64,000 nucleotides of DNA from Flavobacteriales bacterium (GTDB taxonomy: Bacteria > Bacteroidota > Bacteroidia > Flavobacteriales_F > PHOS-HE28): positions 2,523,497-2,587,496 of the forward strand of contig CP129489.1 of the NCBI GenBank assembly GCA_030584065.1, in the 5' to 3' direction. Each line of letters starts with the position of its first letter. The stretch's first letter is position 1. Position numbers and translations under genes: made by a program. Below are positions 1 through 64,000 of this stretch, piece by piece. The notes under the pieces are model-generated. The model was given only the letters and a program-made list of their open reading frames with translations. It ran no database searches and was not told the DNA's origin.

Positions 1-1
1 C

Positions 2-724
2 TATTTCGGGGACAACCTGCACATGCCCTACGGCGCACGTTCGCTCAGCGAGGTGCGCGGGTTCTCCATGGGCATCACCGAGGCGCTCCTCGCCCAGGGA
101 TGCAAGCTCATCGTCATCGCCTGCAACACGGCCAGCGCGGCCGCCCTGGCCGAGGTGCGCCGGCGCTGGCCCGAGCTGGCCTTCGTGGGCATGGAGCCGG
201 CCGTGAAGCCTGCCGCCGAGCAGACGCGCACCGGCGTGGTGGGGGTGATCGCCACGGTGGCCACCTTCCAGAGCGAGCTCTACGCATCCATCGTGGAGCG
301 CTTCTCCCAAGGCGTGGAGGTGCTGCATCAGCCCTGCCCGGGCCTGGTGAAGCAGATCGAGGCGGGCGAATTCGATACGCCTGCCACGGAAGCGATGCTG
401 CGCGGATGGCTCGAGCCCATGATAGCGCGGAACATCGATGCCCTGGTGCTGGGCTGCACGCACTACCCCATCGTACGGCCGCTGATCGAGCGCATCGTGG
501 GGCCGCACGTTCGGGTCATCGACCCCGCTCCTGCGGTGGCGCGCCAGACCGCACGGCTGCTCGAGGAGCGGGGGCTCCTGGCTCCCACTGATGCTGCGGG
601 CGGCATGCGCATCTGGACGAGCGGCAGTCCGGCAGCGTTCCGAAGCATGATGCGCCGCATGGGCTTGCCCGACGCCCCGGTGGCACAGGCCGCCTGGTTC
701 GATGGCGCGCTCAGCCTTCCTTGA
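2..724 (+). CDS. murI: Glutamate racemase, 5'-truncated by the window edge
   Basis: Interconverts L- and D-glutamate in the cytoplasm, supplying D-Glu for peptidoglycan. The reading frame is open from base 2, so the true start lies outside the window; about 240 residues remain of a usual 260-270. The family motif YFGDNLHMPYGARS is at the visible N-terminus. Both catalytic cysteines are present, in VIACNTASAAAL (deprotonates one face) and LVLGCTHYPIVRP (the other face). The stop overlaps the convergent carbonic anhydrase-like gene by 14 bp. The internal ATG at 23 would remove part of the conserved active-site strand and is unlikely to be the start. Confidence 0.95.
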   Translation, partial: YFGDNLHMPYGARSLSEVRGFSMGITEALLAQGCKLIVIACNTASAAALAEVRRRWPELAFVGMEPAVKPAAEQTRTGVVGVIATVATFQSELYASIVERFSQGVEVLHQPCPGLVKQIEAGEFDTPATEAMLRGWLEPMIARNIDALVLGCTHYPIVRPLIERIVGPHVRVIDPAPAVARQTARLLEERGLLAPTDAAGGMRIWTSGSPAAFRSMMRRMGLPDAPVAQAAWFDGALSLP

Positions 725-1229
725 ACCAGGAGGCGTACATGCCATAGTTGCGGGCGATCCGCTCGATCTCGTTCCGCGATAGGTCCGCGCTCACCGGGCC
801 GATGCGCTTGGCAGGAACCCCGGCCATGAGGCTGCCGGGCTCGACCACGGTATTCTGCAGCACCACCGCTCCCGCAGCGATCACGCTGCCCTCGCCGATC
901 ACGGCATGGTCCATCACGATGGCCCCCATGCCGATGAGCACCTTGTCCATCACCGTGCACCCGTGCACGATGGCATTATGCCCGATGCTCACATCGCTGC
1001 CGATGGTGAGCGCTGCGCGCTCGTAGGTGCAGTGCAGCACCGCGCCGTCCTGGATGTTCACCCGATGGCCGATGCGGATGGCGTTCACATCGCCGCGCAC
1101 CACGGCATTGAACCAGACGCTGCAGCCGTCGCCCATCACGGTGTCACCGATCACCACAGCCGTCTCCGCCAAGTAGCAGTCGCCTCCGAATCGCGGGCTG
1201 AAGCCCCGTACGCTCCGTATCAGTGCCAT
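711..1229 (-). CDS. Gamma carbonic anhydrase family protein (left-handed beta-helix)
   Basis: A 172-residue hexapeptide-repeat protein of the YrdA/PaaY/gamma-CA group. Imperfect [LIV]-G-x4 hexapeptides run from about residue 15 to 145. Metal-ligand histidines typical of the group are visible in HRVNIQDGAVLHC and IGHNAIVHGC, and the C-terminal helix IERIARNYGMYASWF fits the family. The probable role is Zn/Fe-dependent CO2 hydration or a related reaction as a cytoplasmic trimer; catalytic activity is inferred from ligands only. It is convergent with murI and lies just downstream of the metal-linked genes, with a 3-bp gap. Confidence 0.85.
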   Translation of the reverse strand: MALIRSVRGFSPRFGGDCYLAETAVVIGDTVMGDGCSVWFNAVVRGDVNAIRIGHRVNIQDGAVLHCTYERAALTIGSDVSIGHNAIVHGCTVMDKVLIGMGAIVMDHAVIGEGSVIAAGAVVLQNTVVEPGSLMAGVPAKRIGPVSADLSRNEIERIARNYGMYASWFKEG

Positions 1230-1232
1230 GGC

Positions 1233-1586
1233 TCAGGGCTTCGTTTCAGGCAGCTTGCCGCAGCCCTCCTTCTGGCAGCAATCCGGCAGCTTGGCGAAGG
1301 CCTTGGGGTCGCCGGGCACGCCATCGGCCGAGTAACCGAGCTTCACCAATGCCGCGCGCAGGCCAGCGGGACTGTTCTTCCGTGCGTCGTACTCGATATG
1401 GACGGTGGAGGAGGCCAGATCCACCACGACCTTCTTCACTCCCTTCTCATAGATGAGCTCCCCCTCGATGGTCTGCACGCACATGTCGCAGACCGTACTG
1501 CTCACGATATCGAGGTGCGCGGGGGCCTTCTGTGCGGCAAGGCTGATCCAGCAGCCGATGAGCAGAGCGGTAACGATGGTTCTCAT
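1233..1586 (-). CDS. Secreted heavy-metal-associated (HMA) domain protein
   Basis: 117 residues. An N-terminal signal peptide (MRTIVTALLIGCWISLAAQ) is followed by an HMA/ferredoxin-like fold of about 70 residues containing the metal-binding CDMC pair and the typical IEYDARKNSPAGLRAALVKLGY second half. The C-terminal tail has a CC-x4-C cluster (DCCQKEGCGK). It probably binds Cu(I) or another soft metal in the periplasm. Its ATG overlaps the stop of the upstream TonB receptor gene by 4 bp (ATGA), so the two are very likely translationally coupled and act on the same substrate. Confidence 0.85.
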   Translation of the reverse strand: MRTIVTALLIGCWISLAAQKAPAHLDIVSSTVCDMCVQTIEGELIYEKGVKKVVVDLASSTVHIEYDARKNSPAGLRAALVKLGYSADGVPGDPKAFAKLPDCCQKEGCGKLPETKP

Positions 1587-3832
1587 GATGGGTTCTTCGT
1601 TTGAAGGGTGTAGCGGAGACCGCCATAGACCATGGCCTTGTTGGTGGGCCCCCAGATCAAACTGGCGTCAAAGTACGGGCCATAGGGATCGTCGGGCGCA
1701 ATCACCTGGCGCTGCTGCAGGGTTCCTGTCAGGTTCTCGCCTCCCAAGTAGAACTCCCAAGCACCTGCCACATGCGTGACCTGCGCATGCAAGGTGGAGT
1801 ATGCCGGAGAGCGCTCCGGGAAGCGGAGCTCCTCCACGGGATTGGGACGCGTATCCGGTATCCGGCCCTGGCCGAAGACGTTCAGGCTGATGTCGAACCG
1901 CCAGCGCTCATCGCGGCTGGCGTAGGCCAAGTCAATGAGGCCCCGGTGCGAGGGCGTAAAGGGACGGTCGAGGAGGCGGCCGTCGTAGGTGGTGCGCACC
2001 TCGTACCAGCGATGACTGAGCTTGAGCAGGAGCGTCCGGGTGAGTTCCACTTGCACATCCGTGAGCACGCTGGTGGCATTGGACGGTCCGTCCAGCATGT
2101 AGAAGGCGAGCGTCAGGGGATCGCGGTCCATGTCTGCGACCAGCTGCGTGCGGAACTCGGTGCGATACGCATCCATGCCCACCGCCCACTTCCGTCCGAG
2201 CCATTTGAACTTGTGCAGGACAGAGGCGCCGAAATTCCATGATCGCTCCATGCCCAGCTCGCCCTCCATGGCCACATAGCGCGAACTGGCCATCACAGCC
2301 GCCTGCTCGACTAGGGGATTCGCGGTGCGGAACCCATACCCAGCACTGGCGCGGATGGCGGTGAGCGGGCCGAGGTCGTACTTCGCGTGGACTCGGGGGC
2401 TCAGCGCTTCGCCGAAGCGGTCGTTGGCATCAAGCCGCAGGCCGGAGACCACCGTGAGCCGCTCCCGCTTCAACGTATGCTCCACGAAGGCGCCGGGCAT
2501 GCGCTCCGTGCGGCCCAGATCGAGGCGCTGTAATGTGTCGTTGCGGAACAGTTCGCGGTAATCATCGAATTGGAGCGTCAGACCGGCCTTCACCTGGTCC
2601 CTGCCATCGCCCAGCAGCTGCTGATAGACAATGCTCGCATACGCGCTGCGCTGCTCGCCATCGTACCGACGGAGCCCGTAGAGGGACCGCGACTCATGCC
2701 AGCGGCCGGCAGCGATGAGGCCGATGCTCCTGGTGGGGTTGTTGCGGAAAACCCACCCGTGCTTCATGACAGCATCGAGCATGCGGTTGAGGACCTCGAT
2801 GGCGTAAGGCCCATGGAGGGTATGGGCATGCGCCTCAGGGGCTGCCGCGCTCATTCCATCCTGGCCGCCCCGCCGCTCATCATGCACCGCCCTCACCAGC
2901 ACCTGCGAGCTCCGGCGCTCATCGAGGCGCATCCATCGGTTCGCCGCATTGAGGCGCTTGGTGCGGGGCATGTCCAGCAGGCCATCACCGTTCTGGTCCA
3001 TGGCCTGGTCGAACCAATTCCCGTGCAGCAGGAGCAGGTTGGCGCTATGCTCACCGGTGCGCTGCGCGGTGTGCACGTTTGCCTCCAGGCGTCCCTGGCT
3101 GTTCCCGTATAGGTTCACGAACAGCGGCGGCTCCTCCAACGGGTTCAGCAGGCACAGGTCGATCTGGCCGGTCATGGCGTTGGGGCCGTTCACCGCCGTG
3201 CCGATGCCTTTGCTCAGGTTGATGTCCTTGATCCATGTGCCCGGTATCAGCGTGAGCCCGGAGGCGATGGAGAGTCCGCGGACGAAGGGCACGTTCTCCA
3301 GACTCATCTGCGCGTACTTGCCGTCGAGTCCGAGCATGCGGATGGTCTTGGTCCCGGAGACCGCATCGCTGAAGCTCACGTCCACCGTGGCATTCGTCTC
3401 GAAGCTCTCGCTCAGGTCGCAGCAGGCGGCGCGCTTCAGCTCCTTCTGGCCGATGATCTCGGTGGAATTGATGGTGCGGGTGCTGAGCTGGGTGCCCTGG
3501 ACACGCTCCACCACCTCCACGGGGCCGATCTCCACCGCCCACCGAAGGGTGAACCGCAATGGCGCCGTGGGGGGCTCCTTCAGCAGCAGGGTATCGGGCT
3601 TGTATCCCACGAAGGAGGCCACCAGCCGGGCAGGCCAGCGGCCTGGAGCAGGAATGGCGAATGCACCATCCTGATCGGTGGCGGTGCCGATCGTGGTGCC
3701 GATCCAATGGACGTTGGCCGCAGGCAGGGTCTCCCCGCCCTCCAGCGCGGTGACGACGCCCTTGACCTCCTGGGCCAGGGCCGGCGGTGCGAGCGCCAAT
3801 GCGGAAAAGACGATTGAACGTACGGGATGCAT
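1583..3832 (-). CDS. TonB-dependent outer-membrane receptor, metal-linked type
   Basis: About 749 residues from the ATG at 3832, chosen because it begins the signal peptide MHPVRSIVFSALALAPPALAQ; an in-frame start at 3880 would add a proline-rich extension. After the signal come a CarboxypepD_reg-like domain (about 20-105), a plug (about 120-240) and a 22-strand-type barrel. The plug segment ELKRAACCDLSESFETN, with adjacent cysteines, is typical of Bacteroidota receptors encoded beside HMA proteins. Probably imports a metal or metal complex using TonB/ExbBD energy. The HMA gene overlaps its 3' end and a Cys-rich small protein gene lies upstream, so a copper/heavy-metal substrate is likely but inferred from context. 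Confidence 0.88.
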   Translation of the reverse strand: MHPVRSIVFSALALAPPALAQEVKGVVTALEGGETLPAANVHWIGTTIGTATDQDGAFAIPAPGRWPARLVASFVGYKPDTLLLKEPPTAPLRFTLRWAVEIGPVEVVERVQGTQLSTRTINSTEIIGQKELKRAACCDLSESFETNATVDVSFSDAVSGTKTIRMLGLDGKYAQMSLENVPFVRGLSIASGLTLIPGTWIKDINLSKGIGTAVNGPNAMTGQIDLCLLNPLEEPPLFVNLYGNSQGRLEANVHTAQRTGEHSANLLLLHGNWFDQAMDQNGDGLLDMPRTKRLNAANRWMRLDERRSSQVLVRAVHDERRGGQDGMSAAAPEAHAHTLHGPYAIEVLNRMLDAVMKHGWVFRNNPTRSIGLIAAGRWHESRSLYGLRRYDGEQRSAYASIVYQQLLGDGRDQVKAGLTLQFDDYRELFRNDTLQRLDLGRTERMPGAFVEHTLKRERLTVVSGLRLDANDRFGEALSPRVHAKYDLGPLTAIRASAGYGFRTANPLVEQAAVMASSRYVAMEGELGMERSWNFGASVLHKFKWLGRKWAVGMDAYRTEFRTQLVADMDRDPLTLAFYMLDGPSNATSVLTDVQVELTRTLLLKLSHRWYEVRTTYDGRLLDRPFTPSHRGLIDLAYASRDERWRFDISLNVFGQGRIPDTRPNPVEELRFPERSPAYSTLHAQVTHVAGAWEFYLGGENLTGTLQQRQVIAPDDPYGPYFDASLIWGPTNKAMVYGGLRYTLQTKNPS

Positions 3833-3907
3833 GATGACCGATCGAGGTGAAACAGGGGACTTCGGGGGGTGGCCCCCCATGCGCTCAGGCGCTGCTGTTT
3901 CCCCGAC

Positions 3908-4309
3908 TCAGACCAAGCGTACCCGCAAGCGCGCGAGCCGTCCCGGCGCATCGTGCGGCGGCGGGCGGCTATCCAGCCACTTCCACGGGCGATTGACGGT
4001 CAGCGGCAGAGGTACCACTGCCACCGCATCCGACACCTCCACGGGCAGCGCCAACTCAGGCATCTGCGATTGCAGCGCATCGGGGCGGTCGCCCCCGGCC
4101 TGGGTGTAAGCGCAGCAATCCGCCGATAGGGCCATTCCCCCGGTGCCGTCCTGCTCCGGGCAGCAGTCGTCAGCCATGCCCACGCTCACCACGCTATGCC
4201 CGCCCATCAGGCAGGTCATCCGCGACAGGGCCACGCCACTGGTGCCGAGCAGCAGCAGCGCCGCCATGGTGAAAGCGGCGACGGGACGGCGGAATGTGCC
4301 CAGCAGCAT
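3908..4309 (-). CDS. Small exported Cys-rich protein, HYC_CC_PP-like
   Basis: 133 residues from ATG 4309; an upstream in-frame TTG at 4318 falls inside the -7 promoter box and is rejected. A hydrophobic N-terminal segment (VAAFTMAALLLLGTSGVAL) is followed by two CC pairs (ADDCCPEQ, SADCCAY) and a C-terminal RPPPHD. This arrangement matches the Bacteroidota family named after its HYC/CC/PP pattern, whose biochemical role is not established. It heads the leftward set with the TonB receptor and HMA protein, 75 bp upstream of the receptor start. A periplasmic metal-related role is inferred. Confidence 0.6.
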   Translation of the reverse strand: MLLGTFRRPVAAFTMAALLLLGTSGVALSRMTCLMGGHSVVSVGMADDCCPEQDGTGGMALSADCCAYTQAGGDRPDALQSQMPELALPVEVSDAVAVVPLPLTVNRPWKWLDSRPPPHDAPGRLARLRVRLV

Positions 4310-4315
4310 GCGGGC

Positions 4316-4323
4316 CAAAGATA
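4316..4323 (-). promoter_or_regulatory. -7 promoter box (TATCTTTG) for the Cys-rich protein gene
   Basis: Read on the minus strand the octamer is a perfect TAnnTTTG, the Bacteroidota -7 consensus. Only 6 nt separate it from the ATG at 4309, suggesting a very short or absent 5' leader. No good -33 TTTG was seen at the usual distance. Confidence 0.55.
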
Positions 4324-4382
4324 CCGCGCCGGACCGGTCCCTTGAGCCCGCTAGCGACCCGATCCTTGGAGGCCCACCAGCC

Positions 4383-4390
4383 TACCTTCG
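4383..4390 (+). promoter_or_regulatory. -7 promoter box (TACCTTCG) for the Nfu-type scaffold gene
   Basis: TAnnTTCG octamer 4 nt before the ATG at 4395. With the opposite-strand box at 4316-4323 it makes a compact divergent promoter region. The same variant recurs before many genes here. Confidence 0.5.
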
Positions 4391-4394
4391 CGCC

Positions 4395-5009
4395 ATGGAA
4401 ACCGCCATGAAGCGCCCGCCGGTCACCGTATATGCCGAGATGACGCCCAACCCCGCCACGATGCGATTCGTGAGCAGCCGGCTGCTGGTGCAGGACGGCC
4501 GCTTGCTGGAGTTCCGCGCACCGGACGAGCCGGTGGGCGTATCGCCGCTGGCCGAGAAGGTGTTCAACCTGCCCTTCGTCACGGCCGTCTTCATCAGCGG
4601 CAACTTCATCAGCGTCACCAAGAACGCATCGGTGGACTGGGACCTCGTACAGCTGGAGCTGCGCGAGTACATCCAGGACTACCTGAACACCGATGGCCGC
4701 GTGGTGTACGAGGATGCCCCGGCACAGGCCCTGGCCGATGCCAACGAGCGCGCCACCACGCATGCTGCGCCCGCAGGCCCCGATGATGAGCGGATCATCC
4801 GCGTGCTGGAGGAATACATCCGCCCGGCCGTGGAGGGCGATGGCGGGCACATCGCCTTCAAATCGTTCACGGATGGCGTTGTCACCGTGTCCCTCCGCGG
4901 TTCCTGCAGCGGATGCCCCAGCAGCATGGTCACCTTGAAGCAGGGCATCGAGAACCTCTTGCGGCACGAAGTGCCCGGCGTGCGCGAGGTGGTGGCGGAG
5001 GAACTGTAG
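4395..5009 (+). CDS. NifU-family Fe-S cluster scaffold protein
   Basis: 204 residues. The N-terminal Nfu_N domain (about 10-95: VYAEMTPNPATMRFVSS...) is followed by a C-terminal NifU-like domain (about 130-204) carrying the cluster-binding CxxC in GSCSGCPSSMVTLKQGIE. Assembles or transfers [4Fe-4S] clusters to cytoplasmic apoproteins. The start was set at 4395 because conservation begins with METAMKRPPVTVYAE; the open frame upstream to 4143 is non-conserved and antisense to the Cys-rich protein. It is followed after 62 bp by the plug-only protein gene. Confidence 0.93.
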   Translation: METAMKRPPVTVYAEMTPNPATMRFVSSRLLVQDGRLLEFRAPDEPVGVSPLAEKVFNLPFVTAVFISGNFISVTKNASVDWDLVQLELREYIQDYLNTDGRVVYEDAPAQALADANERATTHAAPAGPDDERIIRVLEEYIRPAVEGDGGHIAFKSFTDGVVTVSLRGSCSGCPSSMVTLKQGIENLLRHEVPGVREVVAEEL

Positions 5010-5071
5010 GCGCCGCCGCTCCGGCGTGTGCGATCCGGCGGCTCCCTGCATCCTAGGGGAAACGCCATACG

Positions 5072-5821
5072 ATGCGCAACCTCAGAGCACTACCCACCCT
5101 TGCGGCGCTTGCCTTGTGCGGCGCCCTCCATGCCCAGGGCCTCGGCGAGGTCCGCGGCCGTGTCTTCGGCACCGATGGCCAGCCCCTGCCGATGGCCAAC
5201 GTGTTCACGCGCGTGAACGGCGAGCTCTTCGGCACCACCACCGACCTGGATGGCCGCTTCGTGCTGAAGCCGCTCGACCCCGGCCGCTATGCGATCACCG
5301 TCTCCTTCACCGGGAATCAGCCGCAGGAGTTCCCGGGCATTGCGGTGACCGCCGACCGCGCCAGCCATCTGCCCGATGTGCGGATGAAGCCCAAGCAATT
5401 CGACGATGTGGAGGTGATCGAATACCGCCGCAAGCGCATCGAGGTCGATGACCCCAGCCGGATGAGCCTTCTCGCCGAGGAATTCGAGAAAGACCCCACC
5501 CGGCGCGATCCGATCCAATTCCTGGGCAAGAACTTCGCGGGCGTGACACCCACCCCGAACGGCGACGGCCTCTACTTCCGCGGCTCGCGCTCAGAGAACA
5601 TGGTGAGCTTCATCGATGGCGTGAAGGTGAGCGGAACGGTGCCGCGCATTCCGCCATCTGCAATCAGCAGCGTGAGCGTATACACCGGCGGCTTGCCAGC
5701 GCGCTACGGCGATGTCACCGGCGGGGTGGTGGTGATCGAGACCAAGTCGTACGCCGAGATGCTGCAGCACGCGCGGATGCTGGCGGCCGAGCGCAGCGCG
5801 CAAAGCACGGACCCGGACTGA
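5072..5821 (+). CDS. TonB-receptor plug-only protein with CarboxypepD_reg domain (no barrel)
   Basis: 249 residues. The signal peptide MRNLRALPTLAALALCGALHAQ is followed by a carboxypeptidase regulatory-like beta-sandwich (about 25-110) and a TonB plug domain (about 140-230; RGSRSENMVSFIDGVKVSG, VYTGGLPARYGDVTGGVVVIETK). The protein then stops after a short charged tail, with no beta-barrel. There is no frameshift remnant: the next gene starts 9 bp later in normal coding. Such plug-only proteins exist in Bacteroidota but their job is unclear. The downstream sigma/anti-sigma pair hints at a signalling or gating role rather than transport (inference). Confidence 0.8.
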   Translation: MRNLRALPTLAALALCGALHAQGLGEVRGRVFGTDGQPLPMANVFTRVNGELFGTTTDLDGRFVLKPLDPGRYAITVSFTGNQPQEFPGIAVTADRASHLPDVRMKPKQFDDVEVIEYRRKRIEVDDPSRMSLLAEEFEKDPTRRDPIQFLGKNFAGVTPTPNGDGLYFRGSRSENMVSFIDGVKVSGTVPRIPPSAISSVSVYTGGLPARYGDVTGGVVVIETKSYAEMLQHARMLAAERSAQSTDPD

Positions 5822-5830
5822 AGCCTACCG

Positions 5831-6403
5831 ATGCTCCTGCGCCGCAAGCAATCCCCCGGCCCCTCGGACGAAGAACTGGTGCTCGCCCTCCGGGGCGGGC
5901 ACCGTTCCGCGCTGGGGCTGCTGTGGGACCGTTATGCGCACCTGCTCTACGGCGTGGGCATGAAGTACCTGAAGGACGCCGACCGCAGCAAGGACGAAGT
6001 GACGGAGCTCTTCGCCGCACTTCCCGCACTGCTTGAGCGCCACTCGGTGGATCGCTTCCGGCCCTGGGTGCACACCGTGATGCGCAACCGCTGCCTGGTG
6101 CGGCTGCGCAAGGATGGACGCACGGCGCGAATCGCGGACGACCACCTCGCCGATCACCTGGCCGATGAATCCGAAGAGGGCGCTCTGCGTGAGGCATCAC
6201 TGCAGCAGCTTGAGCGTGCCATTGCCGGACTGACCGATGCGCAGCGCACCTGCATCACCCTCTTTCATCTCCAGCGCAATAGCTACCAGCAGACCGCTGC
6301 ACGCACGGGGCTCTCCATCGAACAGGTGCGCAGCCATCTGCAGAACGGCCGCCGAAACCTCCGCCTCATCCTCCTTCGCCATGCCGACCAAGAACGCCCC
6401 TGA
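5831..6403 (+). CDS. ECF RNA polymerase sigma factor
   Basis: 190 residues with sigma region 2 at about 15-90 (DEELVLALRGGHRSALGLLWDRYAHLLYGVGMKYL... with WVHTVMRNRCL) and region 4 at about 125-180 (LTDAQRTCITLFHLQRNSYQQTAARTGLSIEQVRSHLQNGRRNLR), the helix-turn-helix that reads the -35-type element. Binds core polymerase and redirects transcription. It starts 9 bp after the plug-only gene, and the putative anti-sigma gene begins inside its 3' end, so the three are likely one operon. The regulon cannot be read from the sequence. Confidence 0.92.
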   Translation: MLLRRKQSPGPSDEELVLALRGGHRSALGLLWDRYAHLLYGVGMKYLKDADRSKDEVTELFAALPALLERHSVDRFRPWVHTVMRNRCLVRLRKDGRTARIADDHLADHLADESEEGALREASLQQLERAIAGLTDAQRTCITLFHLQRNSYQQTAARTGLSIEQVRSHLQNGRRNLRLILLRHADQERP

Positions 6404-7466
6404 GCACCCCTTCGCGCCTGAAGGCCCGCTGACGCGCGCGGAGCTCGAAGCCTATCTGAACGGCCGCCTCCCGCCTGCGGAGCAGCAGCGCGTGGAACTG
6501 CACCTGGAGGCGGACCCGCTGCTTCGCGATGCTGCAGAAGGCCTGGCCCAGAACGGTGCCCTCGCCGGCCTTGCAGCCCTGCGCGACCGGCGCCCGGTCC
6601 GCTCATGGTCGTGGCGCTGGTGGATCGCCGGTGCGCTCGCCGCAGCTGTCACCGCGCTCCTGATCATGGTGCCGATCAGGCCCGCGCCCGAGGGCGCGCC
6701 CGTGCCGCACCCTGAGGCGGCCGCCCCGCGCATCGAGCAGATGGTGCTGGCTGCCACGGAGATCGAGGCCGCCCAGGAGCAACCGGAATCGCTTAGGATC
6801 GGCCATGAGCCCACCGCGCTGCATCGGCGCACCGCAGACCAATCGGCTGTCGCACGCGACGGCGGCATAGAACCGCTGCCGGCCCGCCCCCCTGCCATGG
6901 AGCGCGGGCCCGAGGCATCCGGTCCGCTCAGCAGTGGGCGTTCACGCCCCTCCCTCAGGCTGCTGTTCCTCCACGACCTCAAAGTGGTCGATCCCCGCGA
7001 GCTCTATGCCACTGACCCGACCCTCACCCTGGCCGATGCGCATGTGGCCGCCCGCTTCGCGGATCAGCGCGCGCAGCAGCAGGCGCGTGAGGAATCCATT
7101 ACCCTGAGCTACACCGTCTTCATGGATGAGGCGCTCGCCCGGTTCGCCCGCAACGACCACAAGGGCTGCCTCGATGACCTGCGCTTCCTCATGGAGCAGT
7201 ACCCTGATGATGTGAATGCGCTCTTCTACGCGGGTCTCTGCTCCTACAATCTGGGGCTCTATGGCCGTGCGCGCACCTTGCTGCACCATGCAGCCACCCA
7301 TCCGGTGCCCGTCTTCGACGAGGAGGCGGCGTGGTACCACGCGCTCAGCCTGGAGCAGCTGGGCGAGGCCGCAGCTGCGCAGGAGGCCTTCGGCCGCATC
7401 GCCGCCGGCCGAGGCTTCTATGCGGACCGCGCAGCCGCCAGGCGCGGGCCCGACGCGCGCCCCTGA
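6381..7466 (+). CDS. Membrane protein in anti-sigma position with C-terminal TPR-like region
   Basis: 361 residues. The start at 6381 overlaps the sigma gene by 23 bp. The N-terminal about 70 residues (LTRAELEAYLNGRLPPAEQQRVELHLEADPLLRDAAEGL) resemble the helical anti-sigma domain of Bacteroidota sigma-adjacent proteins, but the zinc HxxxCxxC is absent. One transmembrane helix is at about 79-98 (WRWWIAGALAAAVTALLIMV). The periplasmic part has a low-complexity linker and then TPR-like helices from about 255 (ALARFARNDHKGCLDDLRFLMEQYPDDVNALFYAGLCSYNLG). It probably sequesters the upstream sigma factor and senses an envelope signal through the TPR region; this is inferred from order and topology. 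Confidence 0.72.
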   Translation: MPTKNAPEHPFAPEGPLTRAELEAYLNGRLPPAEQQRVELHLEADPLLRDAAEGLAQNGALAGLAALRDRRPVRSWSWRWWIAGALAAAVTALLIMVPIRPAPEGAPVPHPEAAAPRIEQMVLAATEIEAAQEQPESLRIGHEPTALHRRTADQSAVARDGGIEPLPARPPAMERGPEASGPLSSGRSRPSLRLLFLHDLKVVDPRELYATDPTLTLADAHVAARFADQRAQQQAREESITLSYTVFMDEALARFARNDHKGCLDDLRFLMEQYPDDVNALFYAGLCSYNLGLYGRARTLLHHAATHPVPVFDEEAAWYHALSLEQLGEAAAAQEAFGRIAAGRGFYADRAAARRGPDARP

Positions 7467-7512
7467 ACGACGAACGGGCCTCGGCGCTTGCCTCGACCCG
7501 TCCGTCCCCCTT

Positions 7513-7533
7513 TGGTCCCCTAACCCCGGACCA
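7513..7533. terminator. Short inverted repeat between convergent genes
   Basis: TGGTCC / GGACCA arms separated by 9 nt between the anti-sigma-like gene (+) and the porE-like gene (-). The position fits a shared terminator, but there is no T-run and the stem is only 6 bp. Confidence 0.3.
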
Positions 7534-7543
7534 GTGCGTTGAC

Positions 7544-9724
7544 CTACTTGCTCAGCACCTTGAACTCGGTGCGCCGGTTGCGCGCATGCTCATCCTCCGT
7601 GCACTTCTCGCACACGCAGGCCTCACTCGGCCGGCTCTCCCCATAGCCACGGCTCACCAGGCGGTCCTTGGCGATACCCTTGCTGATCAGGTAGTCCACG
7701 GCGCTCTTGGCGCGCTTCTCCGACAGGTTCTTGTTGTAGGCATCCTTGCCGCGGCAATCGGTGTGGCTGCTCAGCTCGATGCGCACGGTGGGGTTGTCCA
7801 CCAAGGTCTGCACCAGCTTGTCCAGTTCCACCGCGGCATCGGGACGGATGTTCCACTTGTTGTAGTCGTAGAAGATGTTGTCAAGCCTCACCACCTGGTC
7901 CACCTTGAGCGGATAGAGGCGGAAATCGGTGCGGATGACGGGGTTTGGATTGCCCTTGGTGCTGATGCGCGCCGTCTGCTTGAAATAGCCCTCCTTCTCT
8001 GCCGCCAGGCGATAGTCGCTCTCCTTCCGCAGCGGGAACCGGTAGGCGCCCGTTCCATCGGTCGTGGCCCGTGCGACCTCGGTGCCGCTGCCGTCCATGA
8101 GCACAACGGTGGCCCCGGCCAGGGGCTGGTTGATGTCTCCATCGTACACGGTGCCCTCTGCCGCGTAGTCGTACTTCTCCATCTCGATCACGATCTCCTC
8201 CAAGGGGTCATCGTTCGTGGCGACTGGCATCTCGGCCTCATTGTAGCCGATCGCGTTGGCCACCAGCACGTAGCGCTCGCGGTACTCGGCGTCGATGGTG
8301 AACCGGCCGCCGGGCTGCAGGTCGAGCTTGGCGCGCTGAACGGTGGAGCCCTTGCCGTCCTTTAGCACGATCATGGCATCCTCCACCGGCGCCTTGGTGG
8401 CCTTGTCGATCACGCGGCCGGCCAGGCGCATGAGCTGTGGCCGTATGGTGCACCCGTAGATGTCGTCGCTGCCAACGCCACCGGTGCGGTCGCTGGCGAA
8501 GAAGCCGACGCTGTCGTTGAGGAGCAGGAGGCTGTGGTCGTTGAACCGCGTGCTCATGGGGTAGCCCAGGTTGAACACGTTCCCCGGCCCATTGGCGCCG
8601 ATGCGCGTGTAGAACAGGTCGAGCCCGCCGAGCCCGGGATGGCCGTTGCTGGCGAAGTAGAGCGTGCCGTTGCCCGCTATGAAGGGGTGCATCTCATCGC
8701 CGGCGGTGTTCACCTTGGGCCCCATGTTCTGGGGAGCGCCCCACTGATTGCCCAGGTTCTCGCAGAACCAGATGTCCACACCGCCCTCGCCGCCCGGCCG
8801 GTCGCTCGCGAAGTAGAGCCGTCGGCCATCAGGGCTCACGCAGGGATGGCCCGTGCTGTAGTCGGGGCTGTTGTGGTCGAAGGGCACCAGATTGCCCCAT
8901 TCCGGCTGGCCGAACTCGCCCTTCACGATATCGGCGAAGTAGATGGCCAGGTTGAGCTCGCCGCGAGGGCTGCGGCTCACGGTGCCGTAGTACACGTTGT
9001 TGCGCGTGAAGTAGAGGCGCTGGGCCAGTGAATCGAAGCTGGCGGTGCCCTCGTGATAGCGCGTGTTGATGTGCTGCCTCATCACCAGCGGCTCCTCGGC
9101 CGTCTCCCCCTTGAGCATGGCGCTGTAGAGGTTGAGGAAGGGCTGGTCATCCCACGGGTAGGAGCTGCGGCCGCCGGGGCCCTCGCCCCGTGCGCTGCTG
9201 AAGAGCAGCAGCTCGCCCATCACGGTCATGCCGAGGTCCGCCTCGGCGCTGTTGATGGGCACGGTGCGGATGGTGGCGCTGGCGCTGTCGCGCTTGAGCC
9301 GGAAGAAGAGATCGGGAGTGCGCAGGTAGCCCTGCACGCGCTTGTCATCGGGGCGCTCCTTGGCGTATTGCTCGTATTGCTCCAGGGCCTCAGTGTACTT
9401 GCCATTGGCGCGGAGCTGGTCCGCGAAGCTCAGGAGGTCATCGGCGGTGCGGCCCGGTGCGATCATCAGGCGTCGGTAGGCGCCCTCGGCGCTGGGCGCA
9501 TCGCCCAGCTTCCTGTAGGCGACGGCCAGCCTCCGCAGGATGGCGGCATCGCTCTGGCCCTTTGCATCGAGGTTCTCGTAGATCGCGGCCACTTTGCCGT
9601 AGTCGAAGACGTCGGCATAGCGGTCGGCCATGCGCTGCTGCAGCTTCTGCGCCTGCACGCCGCCCCCGGCCATCAGCAGTGCGGCGGCGATCAGCGTGTG
9701 AACGGTTGTCATGCGTGCCGTCAT
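7544..9724 (-). CDS. PorE-like T9SS component: TPR / beta-propeller / CarboxypepD_reg / OmpA
   Basis: 726 residues with signal peptide (MTTVHTLIAAALLMAGGGVQAQ). Domains in order: TPR helices (about 25-130), PD40/WD40-like propeller (about 150-420; repeats such as GHPCVSPDGRRLYFASDRPGGEGGVDIW), a carboxypeptidase regulatory-like unit (about 435-590) and an OmpA-C peptidoglycan-binding domain (about 600-726; LDNIFYDYNKWNIRPDA, SSHTDCRGKDAYNKNLSEKRA). This is the four-domain order known for Porphyromonas PorE, which tethers the type IX secretion machinery to peptidoglycan. It starts 2 bp after the PorP/SprF stop. Several paralogues usually exist per genome, so orthology to the core PorE is uncertain. 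Confidence 0.88.
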   Translation of the reverse strand: MTARMTTVHTLIAAALLMAGGGVQAQKLQQRMADRYADVFDYGKVAAIYENLDAKGQSDAAILRRLAVAYRKLGDAPSAEGAYRRLMIAPGRTADDLLSFADQLRANGKYTEALEQYEQYAKERPDDKRVQGYLRTPDLFFRLKRDSASATIRTVPINSAEADLGMTVMGELLLFSSARGEGPGGRSSYPWDDQPFLNLYSAMLKGETAEEPLVMRQHINTRYHEGTASFDSLAQRLYFTRNNVYYGTVSRSPRGELNLAIYFADIVKGEFGQPEWGNLVPFDHNSPDYSTGHPCVSPDGRRLYFASDRPGGEGGVDIWFCENLGNQWGAPQNMGPKVNTAGDEMHPFIAGNGTLYFASNGHPGLGGLDLFYTRIGANGPGNVFNLGYPMSTRFNDHSLLLLNDSVGFFASDRTGGVGSDDIYGCTIRPQLMRLAGRVIDKATKAPVEDAMIVLKDGKGSTVQRAKLDLQPGGRFTIDAEYRERYVLVANAIGYNEAEMPVATNDDPLEEIVIEMEKYDYAAEGTVYDGDINQPLAGATVVLMDGSGTEVARATTDGTGAYRFPLRKESDYRLAAEKEGYFKQTARISTKGNPNPVIRTDFRLYPLKVDQVVRLDNIFYDYNKWNIRPDAAVELDKLVQTLVDNPTVRIELSSHTDCRGKDAYNKNLSEKRAKSAVDYLISKGIAKDRLVSRGYGESRPSEACVCEKCTEDEHARNRRTEFKVLSK

Positions 9725-9726
9725 GG

Positions 9727-10662
9727 TCAGAAGTAACGGGGTGAACGGATGCCCTTGGCCGGCTTGCCCAGCTCAAGGCCGAGCATGATCTCGTGGCTTC
9801 CGCCGCTGTAGTTGCGCAGGGGCGAGAGCGGGAAGTCGTAGGCGTATCCGATGGTGAGGTCGTTGGTGATGTGGTACTGCGCCAGCGCGCCCACCGCGTC
9901 GGTGTGCCGGTACATGGCGCCCAGCCAGAACTTCTCGAAGAAGAGCACGTTGGCGCTGAGGTCGAAGCTCACCGGCGCGCCCTGCACCGCCTTCACCAGG
10001 AAAGTGGGCTTGAACTTGTGGTAAAGGCCCAGGTCGAACACGTAGCCGCCAGAGAGGAAATAATGCGGGCGCTGGCCAGGCTGGCTGACGAAGGCGAGCG
10101 AATCGGTCTGGAAGAACTCGGTGCGCAGCAGCTTGGGCGTGCTGATGCCGAGGTAGTGCCGGTCGCTGTACCACATGATGCCGAAGCCGAACTGGGGGTC
10201 GAGCTTGGTGTTCACGTTCTGCTGGAACACCTGGTCGCCCGCGGTGAGCGGGTTCAGCTCGGTGAAACGGCCTTGGAACAGGTTCAGTCCGCCCTTGAGG
10301 CCGAAGGCGAGCTTGCTCTCCCCGAGGAACATCCGATAGGCGGCATCCACCATGAAGGTGTATTGGGTGATGGGCCCGTGGGCATCGCGCATGATGGTGC
10401 CTCCCAAGGCGAAGCTCTCGTTGAACACAGGGCTATGCGCCGTAAGCGTCTGCGTTGTGGGTGCGCCTTCGAAGCCGACCCATTGGTGGCGGGTGAGCGC
10501 CTTCAGGCTCACCCTGTCGCTGCTGCCCGCGTAGGCCGGATTCAGGGCCAGCAGGTTGAACATGTACTGCGTGAACTGCGGGTCCTGCTGAGCGAAGAGC
10601 GCGGTGCCGAGGAAGAGCGCGAGCGCCGTCCCCATCCATCGTTTGGCCTGTCTCATCTTCAT
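9727..10662 (-). CDS. PorP/SprF family type IX secretion outer-membrane protein
   Basis: 311 residues from ATG 10662. Signal peptide MKMRQAKRWMGTALALFLGTALFAQ and then QDPQFTQYMFNLLALNPAYAGS, the family signature at the mature N-terminus; the remainder alternates barrel strands and ends in an aromatic. PorP/SprF proteins sit in the outer membrane and help export or anchor large type B CTD adhesins such as SprB. Here it directly follows the 3248-residue CTD protein and precedes the PorE-like gene, the classic arrangement. An alternative ATG at 10710, immediately after the adhesin TAA, would add a 16-residue Arg-rich leader and is less likely. Confidence 0.93.
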   Translation of the reverse strand: MKMRQAKRWMGTALALFLGTALFAQQDPQFTQYMFNLLALNPAYAGSSDRVSLKALTRHQWVGFEGAPTTQTLTAHSPVFNESFALGGTIMRDAHGPITQYTFMVDAAYRMFLGESKLAFGLKGGLNLFQGRFTELNPLTAGDQVFQQNVNTKLDPQFGFGIMWYSDRHYLGISTPKLLRTEFFQTDSLAFVSQPGQRPHYFLSGGYVFDLGLYHKFKPTFLVKAVQGAPVSFDLSANVLFFEKFWLGAMYRHTDAVGALAQYHITNDLTIGYAYDFPLSPLRNYSGGSHEIMLGLELGKPAKGIRSPRYF

Positions 10663-10710
10663 TGGAGCTTGGTGGGGGCGCCGGCGGGCGCGCCCGTGCG
10701 GTTGGGTCAT

Positions 10711-13700
10711 TTAGCGGCGCAGGTAGATGAAGCCCGTGTAGGGGTCGGCATCGGTGCCCAGGTCCAGGACATAGTAGTAGGTACTCTCCGGCAGGCCCTC
10801 CTTGAAGGCCGAGCCGAACTGGCTGGTGCCATCCCACTGGTTGGTGTAGGGGGCCGCCTCATACACCTTGTTGCCCCACCGGTTGAACACGATGAACTTG
10901 CTGCCCGGGTAGCTCTCGATGTTCGTGATCACGAACACATCGTTCACCCCATCGCCGTTGGGCGAGTACGCATCGGGGATCGTGATCGTGAGGCAGTCCT
11001 TGATGAAGACCACCATGGTGTCCGAGGTGGTGCCGCAATCGCCGTTGGTCACGGTCCATGCGAAGACGTTGGTGCCGAGCGCGAGCCCCGTCACGGCCGA
11101 GGCGGGGTTGCCAGGCTCCTCGATGACACCGCTGCCGCTCACCAGGCTCCATGAGCCGCTGGCCGTACTTGTTGCCGGTACGGCATCGAGCGTAGCGGTG
11201 GTGATATCCTGGCAGAACTGCTGGCTCGGGCCCGCATCCGCCGCAGGCACCGCGCTGTCGAACACGGTGATGGAGACCGCATCGGAGGTGAGGCCGCATT
11301 CGCCGTTATCCACCGTCCAGCGGAAAATGTTCTCCCCGAGGCCCAGGCCTGTGATGGCCGTGAAGGGGTCGGCTGCATCGACGATGGTGCCTTGGCCGCT
11401 CACGAGGCTCCAGCTGCCGGTGGCCGGCGCCGTGGCCGAGCTGGCCAGCATGGTCACGGGGCCGTCGATCGGCGTGCAATAGCTCTGGTCTGGGCCAGCC
11501 GCTGCCGCAGGGGCCTGGCCGTCGAACACCTGTATGGTCACCTGATCGGTGGTGATTCCGCAGGGCCCATTGTCCACCACCCACTGCAGCACGATGGTCC
11601 CCACGCCGAGACCGCTCAGGGTGGCATTGGGATCGTTCGGGTCGCTCAGCGTGCCGGTGCCGCTCACGAACACCCACGTGCCGGTGGCCGGGAAGGTGAC
11701 CGCGCTGCCGCTGAGCCCGGTGCTGGTGACGGGCGTGCACAGCTGCTTGTCGGGTCCCGCATTGGCTGCAGGCTGACTGGCATCGAACACGGTGATGGTC
11801 ACCTCGTCCGAACTGCCCTCGCAGGGGCCGTTGCTGATGGTCCACCGGAAGGTGTTGGTGCCCACCGAGAGCCCGCTCACCGTGGTGGTGGGGCTTGCAT
11901 CATCCGCGAAGGAGCCGGTGCCGGCGATCACCGTCCACTGGCCCGTGCCAGGGAAGGTGACTGCGTTGGCCGCCAGGGCGGTGCTCGTCGCAGGGGTGCA
12001 CAGCTCCTGGTCGGGGCCGGCATCGGCGGCGGGCTGGTCGCCATCGAAGATGAAGACGCTGATCTGGTCGCTGCTGGTTCCGCATGCGCCATTATCGATG
12101 GTCCATTCGAAGACATGCTCACCCACACCGAGGCCGAACACCGCCGTGTTGGGGTCGTTGGGGTCTGCGAGCGTACCGGTGCCGCTTATGGAGACCCAGG
12201 TGCCAACCGCCGGGAACACGGGATCGTTGGCGATCAGCACAGCGCTGTTCGTGGGCGTGCACCAGTTGATGTCGTTGCCGGCTTGAGCAGGGGCCGCTTC
12301 GCCATCGAAGATGTCCACCTGCACGGTATCGCGGCTCGGCGGTCCGAATCCGCACTGGCCGTTGTAGATCTCCCAGACGAACTGGTAGGATCCCACGCCG
12401 AGGCCGGTGATCACAGTGGCCGGGTCATTCGGGCTGACGATGACTGCGGGTGCGCCGAGCACCTGCGTCCAGGTGCCTACGCCCGGCGTCTCCGGCACAT
12501 TGCCCGCCATCGCGGTCTGGTCCACCGGTGTGCAGAGCTCCTGGTCGGGCCCGGCATCCGCCAAGGGCGCTGACGGATTGTACACGCGCACGCTCACCGT
12601 ATCCGTGAGCACGCCGTTGTTGGGGCAGGGGTCCCATTCCAGCGTCCACACGAAGGTGTTCACGCCCTGTGAGAGCCCGGTGATCTGGGTGTTCGGATCG
12701 TTGGGGTCGGCGATGATGCCGGTGCCGGCGATCAGCGTCCACGTGCCCTCTGCCGGTGCGGGTGGCTGCTCGCCCTGAAGGTTGATCGCGGTGATGGGGA
12801 GGCAGGTCTCCAGATCGGGGCCCGCGTTTGCCGCTGCGGTGGTGTCATCGTAGAGCACGATGGTCACTTGGTCGAGGCTGCTGCCGCAAGGCCCGTTGTA
12901 CACCTCCCATTGATAGGTGTTCACGCCGATGGCGATCTGCTCAATGAGCGTGAGCGGATCGTTGGGGTTCACCGGGTTCCCTGCTCCGGCAAGCACGCTC
13001 CATGTGCCTTGGGCCGGGAAGATGAGCGCGCTGCCCGCCATGAACACGCTGTCCTGCGGCACGCACAGCTCCTGATCGAGGCCGGCATCGGCCGGGGGAT
13101 TGGTTGGGTCGAAGACGAAGATGCTCACCTCATCATCGGTGGTGACGCACGTACCGCTCGCGATGGTCCATCGGAAGATGTTCTCGCCCACGGCCAGGTT
13201 GGTGACGGAGGTGATCGGCGATGACGGGTCGGCGATATCGCCCTGGCCGGCTGCCAGCGTCCATGTGCCCACTGCGGCGCCCACAGGTGCATTGCCCGTG
13301 ATCGTCACGCTGTTGTCGGGGAAGCAGAGCTCCTGGTCGGCTCCTGCATCCGCAGGCGGCGCCTGCGCATCGAAGAGGATGATCGTGACCTGGTCGCTGG
13401 TGAGGCTGTTCGCGCAGGAGCCGTTGTAGACCTCCCATTGGAACACGTTCACGCCGAGGCCGAGGTTGGTGATCTCGGTATTCGGATCGTTCAGGTCGGC
13501 GATGTCGCCGCTCCCGCTCACCACTGTCCACGTTCCCACCGCGGGGAAGGTGATGGCACTGCCCGCCATGGTGGCGCTGGTCACCGGCGTGCACACCTGC
13601 TGGTCCGGACCCGCCTCCGCATCCGGATTGTTCGCATCGTAGACACGGATGGTGACGATGTCGGTGGTGAGGCTCGGGTCGCACGGGCCGTTGCTTACGG

Positions 13701-16700
13701 TCCACTGGAAGATGTGCTCACCCACCGTCAGCCCGGTTACGGCGCTCGCCGGGTCGTTCGGGTCGAGGATGCTTCCGGTACCGCTCACAAGCGTCCACGT
13801 CCCGATGGCGGGAGCGATGATGGCGCTGCCCTGCAGGTTGGTGGCCGCAGCAGCGCCGGTGGGCGTGCAGAGCTCCTGATCGGGCCCGGCATCCGCCACC
13901 GGGTTGTTCTCATCGTACAGCGAGATCACGGCCTGATCGCTGGTGATGCCGTTGGGGCAGGCGCCATTGTCCACCGTCCATTCCACCACGATCACGCCGA
14001 CACCGAGGCCGGTGATGGTGGTGCTCGGACTGTTGGGGTCCGTCACGGTTCCTGTGCCTGAAACCACGGTCCAGGTGCCTACGGCCGGGAAGGTCACCGG
14101 GCTGCCGTTGAGCTGTGCCGAGGTGCCCTCGCTCGTGCACAGGCTCTGGTCGTTGCCGGCATTCGCGTTCGGGTTATTGGCATCGAATACCTGCACGCTC
14201 ACCGCATCCGTGGTGATGCCGTTGGCGCAAGGCCCGTTGGTCACCGTCCAGGAGAAGATGCTCTCGCCGATGGCCAGGTCGAAGACCACCGTGCTGGGGT
14301 CGTTCGGGTTGGCGATGGTGCCGGTGCCGCTCACCAGGGTCCACGTGCCCACGGCGGGGAAGGTCACGGGGCTGCCCTGCAAGGTGGTGGTGGTAACGTC
14401 CGCCGTGCACAGCTCCTGATCGGGACCCGCATCGGCAACGGCATTGTCGGCGTCGAAGACGAAGATGCTCACCAGGTCGCTGCTGCCGCTGGTCTCGCAG
14501 GGGCCGTTGTCCATGGTCCACATGAACACGTTCTCGCCCACGGCCAGGTTGGTCACCAGGGTGTTCGGGTCGTTGGGATCGGCGATGTCGCCCTGCCCGC
14601 TGATCAGGGTCCATGTGCCGAAGGCCGGCACGATGGGCGTATTGCCCTGCAGGTTGGTGCTGGTCTGCGGGGTGCAGAGCTCCTGATCGGTTCCGGCGCT
14701 GGCGCTCGGATTGTTCAGGTCGTAGAGGAAGATGGTCACCTCATCCTGCGTGAGGCCATTGGCGCAGGGCCCATTACTGACCGTCCAACGGAACACGTTG
14801 ATACCCACGCCCAGGTCGGTGACGGTGGTGGTGGGCGAATCGGGGCTGGTGATGGTGCCCTGCCCGCTCACCAGCGTCCACTGGCCCGTGGCCGGGAAGA
14901 TGGGGGCATTGCCGAAGAGCGTGGTGATGTTCGTGGGGGTGCACAGGTCCTGGTCCTGGCCGGCATCCGCAGCGGCGTTGTCGGCATCGAATACGAAGAT
15001 GCTCACGCGATCCACGGTGGGCGCTGCGCAGGGCCCATTGAATACGGTCCACTCGAACACGTTCTCGCCTACAGCGAGGCCGGTGATGGCCGTGGCGGGC
15101 GATGACGGATCGGCGATGCTGCCCTGGCCGCTCACCAAGGTCCACTGGCCTGTCGCCGGGAAGATGAGGCCGCTGCCCGCCATCACGGTGCTGGTCTGCG
15201 GCGTGCACAGCTCCTGATCGGGACCAGCATCGGCCACCGGGTTGTTGGCATCGAACACGCGTACGCGCACCTCATCTTCGGTGGTGCCGCAAGGGCCGTT
15301 GGCGATGTTCCATTGGAACACATGCTCACCGGCCGGGAGCCCGGTTACGGTCGTGGCCGGATCGCTCGGGTCCGTGATGGCGCCGAAGCCGCTGACCTGG
15401 AACCAGAAGCCCTCCGCCGGGAACGCTGCCGCGTTGCCCGAGAGCGTCACTTCGCTCGCCGGGGTGCAGATCTCGATGTCACCGCCGGCATCGGCCGCGG
15501 CCTGCTGGTCGTCGTACACGAAGATGCTCACCAGGTCGGTGGTGATGCCGTTGGCGCAGGGGCCGTTGCTCACCGTCCACCGGAAGATGTTCTCGCCCGT
15601 GCCCAGGCCGATCACCAGGCTCGTGGGGCTGGCCGGGTTGGTGATGGTGCCGCTGCCGCTCACCAGCGTCCACGTGCCGGTGGCCGGGCTGATCACATTG
15701 CTTCCCTGCAGCGAGGTGCTGGTGGCTGGCAGGCACAGCTGCTGGTCGTTGCCGGCATTCGCAACGGGGTTCAGGGCATTGAAGACGCGGATGGTGACCT
15801 CGTCCGAGGTGGTGGAGCACTGGCCATTGACGATGGTCCAGGCGTAGGTGTGGGTGCCCACGGGCAGACCGCTGATGGTCGTATTGGGGTCATTGGGGTC
15901 GGCCACCGTTCCGCCTGCGCCACCGGTGAGGGTCCAGGTGCCCACGGCAGGGCCGATGGGCGTGTTGGCCGCCATGCTCACGCTGCTCGCGGGCGTGCAG
16001 ACATCGATATCCGCACCGGCATTGGCAGCGGGCGCTTCATCGTCGAACAGGAACACCGTCACCTGATCGGTGGTGATGGGGCTCGGGCAGGCGCCGTTGT
16101 TCACCTGCCACTGGAATACGTTGGCCCCGATGCTGAGGCCGCTGACCCCCGTGGTGGGCGAATTGGGGTTCGCGATGGTGCCGCTCCCGCTCACCAGCGT
16201 CCAGGTGCCGAGGGCGGGGAACACCGGCGTATTGCCCGTGAGCACGGTGCTGGTCGTGGGTGTGCACAACTGCTGGTCCGCACCGGCGGCAGCCGCGGGG
16301 CTATTCGGGTCGAAGACATAGATGTCGACCAGGTCGCTCGTGATGCCGCATGCGCCGTTGTTGATGCTCCAGCGCAGCGTGTTCAGGCCGATGCTCAGGC
16401 CCGTGACCGTCGCGGTGGGGCTGCTGGCATCGCTGATGCTGGCCGTGCCCGCCACCACGCTCCAGCTGGCCGTGGCCACGCCGGTGGGCGGATTCGCTGC
16501 CATCACCACGCTGCTCGACGTGCCGCATACGCTCTGGTCCGGGCCGGCCACCGCCGCTTGCGCATCGCCGTCGGCCAGCGTGATGGTCATGGTGCTGCTG
16601 GTGATTCCGTTCGGGCAATTGCCGTTGGTCACCGTCCAGGTGAACTCGCTCACGCCGACCTGAAGGCCCGTGATGGCGGAGGTGGGGCTGCTGGGGCTGA

Positions 16701-19700
16701 CGATGGTGGCGGCCGGGCCGGCGCTCTGGCTCCAGACGCCCTGGGCGGGGAAGGTCACCGGACTGCCTTCCAGCACGGTGCTCGTCACCGGCGTGCAGAA
16801 GGATTGGTCGGGACCGGCCTCAGCGAGCGGGTTGTTCGGATCGTAGATGAAGATGCTCATCTGATCCGTGGTCACGCCCGAGCAAGGGCCGTTGCTCACC
16901 GTCCACTGGAAGATGTTCTGACCGACCTGCAAGCCGGTGATGGACGTGATGGGGCTCGACGGGTCGGTGATGGTACCGGTGCCGCTCACCAGGGTCCAGG
17001 TACCCGTGGCCGGGGAAATGATGGCGCTGCCGGCCATGGTGGCCGTGCCGTTGGTGGTGCAAAGCGACTGGTCCGGGCCGGCATCCGCGGCAGGCGTGCC
17101 GAAATCGAACACGCGCACGGTCACCTCATCGGCGGTGACGCCGGAAGGACAGGGCCCATTGTCCACCGACCAACTGAAGACATAGGTGCCCACCGCGAGA
17201 TTCCCGATCTGCGTGGTGGGGCTGTTCGCATCCGCGATGGCCGCGCCCGGCGGACCGCTGACGATGCTCCAGGTGCCGATGGCGGGGAATGTGGCGTTGC
17301 TGGCCGCCATGATCACCGCATTCGGTGCCACGGGCACGCAGATCTCCTGGTCCGGACCGGCATTGGCCGGCGCATTGGCCGGGTCGTAGTTCAGGATGGT
17401 CACCTCATCCTGCGTGGTGCCGCAAGGGCCGTTGCTCACGGTCCAGCGCAGCGTCACGCTGCCTGTGACGAGGCCGGTGACCGCCGTCGTCGCGCTGTTC
17501 GCATTGGCAATCGTCGCGGTCCCGCTCACCACCGTCCAGATGCCCTGTGCGGGAGCGGCCACCGCGCTGGCGGCCATCACGGTGGAGCCGGCTCCGCAAA
17601 GGCTCTGGTCCGCACCCGCATCGGCCGCCGCCACCGCAGGGTCGAAGAGCGTCACCCGCACATCGTCGGTCGTCGCGCTGCCCGGGCAGGGTCCATTGGA
17701 GGTGGACCATCGGTAGATGTTCACGCCCAGCGCCATGCCAGTCACTGTGGTGGCCGGGTTGGTGGCATCGGCGAAGGTGCCGGCTCCGCTCACCACGGTC
17801 CAGGAGCCGCTGGCGGGTGCTGTCGGCGCATTGGCGGCCAAGGTCACGCTGGCTACCGGGGCGCAGAAGCTCTGGTCGGGCCCTGCATTGGCCGCCGGGG
17901 CGTTGCGGTCGAATACGCGGATCACCACCTGGTCATTGGCGGTGGGCGGAATGCACGGGCCATTGCTCACCGTCCAGCGCAGCGTATGCGTGCCAACCGC
18001 CAGGTTGGTCACCGTGGTGGTCGGGCTGGCGGGAGCGGTGATGACGGCGCCTGCGGGGCCGCTCACGATGGACCAGCTGCCCGTTGCAGGCAGGGCCACG
18101 GCCGATGCCGCCAGCGTTGCCGAGGCAAAGGAGCTGCCGGTAGCGGTGCAGACATCCTGGTCCGGGCCGGCGTTCGGTGCCGGCAATGCGGGATCGAAAC
18201 GGGTGATGGTGACCTGCGAGCTGGTGACGCCATTGGCGCAGGGGCCATTGCTCAAGGTCCACCGGAACACGTTGGCGCCGAACGAGAGTCCGCTGACCCC
18301 CGTGGTGGGGCTCGTCGCATCCGTGAAGGTCCCCGTACCGCTTACCACGCTCCAGACCCCGGAGGCCGGAGCAAGAGGTGCGTTGCCCGCCAACGTGGTG
18401 GAACTGCTGCACACAGACTGGTTGGGGCCCGCATTCGCGGCGGGGCTCGCCGGGTTGAACACCACGATGCTCACCTCATCCTGCGTGGTGGGCGGAACGC
18501 AGGGTCCGTTGCTGATGGTCCAACGGAAGGTGTTCACCCCGATGCCCAATCCGCTGACAGCGGTGCTCGGGCTGCTCGCATTGGCGAAGGTGCCGGTGCC
18601 GGCGACCACCGTCCACGAGCCCGTGGCGGGCGCAATCGGTGCATTCCCCGCAAGCGTGGCGGAACTCGATGGCGCGCAGAGCTGCTGGTCGGGGCCTGCA
18701 TTCGCCGTCGGCTGCGCATTGCTGAACACGAACACGGTCACTTGGTCGCTGGTCGGTGCGCCGCAAGGCCCATTGGTGATCGTCCAGCGGAACACGTTCG
18801 CTCCCACGCTGAGGCCGCTGACGGCCGTGGTGGGGCTGGCGGCATCGGCGAAGGTGCCAGTGCCGCTCACGAGCACCCATGCACCGCTTGCGGGCGCAGG
18901 CGCGCTGTTGGCCGCCAGCGTGGTACCGGTGCTGGGAAGGCAGATGCTCTGGTCGGGGCCCGCGTTCGCCGCCGGCTGCGCGGGATTGAAGCTGGTGATC
19001 ACCACATCGTCGCTGGTGGTGCCGCAGGTGCCGTAGTTCACGGTCCACCGGAACGTGTTTGCGCCGAGGCCCAGCCCGCTGACGCTCGTCGTCGGGCTGT
19101 TCGGGTTGGCGAAGGTGCCCGAGCCGCTCACCACGCTCCAAGTGCCCTGCACCGGCCAGGGAAGCTGCCCGGCCAGGGTGGCGGTGGTCCCGCAAACGCT
19201 CTGGTCGGGACCCGCATTCGCCGGGGTGAAGGGCGGCGTCACCTGCACGACGTAGCCGAAGTTGTTCACGCCGTTGAGCACGCACGCATTGTCGGCCACG
19301 TTCACCGCGAAGAGGTTGGGGCCGATATCGCTCGCGGTCGGAGTCCAGCAGAATGTGCCCACCGGCAGCGGTCCGCTGGTGGTGGTGAAGGTGGCCCCTG
19401 GAATGCCGTTGTTCCAGCTCATCGTCACCGTCTGGCCCGCATCGGCATCGCTGCTGTTCACGGTGAAGCAGAAGGGCACGCCGGCGCATACGCTATAGGT
19501 ATAGGTGCCCGTGCCGTTCACGCCGCTCACCTGCGGCAGGTTGTTGGTGCAGGTGATGATCACGAACTGCACGTCGCGGATGTACTCGCCGATCTGCACC
19601 CCGTTGCGCCATTCGCGCACGCGCACCGTCACCACGCCCACCTGCTGGATGCTCGGCACGAAGGTGATGGTGCCCGTGACCGGGTCGATCTGCACACCGT

Positions 19701-20457
19701 TGGCGCCACCGGTGGTGACGAGCGGCTGCAGGAAGGAGTAGCCCGTGTTGTAAGGGATGGTGCTGCCGTTGCTGCCCAGGGCTGGCGCCAGCTCGAAGGA
19801 GAGCGAGTCGCCGTCGACATCGTTGAAGCCGTGGTTGTAGCTCACGCTCTGGCCCACGCAGGCGAAGGGCGTGGGATCATTCAGGTAGCGCGGCGAGTTG
19901 TTGCAGGCCGCAGCGGTCTGGTTGAGCCGTGCATAGAGATAGAGGTTGCGAGAGCCCGGGTTGTTGAGCGAGGTGATGGCGTTGTTCCGGCAGCAGAGGT
20001 CCCAGTCGATGATCCAGTCGCTCCCGCATGCGCCGTAGGCGCTCAGGTTCACCACGGCGCTGTAGCGGTAGCGCTCGATGCCGTACTGCCCCGAAGAGCT
20101 CAGGCAACGGTCCACTGCGGTCCCGCAGATCGGCGTCACCACGTCCACGCCGTCAAGGCTGAAGCAGGGGTTGAGCGTGGCGCCGCAGGCCGTGCTGCGC
20201 AGGCGGAACTGGCGTCCGTTGCTGCAGTTGGTCGGTGCCGCAACGCCGTTGCAGTCGCGGTAGAAGTTGAGCCGCACGCGGTAGATGCCGGTGCCGATGC
20301 ACTCGTAGGTGAGCTCGCCGCCCATGGCGTGCGTAGCCCGCGCCTCGCCCTGCCAGAAGAGGAGGGCGGCCAGGGCGGCCATCAGGTGGAGCAGGAAGCG
20401 AGCGGGTGATTTCCCCGCGTGGCGCAGGGCGATCGGGAGGCGTCGTTGTGCCGTCAT
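10711..20457 (-). CDS. Giant T9SS-secreted repeat adhesin (SprB-like), 31 Ig/PKD-like repeats
   Basis: 3248 residues. Signal peptide ending near FLLHLMAALAALLFWQGEARA, then an N-terminal region (about 40-430) opening with THAMGGELTYECIG and NFYRDCNG, typical of Bacteroidota gliding-associated surface proteins. About 31 tandem repeats of roughly 88 residues follow, each starting A-x-AGPDQ-x-x-C, with a central GTWT-x-VSG and ending W-T-x-x-NGPC-x-x-x-x-D-x-V. The C-terminal about 95 residues (IPDAYSPNGDGVNDVF ... FNRWGNKVYE ... YTGFIYLRR) are the gliding-motility/type B sorting domain. Exported by the T9SS to the cell surface, probably for adhesion or gliding. Two conserved cysteines per repeat suggest disulfide-stiffened modules. 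The frame is intact over 9.7 kb. Confidence 0.93.
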   Translation of the reverse strand: MTAQRRLPIALRHAGKSPARFLLHLMAALAALLFWQGEARATHAMGGELTYECIGTGIYRVRLNFYRDCNGVAAPTNCSNGRQFRLRSTACGATLNPCFSLDGVDVVTPICGTAVDRCLSSSGQYGIERYRYSAVVNLSAYGACGSDWIIDWDLCCRNNAITSLNNPGSRNLYLYARLNQTAAACNNSPRYLNDPTPFACVGQSVSYNHGFNDVDGDSLSFELAPALGSNGSTIPYNTGYSFLQPLVTTGGANGVQIDPVTGTITFVPSIQQVGVVTVRVREWRNGVQIGEYIRDVQFVIITCTNNLPQVSGVNGTGTYTYSVCAGVPFCFTVNSSDADAGQTVTMSWNNGIPGATFTTTSGPLPVGTFCWTPTASDIGPNLFAVNVADNACVLNGVNNFGYVVQVTPPFTPANAGPDQSVCGTTATLAGQLPWPVQGTWSVVSGSGTFANPNSPTTSVSGLGLGANTFRWTVNYGTCGTTSDDVVITSFNPAQPAANAGPDQSICLPSTGTTLAANSAPAPASGAWVLVSGTGTFADAASPTTAVSGLSVGANVFRWTITNGPCGAPTSDQVTVFVFSNAQPTANAGPDQQLCAPSSSATLAGNAPIAPATGSWTVVAGTGTFANASSPSTAVSGLGIGVNTFRWTISNGPCVPPTTQDEVSIVVFNPASPAANAGPNQSVCSSSTTLAGNAPLAPASGVWSVVSGTGTFTDATSPTTGVSGLSFGANVFRWTLSNGPCANGVTSSQVTITRFDPALPAPNAGPDQDVCTATGSSFASATLAASAVALPATGSWSIVSGPAGAVITAPASPTTTVTNLAVGTHTLRWTVSNGPCIPPTANDQVVIRVFDRNAPAANAGPDQSFCAPVASVTLAANAPTAPASGSWTVVSGAGTFADATNPATTVTGMALGVNIYRWSTSNGPCPGSATTDDVRVTLFDPAVAAADAGADQSLCGAGSTVMAASAVAAPAQGIWTVVSGTATIANANSATTAVTGLVTGSVTLRWTVSNGPCGTTQDEVTILNYDPANAPANAGPDQEICVPVAPNAVIMAASNATFPAIGTWSIVSGPPGAAIADANSPTTQIGNLAVGTYVFSWSVDNGPCPSGVTADEVTVRVFDFGTPAADAGPDQSLCTTNGTATMAGSAIISPATGTWTLVSGTGTITDPSSPITSITGLQVGQNIFQWTVSNGPCSGVTTDQMSIFIYDPNNPLAEAGPDQSFCTPVTSTVLEGSPVTFPAQGVWSQSAGPAATIVSPSSPTSAITGLQVGVSEFTWTVTNGNCPNGITSSTMTITLADGDAQAAVAGPDQSVCGTSSSVVMAANPPTGVATASWSVVAGTASISDASSPTATVTGLSIGLNTLRWSINNGACGITSDLVDIYVFDPNSPAAAAGADQQLCTPTTSTVLTGNTPVFPALGTWTLVSGSGTIANPNSPTTGVSGLSIGANVFQWQVNNGACPSPITTDQVTVFLFDDEAPAANAGADIDVCTPASSVSMAANTPIGPAVGTWTLTGGAGGTVADPNDPNTTISGLPVGTHTYAWTIVNGQCSTTSDEVTIRVFNALNPVANAGNDQQLCLPATSTSLQGSNVISPATGTWTLVSGSGTITNPASPTSLVIGLGTGENIFRWTVSNGPCANGITTDLVSIFVYDDQQAAADAGGDIEICTPASEVTLSGNAAAFPAEGFWFQVSGFGAITDPSDPATTVTGLPAGEHVFQWNIANGPCGTTEDEVRVRVFDANNPVADAGPDQELCTPQTSTVMAGSGLIFPATGQWTLVSGQGSIADPSSPATAITGLAVGENVFEWTVFNGPCAAPTVDRVSIFVFDADNAAADAGQDQDLCTPTNITTLFGNAPIFPATGQWTLVSGQGTITSPDSPTTTVTDLGVGINVFRWTVSNGPCANGLTQDEVTIFLYDLNNPSASAGTDQELCTPQTSTNLQGNTPIVPAFGTWTLISGQGDIADPNDPNTLVTNLAVGENVFMWTMDNGPCETSGSSDLVSIFVFDADNAVADAGPDQELCTADVTTTTLQGSPVTFPAVGTWTLVSGTGTIANPNDPSTVVFDLAIGESIFSWTVTNGPCANGITTDAVSVQVFDANNPNANAGNDQSLCTSEGTSAQLNGSPVTFPAVGTWTVVSGTGTVTDPNSPSTTITGLGVGVIVVEWTVDNGACPNGITSDQAVISLYDENNPVADAGPDQELCTPTGAAAATNLQGSAIIAPAIGTWTLVSGTGSILDPNDPASAVTGLTVGEHIFQWTVSNGPCDPSLTTDIVTIRVYDANNPDAEAGPDQQVCTPVTSATMAGSAITFPAVGTWTVVSGSGDIADLNDPNTEITNLGLGVNVFQWEVYNGSCANSLTSDQVTIILFDAQAPPADAGADQELCFPDNSVTITGNAPVGAAVGTWTLAAGQGDIADPSSPITSVTNLAVGENIFRWTIASGTCVTTDDEVSIFVFDPTNPPADAGLDQELCVPQDSVFMAGSALIFPAQGTWSVLAGAGNPVNPNDPLTLIEQIAIGVNTYQWEVYNGPCGSSLDQVTIVLYDDTTAAANAGPDLETCLPITAINLQGEQPPAPAEGTWTLIAGTGIIADPNDPNTQITGLSQGVNTFVWTLEWDPCPNNGVLTDTVSVRVYNPSAPLADAGPDQELCTPVDQTAMAGNVPETPGVGTWTQVLGAPAVIVSPNDPATVITGLGVGSYQFVWEIYNGQCGFGPPSRDTVQVDIFDGEAAPAQAGNDINWCTPTNSAVLIANDPVFPAVGTWVSISGTGTLADPNDPNTAVFGLGVGEHVFEWTIDNGACGTSSDQISVFIFDGDQPAADAGPDQELCTPATSTALAANAVTFPGTGQWTVIAGTGSFADDASPTTTVSGLSVGTNTFRWTISNGPCEGSSDEVTITVFDASQPAANAGPDKQLCTPVTSTGLSGSAVTFPATGTWVFVSGTGTLSDPNDPNATLSGLGVGTIVLQWVVDNGPCGITTDQVTIQVFDGQAPAAAAGPDQSYCTPIDGPVTMLASSATAPATGSWSLVSGQGTIVDAADPFTAITGLGLGENIFRWTVDNGECGLTSDAVSITVFDSAVPAADAGPSQQFCQDITTATLDAVPATSTASGSWSLVSGSGVIEEPGNPASAVTGLALGTNVFAWTVTNGDCGTTSDTMVVFIKDCLTITIPDAYSPNGDGVNDVFVITNIESYPGSKFIVFNRWGNKVYEAAPYTNQWDGTSQFGSAFKEGLPESTYYYVLDLGTDADPYTGFIYLRR
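11163..19236 (-). repeat. Tandem protein-coding repeats (31 copies of about 260 bp)
   Basis: I counted 31 AxAGxD-type module starts in the adhesin. Modules vary from about 80 to 92 residues and are diverged rather than identical. N-terminal modules favour ANAGPDQS and SGTGTFADA; central and C-terminal ones favour ADAGPDQELCTP and FPAVGTWTLVSG. Boundaries are approximate. Confidence 0.85.
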
Positions 20458-20923
20458 GTACCGGACTGCTTGAGTGGCCCTGCCGTAGGCGCCGTTGCGC
20501 TCGGAGCGGATTCCCGTCCCTGTGGATCGCCATCGGCCCGGCTCATCGGCTCAGGAATGACCGCCGATGCACCCGGCCACACTGCGATCCGCGCTTTCCG
20601 GTCAGGTGCCGGGCAAACCTATCCGCAGCCCATGCGCTCAGCGGATGGCGCCTTCCGCACTTGTCAACAGCGCCGTGTGGGCCGACCCGTGGAATGCTGC
20701 CTTGCAGGCAGCGGGCCCCTGGGTGCCGCTCATCGATGCGCTCGTCATCCTCGTCGAAGGAACGGCTGGTTTCGCTGATGTCGCGGTGCAGGCGCAGCGT
20801 GGGCTTCCACGGACCGCAATGGAGCATCCCCGCCGCCGCTCAACAGACCGCTGGTGATGATTCGCGACCCCTCGCCGATCTGCAAGCAAGCGCCTGCGAT
20901 AGCTTTCGATAAACATCCGCCCT
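20458..20923. other. Intergenic region between divergent adhesin and S8 protease genes
   Basis: 466 bp without a gene I can support. It must hold the leftward promoter of the adhesin operon, for which I see no clear -7 box, and the rightward promoter of the S8 protease near 20900. Short open frames on both strands here lack family motifs and have arginine-rich shadow composition. Confidence 0.5.
20900..20907 (+). promoter_or_regulatory. -7 promoter box (TAGCTTTC) for the S8 protease gene
   Basis: TAnnTTTC octamer 16 nt before the ATG at 20924. No convincing -33 element was found. Confidence 0.4.
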
Positions 20924-22471
20924 ATGCGCCGCTCATTCGCCCTTATCACCCTGGTCGCCCTCATCGCCTCCTGCCGTCGCGAAGAGCCGGCGGCCCCGCA
21001 GGACTTCACGCAGGAAGGCCTCTTGGTGGAGAGCAGCCCTGCCCTGCCCGAACCTGCCGGGGATCCCTACACGCAGGAGGAGCTCGACCGCATCGTGATC
21101 CGCACCCTGGAGTCGCGCAACGATTTCCGATGGGAGTGGATGGACCTGCGCACGCTTTGGAGCGCCGTGCAGTACAATGACCACACCCTTGCCATCGGCT
21201 ACCAGCCCGCAGGCGCCGTCGGGGTTGACGACCGCCTGCACGAGGTCGATATCCGCAGCGGAGCGTGGAAGGCGGTGCACGATGCGCTGCTGGCCCGCAT
21301 CCTCGATGCGCTGAATGCCGACAGGAAGTCGGAACCCGTTACGCTCGACGACATCCTGGTGGAGGACGACCCCGTGCTGCCGATCCTCACCCTGCGCCTC
21401 ACCGACAAGCGGGCGATCACCATGCTGGCCAACCTGCGCAACGTGCGCTACCTCGAGCCCTTGGACTACTTCCCGGAGGCCGGGCGCGATCAGCGGAGCA
21501 CCAGCGGCTGCAATGCCAGCACCACGGCAGTGAACGCCGCCGACCTCACCACCATCACGCCGAATGCCCGCCTGCCGTGGAACTTCAACAACCACGGCAT
21601 CCCCGCCGCATGGACCTCCGTCACGGGCGCAGGCATCACCGTGGGGATCATCGATGCGGGCATCAGCTCCGCGCAGCCGCTCATCGGCGCCGACTTCAAC
21701 AACGGCGACAGCGATGCGGGGCGCACCATCACCACCGGCTACACCTACGGCGGCAGCGCCTTCAGCAGCTGCGCTCACGGCACCAGCATGAGCGGCCAGG
21801 CCGTTGGGCCGCGCAACGCCACGGGCGCCGCCACCGGCGTGGCCTACCGCAGCAGCCTGCGGTTCATCCGCGCCTGCCAGGACGTGGTGCTCGACCAGAG
21901 CGGCGAGCGTACCGGCGTGAAGAACGCGCTCGTCGCCCTCGGCGATGACCCTGCCGTGCGCGTCATCAGCATGAGCATCGGAACGCCCTTCAGCAGCAGC
22001 GTGCTCACCGATGGCGTCAACTACGCGTATGGCAAGGGCAAGATGCTCATGGCCGCGGCCGGCACGAGCTTCAGCTGGACAAGCTGGTGGGGCGTGATCT
22101 ACCCTGCAGCGCTCCCGAAATGCGTGGCGGTGACCGGCGTGAAGGAGAGCGGAGCCAAATGCAGCAGCTGCCACGACGGCAGCCAGGTGGACCTCACGAT
22201 CTGCATGGAGCGAAATGCGAGCAGCAGCCGCAACTCGCTCAGCCTGCCGCCCAGCGGCACCTCGCCCATCTACATCGGCGGCAGCAGCAGCGCCACCGCC
22301 ACCGCAGCGGGCATAGCCGCGCTGGTGTGGAGCGCACGGCCCACCGCCACGCGTGAGCAGGTGCTGGGCTGCCTCACCTCCACCGCGCAGTTCGCGGCGG
22401 CACCGAGCGGCAGCAAGGGGTACGGCAACATCAACGCGGCGGCCGCGGTCAACTGCGCACTGGCACCCTAG
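20924..22471 (+). CDS. S8 (subtilisin) family peptidase, predicted lipoprotein
   Basis: 515 residues. The N-terminus MRRSFALITLVALIASC has a lipobox, so it is probably anchored in an envelope membrane. A propeptide-like region covers about 20-225. The subtilase domain shows Asp244 (GIIDAGIS), His285 (CAHGTSMSG) and Ser455 (GGSSSATATAAG in place of GTSMAAPHVAG). The position of the oxyanion Asn in the usual AAGN reads AAAGT, so that residue appears to be Thr. A CSSCHDGSQVDLTIC insert could form disulfides. A serine endopeptidase is the likely function, but the oxyanion change leaves activity open. No CTD is present, so it is not a T9SS cargo. Confidence 0.88.
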   Translation: MRRSFALITLVALIASCRREEPAAPQDFTQEGLLVESSPALPEPAGDPYTQEELDRIVIRTLESRNDFRWEWMDLRTLWSAVQYNDHTLAIGYQPAGAVGVDDRLHEVDIRSGAWKAVHDALLARILDALNADRKSEPVTLDDILVEDDPVLPILTLRLTDKRAITMLANLRNVRYLEPLDYFPEAGRDQRSTSGCNASTTAVNAADLTTITPNARLPWNFNNHGIPAAWTSVTGAGITVGIIDAGISSAQPLIGADFNNGDSDAGRTITTGYTYGGSAFSSCAHGTSMSGQAVGPRNATGAATGVAYRSSLRFIRACQDVVLDQSGERTGVKNALVALGDDPAVRVISMSIGTPFSSSVLTDGVNYAYGKGKMLMAAAGTSFSWTSWWGVIYPAALPKCVAVTGVKESGAKCSSCHDGSQVDLTICMERNASSSRNSLSLPPSGTSPIYIGGSSSATATAAGIAALVWSARPTATREQVLGCLTSTAQFAAAPSGSKGYGNINAAAAVNCALAP

Positions 22472-22488
22472 GGCTCATCAAGCCGGGA

Positions 22489-22510
22489 GCGGGCGGGGCG
22501 CCCCGCCCGC
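22489..22510. terminator. Perfect GC palindrome downstream of the S8 protease
   Basis: Two 11-base arms (GCGGGCGGGGC / GCCCCGCCCGC) with no spacer, starting 18 nt after the stop. A strong stem without a following T-run; a terminator or mRNA 3' stabiliser is the likely role. Confidence 0.5.
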
Positions 22511-22570
22511 CTCGCGGCCGCCGTTGCCCAGCCCATCGCCACCGTTGGCCGCACCGTCCGCCCCTTTCCA

Positions 22571-22612
22571 ACTAAATCCTTGGCTATTCGACTAATACTT
22601 TAGTTATAATTG
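22571..22612 (+). promoter_or_regulatory. BlaI-type operator overlapping the blaI promoter
   Basis: An unusually AT-rich patch. ACTAA-N4-TTAGT forms an inverted repeat at 22591-22604, and a further ACTAA half-site lies at 22571-22575, exactly 20 bp (two helical turns) upstream. The repeat sits between a TTG at 22580-22582 (-33-like) and a -7-like TATAATTG at 22605-22612, which is 5 nt before the ATG at 22618. The geometry suits autorepression by the adjacent BlaI-family protein. The pattern is seen; the binding protein is inferred. Confidence 0.65.
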
Positions 22613-22617
22613 GGGCC

Positions 22618-22983
22618 ATGGAACGCCTCACGCGCGCCGAGGAGACGGTGATGCACGCCCTCTGGAAGCTGGGCCCGTCCTTCGTGAAGGACCTGGTCAA
22701 GGCCATGCCCCGGCCGCGGCCGGCCGTCACCACCGTGAGCACCATCGTGCGCATCCTGGAGGAAAAGGGCTTCGTCGGGCATGAGGCCTTCGGCCGCAGC
22801 CACCGCTACCACGCCCTCGTGAGCCGCGAAGCCTACGGCAAGCGCGCAGCGCGACGGCTGCTGCACGACTACTTCGCCGGGTCGCCGCACGCCCTGCTCT
22901 CCTCCTTCATGGAGCGAGAGGACATCGGGGCGGAGGAGCTCGATGCGCTGCTACGCCTCATCAAGAAGCACCGCAAGCCATGA
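22618..22983 (+). CDS. BlaI/MecI/CopY family transcriptional repressor
   Basis: 121 residues. A winged helix-turn-helix (about 1-75; LTRAEETVMHALWKLGPSFVKDLVKAMP, TTVSTIVRILEEKGFVGHEAFGRSHRYHALVSREAY) is followed by a dimerisation helix region with SFMEREDIGAEELDALLRLI. It represses its own operon until cleaved or released by the partner membrane peptidase. It overlaps the M56 gene by 4 bp (ATGA), as in bla/mec systems. The target in Bacteroidota is often envelope or TonB-related genes rather than beta-lactamase, and none is adjacent here. Confidence 0.93.
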   Translation: MERLTRAEETVMHALWKLGPSFVKDLVKAMPRPRPAVTTVSTIVRILEEKGFVGHEAFGRSHRYHALVSREAYGKRAARRLLHDYFAGSPHALLSSFMEREDIGAEELDALLRLIKKHRKP

Positions 22984-24119
22984 CGCCCGCGATCCTCTGG
23001 TACCTCAAGGCCAATGCCGCGCTCGCGCTGCTGCTCGGCGCCTACTGGCTGGCGCTCCGATACGAGACCTGGCTTGCGGGCCGCAGGGCGTGGCTCCTCG
23101 GCGCGGCCATCTCCGCCCTCCTGCTGCCGCTCCTTCCGCCGTTCCCGCTTCCCGCCGCTACCGTCCTGCAGGACCTGCCCGTGCTACGCCTCGCCCCCGC
23201 CTTCGCGCAGAAGGCACCCGCCATCGATGCCGCTTCGCTGCTGGTGACGCTGCATGCGCTGGTGAGCGTCGCGCTGATCGCGCGCCTCGGCTGGCGCATC
23301 CGGAGGGCCACACGCGCGCTCGCCCATGGCCTCGGCGGCGCCTCCTCCTTCTTCGGCAGGATCCACATTCCCGATGGCGCATCCGTCCGCGACCGCGCTG
23401 CGATGCTGGCCCACGAACGCGCCCATGCCGCGCTCGGCCACAGTTGCGATGTGGTCGCGCTCGAGCTCCTCGCCGCAGCCTGCTGGTCAAGCCCCCTCTG
23501 GCGCATCCTGCTGCGCGAACTCCGCCGCGTGCACGAGTACCAAGCCGATGCGATCGCTGCGCGGTCGACCGACCACTACCCCGAGCTGCTCCTCGCCAGC
23601 GCGCTCGGCGTTCCTTCCGAAGCGCTCCTCAACCGGTTCCGCACATCCAACCTCCAACACCGCATCCGCATGCTCCACAACAACCGCCCCCCGCGCAAAG
23701 CGCTGCCCAAACTGCTGATCGCCCTGCCCCTGGTGCCCCTCCTCGCGCTCCTCACCGGCACCAGCCGCATTCCTGCCGGCATCCCGCCGCCTTCGGCCGT
23801 CGTCCTCCAAGCCGACCGTCAGGCGGAATTCCCCGGCGGCATGGAGGCCCTCGTCAAGCACCTCAGCGCAGCCATCGCCTATCCGGAATCGGCCCGTAAG
23901 GACGGCGTGGAGGGCATGGTGCACATCGCCTTCACCGTGCAAGCCAGCGGACGCGTGGCCGGCGCCCATGTGAAGCACGGCGTGCGCGACGACCTCGATC
24001 GCGAAGCAGTGCGCGTGGTGAGCGCGATGCCCGAATGGAAGCCCGCACTCATCAATGGAAAGGCGGTGGATACCGAGCTCACCCTGCCCATCGCCTTCCG
24101 CTTGGGCGCCAAGCCGTAG
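22980..24119 (+). CDS. M56 (BlaR1-like) membrane metallopeptidase with TonB C-terminal domain
   Basis: 379 residues. Hydrophobic N-terminal segments (about 5-25, 38-60, 82-104) precede the zinc motif HERAH at 145-149, with the third-ligand region HEYQADAIA near 180 and another membrane segment at about 243-260. The C-terminal about 95 residues (EFPGGMEALVKHLSAAIAYPESARKDGVEG ... EWKPALINGKAVDTELTLPIAF) are a TonB energy-transducer domain instead of the penicillin-binding sensor of true BlaR1. It probably senses envelope state and cleaves BlaI; the TonB part may contact an outer-membrane receptor. This fusion is common in Bacteroidota, though its signal is unknown. Confidence 0.9.
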   Translation: MTPAILWYLKANAALALLLGAYWLALRYETWLAGRRAWLLGAAISALLLPLLPPFPLPAATVLQDLPVLRLAPAFAQKAPAIDAASLLVTLHALVSVALIARLGWRIRRATRALAHGLGGASSFFGRIHIPDGASVRDRAAMLAHERAHAALGHSCDVVALELLAAACWSSPLWRILLRELRRVHEYQADAIAARSTDHYPELLLASALGVPSEALLNRFRTSNLQHRIRMLHNNRPPRKALPKLLIALPLVPLLALLTGTSRIPAGIPPPSAVVLQADRQAEFPGGMEALVKHLSAAIAYPESARKDGVEGMVHIAFTVQASGRVAGAHVKHGVRDDLDREAVRVVSAMPEWKPALINGKAVDTELTLPIAFRLGAKP

Positions 24120-24182
24120 GCGCTGACCAGCGCCCTGATCGCCGTCAGTGTCCGACCCTGAAGGGCGACCGACCTTTCTGGT

Positions 24183-25022
24183 ATGAATCCGACGGCGGAG
24201 CCCCGGCGCATCCTGCATCCCACCAATCTTGAGGCCGCGGCGACCGGCGCCTTCGCGCATGCCTTGCGCCTGGCCGTCTCCGCCCGCGCCACGCTCACCC
24301 TGCTCCATGCCGGCGAGGAGGACGACCGCACGATGGGGGCCATGCCGCAGGTGCGTGAAACGCTGCGCACCTGGGGGCTGCTCCGCAGCGCCGATGGCGC
24401 ACAGGAGCTGAAGGATCTCGGCCTCGGCGTGCGCAAGCTGCTCGCTAGCGGTGATCCCGTGCAGGCCTGCGCCGACTACCTCGAGGAGCACCGCTGCGAC
24501 CTGGTGGTGCTGCACACGCATCAGCGCGAAGGCGGCGCAGCTTGGCTGGGCGGCCGTGTGGCCGAGCCCGTGGCACGCGAGGCCCAGCAGCCGGTACTGA
24601 TCGTCCCCGGTGGCGCACAAGGCTTCGTGGACCCCGCTACGGGCGCCCTTCGGCTGCAGCGCATCCTGGTACCTATCGACAAGGCGCCCGCACCCGATGC
24701 GGCCGTGCTGCTGACCGTCTGGTTGCTGGAGACGCTCGCCGTGGAGGATGCCGAGGTGATGCTCCTCCATGCCGGCCGGGAGGACCGTGCCCCGCGCGTG
24801 CAGCCGCCCCAGCGCCCCGGATGGCAATGGCACCTGAACGTGCAGGAAGGAGAGGCCGTGGAGACCATCCTGCGCGTGGAGCGCGCGTGGCAACCGCACC
24901 TGGTGGTGATGACCACGCAGGGCCATGATGGCATCCTGGACGCCTTGCGCGGCAGCACCACCGAACGGGTGCTGCGCCAGATTCGCTGCCCCTTGCTGAC
25001 CCGTACGCTCAAGCCGGATTGA
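24183..25022 (+). CDS. Universal stress protein, tandem UspA domains
   Basis: 279 residues with two UspA-like alpha/beta units (about 8-145 and 155-279). Each begins with a strand such as RRILHPTNLEAAATGAFAHALRLA or QRILVPIDKAPAPDAAVLLTVWLL; the second ends with VVMTTQGHDGILDALRGSTTERVLRQIRCPLL, the family's nucleotide-binding tail. A cytoplasmic stress or ATP/AMP-binding protein; the precise role is unknown. It begins 63 bp after the M56 gene. Confidence 0.85.
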   Translation: MNPTAEPRRILHPTNLEAAATGAFAHALRLAVSARATLTLLHAGEEDDRTMGAMPQVRETLRTWGLLRSADGAQELKDLGLGVRKLLASGDPVQACADYLEEHRCDLVVLHTHQREGGAAWLGGRVAEPVAREAQQPVLIVPGGAQGFVDPATGALRLQRILVPIDKAPAPDAAVLLTVWLLETLAVEDAEVMLLHAGREDRAPRVQPPQRPGWQWHLNVQEGEAVETILRVERAWQPHLVVMTTQGHDGILDALRGSTTERVLRQIRCPLLTRTLKPD

Positions 25023-25065
25023 ACCCGGTACGGACATTGCTGTCCAACCCCTGAAACCCATTGCC

Positions 25066-26100
25066 ATGAAGCCGCTGCTTCCCCTCCTGGCCCTGATCGG
25101 CGCCCTCGGCGCCCAGGCCGCGCCGCAAGCACCCGATAGCACGGGCCTTCCCGGCGACCAGTTCAGCCTCCGCGGCGCACTCGATGCCTTCAAGCGCTCC
25201 AAGGACCTGACTGAATTCGAGCAGGCGCTGAACACCTCCGACAACCAGGTGAACAACCTCGACCTGGACAGCAACGGAGAGGTGGACTACATCCACGTGC
25301 GCACCCATGCCGATGGCGATGCGCGCGTAATCGTGCTGCAGGCCGCTTTCGGCAAGGAGGACGTGCAGGACGTGGCGGCCATCGAACTGGAGCGGACGGG
25401 CGACGGGCAGGCGGTGGTGCAGATCCGCGGCGATGAGCTGCTCTATCCGGAAGCCACCATCATCGAGCCCGCCGAGGAGGTGAAGGAGGGCGGCCGCAAG
25501 GGCGGCGGGCCCTCCGCACCCGATGCGCAGATCACCGTTTGGGTGAACGTGTGGGGATGGCCCAGCGTGCAGTGGTGCTACGGTCCGTACTGGTACGACT
25601 GGGCGTCTCCTTGGTACTGGGGCTATTACCCGCCGTGGTGGAGGCCGTGGCGGCCGTGGGGCTGGAGCGTGTGGTGGGGCTTCCCACGGCCCTACTGGGG
25701 CTGGTACCATCACGTGCACTACTGCCGCGTGGAGCGCGCGCACAATGTGTACATGCACCGTCGCAGCGTATCGAGCACGGTGAGCAAGCGCCCTGATGTG
25801 GTGCGCCGCCCGGCCGCACCCGGGCAGCCGGATGGGAAGGACAGGGGCGTGCGCCCGGTGGAAATGGAGCGCGGTAAGCAGCCCGAGACCAAGCCGCAAC
25901 GAGTACCGGAAACGAAGCCCAACCGTGTGCCCGAAACCAAGCCTGATCGCAAGCCTACCCGTCAGCCCCAGGTGAATCCCGAGCGGAAGCCGCGCGAGCG
26001 CGTTGCGCCCCCGCAGAAGCAGCCGCAGCGAACGCAGCCCGCACCGCAGCGGAACCCGCCCCAGAAGGCACCCGGCCGCCCCCCTGGCGGCAGGCGCTGA
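25066..26100 (+). CDS. Secreted Trp/Tyr-rich protein with Pro/Lys/Arg-rich repeat tail
   Basis: 344 residues, not assigned to a characterised family. Signal peptide MKPLLPLLALIGALGAQAA. Residues about 60-150 form a soluble domain with DNQVNNLDLDSNGEVDYIHV, a pattern I know from uncharacterised Bacteroidota proteins. Residues about 160-225 are extraordinarily aromatic (WGWPSVQWCYGPYWYDWASP and similar). The rest is disordered and basic, with near repeats of ETKPxRVP. Codon use matches the neighbours. It might be a surface or cell-wall-associated protein; no function is claimed. Confidence 0.75.
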   Translation: MKPLLPLLALIGALGAQAAPQAPDSTGLPGDQFSLRGALDAFKRSKDLTEFEQALNTSDNQVNNLDLDSNGEVDYIHVRTHADGDARVIVLQAAFGKEDVQDVAAIELERTGDGQAVVQIRGDELLYPEATIIEPAEEVKEGGRKGGGPSAPDAQITVWVNVWGWPSVQWCYGPYWYDWASPWYWGYYPPWWRPWRPWGWSVWWGFPRPYWGWYHHVHYCRVERAHNVYMHRRSVSSTVSKRPDVVRRPAAPGQPDGKDRGVRPVEMERGKQPETKPQRVPETKPNRVPETKPDRKPTRQPQVNPERKPRERVAPPQKQPQRTQPAPQRNPPQKAPGRPPGGRR

Positions 26101-26123
26101 AGGCCGTAAGCCGTGAATGCAGG

Positions 26124-26162
26124 TGATGGCCGTGCCGCCCATCCGAGGCAGCACGGCCATCA
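26124..26162. terminator. 12-bp perfect stem-loop between convergent genes
   Basis: TGATGGCCGTGC and GCACGGCCATCA arms with a 15-nt loop, 23 nt after one stop and 14 nt from the other. Suited to terminate both convergent genes; no T-run. Confidence 0.6.
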
Positions 26163-26175
26163 TCGTCCATGGGAG

Positions 26176-26784
26176 TCACTCCTGTGCCGCTGCGCGCAGG
26201 CGCTGCTCCAAGGCCTTGATCCGATTCAGCTCCGCTTCCAGCACCCGATCATCGGGCCGTTCGGTGCGCTGGTAGCGCTCCATGATCTCGAGCGTGCGCT
26301 GCAGCTTGATCAACTCCATGAGTTCCGCGGTCCGCGCCCGGATGGCATCGTATCGGCGGCCCGATTCGCGGGCATCGGCCACGGCCGCAGCATAGCGGGC
26401 CTCGCTCTGCCTGAGCCGGCTGCGCTGCTCATCGCGCTCCAAGCTGTCCGACAGCCGATCGGCATGCGCCAGGGCCGCTTCGTAGTACGCGCGGTTGTTG
26501 TCCTCGAATCGCTGGTGCGCCTCCACGCTGTCGGCATGCGTGCGATGCTGCCGATCCACGTCACGGATCAAGGTGCGCAAGGCCGTGTCCCGCTCCAGCG
26601 CCTCGGCAAACAGCGCTTCCACCAGGTCATCCGCATAGCCGCGCCCCGAGAAGGAGCCCTTGATGTCCTGCACGATATGGCCTTCCTGCAATGCCGCAGG
26701 CACCTCTTGCTGCGCACGCTCACTCATCGGCGCGCTGCACCCGGCGATCGCCACCGCCATGAACACTGCTCCGTTCCGATGCAT
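26176..26784 (-). CDS. Predicted lipoprotein with long coiled coil
   Basis: 202 residues. The N-terminus MHRNGAVFMAVAIAGC has a lipobox. From about residue 60 to the end it is highly charged and helical, rich in Glu/Arg/Ala with heptad-like spacing (AELMELIKLQRTLEIMERYQR, LEAELNRIKALEQRLRAAAQE). No catalytic motif is recognised. A -7 box (TAGCTTCG) lies 5 nt before its ATG. Probably an envelope-anchored coiled-coil protein of unknown function. Confidence 0.75.
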   Translation of the reverse strand: MHRNGAVFMAVAIAGCSAPMSERAQQEVPAALQEGHIVQDIKGSFSGRGYADDLVEALFAEALERDTALRTLIRDVDRQHRTHADSVEAHQRFEDNNRAYYEAALAHADRLSDSLERDEQRSRLRQSEARYAAAVADARESGRRYDAIRARTAELMELIKLQRTLEIMERYQRTERPDDRVLEAELNRIKALEQRLRAAAQE

Positions 26785-26789
26785 GGGCC

Positions 26790-26797
26790 CGAAGCTA
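26790..26797 (-). promoter_or_regulatory. -7 promoter box (TAGCTTCG) for the coiled-coil lipoprotein gene
   Basis: Minus-strand TAnnTTCG octamer 5 nt ahead of the ATG at 26784; implies a leaderless or near-leaderless mRNA. Confidence 0.5.
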
Positions 26798-26817
26798 CAG
26801 CCAGCGCATTCGACCCG

Positions 26818-26985
26818 CTATGGGCGCTTCTTCTTTCCTGCGCCTTCCACGATGGCGGTCTTCTTGTGCGCCTTGGCGCTGCTCACGCTCATGAAGCGAC
26901 CGGTGATCGCACTGCGACCGATGCCGGCGGCCTTCTTCGGGGCGGACTTCCGCACGGTCTTGCGCTGGGGGGCCTTCTTCGCCAT
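26818..26985 (-). CDS. Small basic protein (55 aa) with SAITGRF motif
   Basis: MAKKAPQRKTVRKSAPKKAAG followed by IGRSAITGRFMSVSSAKAH and a KKTAIVEGAGKKKRP tail. About a third of residues are Lys/Arg. The motif RSAITGRFxxxxxAKxxxxTxxxE resembles a widespread family of tiny uncharacterised bacterial proteins. The basic Ala/Lys-rich head resembles histone-like tails, so nucleic-acid binding is possible but not shown. The start at 26985 was chosen as the first ATG of the conserved part. A TACCTTTC box lies at 27004-27011. Confidence 0.6.
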   Translation of the reverse strand: MAKKAPQRKTVRKSAPKKAAGIGRSAITGRFMSVSSAKAHKKTAIVEGAGKKKRP

Positions 26986-27003
26986 GGTGCCAGGATTGGA
27001 ACC

Positions 27004-27011
27004 GAAAGGTA
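27004..27011 (-). promoter_or_regulatory. -7 promoter box (TACCTTTC) for the small basic protein gene
   Basis: Minus-strand TAnnTTTC octamer 18 nt before the ATG at 26985. Confidence 0.4.
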
Positions 27012-27055
27012 CCGCCGATGCGATTGCCCGCGCCTGACATCCGGCAGCTTCCCGC

Positions 27056-27265
27056 TCAGGCCTTCTTCGCCGGGCAGGTGCTGATGCCGAACGGTGCGTA
27101 CAGCGGACAGAAGCCGATCGCACTGGTGAGCAGGAAGACGGCGCCGAGTGCAAGCAGCACGATGCCCAGCGTACCGCTCACCGTTCCGGTGAAGTACAGC
27201 ACGGCAAAGACGATGGCGACGAGCGCGCGGATGAGACGGTCTGCGGAACCCATGTTCGGCTTCAT
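27056..27265 (-). CDS. DUF2892 family inner-membrane protein
   Basis: 69 residues from ATG 27265: MKPNMGSADRLIRALVAIVF, then two transmembrane helices (about 10-30 and 33-52) separated by a short turn, and IGFCPLYAPFGISTCPAKK at the end. This is the compact DUF2892/YgaP-C-like fold with two cysteines. In some proteins the domain accompanies rhodanese sulfurtransferases; no rhodanese is adjacent. Function unknown. The open frame upstream to 27499 is non-conserved. Confidence 0.85.
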   Translation of the reverse strand: MKPNMGSADRLIRALVAIVFAVLYFTGTVSGTLGIVLLALGAVFLLTSAIGFCPLYAPFGISTCPAKKA

Positions 27266-27285
27266 GATGGCAGGGTATTGGTTGT

Positions 27286-27305
27286 CGAACCGTGAATCCG
27301 GTTCG
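27286..27305. repeat. Inverted repeat CGAACCG-N6-CGGTTCG
   Basis: Perfect 7-base arms about 20 nt upstream of the DUF2892 start, in the position of an operator or 5' leader hairpin for that gene. Confidence 0.4.
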
Positions 27306-27375
27306 CGATGCACTGGCATCGGCCATCGCAACGCGTTACCGTGTAACAAAGGTGGTGGCGGTTCTGCCCTGGTCC

Positions 27376-27391
27376 GGTGACCCTGGTCACC
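27376..27391. repeat. Palindrome GGTGACC-CT-GGTCACC
   Basis: Perfect 7-base arms with a 2-base centre. It lies in the 274-bp intergenic space between the DUF2892 gene and the end of the large T9SS protein gene; that space holds no other recognisable gene. Compact dyads of this size are typical of dimeric regulator sites. Confidence 0.4.
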
Positions 27392-27539
27392 GTAGCCGTT
27401 CTTTCTCCCAATGCCCGATGAAGACGCACACCAGGCCTCGACGCGGCCGCCGTCGTTGCCTGACCTTGCACGCCTCACCAGCTTTGCCGCGACTTCCATG
27501 CGCCGGGCGGCAGCTCCGGTTGCGCTCGCCCGCGAAACA

Positions 27540-30488
27540 CTAGCGCAGCAATGTCACATGGCCGATGAGGTCCTTCCGCGCCTGATAGGGGAGACGGTAC
27601 CGAACCCGGTACACGTACACCCCGTCCTGCGAAACCGTGCCTTGATAGGTGCCATCCCACTTCGCAAGCGGATCCTCCGTGGCATAGATCAGCTCGCCCC
27701 AGCGGTTGAACACCATCAGCAGGAACTCCTCGGGGTCGCAATCGCCGACCCAGCTCCAGGCGTCGTTCCGCTCATCGCTGTTCGGCGTGAAGGCGTTGGG
27801 GATGTACACGGCGCATGAGTCCGCGCAGTCCTGCAGGGTGATGGTCCGTTCCACGGTGACCGTTCCGCAGCTGAGCTGGGCGGTCATCGTCACCAGCAGC
27901 TCGCCCTCGACGGCCAGCATCACCTCTGGATTGATGCCCGTGGCGGAGCCCGCCGCCGCTCCGAACTCCCATTGCGCGCCCACGATGGCCGAATCCGCCA
28001 CCGCCGTGAAGCGGGCGGGCTCCTGGATGCAGCGCGCGTCAGCCGTGAAGTCGGCGGTGCACAGGCATTCCACGTTGGTCACCCGGGCGGTGGCCTCATC
28101 CGTGCAGCCATTGGCATCCGTGATGCGCACCACGTAGTCACCGCTGTCCGCAACGGCAGTGGCGTCACCGACCTCCGCTCCATTGAGCATGTATGCGGCG
28201 GTCATGCCGACGGTGGGGAACACCGCGCTGAGGTCGACCGTTTGCCAGGGGCACAGCGCGAAGCTGAGGTCGCCACCGAGTTCCGGGTTGGCGTGCACGG
28301 TGTAGTTGACCACCGCCGTATCCGTGCAGTTGAAGCCATTGGTGACCACCAGCTGGTACGAGCCCGATGCGCTCACTGCGCTGGGATCGGCGACCGGAGT
28401 GCCGCCCCATGTCCATTCGGTGCTTAGGTCTGTGGTGCTGAAGAATGCCGTGAGATCCGTGGATGTGCCGGCGCATGTGCTCGTGCTCTGATCGCCCCCC
28501 AATGCCGGGGATGGGTCCAGTTGCAGGGTGACCATGGCCGTGGCGGTGCATCCGGCGGCATTGGTGACCGTGAGCGTGTAGGTGCCCGCTTCGGTGACGG
28601 CGGTCGGATCAACTACCGGAGCACCGGCCAGGGTCCAGGCCGTGTTATCGGTTCCTGTGGCGTAGAGGCCGGTCAGGTCCACCGCAACCGCATCGCAGCC
28701 GGTCAACGATTGATCGGGACCCAGCACCGGAAGCGGCATCAATTCCACCGTGGTCTGTGCCGTGTCCGTGCAATTGTTGGCATCCACGGCCACCAGTGTG
28801 TATACGCCCGGCGTCATGACCGCAGTGGGGTCCGGCACCGGCAATCCGCCGAAGGTCCAACTGGTGGTGAGTCCCGTGGTTGGGTAGAAGCCTGTGAGGT
28901 CCAAGGGCTCATCCTCGCACGTGAAGTCGATCAGGTCCATGCCGAGCAATGGGCTCAGGAGCACGCTCACCACCACCAGGGCCGTATCGCCGCAGCCGGC
29001 TGCGGTGGTGGCCACAAGCTGGTAGGTGCCGGCCTGCTGCACCGCAGTGGGGTTGGCGACTGGTGCGCCGATGAAGGTCCAGGCCGCGCTCATGCCATCC
29101 GTGGTGAAGAAGGCGCTGAGGTCCAGCGAGGTGTTGTTGCAGATGCTGGCCGCCTGGTCCGGGCCTAGCGCCGGCGGGTTCTCCACGGTCAGCGTCGCCA
29201 CGGCATCATCGGTGCAGCCATCCGGCGTGACCGCATTCACGTTGTAAGTCCCTGGCAGGCTCGCTGCGGTGGGTGCGGTGATCGGAACGCCGTTGAATGA
29301 CCAGGTTGCGCTGAGGCCTGCTAGCGTGAACAGCGCGGCGAGGTCGGCACTGCCGCCTGCGCAGATGGTCGCGGCCTGGTCCGGACCGAGCACGGGCGTG
29401 TCTGCCACGGACAAGGTGACCTGCGCCGTATCGCTGCAGCCGAAGTTCGTTGCGGCCACTTCATACACCCCCGGTGACGAAGCTGCCGCGGCCTCGATGC
29501 TGGAAATCGGTGCGCCATCGTGCGTCCATGTCGCGGTGGTGGCGCCGGCAAAGCTGAAGAGCGTGGTCAGATCCACCGGCCCCGCGCCGCTGCATTGCGT
29601 CACCGCTTGATCGCCTCCGAGCGCGATGGACGGTGCGGCATACACCTCGTACGATCCATAATAGTAGCATTCTCCCCACCAGTCGTAGCCCTCGATGTAA
29701 TAGGTGCCTGCAACGGCAACTGCATACGGATCCGGCACGCTGCCCATCCAGGAGCTCACGATAAGGGTGACGCCCGAGCCTCCCCATGCGCTCTCGAAGC
29801 TGCTCAGCACATCCACCGTCTGCCCCGGGCAGATCGTGGCCTGCTGCCAGCCCATGTCGATCATGCAAGGCGGCGGCGGCGTGTTGATGGCCATGGTGAA
29901 GCCGCCGCTGTTGGCGTTGCCATCGAACCAGCCCGGATTCCACCCCTCGCCATTCTGCGCGCCACCCGGCCCGGCATTGGGGCCGCCCGCACAAGCCGTA
30001 TCGATCACCGTGATGACCCAGGTGCCATCGGCATCCTCCCCATCGAACACGCTGAAATCGCCGCCTTGCGGGGCCCACCAACCGGTGAAGGGGGCGCTTC
30101 CCGTGGTGATGTCGGAGCCGCCCGCGATGAAGTTGGTGCCCGTGTAGTTCTGGCCGCCCGCGCCGTTGAAAGCCGATAGCAGCAGGGTGGTGCCCTCCGG
30201 CGAGGTGAGGGTGATCTGCAGGTACTCCGGATGGTCGGTGGTGATGTTGACGCCCAGCGAATAGATGGAATACACGCCCCAGGGGCTGGAGCCCCAGGGA
30301 TAGAGGGTCCCGATCCCCGCCACATTCGCCGTGAAGGTGCTGGTGTCGCACGGCGGTATGGGACCGCTGGTGAAGGGAATGGTGAGGGTCTGCGCAGCGC
30401 CCGGCAGGGCCAGGCCAAGCATCACCAGCGCTCCCCCGAGGATGGGAAGGATACGGGACCGGAGCCGGGACGGACGGGGCAGGAGCAC
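27540..30488 (-). CDS. T9SS type B secreted protein: P-domain, seven Ig-like repeats, sorting CTD
   Basis: 982 residues if started at the GTG at 30488, which begins a good signal peptide (LLPRPSRLRSRILPILGGAL...GAAQ) 3 nt after a -7 box; ATG 30563 would add 25 residues. Residues about 40-185 match a proprotein-convertase P/Homo-B-like beta-sandwich (ITLTSPEGTTLLLSAFNG, DADGTWVITVIDTACAGG). Seven modules of about 80-85 residues follow, each opening with a variant of LGPDQAATIC. The C-terminus (IPNAFTPNSDERNDAWSW ... FNRWGELIYA ... LIGHVTLLR) is the type B sorting domain. Exported by the T9SS; surface adhesion or a structural role is inferred. Confidence 0.88.
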   Translation of the reverse strand: MLLPRPSRLRSRILPILGGALVMLGLALPGAAQTLTIPFTSGPIPPCDTSTFTANVAGIGTLYPWGSSPWGVYSIYSLGVNITTDHPEYLQITLTSPEGTTLLLSAFNGAGGQNYTGTNFIAGGSDITTGSAPFTGWWAPQGGDFSVFDGEDADGTWVITVIDTACAGGPNAGPGGAQNGEGWNPGWFDGNANSGGFTMAINTPPPPCMIDMGWQQATICPGQTVDVLSSFESAWGGSGVTLIVSSWMGSVPDPYAVAVAGTYYIEGYDWWGECYYYGSYEVYAAPSIALGGDQAVTQCSGAGPVDLTTLFSFAGATTATWTHDGAPISSIEAAAASSPGVYEVAATNFGCSDTAQVTLSVADTPVLGPDQAATICAGGSADLAALFTLAGLSATWSFNGVPITAPTAASLPGTYNVNAVTPDGCTDDAVATLTVENPPALGPDQAASICNNTSLDLSAFFTTDGMSAAWTFIGAPVANPTAVQQAGTYQLVATTAAGCGDTALVVVSVLLSPLLGMDLIDFTCEDEPLDLTGFYPTTGLTTSWTFGGLPVPDPTAVMTPGVYTLVAVDANNCTDTAQTTVELMPLPVLGPDQSLTGCDAVAVDLTGLYATGTDNTAWTLAGAPVVDPTAVTEAGTYTLTVTNAAGCTATAMVTLQLDPSPALGGDQSTSTCAGTSTDLTAFFSTTDLSTEWTWGGTPVADPSAVSASGSYQLVVTNGFNCTDTAVVNYTVHANPELGGDLSFALCPWQTVDLSAVFPTVGMTAAYMLNGAEVGDATAVADSGDYVVRITDANGCTDEATARVTNVECLCTADFTADARCIQEPARFTAVADSAIVGAQWEFGAAAGSATGINPEVMLAVEGELLVTMTAQLSCGTVTVERTITLQDCADSCAVYIPNAFTPNSDERNDAWSWVGDCDPEEFLLMVFNRWGELIYATEDPLAKWDGTYQGTVSQDGVYVYRVRYRLPYQARKDLIGHVTLLR

Positions 30489-30491
30489 GTG

Positions 30492-30499
30492 GAAAGGTA
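30492..30499 (-). promoter_or_regulatory. -7 promoter box (TACCTTTC) for the P-domain T9SS protein
   Basis: Minus-strand TAnnTTTC octamer 3 nt before a GTG codon at 30488. Its position favours GTG 30488 over ATG 30563 as start. Confidence 0.45.
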
Positions 30500-30594
30500 A
30501 GCCTATACGGTTGACGCGGCCTCCGGAAGAACGTTGCCTCAGCCGATGGGCCGCGCATGCCATGGACCAGCGCTCGCCGCCGATGGCCCCGCCC

Positions 30595-31800
30595 CTATCG
30601 GCGGAAGGGCGAGCGCAGCTCGAACGCGGCCGGCCTCACCTTGCGGATGAAGGGACCCGCGAGCTGGTTGGTGACGCGGTTGCAGAGCTTCACGTGCACG
30701 CCCATGGCCACCGGCACCGCGCCCAGCCCGCTCTTGGCCTGTTCCGAGGTGCGGCCGTAGTTCACGCGGCGAAGGCCGCGCGAGATGGCCAGCTCCAGCA
30801 GGTCGACGAGCATGCGCAGGTAGATGGCGTGCTGCCGGTTGTGCGCATAGTCGATGCCCACGAACTGCGCATCGAGGCAATCGCCGTTGACGAAGGCCGC
30901 GCTGAAGCCCACGAGCTCGCCATCGAGCCAATAGCCCCGCAGCACCATGGCGTCGCCGAAGCGCTCCTTCCAGCCGGCGTAGGCCTCCACACAGAGCCGC
31001 CCGAAGATGTAGGGCGATTGCTCCAGCACGGCATCCAGCAGCTCCTGCATGCGCCCGGCGTTGGCCGCGATTGCTTTCGCGTCGAGCTCCATCACCCGCA
31101 GCGCCGATGAGCGCTCCAGGATGGAGCGCAGCCGCGTGCGTGCCTTGGCCGTGAGCGCGCTCTGATAGTCCTCCAGGCACTTCCATGCCGGATTCACCGC
31201 GAGCACCATGTTCACGTCGGTGGCCAGCGCATGGTAGCCGCGGCCCTGCAGCACCCGGGCGGCCTCCTCATCCCTGGGCCAGTGCTCCTTGAACACGCGC
31301 ACCGCCACGCGGCGCTTCAGCCGCCCATCGGCCATCACCGCGGTCATCGCGCGGTCCAGCGCCTCCAGCTGCGCCGCGCGCGGCACACCGGCCACGAAGT
31401 GCGCGCCGTGGTCGCCGCAATGGAACACGTTGCCGCAGACCAGGGCCCGCAGCTTCAGCTCGCGCCGCACGCGCGCCTTGAACAGGCCCATCCGGCACGC
31501 CGCTTCGCTCTGCTGGCCGCCGTTGTCCTCGAACTCCGCCAGCTGGAACACCGCCACGCCCACCGGGCCGCGCGCCGCATCGCGGAACAGCACGTAACGG
31601 AATTCCATCGCGTCGCGCATGGCCTCCTCCAGCGCGTGGAGATAGCCATGGCTCAGGAAGATGGAGCCGTCGGCAGCCGCGGCATCCCAGGTTGCGGCAC
31701 GAAACGAGGCGATGCGCTCCTTTACCTCCACCTGCACCGGTGCCCCGGCTTCGGCAGGGCCTGCCAGCGCGATGGCAATGCTGCGTGTGGTGGACCGCAT
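30595..31800 (-). CDS. GNAT/FemAB-fold acyltransferase-like protein
   Basis: 401 residues, cytoplasmic, no signal peptide. Two acyltransferase-like lobes are suggested: an N-terminal lobe with FRAATWDAAAADGSIFLSHGYLHALEEA and a C-terminal one with YWLDGELVGFSAAFVNGDCLDAQFVGIDYAHNRQHAIYLRMLVDLLELAISRGLRRVNYGRT, the usual acyl-CoA or aminoacyl-binding helix and strand pattern of the GNAT/peptidogalycan/FemAB superfamily. The substrate is unknown; transfer to a surface polymer or small molecule is possible. It is transcribed toward the T9SS protein gene, with about 100 bp between. Confidence 0.7.
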   Translation of the reverse strand: MRSTTRSIAIALAGPAEAGAPVQVEVKERIASFRAATWDAAAADGSIFLSHGYLHALEEAMRDAMEFRYVLFRDAARGPVGVAVFQLAEFEDNGGQQSEAACRMGLFKARVRRELKLRALVCGNVFHCGDHGAHFVAGVPRAAQLEALDRAMTAVMADGRLKRRVAVRVFKEHWPRDEEAARVLQGRGYHALATDVNMVLAVNPAWKCLEDYQSALTAKARTRLRSILERSSALRVMELDAKAIAANAGRMQELLDAVLEQSPYIFGRLCVEAYAGWKERFGDAMVLRGYWLDGELVGFSAAFVNGDCLDAQFVGIDYAHNRQHAIYLRMLVDLLELAISRGLRRVNYGRTSEQAKSGLGAVPVAMGVHVKLCNRVTNQLAGPFIRKVRPAAFELRSPFRR

Positions 31801-31970
31801 CGGGGCGAAAGATCGGGGTTGAGGGCCGTGCGCCGCCGCAATCCGGCGATGCAGGCGCTAGCCGTGGTGAACGCCGCGCAGGCGGCCTGGGTTCGCGGAC
31901 CGGGAGCCGGGCGGATACTCGACACGGTTTCGCTTCGGGCGCATGCCTCGTCTATGCGCATCCCACGCTC

Positions 31971-31995
31971 TGCGCGTAGCCTGCGGCTACGCGCA
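31971..31995. repeat. REP hairpin upstream of the RAYT gene (11-bp perfect arms)
   Basis: TGCGCGTAGCC-TGC-GGCTACGCGCA. The longest of the REP-type stems in the island; the core GTAGCC/GGCTAC is shared with the hairpins downstream of the transposase. The 218 bp before this island (from 31801) holds no gene I can support. Confidence 0.85.
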
Positions 31996-32010
31996 ACAAC
32001 GCAGGCTCAT

Positions 32011-32027
32011 GGTAGCCTGTGGCTACC
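32011..32027. repeat. REP hairpin adjoining the RAYT start
   Basis: GGTAGCC-TGT-GGCTACC, a perfect 7-bp stem ending 9 nt before the ATG at 32037. It overlaps an alternative GTG start (32019) and may influence transposase translation. Confidence 0.8.
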
Positions 32028-32036
32028 TTCCCCTCC

Positions 32037-32576
32037 ATGCCGGGCTACAGCATACACGACCAGCACGCCATCCACTTCGTCACCTTCACCATTGTGGAAT
32101 GGATCGATGTGTTCACGCGGCGCATCTACCGCGACATCGTGCTCGACAGCTTCCGCTACTGCCAGAACCACAAAGGACTGAAGGTGCATGCGTGGGTGAT
32201 CATGAGCAATCATGTGCACGCCGTGCTGAGCGCCTCGGAGGGCAACCTCTCCGATGTGATCCGCGACCTGAAGGGCCATACGAGCAAGGCCATCGTCGCG
32301 GCAGTACAGAATGAGAATGAAAGCCGTCGCGAATGGATGCTGGCCCGGTTCGCGGCGAATGCTGTGACGCACGCCCGCAACACGCACTACCAGGTGTGGA
32401 CGCATGACAACCACCCGCTCCAGCTTCAATCATACACCATCAAGCAGCGCGTGGACTACACCCACCAGAACCCCGTCCGCGCGGGTTGGGTGGACCAGCC
32501 ACGCGACTACCTCTACAGCTCGGCGCGTGACTACCAGGATGAGCCCGGCTTGCTGAAGGTGGATAGGGTGTGGTGA
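32037..32576 (+). CDS. REP-associated tyrosine transposase (RAYT, Y1/IS200-like)
   Basis: 179 residues from ATG 32037 (MPGYSIHDQHAIHFVTFTIV). The HUH metal motif is H59-V60-H61 in WVIMSNHVHAVLSA. The conserved C-terminal block DYTHQNPVRAGWV contains Tyr141, the probable nucleophile; W121 and the HDNHPLQL stretch fit the family. RAYTs are single-copy domesticated Y1 nucleases that cut and move REP hairpins. Palindromes with the same GTAGCC/GGCTAC core flank it on both sides, matching a RAYT/REP unit. Its GC resembles the core genome, not the low-GC genes nearby. Confidence 0.9.
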   Translation: MPGYSIHDQHAIHFVTFTIVEWIDVFTRRIYRDIVLDSFRYCQNHKGLKVHAWVIMSNHVHAVLSASEGNLSDVIRDLKGHTSKAIVAAVQNENESRREWMLARFAANAVTHARNTHYQVWTHDNHPLQLQSYTIKQRVDYTHQNPVRAGWVDQPRDYLYSSARDYQDEPGLLKVDRVW

Positions 32577-32605
32577 ACTCTGTGCGTAGCCGTACACTGC
32601 GCATA

Positions 32606-32759
32606 GCCTGCGGCTACGCGCAACACCGTAGGCTCTTCGCAGCCTGTGGCTGCCGCATTCGTTGTTGCCATGCGGCAGGTAGCCAAAGGCTACCATGTTC
32701 CTGTTCTTGTCGAGCGTAGCCGCAGGCTACGCTCAGATAGCGGACACGCTACGCGCAGT
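32606..32759. repeat. REP cluster, copy 1 of a direct duplication
   Basis: Contains hairpins GCAGCC-TGT-GGCTGC (32639-32653), TGCCGCAT/ATGCGGCA (32651-32677), GGTAGCC-AAA-GGCTACC (32678-32694) and GAGCGTAGCC-GCA-GGCTACGCTC (32712-32734, perfect 10-bp stem). Bases 32606-32738 match copy 2 at a constant offset of 227 bp with four substitutions; a further 15 bp match after a 6-bp divergent patch. Confidence 0.88.
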
Positions 32760-32832
32760 GGGGGGGAAAATTGCTGATGGCGATTTCGTGAACCTGGATG
32801 ATTGAATCCTGACCTTCTTCCTTCTGCACATT

Positions 32833-32986
32833 GCCTGCGGCTACGCGCAACACCGTAGGCTCTTCGCAGCCTGTGGCTGCCGCATTCGTTGTTGCCGTGC
32901 GGCAGGTAGCCACAAGCTACCATGTTCCCGTTCTTGTCGAGCGTAGCCGCAGGCTACGCTCAGATGATCGCCACGCTACGCACAGT
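32833..32986. repeat. REP cluster, copy 2 of a direct duplication
   Basis: Same order of hairpins as copy 1, 227 bp further on. The GAGCGTAGCC/GGCTACGCTC stem (32939-32961) is perfectly kept, while GGTAGCC-AAA-GGCTACC has become GGTAGC-CACAA-GCTACC. The unique spacer between the copies (about 32760-32832) shows no gene. Confidence 0.88.
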
Positions 32987-33137
32987 TGGGACCCCGGATG
33001 GCCGGGACCTACGCGCTTCGCGCGCCCGGCCTCCCGCCCTTCGGGCTGGGGGACGATCACGAACGGGGCCGGTGATCACGGCTGCTAGACGCAGGGTCGC
33101 CGAAGAAGGCAGACCGCTGCGGTGGCAGGTAGGCGGT
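32987..33137. other. GC-rich hairpin-bearing intergenic stretch
   Basis: No gene seen. Contains several further inverted repeats, among them CCCGCCC-TTC-GGGCTGGG and GATCAC-N11-GTGATC (33055-33077). It joins the REP duplication to the short CACCCTGC repeats. Confidence 0.5.
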
Positions 33138-33243
33138 CACCCTGCGCGGGTATAATTACACCCTGCGCGGGTCTAGAAGGCGGTACGCGAGTACACCCTG
33201 CCGGGGCTTAAAATCTACACGCAGTCGGGGACACCCTGCCCGC
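33138..33243. repeat. Short CACCCTGC(G/C)(C/G)GGG repeats, irregularly spaced
   Basis: CACCCTGCGCGGGT occurs at 33138-33151 and 33159-33172. Variants follow at 33194 (CACCCTGCCGGGG), 33218 (CACGCAGTCGGGG) and 33232 (CACCCTGCCCGC). Each is a small dyad (ACCC...GGGT). The array ends at the stop of the next minus-strand gene. Confidence 0.6.
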
Positions 33244-33245
33244 TC

Positions 33246-34097
33246 TCAGAGCTGAGCCAGATTTGTGACGAGGTTGTAGGTGAACCAACCATCACCGGTC
33301 TTGAAGATCTGCGGCTTCGCAGTTTGTGCATCACGCACCAGGCCAACGCCATCATCGAAGGGGATGAATGACACGACCTTTGAGTACGGCACCCGCAGGC
33401 TCTTTGCTGGCCCAGCGAAGTAGATGTGCCTATCGGTGATATACACCGCACCTTTATCGACCAGAACACGCTCAGTGCTGTAAACAGGTGCGCCTTTAAA
33501 CGCGCCCACCCTGTAATACACGCCCTGCATCACTTTGATGCTCGCGCCACGTGAGCCACCCTGGTAGGTACGCTTGGTCTTGTCCTCCCAGTACTCGCAA
33601 CCGCCGAATGCCCACACAACCTTCTCCCCCTTCTGAAGATTGATCGGTAATGGTTCACTCAGGTTGAATCGCTCAGGAATTGCCCCGGCCAGCACATCTC
33701 GTATCACGGCTGCTTTGACCACTCGCGTGTGCGCGCCGGTCTTGTCCAAGTCCTCTTCGGTGAACTTGAAGCCATTCTTGACCGCCATGAGCTTGCGCTC
33801 CTCCTCCACATCGATGACTCCATCCTCAAGGCACTTCTCCACGCTGCTGCACCAGCCCGCAATGATGGCTTCGCGCACATCTTCCTGCGTCAGCTTGCCG
33901 GATTGTGCTGCTTCATCAATGAGTTCCTTGATTCTGCCTGCCTCCGATGGTTGGAGGACCGCCGCCACAATGCTATCCCGCAGCTTGTCCTTGAACACCT
34001 TCACAACTGCCACGCGTGCCTTCTCCTTTGCATCGCACTCAGCATGTTTCGATCGGAGAAGACCGGCCGGCTTACCACAGTAGATGCAATTGCCCAT
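33246..34097 (-). CDS. Unrecognised protein: zinc-ribbon head, TerB-like middle, PH-like tail
   Basis: 283 residues from ATG 34097 (MGNCIYCGKPAGLLRSKHAEC), which opens with a CxxC...HxxC zinc-binding knuckle. The middle (about 55-120) is helical with DGVIDVEEERKLM, reminiscent of TerB-like or EF-like acidic helices. The C-terminal about 110 residues (EKVVWAFGGCEYWEDKTKR ... GAVYITDRHIYFAGPAKSLRVPYSKVVSFIPFDDGVGLVRD) resemble a bacterial PH/GRAM-like beta-barrel. Cytoplasmic. Base composition is visibly less GC-rich than the core genes, suggesting transfer. An in-frame start at 34157 would add 20 non-conserved residues. Function not known. Confidence 0.7.
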   Translation of the reverse strand: MGNCIYCGKPAGLLRSKHAECDAKEKARVAVVKVFKDKLRDSIVAAVLQPSEAGRIKELIDEAAQSGKLTQEDVREAIIAGWCSSVEKCLEDGVIDVEEERKLMAVKNGFKFTEEDLDKTGAHTRVVKAAVIRDVLAGAIPERFNLSEPLPINLQKGEKVVWAFGGCEYWEDKTKRTYQGGSRGASIKVMQGVYYRVGAFKGAPVYSTERVLVDKGAVYITDRHIYFAGPAKSLRVPYSKVVSFIPFDDGVGLVRDAQTAKPQIFKTGDGWFTYNLVTNLAQL

Positions 34098-34156
34098 GTC
34101 AGATTGGTTTGCCCGGCTGAAAGTAACCAAGCTACTTGACCAAGCAGCGAGTGCCA

Positions 34157-34206
34157 CGAGTCACAGACTCGCGGCAGCGGGGGAGCCACAGGCTCACGGC
34201 AGCGGG
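34157..34206. repeat. Two tandem REP-like hairpins with a common tail
   Basis: CGAGTC-ACA-GACTCG (34157-34171) and GAGCC-ACA-GGCTC (34183-34195), each followed by CGGCAGCGGGG. Same loop, different stem, same tail: a covarying repeat family distinct from the GTAGCC REPs. It lies between the two low-GC genes and could also act as the terminator of the 34218-35009 gene. Confidence 0.6.
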
Positions 34207-34217
34207 GTCAATCTGAA

Positions 34218-35009
34218 TCAGCCATTGGCCAAAGGAACCGTGCGGGCCTTGAACTGCAAGTCATCTGAGACAACACAGTTCGTGTCTGTCAGGCTGTGAA
34301 ATGATACTTGCATAAGGACATCCAAAGCCATCTGCGGCGCAGGCGGCATCGCTCCCAGTTTGTCGTTCGCGAAGGCTTCAATTTGAAGCAAGCATGCCTT
34401 CATAGCTGTCAGTACTTCGTCAATGCTTACTGAAACAAGGCCATACGAGTCTCTATTGACTCTACCGATCGCCGTGAGGGTAACCCTGTCGATTGTATTA
34501 AGCAGAGCCCTTCCGCACGGATTCGTACCGTTGAAGGTTTGCTCTGGGAAGGGGTAATAACCACATGTCATACTGAACATCTGACCATGATCATCTGAAA
34601 CGCTCTCTCGCGCTACCCACCCTATCTGACCAAACGGTACCGTGCTTGCATTCATCATGGCTTCTTGTGCAATGCGCTCATCGAGGTGCTGAACGGTATC
34701 GCGCAACTGCTTCACCTGACCTATTGAAGAAAGCGAAGATTGATCAAGTGAACATCCCGTCTCCTTGCCAAAGATCCGAGCGATCTTTTGGAAGCGATAG
34801 GCACAGTCAATAATGGACCAGACGCAATCAAATACGAGGTGACTAGCTGGGGGCTTGTCGGTAAAGGAAATTAAGTGCAGTTGCTTGTGAAGCTCCAGCG
34901 TCTTGTCCTTCGCGATAAGTGCGCAAGTCCGCATCCCGTCTAGGAGCAGGACCTGGTTGGGGTGCAGATTTCTAGGCAGCCTGTTCAGAGGACTATCGAT
35001 CGCTAGCAT
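34218..35009 (-). CDS. Unrecognised protein of low-GC island
   Basis: 263 residues from ATG 35009; an in-frame GTG at 35036 lies within a hairpin and is less likely. No signal peptide and no family recognised. Visible features are a helical N-terminal half with many His/Lys (DKTLELHKQLHLISF, GQVKQLRDTVQHLDERIAQEAMM) and a mixed second half. The LRDTVQHLDERI segment resembles helical bundles in HEPN/Cthe_2314-like proteins, but RxxxxH is not evident. Composition is clearly less GC-rich than the flanking nrdA, consistent with acquired DNA. Confidence 0.6.
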   Translation of the reverse strand: MLAIDSPLNRLPRNLHPNQVLLLDGMRTCALIAKDKTLELHKQLHLISFTDKPPASHLVFDCVWSIIDCAYRFQKIARIFGKETGCSLDQSSLSSIGQVKQLRDTVQHLDERIAQEAMMNASTVPFGQIGWVARESVSDDHGQMFSMTCGYYPFPEQTFNGTNPCGRALLNTIDRVTLTAIGRVNRDSYGLVSVSIDEVLTAMKACLLQIEAFANDKLGAMPPAPQMALDVLMQVSFHSLTDTNCVVSDDLQFKARTVPLANG

Positions 35010-35026
35010 GCTTCTCCAAATGTCCG

Positions 35027-35050
35027 CAGGGCCCACTTCCGTGAGCCCTG
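35027..35050 (-). terminator. Hairpin downstream of nrdA
   Basis: CAGGGC-c-CAC-ttcc-GTG-a-GCCCTG, a 6+3 bp stem with one internal mismatch, 28 nt after the nrdA stop. No T-run. Confidence 0.45.
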
Positions 35051-35077
35051 CGATTGCGTTTCATTCGGTGCTCACTC

Positions 35078-37585
35078 CTACCCGCTGCACATCTCGCACC
35101 CCTCCGGGTTATCGAGGCTGCAGGCAATCTCGGCGGCGGCGCGCTCCTCGGCGGTCATGGCCTTGGGGCTCCGTTCGACTGAGCTCACGGCATGGGTCGT
35201 TGTGGGGCCGCTGATCACGGGGTCCATCACCACGGTGCTGCCCACCGCCACGCCGTTGCCAGCTCCCTCGCTCGCCGAGGCCTTGGCGTAGGCGGGCTCC
35301 TTCGCCGCCGCAGGCTCCGCGAGCTTGCTCTTATCCACCGTGAACTTGATGGCATCGGTAGCGGCCTTGGTGCGCAGGTAGTACATGCCGGTCTTCAGGC
35401 CCGCCTTCCAGCTGTAGAAGTGCATGCTGGTGAGCTTGCCGAAGTTGGCGTTCTCCATGAAGATGTTGAGGCTCTGGCTCTGGCAGATGAAGGCACCGCG
35501 GTCGGCCGCCATGTCGATGATCACCTTCTGGCTGATCTCCCAGGCGGTCTTGTAGAGGTCCTTGAGGTTCTGCGGGATCTCCGGGATGTTGGCCACGCTG
35601 CCGTTGGCGGCGATGATCTTGTTCTTGAGCGTCTCGTCCCACAGGCCCAGCTTCACCAGGTCGCGCAGCAGGTACTTGTTCACCACCACGAATTCGCCGC
35701 TGAGCACGCGGCGCGTGTAGATGTTGCTGGTGTAGGGCTCGAAGCACTCGTTGTTGCCCAGGATCTGCGCGGTGCTGGCCGTGGGCATGGGCGCCAGCAG
35801 CAGGCTGTTGCGCACGCCGTGCTGCTTCACCTCGGCGCGCAGCGCCTCCCACTCCCAGCGGTCGCTGGGCTTCACGCCCCACATGTCGGGCTGCATGATG
35901 CCCTTGCTCATGGGGCTGCCGGCGTAGGTCTCGTAGGGGCCTTCCTCCTTCGCCAGGTCCTTGCTGGCGGTGAGGGCGGCGTAGTAGATGGTCTCGAAGA
36001 TCTCGCGGTTCAGCACTTTCGCCTCCACGCTGTCGAATGGATAGCGCATGAGGATGAAGGCGTCGGCCAGGCCCTGCACGCCGATGCCGATGGGGCGGTG
36101 GCGCATGTTGCTGCGGCGCGCCTCGGGGATCGGGTAGTAGTTCTGGTCGATGACCCGGTTGAGGTTCTTGGTGAGCTGGTAGGTGACCTCGAAGAGCTTG
36201 TCGTGGTCGAACTTGCCCTTCTCCACGAACTTGGGCAGGGCGATGGAGCCGAGGTTGCACACGGCCACTTCATCGGGGCTGGTGTACTCGATGATCTCCG
36301 TGCAGAGGTTGCTGCTCTTGATGGTGCCCAGGTTCTGCTGGTTGCTCTTGCGGTTGGCGGCATCCTTGAAGAGCATGTAGGGCGTGCCGGTCTCGATCTG
36401 GCTCTCGAGGATCTTGAACCAGAGCTCCTGGGCCTTGATGGTCTGGCGGCCCTTGCCCTCGGCCTCGTACTTCTCATAGAGCGCCTCGAACTCCTCGCTG
36501 TGGGTGTCGCAGAGGCCGGGGCACTCGTTGGGGCACATGAGGGTCCAGTCGCCGTTCTGCTCCACGCGCTTCATGAAGAGGTCGGGGATCCACATGGCGT
36601 AGAAGAGGTCGCGGGCGCGCATCTCCTCCTTGCCGTGGTTCTTCTTGAGCTCGAGGAAGTCGAAGATGTCGGCGTGCCAGGGCTCGAGGTAGATGGCGAA
36701 GGAGCCTTTGCGCTTGCCGCCGCCCTGGTCCACGTAGCGGGCGGTGTCGTTGAAGACGCGCAGCATGGGCACGATGCCGTTGCTGGTGCCGTTGGTGCCC
36801 TTGATGTAGCTGCCCTTGGCGCGCAGGTTGTGCACGCTGAGGCCGATGCCGCCGGCGCTCTGGCTGATCTGGGCGCACTGCTTCAGGGTGTCGTAGATGC
36901 CGCTGATGCTGTCGTCCTTCAGCTGCAGCAGGAAGCAGCTGCTCATCTGCGGCTTGGGGGTGCCGGCGTTGAAGAGCGTGGGGGTGGCGTGGGTGTACCA
37001 GCCCTCGCTCAGGTCGTTGTAGGTGCGGATGGCACTCTCCAGGTCCTCCTTGTGGATGCCGACGGCCACGCGCATGAGCATCTGCTGCGGGCGCTCCACC
37101 ACCTTGCCGTGCATGCGCAGGAGGTAGCTGCGCTCCAGGGTCTTGAATCCGAAGAAGTCGTAGCTGAAGTCGCGGTCGTAGATGATGGCGCTGTCCAGCG
37201 TATCGGCGTGCTTGCGGATGATCTGGTACACGTCCTCGGCGATGAGGCTGGCCTTCTCGCCGGTCTTGGGGTCCACGTAGTCGTAGAGGTCCTTCATGGT
37301 CTCGCTGAAGGACTTCTTGGTGTTCTTGTGCAGGTTGCTGACGGCGATGCGGCTGGCGAGCTGGGCATAGTCCGGGTGCTTCACCGTCATGGTGGCGGCC
37401 ACCTCGGCGGTGAGGTTGTCGAGCTCGGTGGTGGTGACGCCATCGTAGATGCCGTCGATCACCTTCATGGTGACCACGGTGGCATCCACCATGGGGTCCA
37501 GTCCATAGCACAGCTTCTTCACCCGGGCGGTGATCTTGTCGAACTTCACTGCCTCCCGGCGGCCGTCGCGCTTGATGACGTACAT
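35078..37585 (-). CDS. nrdA: Ribonucleoside-diphosphate reductase, alpha (large) subunit, class Ia
   Basis: 835 residues. ATP-cone allosteric domain at about 1-95 ([18 protein letters not shown]), then the ten-stranded catalytic barrel. Active-site residues are visible: Cys in SSCFLLQ (about 215), N-x-C-x-E in SNLCTEI (about 427, the thiyl-radical cysteine) and Cys in AVCNLGSI (about 442). The C-terminal swinging arm ends CEMCSG (redox CxxC). Reduces NDPs to dNDPs with NrdB. The linker before the tail (about 755-815) is unusually long and carries two segments, [11 protein letters not shown] and SSVERSPKA, that look repeat-derived. It follows nrdB in the same direction, 246 bp apart. Confidence 0.95.
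35273..35288. repeat. Imperfect 16-bp palindrome inside the nrdA linker
   Basis: CGCCGAGGCCTTGGCG reads the same on the other strand except for one mismatched pair. It encodes the centre of the AYAKASAS segment. Together with CCGTTCGACTGAGCTCACGG near 35169-35188 it marks the poorly conserved linker of NrdA. Confidence 0.4.
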
Positions 37586-37772
37586 GTTCTCTCGATGGGT
37601 TTGGTTTTGGTGGACCGGCCCGCCTCGGCTCCCGCCTCGTCGGTCCGGCGTGTTGTTTTTCCTGTCAATGCAGGGCTTCCAAGATGGTCCCCTGCCCGTC
37701 CCTTGGCCCGGTTGTCAAACGGATGATCGTCAACCGGCGGATGTGAATTGCGGATGCATGCCGGCTGTCTGC

Positions 37773-37817
37773 TGTCCGAGCCCGATGCCGCACGGGCCAT
37801 GCATCGGGCATCGGACA
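37773..37817 (-). promoter_or_regulatory. Strong stem-loop between nrdB and nrdA
   Basis: Arms TGTCCGA+GCCCGATGC and GCATCGGGC+a+TCGGACA give 16 paired bases with a single bulged A and a 12-nt loop, beginning 15 nt after the nrdB stop. There is no U-run. It may partly terminate, or stabilise the nrdB 3' end and set the NrdB:NrdA ratio (inference). The remaining intergenic sequence to 37586 shows no other feature. Confidence 0.6.
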
Positions 37818-37831
37818 ACGACCGCCGACAA

Positions 37832-38857
37832 CTAGAAGTCAGCGTCGAGGGTGAACTTGGCCTGGTCCTTCTCCTTGTTGAGCACGCCGGCCTTCTGGTA
37901 CTCGCCCACGCGCTTCTCGAAGAAGTTGGTCTTGCCCTGCAGGGAGATCATCTCCATGAAGTCGAAGGGGTTCATGGCGTTGTAGATCTTCTCGTTGCCG
38001 AGCTCCACCAGCAGGCGGTCGGCCACGAACTCGATGTACTGCTGCATGAGCTTGGCGTTCATGCCGATCAGGTTCACGGGCAGGGCGTCGGTGACGAACT
38101 CCTTCTCGATCTCCACCGCGTCGCGGATGATGGTCTCCACGGTCTTCTTGGGGAGCTTGTTGATGAGGTGCTTGGTGTAGAGCAGGCAGGCGAAGTCGCA
38201 GTGCAGGCCCTCGTCGCGGCTGATGAGCTCGTTGCTGAAGCTGAGGCCGGGCATGAGTCCGCGCTTCTTGAGCCAGAAGATGCTGCAGAAGCTGCCGCTG
38301 AAGAAGATGCCCTCCACGGCGGCGAAGGCGATGAGGCGCTCGGCGAAGCTGCCCTTGCCGATCCAGCGCAGGGCCCACTCGGCCTTCTTGCCCACGCACG
38401 GCACGGTCTCGATGGCGTGCAGCAGCCGGTCCTTCTCGATGGGGTCCTTGATGTAGGTATCGATCAGCAGGCTGTAGGTCTCGCTGTGGATGTTCTCCAT
38501 GGCGATCTGGAAGCCGTAGAAGAAGCGGGCCTCGGGGTACTGCACCTCGTGGAGGAAGTTCTCGGCGAGGTTCTCGTTCACGATGCCGTCGCTGGCGGCG
38601 AAGAAGGCCAGCACGTGCTTGATGAAGTAGCGCTCATCGTCGTTGAGCTTGTCGGCCCAGTCCACCAGGTCGGCATGCAGGTCGATCTCCTCGGCGGTCC
38701 AGAAGGCGGCCTCGTGCTTCTTGTAGAACTGCCAGATGTCGTGGTGCTGGATGGGGAAGATGACGAAGCGGTCCTTGTTCTCCTTCAGGATCGGCTCGTT
38801 GGCGTCAGCGTTGCTCGGGAGCTCCATGCTCATCTGGGGGTCTTGTTGGGCGCTCAT
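37832..38857 (-). CDS. nrdB: Ribonucleoside-diphosphate reductase, beta (small) subunit
   Basis: 341 residues from ATG 38857 ([16 protein letters not shown]); the open frame to 39061 is non-conserved. Ferritin-like helical bundle carrying the diiron-tyrosyl cofactor. Iron ligands are visible as Asp in [10 protein letters not shown]-x2-H in ENIHSETY, Glu in [10 protein letters not shown] and E-x2-H in DEGLHCDFA. The C-terminus FTLDADF is the peptide that docks into NrdA. Operates in the cytoplasm with the downstream nrdA; the low linker conservation is confined to NrdA. Confidence 0.95.
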
Positions 38858-39349
38858 CGGTAATGCGTTCTGGGTTCGTGTGGGGACGGTTTCGCCGGCA
38901 GGACGGGTCCCGCCATCTTCACTTCTCGGTCTTTTCGCTGGGTCCGCCGGCGTCGTGCTCCGAAGGGATCGGGGCCGGGGCGTCGGCGGGTCACAAAAGT
39001 GGCCCCGGAGCGGGGGCGGTGCAACGGGTCGGCGGCACCACTTACCTCTACTTTTCAACACGGGCCGGTTCCCCGCGACAGACGCGGAAGAGACGCACCG
39101 CGGACACTTGCAAGCGATTTCTTTTCACGATCGGTTAACAAGCCCGGAGCCGCGCGGCCGTAGGGCGAAAGCGCGAACATGGGTGCGCGGTTCGCAGCGG
39201 TGACGGGCGTTCCACGGAGGGAGCGGCACGGAGGGTCGCGAGCGGCGGGGGATCGGTGGATGCGGGCTCTGCCGGGGACGCAGCGGACGGAGCGAACGCG
39301 CGCGCGGGCCTTTCCTCCCGGTGCCCCCTACGAGGCAGGGCGCAGAGGG
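38858..39349. other. Intergenic region upstream of nrdB
   Basis: 492 bp with no gene I can support. It should contain the nrdB promoter. AT-richer patches at about 39045-39060 and 39115-39140 are candidates, but no full TTTG...TAnnTTTG pair was seen on the minus strand. The rightmost 200 bp is very GC-rich with loose CACGGAGGG-like repetitions. Confidence 0.45.
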
Positions 39350-39940
39350 CTACTGCTTGCCGCTCTTGCGCTCCATCTCCCACTCCGCGTAGATCCCCTC
39401 CAGCTCCGCATACCAGGCCTCGCCGTACTTGCGGATGAGCGCATCCTTCAGGAAGCGGAATACCGGCACATCGAGCTTGGCGCCGCACGCACGCGCCGGC
39501 TTGCACAGGTTCCACTGATGGTAGTTGAGCCCCTCGTGGAACTTCAGTTTCTCGATGCGGATGGGATACAGGTGGCAGCTGATCGGCTTGCGGAAGGGGA
39601 TCCTCCCGTCCTTCCACGCCTTCTCGATGCCGCAGAGCGCGATGCCGTTCTCGAAGATGGTGAAGGCGCATTCCTTCCTGCCATCCACGAGCGGCGTCAC
39701 CAGGTCACCGTCCTCGTCGATCACGCTGAAGCCCTGCTCGGCAACGGCCTGGCGGCCCTTCTCCGGGATGTAGCTGCGGAACTCGGGCCAGAGCTTCTCG
39801 ATCTGCTCGGCCTCCTCGGGCTCCAGCGGGGCGCCGCTCTCGCCCTCCACGCAGCAGGCGCCCTTGCAGGCCCCCAGGTCGCAGACGAAGCGCTTCTCGA
39901 AGAGGTCCTCGGAGATGAGGGTGCCGCGGTGCTCGATCAT
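39350..39940 (-). CDS. DUF3109 family Cys-rich protein
   Basis: 196 residues. Cysteines cluster in VCDLGACKGACCVEGESG near the N-terminus, ECAFTIFENGIALCGIEKAW in the middle and PISCHLYPIRIEKL with NLCKPARACG later. This is the pattern of DUF3109, a relative of the YkgJ-type Fe/Zn-binding CxxxCxxCC proteins. Probably binds a metal or Fe-S cluster in the cytoplasm; the reaction is unknown. A -7 box (TAGCTTCG) lies 4 nt before the ATG, and the gene is divergent from glyS. Confidence 0.88.
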   Translation of the reverse strand: MIEHRGTLISEDLFEKRFVCDLGACKGACCVEGESGAPLEPEEAEQIEKLWPEFRSYIPEKGRQAVAEQGFSVIDEDGDLVTPLVDGRKECAFTIFENGIALCGIEKAWKDGRIPFRKPISCHLYPIRIEKLKFHEGLNYHQWNLCKPARACGAKLDVPVFRFLKDALIRKYGEAWYAELEGIYAEWEMERKSGKQ

Positions 39941-39944
39941 GGCG

Positions 39945-39952
39945 CGAAGCTA
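39945..39952 (-). promoter_or_regulatory. -7 promoter box (TAGCTTCG) for the DUF3109 gene
   Basis: Minus-strand TAnnTTCG octamer 4 nt before the ATG at 39940. Confidence 0.5.
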
Positions 39953-40116
39953 CCGGGTTCAGCCGCAACCATGCGGCGGCGCAGCGGGAACGCCACCTTC
40001 ACCGCCGACCTGGGCGTCGCGAATTCGTCGCGTGTCCGCTCCGTTGCGGTTCCTTCGCGCTTCACATCTTTGCGCCCCGCGACGCTGAAGGTTTCCAGAG
40101 CGACCGCGCGCACATC

Positions 40117-41658
40117 ATGAGCAACCAGGAAGACCGCCTCAAGACCCTCATCGGCCATGCCAAGGAGTATGGCTTCGTGTTCCCCAGCAGCGAGATCTAC
40201 GACGGCCTCAGCGCCACCTACGACTACGGTCCGTACGGCGTGGAGCTGAAGAACAACATCCGCCGCTACTGGTGGGAGGCCATGACGAAGCTCCACGAGA
40301 ACATCGTGGGCATCGACGCGGCCATCTTCATGCACCCCACCACGTGGAAGGCCAGCGGGCACGTGGACGCCTTCAACGATCCGCTCATCGACAACAAGGA
40401 CAGCAAGAAGCGCTACCGCGCGGACGTGCTCCTCGAAGAGCACATGGCCAAGTACGCCGACAAGATCGAGAAGGAGGTGGAGAAGGGCCGCAGGAAGTTC
40501 GGCGAGGCCTTCGACGAGGCGCAGTTCCGCGCCACCAACCCCAACGTGAAGCGTTCGCAGGAACGCATCGATGCTGTGGAGGGCCGCATGAAGGCCGCCC
40601 TGGAGGCCAACGACCTCGCCGCCCTGCGCCAGCTGATCATCGACGAGGAGATCAAGTGCCCCATCAGCGGCACGGGCAACTGGACGGACGTTCGCCAGTT
40701 CAACCTGATGTTCGCCACGGAGCTGGGCAGCGTGAGCGGCGAGAGCAGCACCATCTACCTGCGGCCCGAAACGGCGCAAGGCATCTTCGTGAACTTCCTC
40801 AACGTGCAGAAGAGCGCGCGCATGAAGATCCCCTTCGGCATCGCGCAGACCGGCAAGGCCTTCCGCAACGAGATCGTGGCGCGGCAGTTCATCTTCCGCA
40901 TGCGCGAGTTCGAGCAGATGGAGATGCAGTTCTTCGTGAAGCCCGGCACCGAGATGGAGTGGTACAACGCGTGGAAGGAGCAGCGCATGAAGTGGCATCG
41001 CGCGCTCGGGCTCCCCACTGAGAGCTACCGCTTCCACGACCACATCAAGCTGGCGCACTACGCCAACGCCGCCTGCGACATCGAGTTCAGGTTCCCGATG
41101 GGCTTCAAGGAGCTCGAGGGCATCCACAGCCGCACCGATTTCGACCTGGCCAACCACGAGAAGCACAGCGGCCGCAAGCTCACCTACTTCGACCCCGAGG
41201 CCAACGAGAGCTACGTGCCCTATGTGGTGGAGACGAGCATCGGGCTGGACCGCATGTTCCTCGCCATCCTCAGCGCGGCCTACGACGAAGAGAAGCTCGA
41301 AGGCGGCGAGGAGCGCGTGGTGCTGCGCATCCCTGCCCCGCTTGCCCCCGTGAAGGTGGCCGTGCTGCCGCTGGTGAAGAAGGACGGCCTGCCCGAGAAG
41401 GCGCGCGCCATCATCGACCGGCTGAAGCTCGACCACAACTGCCAGTACGACGAGAAGGACAGCATCGGCAAGCGCTACCGCCGCCAGGACGCCATCGGCA
41501 CGCCCTACTGCATCACGGTGGACTACGACACCATGCAGGACGGCACCGTCACCATCCGCGAGCGCGACAGCATGAAGCAGGAGCGCGTGGCCATCAGCGA
41601 GCTGGAGCGCATCGTGAGCGAGAAGGTGGACCTGCGGGTGCTGCTGCGGAGGCTCTGA
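40117..41658 (+). CDS. glyS: Glycine--tRNA ligase, single-chain (eukaryote/archaeal-like) type
   Basis: 513 residues. Charges tRNA-Gly. Class II motifs: N-terminal GFVFPSSEIYDGLSATYDYGPYGVELK, motif 2 region PFGIAQTGKAFRNEI with FRMREFEQMEMQFF, and motif 3 VVETSIGLDRMFLAIL. The anticodon-binding domain occupies about 415-513 (APVKVAVLPLVKKDGLPEKARAI ... RRQDAIGTPYCITVDYDT). The length fits the dimeric alpha2 form, used by Bacteroidota instead of the GlyQ/GlyS tetramer. A CATCTTTG promoter-like octamer is at 40075-40082. Confidence 0.96.
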   Translation: MSNQEDRLKTLIGHAKEYGFVFPSSEIYDGLSATYDYGPYGVELKNNIRRYWWEAMTKLHENIVGIDAAIFMHPTTWKASGHVDAFNDPLIDNKDSKKRYRADVLLEEHMAKYADKIEKEVEKGRRKFGEAFDEAQFRATNPNVKRSQERIDAVEGRMKAALEANDLAALRQLIIDEEIKCPISGTGNWTDVRQFNLMFATELGSVSGESSTIYLRPETAQGIFVNFLNVQKSARMKIPFGIAQTGKAFRNEIVARQFIFRMREFEQMEMQFFVKPGTEMEWYNAWKEQRMKWHRALGLPTESYRFHDHIKLAHYANAACDIEFRFPMGFKELEGIHSRTDFDLANHEKHSGRKLTYFDPEANESYVPYVVETSIGLDRMFLAILSAAYDEEKLEGGEERVVLRIPAPLAPVKVAVLPLVKKDGLPEKARAIIDRLKLDHNCQYDEKDSIGKRYRRQDAIGTPYCITVDYDTMQDGTVTIRERDSMKQERVAISELERIVSEKVDLRVLLRRL

Positions 41659-41667
41659 CCCGCCGAG

Positions 41668-41675
41668 TAACTTCG
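41668..41675 (+). promoter_or_regulatory. -7 promoter box (TAACTTCG) for the M61 peptidase gene
   Basis: TAnnTTCG octamer 39 nt before ATG 41715 and 9 nt after the glyS stop. Confidence 0.4.
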
Positions 41676-41714
41676 TGCGTGCACGGTCCGTCCCATGACG
41701 GACCTGCGCATTCC

Positions 41715-43253
41715 ATGGCCGTACGTTTCCCCACCCTGCTATTGGCCTGCACCCTGCACGCCGGCCTGCTCGCCCAAACAGGCATCACGGTCAACCTCGA
41801 TCTGCGCGACCAGCGCAATGACCGCCTGGAAGTGGAGATCCTCGTGCCGCCCATGCCCGGCGATGCCCCGCTGGTCTTCGCCCTGCCACGCATCGTCCCC
41901 GGCATCTATGGCGTGATGGACCACGGCAGGCTGGCCGGAGCCATGGAGGCCTTTGATGGCGATGGCGATCCGCTTCCCATCGAGCGCATCGATGTGGACC
42001 GCTGGAGGCTGCCGAAGCCACAGGGATTGACACGCATCACCTACTCCGTTGACGATGGCTGGGAGGAGTTCGACATCCGCTTCTCCATCGGCAACTACCG
42101 CTCGTCCGAAGGCACGGTGAAGCCCACGGCCGCCGTGCTGAACCACAACACCATCATCGGCTATTTCGAAGGCTTCGAGCACCTGCCCTACACGCTCCAT
42201 CTGAAGAAGCCCGCCACGCATTACGCCGCCACGAGTCTGCCCCGCACCACCGAAAGCGGCGGGGCAACGGCCTTCCAAGCCACCAGCTACCGGCACCTTG
42301 TGGACAACCCGATGCTGGTGGCGGAGCCGGATACCGCCCGCATCCGCCTGCAGGACATCGAAGTGCTGGTGGCCTGCCACAGCACCACCGGCCAATCGAT
42401 CGCGCATGATGTGGCCACGCACATCCGCCCCCTCCTTGCCGACCAGCGTGCCTACCTCGGCGGCACCTTGCCTGTGAAGGAGTACACCTTCCTCATCTAC
42501 CACAACCCCAGCAACCGCGAAGGCAGCACCATGGGCGATGGGCTGGAGCACTCCGCCTCCACCTTGATCCTGCTCTGCATGCCGCTGGACCCGGCGGCCA
42601 TCGCCCAAAGCGTGCATGGCATCGCCAGCCATGAGTTCTTCCACACCATCCTGCCGCTCAGCGTGCACAGCGAGGAGATCGAGCACTACGACTTCCATGC
42701 CCCGCGCATGAGCCGCCACCTCTGGCTGTATGAGGGCATGACCGAGTACTTCGCCATCCACATGCCCGTGAAGCAGGGCCGCCGGTCGGTGGAGGAGTTC
42801 CTGGGCGTGGTGAACGAAAAGGTGCGGATGATGCGCAAGTTCACCGACAGCATCCCCCTCACCACGCTGAGCCAGCAGGCCATGGAACGGCAGGACCAGT
42901 ACTACAACTTCTACCTCAAGGGCACGCTCTTCTGCATGGGGCTGGACATCGCCCTGCGCGATCGCTCGAAGGGCGCCTACGGTGTGCAGGAATTGGTGCG
43001 CGACCTGCAGCGTGAATACGGACCGGGCAAACCGTTCAAGGACGAGGACCTCTTCGCCGCCATCGAGCGGCTCACGGGGCCGGACATCGGGAGCCTGCTG
43101 CAGCGGCACCTCAACGAGCCGGGCGCGCTGCCGATGGCCCACTGGGCGCAGCGCACCGGACTTCGCTTCGACGAGGGAACCGGACAGCTGAGCGTTGCCC
43201 CCAAGGCCACCCGCCAGCAAGTGCAGCTCAGGAGGTGGTGGCTGGGCCGGTGA
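41715..43253 (+). CDS. M61 family metallopeptidase (glycyl aminopeptidase-like), exported
   Basis: 512 residues from ATG 41715, chosen because it starts the signal peptide MAVRFPTLLLACTLHAGLLAQ; the upstream in-frame ATG at 41679 would bury it. An N-terminal beta-sandwich of the M61 type (about 20-175) is followed by a thermolysin-like catalytic domain with HEFFH at about 306-310 and the third zinc ligand Glu near 340 in LWLYEGMTEY. The C-terminal PDZ usual in M61 is reduced or absent. It probably degrades peptides in the periplasm. Confidence 0.88.
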   Translation: MAVRFPTLLLACTLHAGLLAQTGITVNLDLRDQRNDRLEVEILVPPMPGDAPLVFALPRIVPGIYGVMDHGRLAGAMEAFDGDGDPLPIERIDVDRWRLPKPQGLTRITYSVDDGWEEFDIRFSIGNYRSSEGTVKPTAAVLNHNTIIGYFEGFEHLPYTLHLKKPATHYAATSLPRTTESGGATAFQATSYRHLVDNPMLVAEPDTARIRLQDIEVLVACHSTTGQSIAHDVATHIRPLLADQRAYLGGTLPVKEYTFLIYHNPSNREGSTMGDGLEHSASTLILLCMPLDPAAIAQSVHGIASHEFFHTILPLSVHSEEIEHYDFHAPRMSRHLWLYEGMTEYFAIHMPVKQGRRSVEEFLGVVNEKVRMMRKFTDSIPLTTLSQQAMERQDQYYNFYLKGTLFCMGLDIALRDRSKGAYGVQELVRDLQREYGPGKPFKDEDLFAAIERLTGPDIGSLLQRHLNEPGALPMAHWAQRTGLRFDEGTGQLSVAPKATRQQVQLRRWWLGR

Positions 43254-43303
43254 GTGCACGGTGAGTGTGCCAGCGCCGCCATGCCGCACCTCGGGGCTGA
43301 TGT

Positions 43304-43329
43304 CCTGCGCCTTTGGCTGACCGCGCAGG
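43304..43329. terminator. Inverted repeat downstream of the M61 peptidase gene
   Basis: CCTGCGC and GCGCAGG arms with a 12-nt loop, 50 nt past the stop. No T-run. The remaining intergenic bases to 43436 contain only a small CCCC-AATC-GGGG dyad near 43370. Confidence 0.35.
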
Positions 43330-43436
43330 CCGCTTCGCCGGGCGGCATCGCCCGTTCACTGTTCACCCCAATCGGGGAGTCACAGGCCGGTGTAGGTTCA
43401 CATTCATAGCGTCCAACCTACCTCAATCCGGCACCC

Positions 43437-45239
43437 ATGGAACGTCTCTCCACCGCCCTGCTCACGAGCCTTTCGCTCATCATCCACCACGCGCACGGCC
43501 AAGCCTTCGCCGAGCTCGACATCAACGACGTGCGGGCCCGGGTCCACTCCAACGGGCTCATCGGGCCCAACCTGGCCACCGGCAGCAGCGCCTTCATCGT
43601 GCCCGTGGCGGGCGGCGCAGCGCCCCTCTATGCGAGCGGCCTCTGGATGGGAGGGCTCACCTCCTCCGGCCAGTTGCGGCTGGCGGCTCACCTTGCCGGA
43701 GCCACCGGCAGCGATTACTTCCCCGGTCCCCTCACCGTCACCGATGCCTCCATCACGCCTGCGGTATCCGCCGCCTTCGACCAGGTATGGAGCATCACCC
43801 GCCAGCAGGTGGAGGACCACCGCGCCTGGTTCGGATGCATCCAGGACCCCGGGTGCGACATCAGCGTGCTGTTCCCCGACGGCTACATCATTCCAGAGGC
43901 CTTCCTGACCTGGCCGGCCATGGGCGATGTGAGCGCCGACCAGGCCCTCTACCTGGCGCCCTTCATCGACCAGGATGCCGACGGGGCCTATGATCCATTC
44001 AACGGGGATCATCCCTGCATCCTCGGTGACCAGGCCCTCTATTGCATCTTCAACGACAACCTTGGTGCGCACCAGGTGTCCGGCGGTCTGCCCATCGGCG
44101 TGGAGGTGCAGATGATGCCGTTCGCCTACACCGGGGACCCGGCGCTGGACCAGACGATATTCGTCCATTACAAGGCCATCAACCGCAGCACGCAAACGCT
44201 CACCGGATTCCGGATCGGCCATTATGCCGACTTCGAGCTGGGCTGCCCCGATGACGACATCGTGGGCACCGATGCGGGCCGCAGCATGGTGTATGCGCTC
44301 AATGGCGACCCTGACGACCAGAACTGCCTGGGCGCGACCGGCTATGGCGCCCAGCCGCCGGCCTTCGGCACGGTGGTGCTCAAGGGCCCCTTTCTCGATC
44401 CGGATGGGGCCGACAATGGCCAGACGCTTGCCGAGGGCTATGTGAACGGAACGGGCTTCGGCGACGGCATCCTGGAGAACGAGCGCTTCGGCCTGAGCAA
44501 CTCCATGTATTTCCTCCGGCAAGGACCCAACGCCATGACCGACCCCTCGAATGCCGCGCACTTCCACAATCAGCTCCGCAGCGTGTGGAAGGATGGCTCG
44601 CCCCTCACCCATGGCGGCACGGGCTACCCCACGGATCCCGGCGCGGTGCCGACCCTCTTCGCCTTTCCCGGCGATTCGGACCCACTGGGCAATGGCACCA
44701 ACGGCGTTCCGCAGGGCGCCTGGGCCGCCACCCTCGACGGCACCGGCCTGCAGGTCGACCCGCGTACCGTGGCCGGCATGGGACCCTTCACCCTGGAGCC
44801 GGGGATGCATGTGAACCTGCTGGTGGCCTATGTGTTCGCACGGGCCGCGAGCGGTGGGCCGGAAGCCAGCGTGGCCGCCCTGCAGCAGCGCGTGGACAGC
44901 GTGCGGGCCTTCGCCCATGCCATCCCGTCCATGTTCGACCACCTCACCGAGGATTGGCCGCCCTGCCAGGAAGCCTTTGCGGGCATCTCCGATGCTGGAT
45001 CCCCTGCACCATGGGCCACCCTGCATCCGAACCCCGCCACGGACCGTGTCACCCTGAGCCTGCGCCGGTCCGGTGAGCCCGTAGTGATCACGATCATCGA
45101 TGCCCGTGGCAGAACGGTGCTGACCCAGCGCGCAGCCGATTCGGCGGTCATCGCCGTCGACCACCTCCCGGCCGGGCTCTACCTCGTCCGGTGCGAAGCG
45201 GCAGGCCGTGTGAGCGGCCTTCGCCTGGTGCGGGAGTGA
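43437..45239 (+). CDS. T9SS type A sorting-domain protein, large secreted
   Basis: 600 residues. Signal peptide MERLSTALLTSLSLIIHHAHGQ. The large central region (about 25-510) is an uncharacterised Bacteroidota secreted domain with Asp-rich loops (DQDADGAYDPFNGDHPC, GHYADFELGCPDDDIVGTDAG) likely to bind calcium. The last about 75 residues (ATLHPNPATDRVTLSLRRSG ... HLPAGLYLVRCEAAGRVSGLRLVRE) are the type A C-terminal sorting domain, cleaved during T9SS export and often replaced by a lipid-sugar anchor. Function of the passenger unknown. Confidence 0.88.
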   Translation: MERLSTALLTSLSLIIHHAHGQAFAELDINDVRARVHSNGLIGPNLATGSSAFIVPVAGGAAPLYASGLWMGGLTSSGQLRLAAHLAGATGSDYFPGPLTVTDASITPAVSAAFDQVWSITRQQVEDHRAWFGCIQDPGCDISVLFPDGYIIPEAFLTWPAMGDVSADQALYLAPFIDQDADGAYDPFNGDHPCILGDQALYCIFNDNLGAHQVSGGLPIGVEVQMMPFAYTGDPALDQTIFVHYKAINRSTQTLTGFRIGHYADFELGCPDDDIVGTDAGRSMVYALNGDPDDQNCLGATGYGAQPPAFGTVVLKGPFLDPDGADNGQTLAEGYVNGTGFGDGILENERFGLSNSMYFLRQGPNAMTDPSNAAHFHNQLRSVWKDGSPLTHGGTGYPTDPGAVPTLFAFPGDSDPLGNGTNGVPQGAWAATLDGTGLQVDPRTVAGMGPFTLEPGMHVNLLVAYVFARAASGGPEASVAALQQRVDSVRAFAHAIPSMFDHLTEDWPPCQEAFAGISDAGSPAPWATLHPNPATDRVTLSLRRSGEPVVITIIDARGRTVLTQRAADSAVIAVDHLPAGLYLVRCEAAGRVSGLRLVRE

Positions 45240-45265
45240 GGTCTCGCGTCCCATGCGGCTTCGCC

Positions 45266-45273
45266 TATCTTCG
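45266..45273 (+). promoter_or_regulatory. -7 promoter box (TATCTTCG) for tRNA-Leu
   Basis: TAnnTTCG octamer 9 nt ahead of the mature tRNA 5' end, fitting transcription start just before the tRNA. This is a useful internal control that TAnnTTCG is a functional -7 variant here. Confidence 0.6.
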
Positions 45274-45282
45274 CCGCCCCCT

Positions 45283-45367
45283 GCCCAGGTGGCGGAATCG
45301 GTAGACGCGTCGGTCTCAAACACCGATGATGCAAGTCGTGTGGGTTCGAGTCCCACCCTGGGCACCA
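45283..45367 (+). tRNA. tRNA-Leu (anticodon CAA)
   Basis: The acceptor stem GCCCAGG (45283-45289) pairs with CCTGGGC (45357-45363), and A discriminator plus encoded CCA follows. The anticodon loop CTCAAAC is closed by a TCGGT/ACCGA stem, giving anticodon CAA for UUG. A long variable arm (class II) and the T-arm GTGGG-TTCGAGT-CCCAC are present. 85 nt in all. Confidence 0.96.
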
Positions 45368-45439
45368 GGATATGCGCTCATGCGAGCATGCGCCCATGAC
45401 CTGCCGAAGATTGCATCGGACCCATGAGCACATGGCCCC

Positions 45440-45904
45440 ATGCCCGCCGGACACATGCAACAGGACGCACTGGTCTATTCAGACCCTGGGAAGCAGGAGC
45501 GCTACGACCGCGCCTACATGCGCATGGCGCTGGAGTGGGCCAAGCTGAGCCATTGCACCCGCAAGAAGGTGGGCGCCCTGCTGGTGAAGGACGGCATGAT
45601 CATCAGCGATGGGTACAACGGCACGCCCACCGGATTCCCCAACGATTGCGAGGATGAGAGCGGCATCACCCTCTGGTACGTGCTGCATGCCGAGGCGAAC
45701 GCCATCATGAAAGTGGCGCGGAGCACCAACAATGCGCGCCACGCGACGTTGTACCTCACGCACTCCCCCTGCAAGGAATGCAGCAAGCTCATCCTGCAGG
45801 CGGGAATCAGGCGGCTCGTGTACCTCGATGCCTACAAGGACCCATCCGGCCTGGCGCTCCTGGAGAAGGGCGGACTGCTCGTGAGCAAGCTGGAGATGCC
45901 CTGA
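45440..45904 (+). CDS. Deoxycytidylate (dCMP) deaminase family protein
   Basis: 154 residues. Zinc-dependent deaminase with ligands His83 and catalytic Glu85 in VLHAEANAIM, and Cys111 and Cys114 in SPCKECSK. The CTRKKVGALLVKDGMIISDGYNGTPTGFPNDCE segment is diagnostic of the dCMP deaminase (ComEB-like) group, which makes dUMP for thymidylate synthesis. ATG 45455 (MQQDALVYSD) is an equally possible start. The following S41 gene begins 6 nt after the stop, so co-transcription is likely. Confidence 0.92.
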   Translation: MPAGHMQQDALVYSDPGKQERYDRAYMRMALEWAKLSHCTRKKVGALLVKDGMIISDGYNGTPTGFPNDCEDESGITLWYVLHAEANAIMKVARSTNNARHATLYLTHSPCKECSKLILQAGIRRLVYLDAYKDPSGLALLEKGGLLVSKLEMP

Positions 45905-45909
45905 CCGCC

Positions 45910-47535
45910 GTGAACCGACAGCGCCATCCCATATCGCCCTTCGTACCGCTGCTGCTCTCGCTGGCGCTGGTGGCCGGCCTGTTCCTGGGCCGCAACATGG
46001 GCAGTGGCATGCAGGGGCCGCTGGCGGTGTTCCAGCTGCGGCAGCCCGGTGCCGCGGAGAAGATCGGGCAGGTGCTCGACCTCATCGACCGCCAGTACGT
46101 GGACAGCGTGGAGAAGGAGGCCCTGGTGGAGGAGGTGCTGCAGGAGATGCTGCAACGGCTCGACCCGCACAGCTACTACATCAGCGCCGCCGAACTGCGC
46201 GCCGCCACCGAGCCGCTGGAGGGCAGCTTCGACGGCATCGGCGTGGAATTCGCCATCCAGCGCGATACGGTGGTGGTGGTGAGCCCGGTGGAGGGAGGCC
46301 CCAGCGCCCAGCTCGGCATCCGCGCCGGCGACCGGATCCTGCAGGCCGATTCGCTGCCCCTGGCCGGCGTCGGCGTCACCAACGACCAGGTGATGAAGGC
46401 CTTGCGCGGCCCCCGCGGAAGCAAGGTGGACGTGCGCATCGCAAGGCGCGGCCGGCCCGAGCCCATGGAGGTGACCATCACGCGCGGCGCCATCCCCATC
46501 CACAGCCTGGCCGCCTCGCTGCTCCGGCCCGATGGCACCGGCTACATCAAGTTGAGCCGCTTCGCGAAGAACACCCATGCCGAATTCGTCGAAGCCGCTG
46601 AAGCGCTGCGCCGCCAAGGCATGCAGCGCATGGTGCTCGACCTGCGGGGCAATGGAGGCGGCTACCTCAACGCGGCCGTGGAGCTCGCGGATGAATTCCT
46701 TCCCCAGGGCCGTGTCATCGTGTACACCCAGGGGCGCAAATCGCCACGGCGCGACCTGGTGGCCACCGCCCGCGGCGATTTCGAGGACATCCCCCTGGCC
46801 ATCCTCATCGATGAGGGCTCCGCCAGCGCCAGCGAGATCATCGCCGGGGCGCTGCAGGACAACGACCGGGCGCTGATCATCGGCCGTCGGTCCTTCGGCA
46901 AGGGCCTGGTGCAGGAGCACGTGGACCTGCCCGACCACAGTGCCGTGCGCATCACCACCGCGCGCTACTACACCGCCAGCGGCCGCAGCATACAGAAGCC
47001 CTATGGCGAGGGGGTGGACTACGAGGCGGACTTCGACCACCGTACCTCGCATGGCGAGCTGTACTCCGCCGATAGCGTGCGCGTGGACTCCTCGCAGGTC
47101 TTCCGCACGCTGAAGGGGCGCATGGTTTACGGCGGCGGCGGGGTGATGCCCGACCTCTTCGTGCCGGCCGATACGGCCGAGGGCTCGCAATTCCTCACGG
47201 ACCTCTTCTTCAGCGGCACCCTCAACCAGTTTGCCTTCGATGTGGCCGACCGCGACCGAGCCCAGCTCAAGGCCTACGGGAGCGCGGCGGACTTCAACAT
47301 CCGCTACGCGGTGAACGACGCCCTGCTGCAGGGATTGCGGGCCGAGGCCAAGGCCCAGGGCATCGTGGAGCGCCCGGGGGACCTGGAGCGCTCGCGTCGG
47401 CAGATCACCACGCGCCTCAAGGCCGGTGTGGCCCGGAATATCTGGGGCGATGCCGGCTTCTACGAGGTGATGCTCGATTCCGACAGCACCTTCCTGAAGG
47501 CCAGCGCCGAACTCCTCGCCCAGCAGCGGCCCTGA
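45910..47535 (+). CDS. S41 family C-terminal processing peptidase
   Basis: 541 residues from the GTG at 45910 (NRQRHPISPFVPLLLSLALV). An N-terminal membrane anchor or signal (about 10-30) is followed by a helical S41 N-domain (about 45-95), a PDZ domain (about 100-185; VVSPVEGGPSAQLGIRAGDRIL) and the protease core with catalytic Ser in GSASASEIIAGAL and Lys in GRRSFGKGLVQ. A C-terminal about 110-residue extension is usual in Bacteroidota. It processes or degrades periplasmic proteins. The open frame upstream overlaps the deaminase gene and is not conserved. Confidence 0.93.
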   Translation: MNRQRHPISPFVPLLLSLALVAGLFLGRNMGSGMQGPLAVFQLRQPGAAEKIGQVLDLIDRQYVDSVEKEALVEEVLQEMLQRLDPHSYYISAAELRAATEPLEGSFDGIGVEFAIQRDTVVVVSPVEGGPSAQLGIRAGDRILQADSLPLAGVGVTNDQVMKALRGPRGSKVDVRIARRGRPEPMEVTITRGAIPIHSLAASLLRPDGTGYIKLSRFAKNTHAEFVEAAEALRRQGMQRMVLDLRGNGGGYLNAAVELADEFLPQGRVIVYTQGRKSPRRDLVATARGDFEDIPLAILIDEGSASASEIIAGALQDNDRALIIGRRSFGKGLVQEHVDLPDHSAVRITTARYYTASGRSIQKPYGEGVDYEADFDHRTSHGELYSADSVRVDSSQVFRTLKGRMVYGGGGVMPDLFVPADTAEGSQFLTDLFFSGTLNQFAFDVADRDRAQLKAYGSAADFNIRYAVNDALLQGLRAEAKAQGIVERPGDLERSRRQITTRLKAGVARNIWGDAGFYEVMLDSDSTFLKASAELLAQQRP

Positions 47536-47561
47536 AAGCCCTTGGGGCAGGGGGAAATGAA

Positions 47562-47602
47562 AAAGGGGCCTTCCGGCCCCTTTCCCTTCTGCCTTTCGGC
47601 AG
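47562..47602. terminator. Bidirectional terminator between convergent genes
   Basis: AAAGGGGCC-TTCC-GGCCCCTTT (47562-47583) is a perfect 9-bp stem flanked by an A-run on one side and T-rich sequence on the other. It works in both directions for the S41 gene (+) and the small lipoprotein gene (-). A second hairpin CTGCC-TTTC-GGCAG follows at 47589-47602. Confidence 0.85.
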
Positions 47603-47604
47603 GA

Positions 47605-47844
47605 TTACTTAGTCGCAGCGGCCTCGGTGGCAGCGGCGGCGGCAGCGGCAGCGCTGTCTGCAACGGCCTGAGCGGCGGCGGCAGCGGCAGCGGCTTCCTC
47701 AGCCATGCGGATGCTGTCCTCGCGGAGCACGGCAGCGATGCTGTCAGCCACGGCCTTGGCCTTGGCTTCGATCTCCGCTTGGGAGGGGCCGCAGGCCACC
47801 ACGAAGGCGGACATGCTGGCCAGAATGGCGAACTTCTTGAACAT
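47605..47844 (-). CDS. Small Ala/Glu-rich predicted lipoprotein
   Basis: 79 residues from ATG 47844. The signal [18 protein letters not shown] ends in a lipobox (VVAC), followed by [20 protein letters not shown] and then long alanine runs with Glu/Asp spacing to the end, predicted to be one helix. Resembles short Lpp-like or coiled-coil lipoproteins only in composition. A consensus promoter lies 29 nt upstream, so it is probably well expressed. Function unknown. Confidence 0.75.
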
Positions 47845-47873
47845 GTGAGTGGTACGGTTGGTGAAAGTGGGCG

Positions 47874-47904
47874 CAAAAGTAATCACCGGGACGATCCCTC
47901 AAAA
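47874..47904 (-). promoter_or_regulatory. Complete Bacteroidota promoter for the small lipoprotein gene
   Basis: On the minus strand TTTTG (47904-47900) is followed by 18 nt and then TACTTTTG (47881-47874), a perfect TAnnTTTG. This is the best two-part promoter in the window, apart from the glycogen synthase one. Confidence 0.75.
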
Positions 47905-47927
47905 TCCGGATTCGCTTTTCTGGTGAA

Positions 47928-47935
47928 TACCTTCG
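47928..47935 (+). promoter_or_regulatory. -7 promoter box (TACCTTCG) for superoxide dismutase
   Basis: TAnnTTCG octamer 38 nt before ATG 47974; divergent from the lipoprotein promoter. Confidence 0.45.
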
Positions 47936-47973
47936 GCCCGTCGACCGGGCCATTCCCGGCGAAGACGAAACAG

Positions 47974-48578
<605 letters not shown>

Positions 48579-48582
<4 letters not shown>

Positions 48583-48999
48583 CGATCACAGCGCTCCATC
48601 GCACCGTGACGCCCGGCAGTTCCTGCGGCCCAGGCTGGGGGGTCTTGACCGCCATGGCCGCTGCACTGTTGATCGCCATGGGCGGTTCAGCGAGTGCCGC
48701 CGGGCCGTTCCTGCCCGCAACGCCCCAACCGGCCATGCTCACCGAAGAGGAGTGGTCAGCGGCCCTGGCCGCTGCTCCGGAGAACCATCGGGCCGTGGCC
48801 ATTGGCCTGGCAGCCCTGCTGGGGCCCTTCGGTGCGCACCGGCTCTACCTCGGCACCACGCCCAAGGTGGCCGTGGTATACGGCCTCACCTTCGGCGGTT
48901 TCGGCGTGCTCGTGCTCATCGACCTGGTGCACCTGATCACGGCCAGGGACCTGGAGCGCTTCCGCAACAACGGCCGCGTCCTCATGTGGGCGGAGGCGC

Positions 49000-49013
<14 letters not shown>
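48579..49013 (+). CDS. TM2 domain membrane protein
   Basis: 144 residues if begun at the GTG overlapping the SOD stop (GTGA, 48579); GTG 48606 or ATG 48654 are alternatives. A hydrophobic leader ([18 protein letters not shown]) is followed by a TM2 domain at about 83-128: [19 protein letters not shown] with two membrane helices and a DLVHLI end. TM2 proteins are small membrane proteins of unclear role. It is convergent with glmS, whose stop lies 14 bp inside this gene. Confidence 0.78.
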
Positions 49014-50844
<1,831 letters not shown>

Positions 50845-50851
50845 GGCTGGT

Positions 50852-52192
50852 TCAGTATGAGGTGAATGTTAGGCGCAGGCGCATGGGCCGTTGCGCCGCT
50901 GCCGGCCCGCTGAGCACCACGCGGTTCGCCGAGATGCCCCCGCTGCCGGGGAGCACTTCCAGCTCCGGGTCTTCATACGTGCCATCGATCACGCCCTGCG
51001 CGAAGCGCGTGATGTTGAACCGGTATTCCTTGTCCATCGCCCTGAAGTTGCCGTCAATGGCGCCGATGCCGGTCAGCTGGTCGGGCAGGAAGACATCGTT
51101 CCCAGCGGCATCCTTCCGGAAGAGGAAGAGCTGGGTGGGCGGCGGATAGTAGGGATACCAGCTGCCATCGGTGGGCACCACAAGCTCGGCCTTGGCCAGC
51201 ACGGCGCGCTGGCCGCGGTAGGCGGTCAGCGAGGCGAGGCTGATGACGGTGCGCGTGCCGGCGAGCGTTTGCACGTAGGTGCGCTGTGCCGGCTGCTCGG
51301 GGTCGGCCAGGGCCAGGAGGAGCCCGGGATCGGTGGCTTGTGAGCGGTCGTGCTCCACCACCCCATAGCGCACGCAGTTGGCGTTGATGGGGAAATCCAA
51401 TGCGCGCGTCAGGTCGGGCTGGTCGTTCTGGTCGCGGTAGTAGAGGGTCAGCTTCGAGGCCGCTGCGAGCAGGTCGAAATAGAGGATGCCGTTCTGGAGG
51501 GGCAGTTGCCCGCTGTTGTCCACGGTGACGTAGAAGCCATGGAAGAACTCGAGGAAGGCCTCGTCGGAGGACAGGTCGCTGGTGCCGAAGGCGTCGAGGA
51601 AGGTATCAGCCTTTGCCTGAGCGAGCCTGAGCCGCAGCTGCGGTGCGAGGCTGTCGCCGAGGATGTACGGCTTGCGGAGCGGCTGCGGGGTAATGCGCCC
51701 GCCGCGGACGGCGAGCAGGTCGTCGCCCACGGTGACGGGCATCCGGCTGCTTCGGTAGAGGGAATCGATGGCGAGGCGCTCGCCCAGCTCATGCACGCGG
51801 AACACCTGCGCGTCGAGGTTGCCGTAGCCGTAGTTCGCCCCATCGAACGCCAGCGCAAGCACCAGGCTGTCGGCCACGAGGCCCGAGGAGCCCTGTCCCG
51901 CCCCGATATTGAAGGCGCTCAGCCTCACCTCGGTGACGATGCCGGCACGGGTGAGGCCGAACTCCGGATCGATGAAGGACCCCAGCAGCTGCTTGGAGAG
52001 CCCGATGGAGCGGAAACTGGTGTCGGCCACCGTGTAGGCATGAAGGCTCGCGGTGTCGATCACCGTTCCGAGCGGATCGCCGGGCAGCAGGCCGGTACCG
52101 GCATCGGGATCCGGCTTCCGGCACGCGGCGAAGGCGATGACGGCCATGGCTGCCGCCAGCCGCAGGACCGATGGTTGCGAAAGCCCGCTCAC
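50852..52192 (-). CDS. DUF4270 family predicted lipoprotein
   Basis: 446 residues from the GTG at 52192, which overlaps the glycogen synthase stop (GTGA). The leader ends RLAAAMAVIAFAAC with a lipobox, followed by RKPDPDAGTGLLPGD. The rest is beta-rich, including FGLTRAGIVTEVRLSAFNIG and a C-terminal NITRFAQGVIDGTYEDPELEVLP, as in Bacteroidota DUF4270 proteins. Surface or periplasmic; function unknown. The conserved placement between glycogen synthase and glmS in this phylum suggests a carbohydrate or envelope link (inference). Confidence 0.85.
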   Translation of the reverse strand: MSGLSQPSVLRLAAAMAVIAFAACRKPDPDAGTGLLPGDPLGTVIDTASLHAYTVADTSFRSIGLSKQLLGSFIDPEFGLTRAGIVTEVRLSAFNIGAGQGSSGLVADSLVLALAFDGANYGYGNLDAQVFRVHELGERLAIDSLYRSSRMPVTVGDDLLAVRGGRITPQPLRKPYILGDSLAPQLRLRLAQAKADTFLDAFGTSDLSSDEAFLEFFHGFYVTVDNSGQLPLQNGILYFDLLAAASKLTLYYRDQNDQPDLTRALDFPINANCVRYGVVEHDRSQATDPGLLLALADPEQPAQRTYVQTLAGTRTVISLASLTAYRGQRAVLAKAELVVPTDGSWYPYYPPPTQLFLFRKDAAGNDVFLPDQLTGIGAIDGNFRAMDKEYRFNITRFAQGVIDGTYEDPELEVLPGSGGISANRVVLSGPAAAQRPMRLRLTFTSY

Positions 52193-53013
52193 ACCAAGGC
52201 GGCTTCGAGCACGCTGTGGTAGAACTCCGCGTGGGCACCGATCAGGTCCGAGCCGCCGGCGTAGGCCAGCGTGGGCTTGTCCTCGGCCTTGATGGCCGAC
52301 TCAAGGCCCTTGCCCAGCTTCGGGCTGCCCTTCACCACCGCATCGCTCAGGCCCATGCCGAACTTGTAGAGGTCGTCCGTGGTGGGCTTGTTCAAGCCCT
52401 TGAGCAGGTCCTTGTCGAAGCCCTCCATGGCCAGCTTCTTCGCCAGGTCCTTGTCCAGCGGCTCCGCCTTCTGGTCGTACACGCTCATCACCAGCTTCGC
52501 ATTCTCGAAGTGCGGGTCGTCCGCGAAGTAGTGCCGGATATAGAGGGGCACGAAGGCCGTCATCCAGCCATGGCAATGGATGATATCGGGCACCCACCCC
52601 AGCTTTCGAACGGTCTCCAGCACGCCACGGCCGAAGAAGAGCGCACGCTCATCGTTATCCGGGAAGAAGGAGCCCTCCTGGTCGTGCGTGTCGGCCTTGC
52701 GCTTGAAATACTCCTCATTGTCGATGAAGTACACCTGCATGCGCGCGCTGGGCACGCTGGCCACTTTGATCAGCAGGGCGTGATCGGTGTCGTTGATGAT
52801 GAGGTTCATCCCGCTGAGGCGGATCACCTCATGCAGTTGGTGCCTGCGCTCGTTGATGCACCCGAACTTGGGCATGAAGACGCGAATCTCGTTACCACGG
52901 TCCAGGATGCCCTGCGGCAGCTGGCGCGTCACCTTCGCCATCTCCTCCGGAATGTCCATGAACGGAGAGATGGACTGGGAGATGGTCAGCACTTTCGCAT
53001 TCTTCAAACTCAT
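52189..53013 (-). CDS. Glycogen/starch synthase, N-terminal (GT5) domain only
   Basis: 274 residues from ATG 53013. Matches the starch synthase catalytic domain: KVLTISQSISPFMDIPEEMAKVTRQLPQGILDRGNEIRVFMPKFG and PDIIHCHGWMTAFVPLYIR. The second Rossmann (GT1) half of full 480-residue synthases is missing, and no remnant follows. Such single-domain forms are normal in Bacteroidota, so this is not a pseudogene, but ADP-glucose transfer is unproven. It heads an operon with DUF4270 and glmS and has a good two-part promoter. Confidence 0.85.
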   Translation of the reverse strand: MSLKNAKVLTISQSISPFMDIPEEMAKVTRQLPQGILDRGNEIRVFMPKFGCINERRHQLHEVIRLSGMNLIINDTDHALLIKVASVPSARMQVYFIDNEEYFKRKADTHDQEGSFFPDNDERALFFGRGVLETVRKLGWVPDIIHCHGWMTAFVPLYIRHYFADDPHFENAKLVMSVYDQKAEPLDKDLAKKLAMEGFDKDLLKGLNKPTTDDLYKFGMGLSDAVVKGSPKLGKGLESAIKAEDKPTLAYAGGSDLIGAHAEFYHSVLEAALV

Positions 53014-53036
53014 GGGGCAAGGGGAATTCAGGGGTA

Positions 53037-53067
53037 CAAAAATATAGACTTTCGGGGGTAACTTCAA
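53037..53067 (-). promoter_or_regulatory. Promoter of the glycogen synthase-DUF4270-glmS operon
   Basis: On the minus strand TTG (53067-53065), 20 nt, then TATTTTTG (53044-53037), a perfect TAnnTTTG, 23 nt ahead of ATG 53013. Confidence 0.75.
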
Positions 53068-53117
53068 CGAAGGGACCCTAGATTGGCCCGCTTCCGGCCT
53101 CATTCCCAACGACTTCA

Positions 53118-53966
53118 ATGAAGGTGATCACCCAGCCGGCCGAGATGGCCACCTGGTCGGCGGCTTGCCGGCGCAGCGGGGCCCGCATCGGCTTCGTGCC
53201 CACCATGGGCGCCCTGCATGAAGGCCATTTGGACCTGGTGCGCATCGCCCTGAGCGAATGCGACCGCGTGGTGTGCAGCATCTTCGTCAACCCCCTGCAG
53301 TTCAACGACCCGAACGACCTGGCGAGCTACCCCGTGCAGCTCGAACAGGACCAGCTGCTGCTGGAACAGACGGGCTGCCACGGCGTCTTCCTGCCCCGGC
53401 GCGAGGAGCTGTTCGCATCGTTCACCCCGAAGGTCTTCGACCTGCTGGGGCTTGACCGGCACTGGGAGGGCCCGAATCGTCCGGGGCATTTCCAAGGGGT
53501 GGTGAACGTGGTGGAGCAGCTCTTCCTGTTCGTGCGGCCGGATGCGGCCTACTTCGGGGAGAAGGACCGCCAGCAACTGGCCATCATCCGTGCCATGGCC
53601 CGCGAACACCGCTGGCCTGAGCGCATCCGCCCCTGCCCCACGGTGCGGGAGCCGGACGGCCTGGCCATGAGCTCAAGGAACCTCCGGCTCACTGCGGCGG
53701 ACCGTGCGCAGGCCCCCATTCTGCACGCAGCGCTGCAAGCGGTTGCGCGCCTGTGCTTCCGGGCCACCGTGGACGAGGCGCTGGATGCCGGCCGGGAGGT
53801 GCTCGCCACCGTGCCCGCCGTTGGCGTGGAATACCTGGCCGTTGCGCACCCTGACACCTTGGAGCCGCTGCACGACTGGGACGGGGTGGCGGAGGCGGCC
53901 CTGCTGATCGCCGCCCGGGTAGGCGCGGTCAGGCTCATCGACAACATCACCGCCAAGCGGCCCTGA
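53118..53966 (+). CDS. panC: Pantothenate synthetase
   Basis: 282 residues. Condenses pantoate with beta-alanine using ATP. Nucleotidyltransferase motifs are PTMGALHEGHLDLV near residue 29, FVNPLQFN, AYFGEKDRQQLAIIR and EPDGLAMSSRN. Followed 72 bp later by panD, so beta-alanine supply and use are encoded together. Divergent from the glycogen synthase operon. Confidence 0.97.
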   Translation: MKVITQPAEMATWSAACRRSGARIGFVPTMGALHEGHLDLVRIALSECDRVVCSIFVNPLQFNDPNDLASYPVQLEQDQLLLEQTGCHGVFLPRREELFASFTPKVFDLLGLDRHWEGPNRPGHFQGVVNVVEQLFLFVRPDAAYFGEKDRQQLAIIRAMAREHRWPERIRPCPTVREPDGLAMSSRNLRLTAADRAQAPILHAALQAVARLCFRATVDEALDAGREVLATVPAVGVEYLAVAHPDTLEPLHDWDGVAEAALLIAARVGAVRLIDNITAKRP

Positions 53967-53989
53967 GCGCCCAATCCCAAGCGGGAGGG

Positions 53990-53997
53990 TAGCTTTG
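53990..53997 (+). promoter_or_regulatory. -7 promoter box (TAGCTTTG) upstream of panD
   Basis: Exact TAnnTTTG octamer 41 nt before ATG 54039, suggesting an internal promoter for panD and the genes behind it. Confidence 0.5.
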
Positions 53998-54038
53998 CGC
54001 CCCCTGAGGCGTAAAGGCCATCGGGGCCAGTCCGAGCC

Positions 54039-54392
54039 ATGACCATTGAAGTGCTCCGTGCCAAGCTCCACCGTGTGCGCATCACGGAGGCCGATGTGAA
54101 CTACATCGGCAGCATCACCATCGACGAGGACCTGATCGACGCGGCCGGTTTCGTGGAGGGCGAGAAAGTGCAGGTGCTGAACGTGAACAACGGCGAACGC
54201 CTGGAAACGTACGTGATCAAGGGTGAGCGGGGCAGCGGGGCGGTCTGCCTGAACGGTCCGGCCGCGCTCAAGGCCACGGTGGGCGATGTGGTGATCGTGG
54301 TGGCCTATGCGCGCATGGGCCTCGAGGAGGCCCGCGCATTCCGGCCCGTGGTGGTCTTCCCCGACGAGCGCACCAACAAACTGAAGGCGTGA
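54039..54392 (+). CDS. panD: Aspartate 1-decarboxylase (pyruvoyl-dependent)
   Basis: 117 residues. Makes beta-alanine for pantothenate. The self-cleavage site Gly24-Ser25 is in [12 protein letters not shown]; Ser25 becomes the pyruvoyl group. [23 protein letters not shown] matches the barrel core. Its stop overlaps the GTG of the flippase-like gene (GTGA). Confidence 0.97.
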
Positions 54393-55414
54393 AGAAGGCG
54401 TTGATCAACGCCCTGAAGCTCGGCCTGCCGCTGGCCATCGGCTTCTGGTTGATCCACAAGCAGTACAGCGACCTGAGCCCGGAACAGCGCACGGAGCTGT
54501 TCAACGCGTTCCGACAGGCCGACATGGGCTGGCTGATGCTGGCCATCGCCGTGGGCTGGGTGGCGCATGTGAGCCGCGCCTGGCGCTGGCGCTACCTGCT
54601 GGAGCCGCTCGGCTACCGACCCGGGTTCTGGAACTGCTACCATGGCGTCATGACGGGCTACTTCGTGAACATGTTCATCCCGCGCGCCGGCGAGGCGAGC
54701 CGAGCAGCGCTGCTGTACCGCGCCGAGCAGGTGCCGTTCGAGAAGGGCTTCGGCACCGTGATGGCGGAGCGCGTGGTGGACATGGCCGTGCTCCTGGCGA
54801 TCGCGGGAGCAGCCGTAGCCATGCAGATCGACAAGCTGGACCTCTTCCAGGCGCAGATCGCGCGGTTCAGGGCCGAACAGGGCGGTGCGGCGACGGACGA
54901 AGGCGGCGGGCACCTGGGGATGATCCTGGTAGCGGCCCTGGCGCTCGTGGCCGCGGCGGGTGCCTACATCGTGATCACGCGCCCGGCGCTGCGCGCCCGG
55001 GCCATGGATGCGGTGCGCGGGTTCCTCCAAGGGCTGCAGACCGTGCTCCACACCCGCAAGAAGCTCCTGTTCCTAGGGCACACCCTGCTCATCTGGGCCT
55101 CCTACGTGGGGATGTTCTACGTGGGGTTCTATTGCCTGCCGACCATGTCGGAAGTGAGCTTCGATGCCATCCTCGCCGGCTTCATCGCCGGCGCCATCGG
55201 AATCATCCTCGTGCAGGGCGGCATCGGCGTGTACCCCGCATTCGTGGCGCTCATCGTGGGGGTATACATGCCACCTCCCGAAGGCGGCGGCCTGTTGCGG
55301 CCCGATGCATTGGCCATGGGCTGGCTGCTCTGGGCGGCACAGACCGTCATGCTCATCGTGCTGGGCGGTGCGTCGCTACTTTTGTCGGCGTTGAAGAAAC
55401 CGGCCCAGCCATGA
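54389..55414 (+). CDS. Flippase-like (lysylphosphatidylglycerol synthase TM region) membrane protein
   Basis: 341 residues starting at GTG 54389. Eight or so transmembrane helices (about 5-22, 45-62, 75-95, 130-150, 170-192, 225-250, 258-285, 300-335). The family signature [22 protein letters not shown] lies near residue 88, with [17 protein letters not shown] later. This is the YbhN/AglD-like LPG_synthase_TM family without the catalytic aminoacyl-transfer domain; a lipid-linked transport role is suspected. It sits between panD and rfaE2 with overlaps on both sides. Confidence 0.88.
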
Positions 55415-55914
55415 GCAGCGATGTCGCCACGCCTACAACGGACCGCCGGGTGGTGGACCTGGAGAACCTCAAACGGCTCTGCAACATCTGGCGCATGAAG
55501 GGCGACCGGGTGGTGTTCACCAACGGCTGCTTCGACATCCTTCACCGTGGGCACGTGGAGTACCTGCAGGAGGCCGCCGCGCTGGGCGACCGCTTGGTGA
55601 TCGGCGTGAACAGCGATGCCAGCGTACGCCGTCAAGGCAAGGGCGCGGATCGGCCGCTGAACGACCAGGACAGCCGGGCCAAGGTCCTTGCCGCACTCCG
55701 ACTCGTGGATGCCGTGGTGATCTTCGATGAGGACACGCCGCTGGACCTGATCAAGGCCATCGTGCCGGATGTGCTGGTGAAAGGCGGGGACTGGAGCGAA
55801 GACCGCATCGTCGGGGCCCAGGAGGTGAGGGCCGCGGGCGGCGCGGTGCGCAGCCTGAAGCTCGTGGACGGATTCTCCACCACGGCCCTGGTCGAGCGGA
55901 TCCGCCGTGGCTAA
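55411..55914 (+). CDS. rfaE2: D-glycero-beta-D-manno-heptose 1-phosphate adenylyltransferase (RfaE domain 2)
   Basis: 167 residues from ATG 55411, overlapping the previous stop (ATGA). Nucleotidyltransferase motifs are TNGCFDILHRGHVEYL (HxGH), GVNSDASVRRQGKGADRP and DGFSTTALVERI. Transfers AMP to heptose-1-phosphate for ADP-heptose, an LPS core precursor. It is the stand-alone second domain of E. coli HldE; no kinase partner is in view. The longer open frame beginning at 55132 is a shadow of the flippase gene. Confidence 0.94.
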   Translation: MSSDVATPTTDRRVVDLENLKRLCNIWRMKGDRVVFTNGCFDILHRGHVEYLQEAAALGDRLVIGVNSDASVRRQGKGADRPLNDQDSRAKVLAALRLVDAVVIFDEDTPLDLIKAIVPDVLVKGGDWSEDRIVGAQEVRAAGGAVRSLKLVDGFSTTALVERIRRG

Positions 55915-57283
55915 GGTCCGTTCCCAATTCGTCTGCCAGGCCTGCGGCTCGGCCTTCCCCCAATGGCTCGGGCAGTGCCCCAGCTGCAAGCAATGGAATA
56001 CCCTCGTGGAGGAGGTGCGCGACCGCGTGGAGGAGAAGCGCGGTACACCGGCCAGCGTGAAGGGCCGGGGCGCCAAGCCCATCGCCATCGGCGACATCCC
56101 CGCGCAGGACGGCCCCCGCATCCCGCTGAGCGACCGTGAACTGAGCCGTGTGCTGGGCGGCGGACTGGTGCCCGGCAGCATCACCCTCATCGGCGGAGAG
56201 CCCGGCATCGGCAAGAGCACGCTGCTGCTGCAGACCGCGCTGCGCAATCCGCACCTGCGCACCCTGTACGTGAGCGGCGAGGAGAGCGAGCACCAGGTGA
56301 AGATGCGTGCGGAGCGCCTGCAGCAGGAAGCCGGCGCGGCCGTGGGAGAAGGATGCTATGTGCTGACGGAGACCAACACCCAGAACATCTTCAAGCACAT
56401 CGAAGCCTTGCGGCCGGGGCTGGTGGTGATCGACAGCGTACAGACGCTGCACACCGCCACCCTCGATGCCAGCCCCGGCAGCGTGGGACAGGTGCGGGAA
56501 TGCACAGCCGAGCTCATGCGCTTCGCCAAGGCCACCGATGTGCCCATGGTGCTCATCGGTCACATCACCAAGGACGGCTTCATCGCCGGCCCCAAGGTGC
56601 TGGAGCACATGGTGGACTGCGTGCTGCAGTTCGAGGGCGACCGTGACCACGCCTACCGGCTGCTGCGCCCCCTGAAGAACCGTTTCGGCAGCACGAACGA
56701 GCTGGGCATCTACGAGATGCACGGCACCGGTCTTGCGGCCGTGGAGGACCCCAGCCAGGTGCTGCTCGGGGACCGCCGCGAGCGCCCCAGCGGCGTGGCC
56801 GTGAGCGCGACGCTCGAAGGGCAGCGCCCGCTGCTGATCGAGGTGCAGGCGCTGGTGAGCAGCGCCGTATACGGCACGCCGCAGCGCAGCGCCACGGGCT
56901 TCGACCTGCGGCGCATGAACATGCTGCTGGCGGTGCTTGAGAAGCGCTGCGGATTCCGGCTTGGGCAGAAGGACGTGTTCCTCAACCTCGCCGGCGGCTT
57001 CCGCGTGGAGGAGCCGGCCATCGACCTCGCAGTGGTGTGCGCGGTGCTCAGCAGCAACGCCGATATCCCGATCCCCATGGACTGCGCGTTCTGCGGGGAG
57101 GTCGGTCTCACCGGCGAGATCCGCCCCGTGACCCGCACCGAGCAGCGCATCGCCGAAGCGCAGAAGATGGGCTTCTCGCGCATGTTCATCCCCCGGGGCA
57201 CCAAGGGCGTCGGCAACCCCAAGGGCATCGCCCTGGTGCAGGTTGGGCGCGTGGAGGAGGTCCTCAGCCACCTGTTCGGCTAG
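55907..57283 (+). CDS. radA: DNA repair protein RadA/Sms
   Basis: 458 residues from GTG 55907, overlapping rfaE2 by 8 bp. Zinc finger C10-x2-C13 ... C24-x2-C27 (FVCQACGSAFPQWLGQCPSC), RecA-like ATPase with Walker A GEPGIGKST near 97-105, the family-specific KNRFGSTNELGIYEM, and a Lon-protease-like C-terminal domain (about 310-458). A branch-migrating helicase that helps recombination intermediates mature. Last gene of the panC-panD-flippase-rfaE2-radA unit. Confidence 0.97.
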   Translation: MAKVRSQFVCQACGSAFPQWLGQCPSCKQWNTLVEEVRDRVEEKRGTPASVKGRGAKPIAIGDIPAQDGPRIPLSDRELSRVLGGGLVPGSITLIGGEPGIGKSTLLLQTALRNPHLRTLYVSGEESEHQVKMRAERLQQEAGAAVGEGCYVLTETNTQNIFKHIEALRPGLVVIDSVQTLHTATLDASPGSVGQVRECTAELMRFAKATDVPMVLIGHITKDGFIAGPKVLEHMVDCVLQFEGDRDHAYRLLRPLKNRFGSTNELGIYEMHGTGLAAVEDPSQVLLGDRRERPSGVAVSATLEGQRPLLIEVQALVSSAVYGTPQRSATGFDLRRMNMLLAVLEKRCGFRLGQKDVFLNLAGGFRVEEPAIDLAVVCAVLSSNADIPIPMDCAFCGEVGLTGEIRPVTRTEQRIAEAQKMGFSRMFIPRGTKGVGNPKGIALVQVGRVEEVLSHLFG

Positions 57284-57328
57284 CGGCGGGGAACCAACCC
57301 GATGGCGGGATCCACGTCATTGCATCAG

Positions 57329-57355
57329 CCGGTGCATGCAGCAAGGGTGCACCGG
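57329..57355. terminator. Stem-loop downstream of radA
   Basis: CCGGTGCA and TGCACCGG perfect 8-bp arms with an 11-nt loop, 46 nt after the radA stop. No T-run. Confidence 0.45.
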
Positions 57356-57393
57356 TGGAGGAGCCATGACCCGGAAGAGTCCCACCCTACCCC

Positions 57394-57834
57394 ATGGCCA
57401 GGAACCTACCCCCTGCCCCGCTCTTCACCATTGAACAGCCGGAACCGCGGCTCCTCGTGCAGCGCTACAAGTCGAGCATGCGCTTCGAGCCCAACCACAT
57501 CCGCAAGGCCGCCCGTGCGCTGGAGCGATCGCTTGGCGGTGAGCCGCACGCCCTGCTGGTCATCATCCCGCCCGAAGTGCCGGTCGCACCGGAGGCTACC
57601 AACGTGGACCACTTCCTGGGCGAGCGCGACCATCGACGGATCGCCGCACTGGCCGTAGTAGCCCCGGCGCCCTTGATGCACAGCGTCTCCAGGTTCTATT
57701 TCAACTGGTTCCCCCAGCCCTTTCCGGCGCGGGTCTTCCGGAAGGAGGCCGCCGCACTGGAATGGCTGCGGACCCAGGTCCCCTCTGCCCTCGGGCGGAG
57801 CCGGTCTGCCGGGCGGATCGCCCACAACGGGTGA
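57394..57834 (+). CDS. Small cytoplasmic protein, STAS/SpoIIAA-like
   Basis: 146 residues. No signal peptide. The alpha/beta pattern LLVIIPPEVPVAPEATNVDHFL ... RRIAALAVVAPAPLMHSVSRFYFNWF ... ARVFRKEAAALEWLR resembles STAS/SpoIIAA-like proteins of Bacteroidota, in which a final 'xxFxxExxAxxWL' helix is typical. The substrate or partner is unknown. It lies upstream of a response regulator with its own apparent promoter, so a link is only positional. Confidence 0.55.
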   Translation: MARNLPPAPLFTIEQPEPRLLVQRYKSSMRFEPNHIRKAARALERSLGGEPHALLVIIPPEVPVAPEATNVDHFLGERDHRRIAALAVVAPAPLMHSVSRFYFNWFPQPFPARVFRKEAAALEWLRTQVPSALGRSRSAGRIAHNG

Positions 57835-57872
57835 AACCAGGAGCCGTGCCGTGCGGAGTGCCCTGCAGGCGT

Positions 57873-57880
57873 TAGCTTCG
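57873..57880 (+). promoter_or_regulatory. -7 promoter box (TAGCTTCG) for the response regulator gene
   Basis: TAnnTTCG octamer 34 nt before ATG 57915. Confidence 0.4.
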
Positions 57881-57914
57881 ATGGGCCCTTCCCCTCTGGA
57901 TGGGCGCATGATCC

Positions 57915-58556
57915 ATGGAAGGCACGCGCATCGTCATCGCCGACCCGCTGGAGCTGATCGCCGAAGGCGTGCGGTCGTGGCTGCAGGGGGTCGACGGATT
58001 GCAGGTGACCGGACATGTGCGCACCGGAACGGAACTGCTGGACTTCCTGCGCCGGACGCCAGCTGATCTGGTGCTCCTGGAGGTTTCGCTGCCCGGCAAG
58101 GATGGCATCGACACCATGCGGGCCATCCACCGGGAGTTCCCCGGGCTGCGGGTGCTCGCCTTCTCGGCCTTGACCGAGATCGAATACGTGAATAGCATGC
58201 TCATCGAGGGTGCATGCGGGTACCTGGTGAAAGGCGGCCCGCGCGAAGAGCTGGTGGAAGCCATATGCAGCTGCGTGCAAGGCCAGCGCTTCCTGAGCCA
58301 GGCCGCTCAGGTGAGCGTAGCCAATGGGTATCGCTACACGGAGAAGCGTCCCGATGGGGAATACATCGGCTTGACCGCACGGGAGCGCGAGATCATCCGC
58401 CTCATCGCGCTGGAGCGGACGAATTCCGAGATCGGCGCGGCGCTGTTCATCAGCGAAGAGACCGTGAAGAGCCACCGGAAGAAGCTGATGACCAAGCTGA
58501 ACGTCCGCAGCTCCGCCGGTCTGGTGAAGTACGCGCTGGACCGCCGCTGGGTTTGA
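57915..58556 (+). CDS. LuxR/NarL-family response regulator with Glu at the phosphoacceptor position
   Basis: 213 residues. Receiver domain (about 4-120) and LuxR-type HTH (about 148-208; LTAREREIIRLIALERTNSEIGAALFISEETVKSHRKKLMTKL). At the position of the phosphorylated Asp (consensus VLLDxxLPGxDG) this protein has Glu56 (DLVLLEVSLPGKDG). The upstream acidic pair is reduced to Asp10-Pro11. Ser84 and Lys106, the switch residues, are retained. This suggests phosphorylation-independent or constitutively active-like function. No histidine kinase is adjacent. Confidence 0.9.
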   Translation: MEGTRIVIADPLELIAEGVRSWLQGVDGLQVTGHVRTGTELLDFLRRTPADLVLLEVSLPGKDGIDTMRAIHREFPGLRVLAFSALTEIEYVNSMLIEGACGYLVKGGPREELVEAICSCVQGQRFLSQAAQVSVANGYRYTEKRPDGEYIGLTAREREIIRLIALERTNSEIGAALFISEETVKSHRKKLMTKLNVRSSAGLVKYALDRRWV

Positions 58557-58583
58557 TCAAGGTAATGCGATCGTTAAGCCTAC

Positions 58584-59039
58584 ATGAAGTTTGGCCTTCG
58601 CAGGCAAACCGTCATGGGGAAGCGCGCCGTCAAGACCGATATTCACCGCTTAACCGCCTCCGTCATGCAAACGACCACCAGCCGGGCAGCCTTATCCGAT
58701 AGCGGCCCACGCGCAGCGGAGCGTCTACGGGCATTCGGCGCCTTGGAGGTGCTGCGCATCACCAAGGCCCTTCGCAGCGCACCCGACCGCATGGAGTTCG
58801 CAGGGACCCCGGCGCGCCAAGGCAGCAAGGCACGCAGCGTCCTTGTGAGCTTCGTTGCGGACGGCATCCCCCGGCAGCCCCGCTTCGATGAAGCCACAGG
58901 GCGCATCGAACTGTTCTATGCTGACCGTGACCATCCGGAGGTGCAGGCACTGCTCAATGGCAAGCGCAACCGGTTCTGCTACTTCTGGCGGGCGGCGAAA
59001 GGCGGCCAGACGCATGCCTGGCTGCTGAGCTCTCCTTAG
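58584..59039 (+). CDS. Hypothetical protein, 151 aa
   Basis: Not recognised. Basic N-terminus (MKFGLRRQTVMGKRAVKTDI), no signal peptide or membrane helix. The second half has an alternating strand-like pattern (RSVLVSFVADGIPRQPRFDEATGRIELFY, NRFCYFWRAAKGGQTHAWLL) that could form a small beta domain. It lies 27 bp after the response regulator gene; the true start may be the ATG at 58614 or 58665. Moderate coding confidence from codon-like composition and its place in an otherwise empty gap. Confidence 0.5.
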   Translation: MKFGLRRQTVMGKRAVKTDIHRLTASVMQTTTSRAALSDSGPRAAERLRAFGALEVLRITKALRSAPDRMEFAGTPARQGSKARSVLVSFVADGIPRQPRFDEATGRIELFYADRDHPEVQALLNGKRNRFCYFWRAAKGGQTHAWLLSSP

Positions 59040-59183
59040 CCCCCCGGCACGGATCCGCCCCACAGGTTCCGCCGGCGGCAGTCCGGCATCAGCCATTAAA
59101 GCGCACAAGGCCTTGCGCGGATTCCCGACGCTGCAGTGCCTTGGACTGCGATGCCCGGCATCCGCTCCCGATGGTTTCGGCCC

Positions 59184-59774
59184 CTAGGCCTCCGGCGGGG
59201 TGGCTGTTCCGCGCGCCTCGCGCAGCGCATCCTGGATGAATGCCGACTTGTGCGCCGTGTACGCCGCACGGTCATTCGGGAACTCCTGCGCCAATGCGCG
59301 CTTGAGGGATTCATAGGCCGCGGCAGCCTCCGGGCGGGCCCGCAGGTAGTCGCGAAAGAGCAGGCGGTCCGCTGTGGCCTGATCCGGTTCCACCATATGG
59401 ACATGCACCATCCGGTTTCCCGCCCCATCGCGCGCAATGAACCAGGCATACCATGGCGCCCGCTCGCCCATGCTGGGCCGCCAGATGAACTCATAGCCGA
59501 GCTGCTTCATCACCGGCACCACTTCGATGCGAACACGGCCCAGGTCGGTCACCTCCACTTGGATGTCGATGACCGGCTTGGCACTGAGGCCGGGCACGGC
59601 CGTGCTCCCGATATGGGCGATGCACGTGCAGAGGTCGCCGGGCAGCGCAGCCTTGAGTCGGGCCTCTTCGGCCGCATACCGCGCTGGCCAGGCCGGATCA
59701 TAGGGTGTGATGGCGATGGGTTCGCGGGTGAGCTCCGCGATGCGCTCCGAAGGGATGCGGGTAGATGTGCTCAT
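59184..59774 (-). CDS. GrpB/UPF0157 family nucleotidyltransferase-fold protein
   Basis: 196 residues. The diagnostic block HIGSTAVPGLSAKPVIDIQV lies at about 53-72 (the GSTAVPG-x-x-AKP-x-x-D signature), with HVHMVEP and YLRARPEAAAAYESLKRALA later. The fold is polymerase-beta-like; the biological substrate is unknown. Its ATG overlaps the fdhD stop by 4 bp, so the two are an operon. Confidence 0.92.
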   Translation of the reverse strand: MSTSTRIPSERIAELTREPIAITPYDPAWPARYAAEEARLKAALPGDLCTCIAHIGSTAVPGLSAKPVIDIQVEVTDLGRVRIEVVPVMKQLGYEFIWRPSMGERAPWYAWFIARDGAGNRMVHVHMVEPDQATADRLLFRDYLRARPEAAAAYESLKRALAQEFPNDRAAYTAHKSAFIQDALREARGTATPPEA

Positions 59775-60601
59775 GCTCCGCCTGCATAGATATTGAAGCG
59801 GTCGTCGCGGAGGAAGCCCAAGAGCGTGAGACCGCTATCGCGCGCCAGCTGCACGGCCAAGGAGGAGGGCGCTCCTACGGCGGCCATCAAAGGGATGCCC
59901 GCCACCACGCACTTCTGCACGAGCTCGAAGCCCGCCCGGCCACTGACGAGCAGCATGCTCTTCTCGGTCGGCAGCTGGGCATTGAGCGCCGCCCCGATCA
60001 CCTTGTCCACAGCATTGTGGCGGCCCACATCCTCGCGCAGCACCAGGAGCCCTCCCTCACGATCGAACAGCGCGGCCGCATGGATACCACCCGTATGCCT
60101 GAATACCGTCTGTGCCGCACGCATGCGGTCCGGCAAGGCCGTGATCACTTCCGCATCGACCCCACCCCAGGGCCGGATGGTCCGCAGGCACTGCGCATGG
60201 ACCGCCTCGATGCTGCTCTTGCCGCACACCCCGCAGCTGCTGGTGGTGTAGAAGTTGCGCTGCCAGCGCAAGGGATCCAGCTCGATGTCCGGCCGCAGCT
60301 CGGCGCGCACCACGTTGCCGCGCTCCTCGGGCTTCACGTTCGCACAGTAGGCCACGCGCAGCACCTCGTCCGGCGCCGCGATAAGCCCTTCGGTGAAGAG
60401 AAATCCCAGCGCGAGCTCCTCGTCATGACCCGGCGTGCGCATGGTCACGCTCAGCCGGAACTCCCGGCGATCGTCGAGCGGCCCGTGACCGAGGCGGATC
60501 TCCAAAGGCTCCTCGGTGACCAACAGGTCATCCGCCGGCGCGGATACCCCGGCTTCCACCCGCAGGATCGCCACCGGGTCTACAGGCACACGCACGCTCA
60601 C
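59771..60601 (-). CDS. fdhD: Formate dehydrogenase accessory sulfurtransferase
   Basis: 276 residues from the GTG at 60601, a start supported by a -7 box 4 nt upstream. FdhD passes sulfur from IscS to the Mo/W-bis-PGD cofactor of formate dehydrogenase. The essential CxxC is C123-G-V-C126 in SSCGVCGKSS; the conserved ALGFLFTEGLI and GRAGFELVQKCVVAGIP blocks are intact. No formate dehydrogenase is in the window, but moaA is 1.2 kb away, consistent with molybdenum cofactor use. Confidence 0.95.
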   Translation of the reverse strand: MSVRVPVDPVAILRVEAGVSAPADDLLVTEEPLEIRLGHGPLDDRREFRLSVTMRTPGHDEELALGFLFTEGLIAAPDEVLRVAYCANVKPEERGNVVRAELRPDIELDPLRWQRNFYTTSSCGVCGKSSIEAVHAQCLRTIRPWGGVDAEVITALPDRMRAAQTVFRHTGGIHAAALFDREGGLLVLREDVGRHNAVDKVIGAALNAQLPTEKSMLLVSGRAGFELVQKCVVAGIPLMAAVGAPSSLAVQLARDSGLTLLGFLRDDRFNIYAGGA

Positions 60602-60605
60602 GCCC

Positions 60606-60613
60606 CGAAACTA
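60606..60613 (-). promoter_or_regulatory. -7 promoter box (TAGTTTCG) for fdhD-grpB
   Basis: Minus-strand TAnnTTCG octamer 4 nt before the GTG at 60601. Confidence 0.5.
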
Positions 60614-60617
60614 CCGC

Positions 60618-61196
60618 CTATCCCTTCGCCTTGCGGAAGCAGCCCACCAGATGGTCGTCCACCATGCCGATGGCCTGCATGTAGGCGTAGACGATGGTGG
60701 TGCCCACGAAGCTGAAGCCCGCCTTCTTCAGGTCTTTGCTCAGCGCATCAGAGACCGGGGTGCTCGCGGGCAGCTGCCGGGTGTCGGTCCAACGGTTCAC
60801 GACCGTCCGGTGGTCCACATGCTTCCACAGGAAGTCGTTGAAGGCGCCCTTCCCCCCCTCCATGATCCGGAGCCAGGCCTGGGCGTTCTTGATGGCGCTC
60901 TCCACCTTGGCCCGGTTGCGGATGATGCCTTCGTCGGCCAGCAGACGCTCAACGTCCCTCTTCCCGTACCGGGCGATCTTCTCCACATTCCAATCGTCAA
61001 AGGCCTTCCGATAGCCCTCGCTGCGGTACAGGATGGTCTTCCAGCTCAGGCCTGCCTGGGCCCCATCGAGCACCAGCTTGGCGTAGAGCTTCACATCGTC
61101 ATGCTCCGGCGTCCCCCACACGGTGTCGTGGTAGGCGAGCATGAGGGCGTCGTCGCCGGGCCAGGTGCAGCGCAGCAGAGAGGCCTTGTGCTTCAT
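60618..61196 (-). CDS. tag: DNA-3-methyladenine glycosylase I
   Basis: 192 residues from ATG 61196 (MKHKASLLRCTWPGDDALML). Removes 3-methyladenine from alkylated DNA. Typical blocks are YHDTVWGTPEHDD, LVLDGAQAGLSWKTILYRSEGYRKAF and FVGTTIVYAYMQAIGMVDDHLVGC. The zinc-binding Cys near the N-terminus (RCTWPG) and C-terminal HxxxC are present. An open frame extends to 61253 but overlaps the lipocalin stop and is not conserved. 28 nt separate it from the upstream lipocalin gene. Confidence 0.95.
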   Translation of the reverse strand: MKHKASLLRCTWPGDDALMLAYHDTVWGTPEHDDVKLYAKLVLDGAQAGLSWKTILYRSEGYRKAFDDWNVEKIARYGKRDVERLLADEGIIRNRAKVESAIKNAQAWLRIMEGGKGAFNDFLWKHVDHRTVVNRWTDTRQLPASTPVSDALSKDLKKAGFSFVGTTIVYAYMQAIGMVDDHLVGCFRKAKG

Positions 61197-61224
61197 CGTC
61201 CGATGGTCATTGGAATGGGGCAGC

Positions 61225-61776
61225 TCAATGAGGCATCCAAGGCGCCATGCCATTTGCCGGTGCTTGATCGTGCCTCACCCAGATGAGCGCATCGGGATCG
61301 CAGCCCAGCTCACGGGCCAGCGCCAGATAGCGGACGCGGGCCTCCTCCGGCAGTTCGGGTGTTCGTGACAGGATCCACAGGTACTTCGTGCTGTTGCCCA
61401 CCACCAGGGCGTGGCGGTAGTCCGCATCGAGTGCCACGACATTGTATCCGCCATAGAAGGGCCCGAAGAAGGACACCTTCAACCGGCCCTCATCGGCCGC
61501 ACCTGCCAGCTTTGCCTTTCCCGTCGCTTCCTTCCACCGTCCCTGGGCGGTATCGTAGCCGCGGTTCAGCACGCGGATGGAACCGTCCGCGTTGCGGTCG
61601 TATTGTGCTGTGACCTGCTCCAGGCCGCGCTCGAAGGAATGGTCCAAGCGGGCCACCTCATACCACAGGCCCAAGTAGCGGTCCACCGCAAAAGGTCGCA
61701 CCGGCGTCATGCCGGGCGGCTTGGAGGCGCAACCGGCGAAGAGCATGACCAAGAGCGGGGAGAACAAGTTGCGCAT
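61225..61776 (-). CDS. Lipocalin family lipoprotein (Blc-like)
   Basis: 183 residues from ATG 61776 (MRNLFSPLLVMLFAGC, lipobox). The lipocalin signature GLWYEVARLDHSFERGL is followed by barrel strands (VTAQYDRNADGSIRVLNRGYD, LKVSFFGPFYGGYNVVALDADYRHALVVGNSTKYLWILSRTP), matching bacterial outer-membrane lipocalins that bind lysophospholipids or fatty acids. Probably co-transcribed with tag; divergent from moaA. Confidence 0.92.
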   Translation of the reverse strand: MRNLFSPLLVMLFAGCASKPPGMTPVRPFAVDRYLGLWYEVARLDHSFERGLEQVTAQYDRNADGSIRVLNRGYDTAQGRWKEATGKAKLAGAADEGRLKVSFFGPFYGGYNVVALDADYRHALVVGNSTKYLWILSRTPELPEEARVRYLALARELGCDPDALIWVRHDQAPANGMAPWMPH

Positions 61777-61818
61777 ATACAATGCGGCGGCAAGCACCGA
61801 GGCGAAAAGGTAGCACGG

Positions 61819-61826
61819 TACCTTCG
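61819..61826 (+). promoter_or_regulatory. -7 promoter box (TACCTTCG) for moaA
   Basis: TAnnTTCG octamer 8 nt before ATG 61835. Confidence 0.5.
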
Positions 61827-61834
61827 TTGCGCCC

Positions 61835-62827
61835 ATGATCGCGCTCACCGACGGCCACGGCCGCACGCACCGCAGCCTGCGCATCAGCATCGTGGACAAG
61901 TGCGACCTGCGCTGCACCTACTGCATGCCAGAGGACCAGCACTTCCTGAAGCGGGAGGAACTGATGACGCGGGAGGAGATCGCCACCATCGCCCGGCTGT
62001 TCGTGGAGCGGTACGGCGTGAACAAGATCAGGCTCACGGGAGGCGAGCCCTTGGTGCGACCGGATGCCGTGGACATCGTGCGTGACATGGCACAGCTCGG
62101 CGCATCGCTGGGCCTTACCACCAACGCGCTCAGTCTGCACAAGCACCTGGATGGCCTGGTCGATTCGGGATTGAAGGGCCTCAACATAAGCCTTGACTCC
62201 TTCGATGCCGAGCGCTTCAAGAGGATCACGCGACGCGACGGCTTCGCCACGGTCTGGAGCAATATCCGCTCAGCGTTGGAGCGCGGCTTGCGGGTGAAGG
62301 TCAACATGGTGGTCATGCGCGACGTGAACGATGACGAGATCCTGCGCTTCGTGGAGCTGACCCGCGACAGCGACATCCATGTGCGCTTCATCGAGTTCAT
62401 GCCCTTCGCCGGCAACCACTGGGGCCGCGAGCGCGTGTACACCTACGCCGAGATGCTGGGCCACATCGGCAGCGTGCACAGCTTCGAGAAGCTGGACGAC
62501 GACCCGCACAGCACGGCCAAGGCCTACCGCGTGCCTGGCTGGAAAGGCACCTTTGCGGTGATCAGCACGGTGACAGAGCCCTTTTGCGGCAGCTGCGACC
62601 GCCTGCGCCTGACAGCCGAAGGCAAGATGCGCAACTGCCTCTTCGCGCGGGAGGAGACGGACCTGCTCTCCGCCCTGCGCCGTGGCGAGGACATCGCCCC
62701 CTTGATCGAGGCGAATGTGCTGGCGAAGCACGCCATGCTCGGCGGATTGCCGCCCTTCAAGCCCGAGAAGCAGGAGGAGGTCCTGCATGACCTGAGCGAA
62801 CGGCCGATGGTGGCGATCGGGGGGTGA
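61835..62827 (+). CDS. moaA: GTP 3',8-cyclase, molybdenum cofactor step 1
   Basis: 330 residues. Radical SAM enzyme. The N-terminal cluster ligands are C23, C27 and C30 in DKCDLRCTYC; the SAM-binding GGEPLVRPD follows. The second [4Fe-4S] cluster has cysteines in FCGSCDRLRL and RNCLF near the C-terminus, and the protein ends in the conserved Gly-Gly (MVAIGG) required for catalysis. Other moa/moe genes are not in the window. Confidence 0.97.
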   Translation: MIALTDGHGRTHRSLRISIVDKCDLRCTYCMPEDQHFLKREELMTREEIATIARLFVERYGVNKIRLTGGEPLVRPDAVDIVRDMAQLGASLGLTTNALSLHKHLDGLVDSGLKGLNISLDSFDAERFKRITRRDGFATVWSNIRSALERGLRVKVNMVVMRDVNDDEILRFVELTRDSDIHVRFIEFMPFAGNHWGRERVYTYAEMLGHIGSVHSFEKLDDDPHSTAKAYRVPGWKGTFAVISTVTEPFCGSCDRLRLTAEGKMRNCLFAREETDLLSALRRGEDIAPLIEANVLAKHAMLGGLPPFKPEKQEEVLHDLSERPMVAIGG

Positions 62828-62942
62828 GGAGCTCACCCCAAAGACGCAAAGGCCGCCCAGTGAGCGCGTTCGTCACTCCCATGCCACCCAACACCGGATA
62901 GGCACTCCTCCGCGCTCTTGGCATCTCCGCGGCGAACAACCC

Positions 62943-63965
62943 TCAAAGCTCCTGGTCGTAGTAGATCTTGTAGTACTTCCGGCCGCTGTCGTCCACACCT
63001 CGTTCGATCTTGTCGCGGTCCCCGTGGATGTAGATGTGGAAGTTCTTGTCCAGCTTCAGCACGCTCTTGAACACACGGGCCTGCTTCTTCACCGCATCGG
63101 CGCTGATCTCGAAGCGGTCCTCCAGGTCCACGGCACGCTCCTCCTTGAATCGGTCGCCGAAGCGCTCGAAGGAACCGATGACCTCATCGCTCTGGAACAC
63201 CTCGCGGGCGAAGGAGCTGCGATCGAAGGCCGTGTTCTCCTTGAAGTACTGCACCGACCGGTTCAGCAGGTCGATCTGGTCGGCCTTGGGGATCTCGTAG
63301 TCCTGTGGCAGCTGCTCGGTGATAAATGTGCGGGTCATCTCCAGCACATTGCGGGTGCTGTTCACGTGGTCCTGCTTCGCCCGCAGGCCGATGAAGACCT
63401 GCTGCCAGAAGCCGCTGCGCGGGTCGTCGTCGATCACCAGCAGGGTGTGCTCCTCCGGGGTGAAGAGCACCAGCACCGCCTGGTCGGGCTTGCGGCCGCC
63501 CAAACCGCGCTTCAGTTGCATGCTGATGCTGTCCGCCTCGGCGCGGCTCTCGAGGAAGACCTCCTTGTCGTCGAACTTGTACAGGCCAACGGCATCCACG
63601 CGGGCGCCGCCCAGCTCCACCCCGTGGAAGCGCACCACGAACAGGTCGCCGGTGCGGACCTCGTGCTCCTGGGCCACTTCGATGAGCTGCTTGGCCATGG
63701 CGCGCGACACGGCCACCAGCTCCTTGCCCTGTTCCACCTTGGCGCACAGCTCCTGCAGGTGATTCACCCCGGCATCCTCGCGGTTGGCGAAGGCATGGGT
63801 CTGCACCACCCCGGCGAAGGGCTTCAGGAAGAGCTTGCGCAGGAACTCCTGCTCCTCGGGCCCCTGGAGCACCGCGCTGTAGTCGCTGAGGATGCTGGGC
63901 GCCCCTTCCGTGCCGATGCGATGGAGCACGAACTCCTCCACCAGGGCCTCCTTGCCGTTGATCAT
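62943..63965 (-). CDS. Nucleoid-associated protein, NdpA/YejK family
   Basis: 340 residues. PF04245-like 37-kDa nucleoid-associated protein: GDLFVVRFHGVELGGARVDAVGLYKFDDKEVFLE in the middle, and a C-terminal region with NRSVQYFKENTAFDRSSFAREVFQSDEVIGSFERFG and KNFHIYIHGDRDKIERGVDDSGRKYYKIYYDQEL. A DNA-binding, RNase-resistant nucleoid protein in E. coli; its exact role in Bacteroidota is unknown. Convergent with moaA; the 115 bp between them contain no clear terminator. Confidence 0.85.
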   Translation of the reverse strand: MINGKEALVEEFVLHRIGTEGAPSILSDYSAVLQGPEEQEFLRKLFLKPFAGVVQTHAFANREDAGVNHLQELCAKVEQGKELVAVSRAMAKQLIEVAQEHEVRTGDLFVVRFHGVELGGARVDAVGLYKFDDKEVFLESRAEADSISMQLKRGLGGRKPDQAVLVLFTPEEHTLLVIDDDPRSGFWQQVFIGLRAKQDHVNSTRNVLEMTRTFITEQLPQDYEIPKADQIDLLNRSVQYFKENTAFDRSSFAREVFQSDEVIGSFERFGDRFKEERAVDLEDRFEISADAVKKQARVFKSVLKLDKNFHIYIHGDRDKIERGVDDSGRKYYKIYYDQEL

Positions 63966-64000
63966 GCGTTGCGCGCCGGGCCTTCTGGCGAAGGCGAGGC

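Follow-up and report, generated by a model that had tools for sequence, protein, structure and literature searches.

Introduction

The window analysed here, 64,000 nucleotides of a Flavobacteriales genome, holds a gene for a REP-associated tyrosine transposase (RAYT) set among short hairpins. Do gene and hairpins work together as one system, and how has that system come to lie where it does? A first-pass annotation had read the locus as a complete RAYT with cognate hairpins in a high-GC member of the Bacteroidota. This description is borne out: the open reading frame (ORF) is intact, ten hairpins flank it, and the 3.92 Mb genome has a GC content of 66%. Published work has settled neither the form of the atypical hairpins of Bacteroidetes RAYTs nor whether descent or transfer spreads RAYTs. 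Across 45 related genomes of the genus studied here there are seven or more RAYT clades, most of them with a recognisable hairpin to themselves, which makes enzyme-hairpin recognition testable. At one locus the RAYT is intact in some genomes, broken in others and lost in yet others, which makes the persistence of REPs after RAYT loss testable too.

The RAYT gene and its protein

The HuH motif of the protein is NHVH and the catalytic tyrosine lies within YTHQNP (Table 1). An alternative in-frame GTG start at 32019 is possible. The protein matches Pfam Y1_Tnp and scores 94.1 bits with the NCBIfam model for REP-associated tyrosine transposases (NF047646), above the cut-off of 80, and 26.9 with the NCBIfam IS200 model, below the cut-off of 55. 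Residues H59, H61, Y141, N145 and P146 are unchanged across an alignment of 21 relatives. The AlphaFold model, built with a 21-row alignment, has a pLDDT of 92.5. Its top PDB match is E. coli TnpAREP (4er8; E 1.7e-7; TM 0.60/0.64), and the ISDra2 and IS608 transposases rank after it. The gene is single copy, with one match at E≤1e-20 in its own genome (G000). Its closest named relatives come from Flavobacteriales MAGs, and the relatives belong to the Bacteroidota. Between G000 and the congeneric genome G021, dN is 0.11 and dS is 1.0 (dN/dS about 0.11), values that show purifying selection.

Two other Y1 genes are present in the same genome. One (1969111, minus strand; locus L015, G000:C1:1968399-1969767) is accompanied by a different hairpin, CCACGCYNNRGCGTGG. 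Of the eight copies of this hairpin in the genome, seven fall within 1.4 kb and some apparently sit inside the ORF, an arrangement also described for subclass 2.4. The pattern recurs beside Y1 genes in G034, G013, G028 and G021. The other is IS200-like (L014, G000:C1:347298-347643) and is split in two frames, likewise in the same-species genome G001.

Table 1. Features of the RAYT locus (window positions)
Feature	Position	Strand	Remarks
H1 hairpin TGCGCGTAGCC-TGC-GGCTACGCGCA	31971-31995	+	perfect 11 bp stem
H2 hairpin GGTAGCC-TGT-GGCTACC	32011-32027	+	perfect 7 bp stem; ATG 9 nt further on
RAYT / TnpA-REP gene, subclass 2.6 type	32037-32576	+	ORF, 179 aa, ATG start
Four-hairpin module H1-H2-H2'-H1', copy 1	32597-32763		direct repeat
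H1 hairpin, one mismatch	32598-32622	+	starts 21 nt past RAYT stop codon
H2 hairpin GCAGCC-TGT-GGCTGC	32639-32653	+	compensatory T-A to C-G, pair 48-60 of doublet alignment
H2' hairpin, AAA loop (inverted doublet)	32678-32694	-	40 nt spacing from H2
H1' hairpin, GCA loop (inverted doublet)	32712-32734	-	37 nt spacing from H2'
Four-hairpin module, copy 2	32824-32990		92% identical to copy 1
Module copy 2 hairpin, degenerate	32825-32849
Module copy 2 hairpin, GCAGCC/GGCTGC	32866-32880
Module copy 2 hairpin, one mismatch	32905-32921
Module copy 2 hairpin, GCA loop	32939-32961
nrdA	35078-37585	-	flanks RAYT/hairpin unit

Hairpins form a fixed doublet and a four-hairpin module

Two hairpins lie upstream of the gene, both perfect as the first-pass annotation had stated, and eight lie downstream. 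It had counted at least seven downstream hairpins sharing the core GTAGCC-N3-GGCTAC; the core is intact in just 5 of the 10, so the count stands if degenerate copies are included. The wider pattern GTAGCC-N(2-8)-GGCTAC occurs five times in the window versus 0.01 expected, and none of 100 shuffles reaches five. The GTAG of these hairpins is paired within the stem, and the unpaired 5' GT[AG]G foot of a canonical REP is absent. We dropped GTAG as a canonical guide because it is paired and because the cores of other clades differ (GGATC, AGTC, AGTT, CTCGGC).

The hairpins are of two kinds, H1 (GCGTAGCC...GGCTACGC, with a longer foot) and H2 (GGTAGCC...GGCTACC). Together they make a fixed doublet, 34-37 nt apart, which also occurs in the inverted form H2'-H1'; in the upstream pair (31971-32027) the cores are 36 nt apart. 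The variation in stems that had suggested several REP subtypes per enzyme is better read as these two hairpin types of one doublet. Two facing doublets form a four-hairpin module, H1-H2-H2'-H1', with core spacings of 36/40/37 nt, and thus show the inverted repeat units with regular spacing seen in REPINs and BIMEs. The spacing is identical in the window, G037 and G021, and is 36/41/37 in G044. The downstream array is a tandem direct repeat of the 167-nt module, with 92% identity. When folded as single-stranded DNA the module reaches -50.4 kcal/mol (z = -4.7), and the doublet has z = -5.1. By the coordinates of the 45-genome pattern search, neighbouring hairpins are 35-37 nt apart in 21 of 24 pairs; the remaining three are at 40-42 nt, as expected for H2-H2'.

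To assess stem covariation, 42 doublets of the genus were aligned. Pairing is kept in 95.4% of pairs, and both sides have changed in 32 cells versus a shuffle mean of 12.3, a count that none of 500 shuffles reached. In this alignment H1 has a conserved CTG at its 5' foot and not GT[AG]G. In canonical systems TnpAREP cuts at CT beside the hairpin (PMC8266576), and by analogy the CTG can be inferred to be a candidate cut site.

Two further motifs were seen near the arrays. A hairpin, TGCCACGAGTCACAGACTCGCGGCA, lies at 34152-34176, upstream of a 303-aa gene, and recurs near nrdA in G044 and G012, where no linked RAYT was identified. Just past the hairpin arrays, two separate genome sites (window 33139-33245 and L018:1731-1830) carry several repeats of the motif (T/G)ACACCCTGC with GC-rich letters after it.

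The hairpin population of the genome is small

Hairpins were counted genome-wide by pattern searches. There are 10 perfect N3 hairpins in four clusters, versus 1 for the reversed control pattern, and 5 of the 10 are at the RAYT locus. Genome-wide there is no large REP population. Classical REPs exceed 100 copies per genome (PMC2817692); the population here is tiny, half local, and unlike theirs. A blastn search with the doublet finds nine places in the genome. Among the dispersed copies, which have no RAYT gene, two (L016) are four-hairpin modules and others are single doublets, and the units inspected sit between genes. Across the 45 congeneric genomes the searches return 92 hairpins versus 21 for the control pattern.

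No empty site that would reveal movement of a doublet was found: the same-species genome G001 is gapped and other relatives are too diverged. The G001 assembly breaks at the RAYT locus, where a contig ends in a fragment of the upstream neighbour gene (94% identity), and another hairpin site of G001 falls in an N gap. A dispersed doublet has two neighbours at L018:593-1550, a toxin-antitoxin pair of ParDE type and a duplicated module some 390 nt long, present in multiple copies in several congeneric genomes.

Hairpins follow RAYT clades across the genus

RAYTs of this type are found at E≤1e-20 in 22 of the 45 genomes, and their tree has at least seven clades. The flanks of 37 congeneric RAYT genes were searched, over 150-190 nt on each side, for hairpins with 8 or more net pairs. 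Hairpins lie upstream of 22, downstream of 26 and on both sides of 17, versus shuffle means of 0.93, 0.87 and 0.03. The two flanks of one RAYT share a string of 19.4 nt on average versus 8.0 nt between clades, a value reached in 0 of 10,000 permutations. These sequence comparisons argue strongly for joint evolution of hairpin and enzyme. The flanks of clade E and of two single RAYT genes have no hairpin over the threshold, and long strings are still common to both flanks there. In clades A, C and D the hairpin type directly upstream differs from that directly downstream.

Hairpins are more numerous in genomes with the cognate RAYT or a relic of it. For clade A, to which the window RAYT belongs, genomes with the gene or a relic have a mean of 5.7 hairpins versus 1.5 without (p = 0.005, relatedness between genomes ignored); the exceptions are G002 and G038, with 10 and 11 hairpins and no clade A RAYT. 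For clade B, whose hairpin is GGCGCGGATC-TGC-GATCCGTGCC, the means are 10.6 and 1.05 (p = 0.0001, relatedness between genomes again ignored). Clade B hairpins have grown to 20 copies in G017, in four local arrays (contigs C79, C102, C183 and C228) whose copies are spaced by roughly 40 and 91 nt. In several other clades (RAYT flanks in L038, L053, L054, L057, L060 and L047) the hairpin retains a single mismatch, A-C or G-T, around the fourth pair counted from the base (GGCAC...GCGCC or complement), so that the stem has a strand sense. Clade A hairpins are without this mismatch.

A RAYT locus downstream of nrdA and the probable loss of its gene

In each of the six genomes that have it, the clade A RAYT is found 0.7-5.6 kb downstream of nrdA and in one and the same orientation. 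It is intact in G000, G021 and G013 and broken in G037, G044 and G025; in G013 and G044 it has the same T9SS-type neighbour as in the window. Four genomes (G002, G003, G009 and G023) have hairpins alone at the nrdA-linked site, and tblastn found no RAYT relics in these hairpin-only loci. G009 and G023 have other Y1 genes, none related to the window RAYT at E≤1e-20, and G002, G003 and G038 carry 7-11 hairpins with no Y1 transposase match.

Hairpins in relatives that lack any RAYT were the observation that the first-pass annotation named as counting against a RAYT/REP link, and to the letter they exist (G002, G003 and G038). Gene loss fits them better than the lack of a link, because the hairpins of G002, G003, G009 and G023 share the nrdA-linked position at which six genomes have the gene intact or broken. 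The simplest reading of these sequences is that a long-resident RAYT disappeared several times and left its hairpins behind, and hairpins in relatives without a RAYT are probably fossils. RAYT loss that leaves REPs in place has precedents in E. coli and others (PMC6006769; PMC8049555). The synonymous divergence of the RAYT is about twice that of nrdA, which tells against vertical descent as a certainty and leaves it as likely.

Clade B in G041 and clade K in G042 and G019 likewise have a RAYT no more than about 7 kb from nrdA. A single origin of all nrdA-linked RAYTs was rejected since the tree puts them in more than one clade, and given clades B and K the nrdA site may be an insertion hotspot.

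Working model and alternatives

We consider it probable that the locus is a REPtron, in which one single-copy HuH/Tyr single-stranded DNA endonuclease (a RAYT of TnpA-Y1 subclass 2.6 type) and its cognate hairpin doublets would work as TnpAREP does. The model starts from the gene and hairpins observed, their fixed spacing and covariation, the pairing of clade and hairpin, and the nrdA-linked site with its broken and missing RAYTs. By analogy with TnpAREP, the RAYT would act on single-stranded DNA, binding one strand of the folded H1 and H2 hairpins, using Tyr141 to cut close by and then rejoining the strand. Occasionally a doublet, or two doublets facing each other, would be copied into a new intergenic site. 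Local duplication, seen here as the 167-nt tandem repeat, would add hairpin copies at the locus. We infer such binding, cleavage and copying, as well as vertical inheritance followed by loss in some lineages. The very low copy number for a REP family speaks against the REPtron model.

The hairpins might instead be the left and right ends (H2 before, H1 after) of an IS200/IS605-like insertion sequence that moves with its gene as a unit, and the differing upstream and downstream types of clades A, C and D do resemble such ends. We regard this as highly improbable: clade A has one copy per genome, always nrdA-linked and in one orientation, the dispersed copies are gene-less doublets, and the protein falls on the REP-transposase side of both NCBIfam cut-offs. 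A host function with no link to the RAYT, the hairpins being ordinary terminators, RNA stabilisers or protein sites, would agree with their persistence in genomes without a RAYT and with the intergenic position of the inspected units. The hairpin sequence tracks the RAYT clade, however, and we give this explanation very little credence. Terminators were rejected, as the main stems have no T-run and two weak terminator-like matches lie away from them, and so was a structured RNA, with no matching Rfam family.

Another alternative differs from the REPtron explanation in history only, leaving the unit and its working the same: the region downstream of nrdA would be a hotspot that repeatedly receives unrelated RAYT/REP units by horizontal transfer, so that the loci share a place and not descent. 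The clade B and K RAYTs near nrdA, which place the nrdA-linked genes in more than one clade, favour it. The uniform orientation at all six clade A loci, the T9SS-type neighbour common to the window, G013 and G044, and the broken copies and hairpin-only loci at the same site within clade A argue the other way, and we think it unlikely. The H2-gene-H1 order kept in three clades suggests a further proposal, which we offer as speculative and rather doubtful. Subclass 2.6 RAYTs may use an asymmetric two-hairpin substrate, unlike a single GTAG-footed REP, in which H2 descends from the left end and H1 from the right end of an ancestral IS200/IS605 element, and the H1-H2 doublet in its dispersed form represents the joined ends of the circle. 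If true, the group would be a surviving transitional form between insertion sequences and REPtrons.

Comparison with known systems

The first-pass annotation described such systems as little known in Bacteroidota. This is only partly true, as TnpA-Y1 subclass 2.6 was defined as a Bacteroidetes group by Quentin et al. 2018 (PMC6006769), whose main text equates it with Bertels group 5. The same text gives its signatures as NH[LIV]H, WQ, YIH[QN]NP and a length of about 179 aa, and its hairpins as atypical, without GT[AG]G, with copies elsewhere in the genome. The window RAYT shares the Bacteroidetes host, the 179 aa, NHVH, the Y-H-QNP motif, the lack of a GT[AG]G foot and the copies elsewhere (here five perfect hairpins outside the locus). 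It differs by one residue each in having WT, not WQ, and YTHQNP, not YIHQNP; WQ and YIHQNP are seen in relatives aligned with it. The window unit is a RAYT/hairpin system of already known type with nearly all subclass 2.6 signatures, a well-formed, ordinary member of its class. The main text of PMC6006769 holds no description of the doublet or the four-hairpin module, and we claim no priority for this geometry.

The E. coli TnpAREP REPtron and its BIMEs (4er8; PMC8266576) have the same HuH/Tyr fold, a single-copy gene with flanking hairpins, two hairpin variants and inverted arrays. Here, in contrast, the GTAG foot is absent, about 10 perfect hairpins stand against hundreds of REPs, and clade A stems are perfect, without a conserved bulge. 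As in REPINs (PMC3116915, PMC8049555), two inverted units form a long hairpin and the RAYT is lost in some genomes while repeats remain, whereas here each arm has two hairpins and the population is tiny. The IS200/IS605 elements IS608 and ISDra2 share the Y1 transposase fold and hairpins near both gene ends, but the gene described here, in single copy at a fixed site, has no sign of movement.
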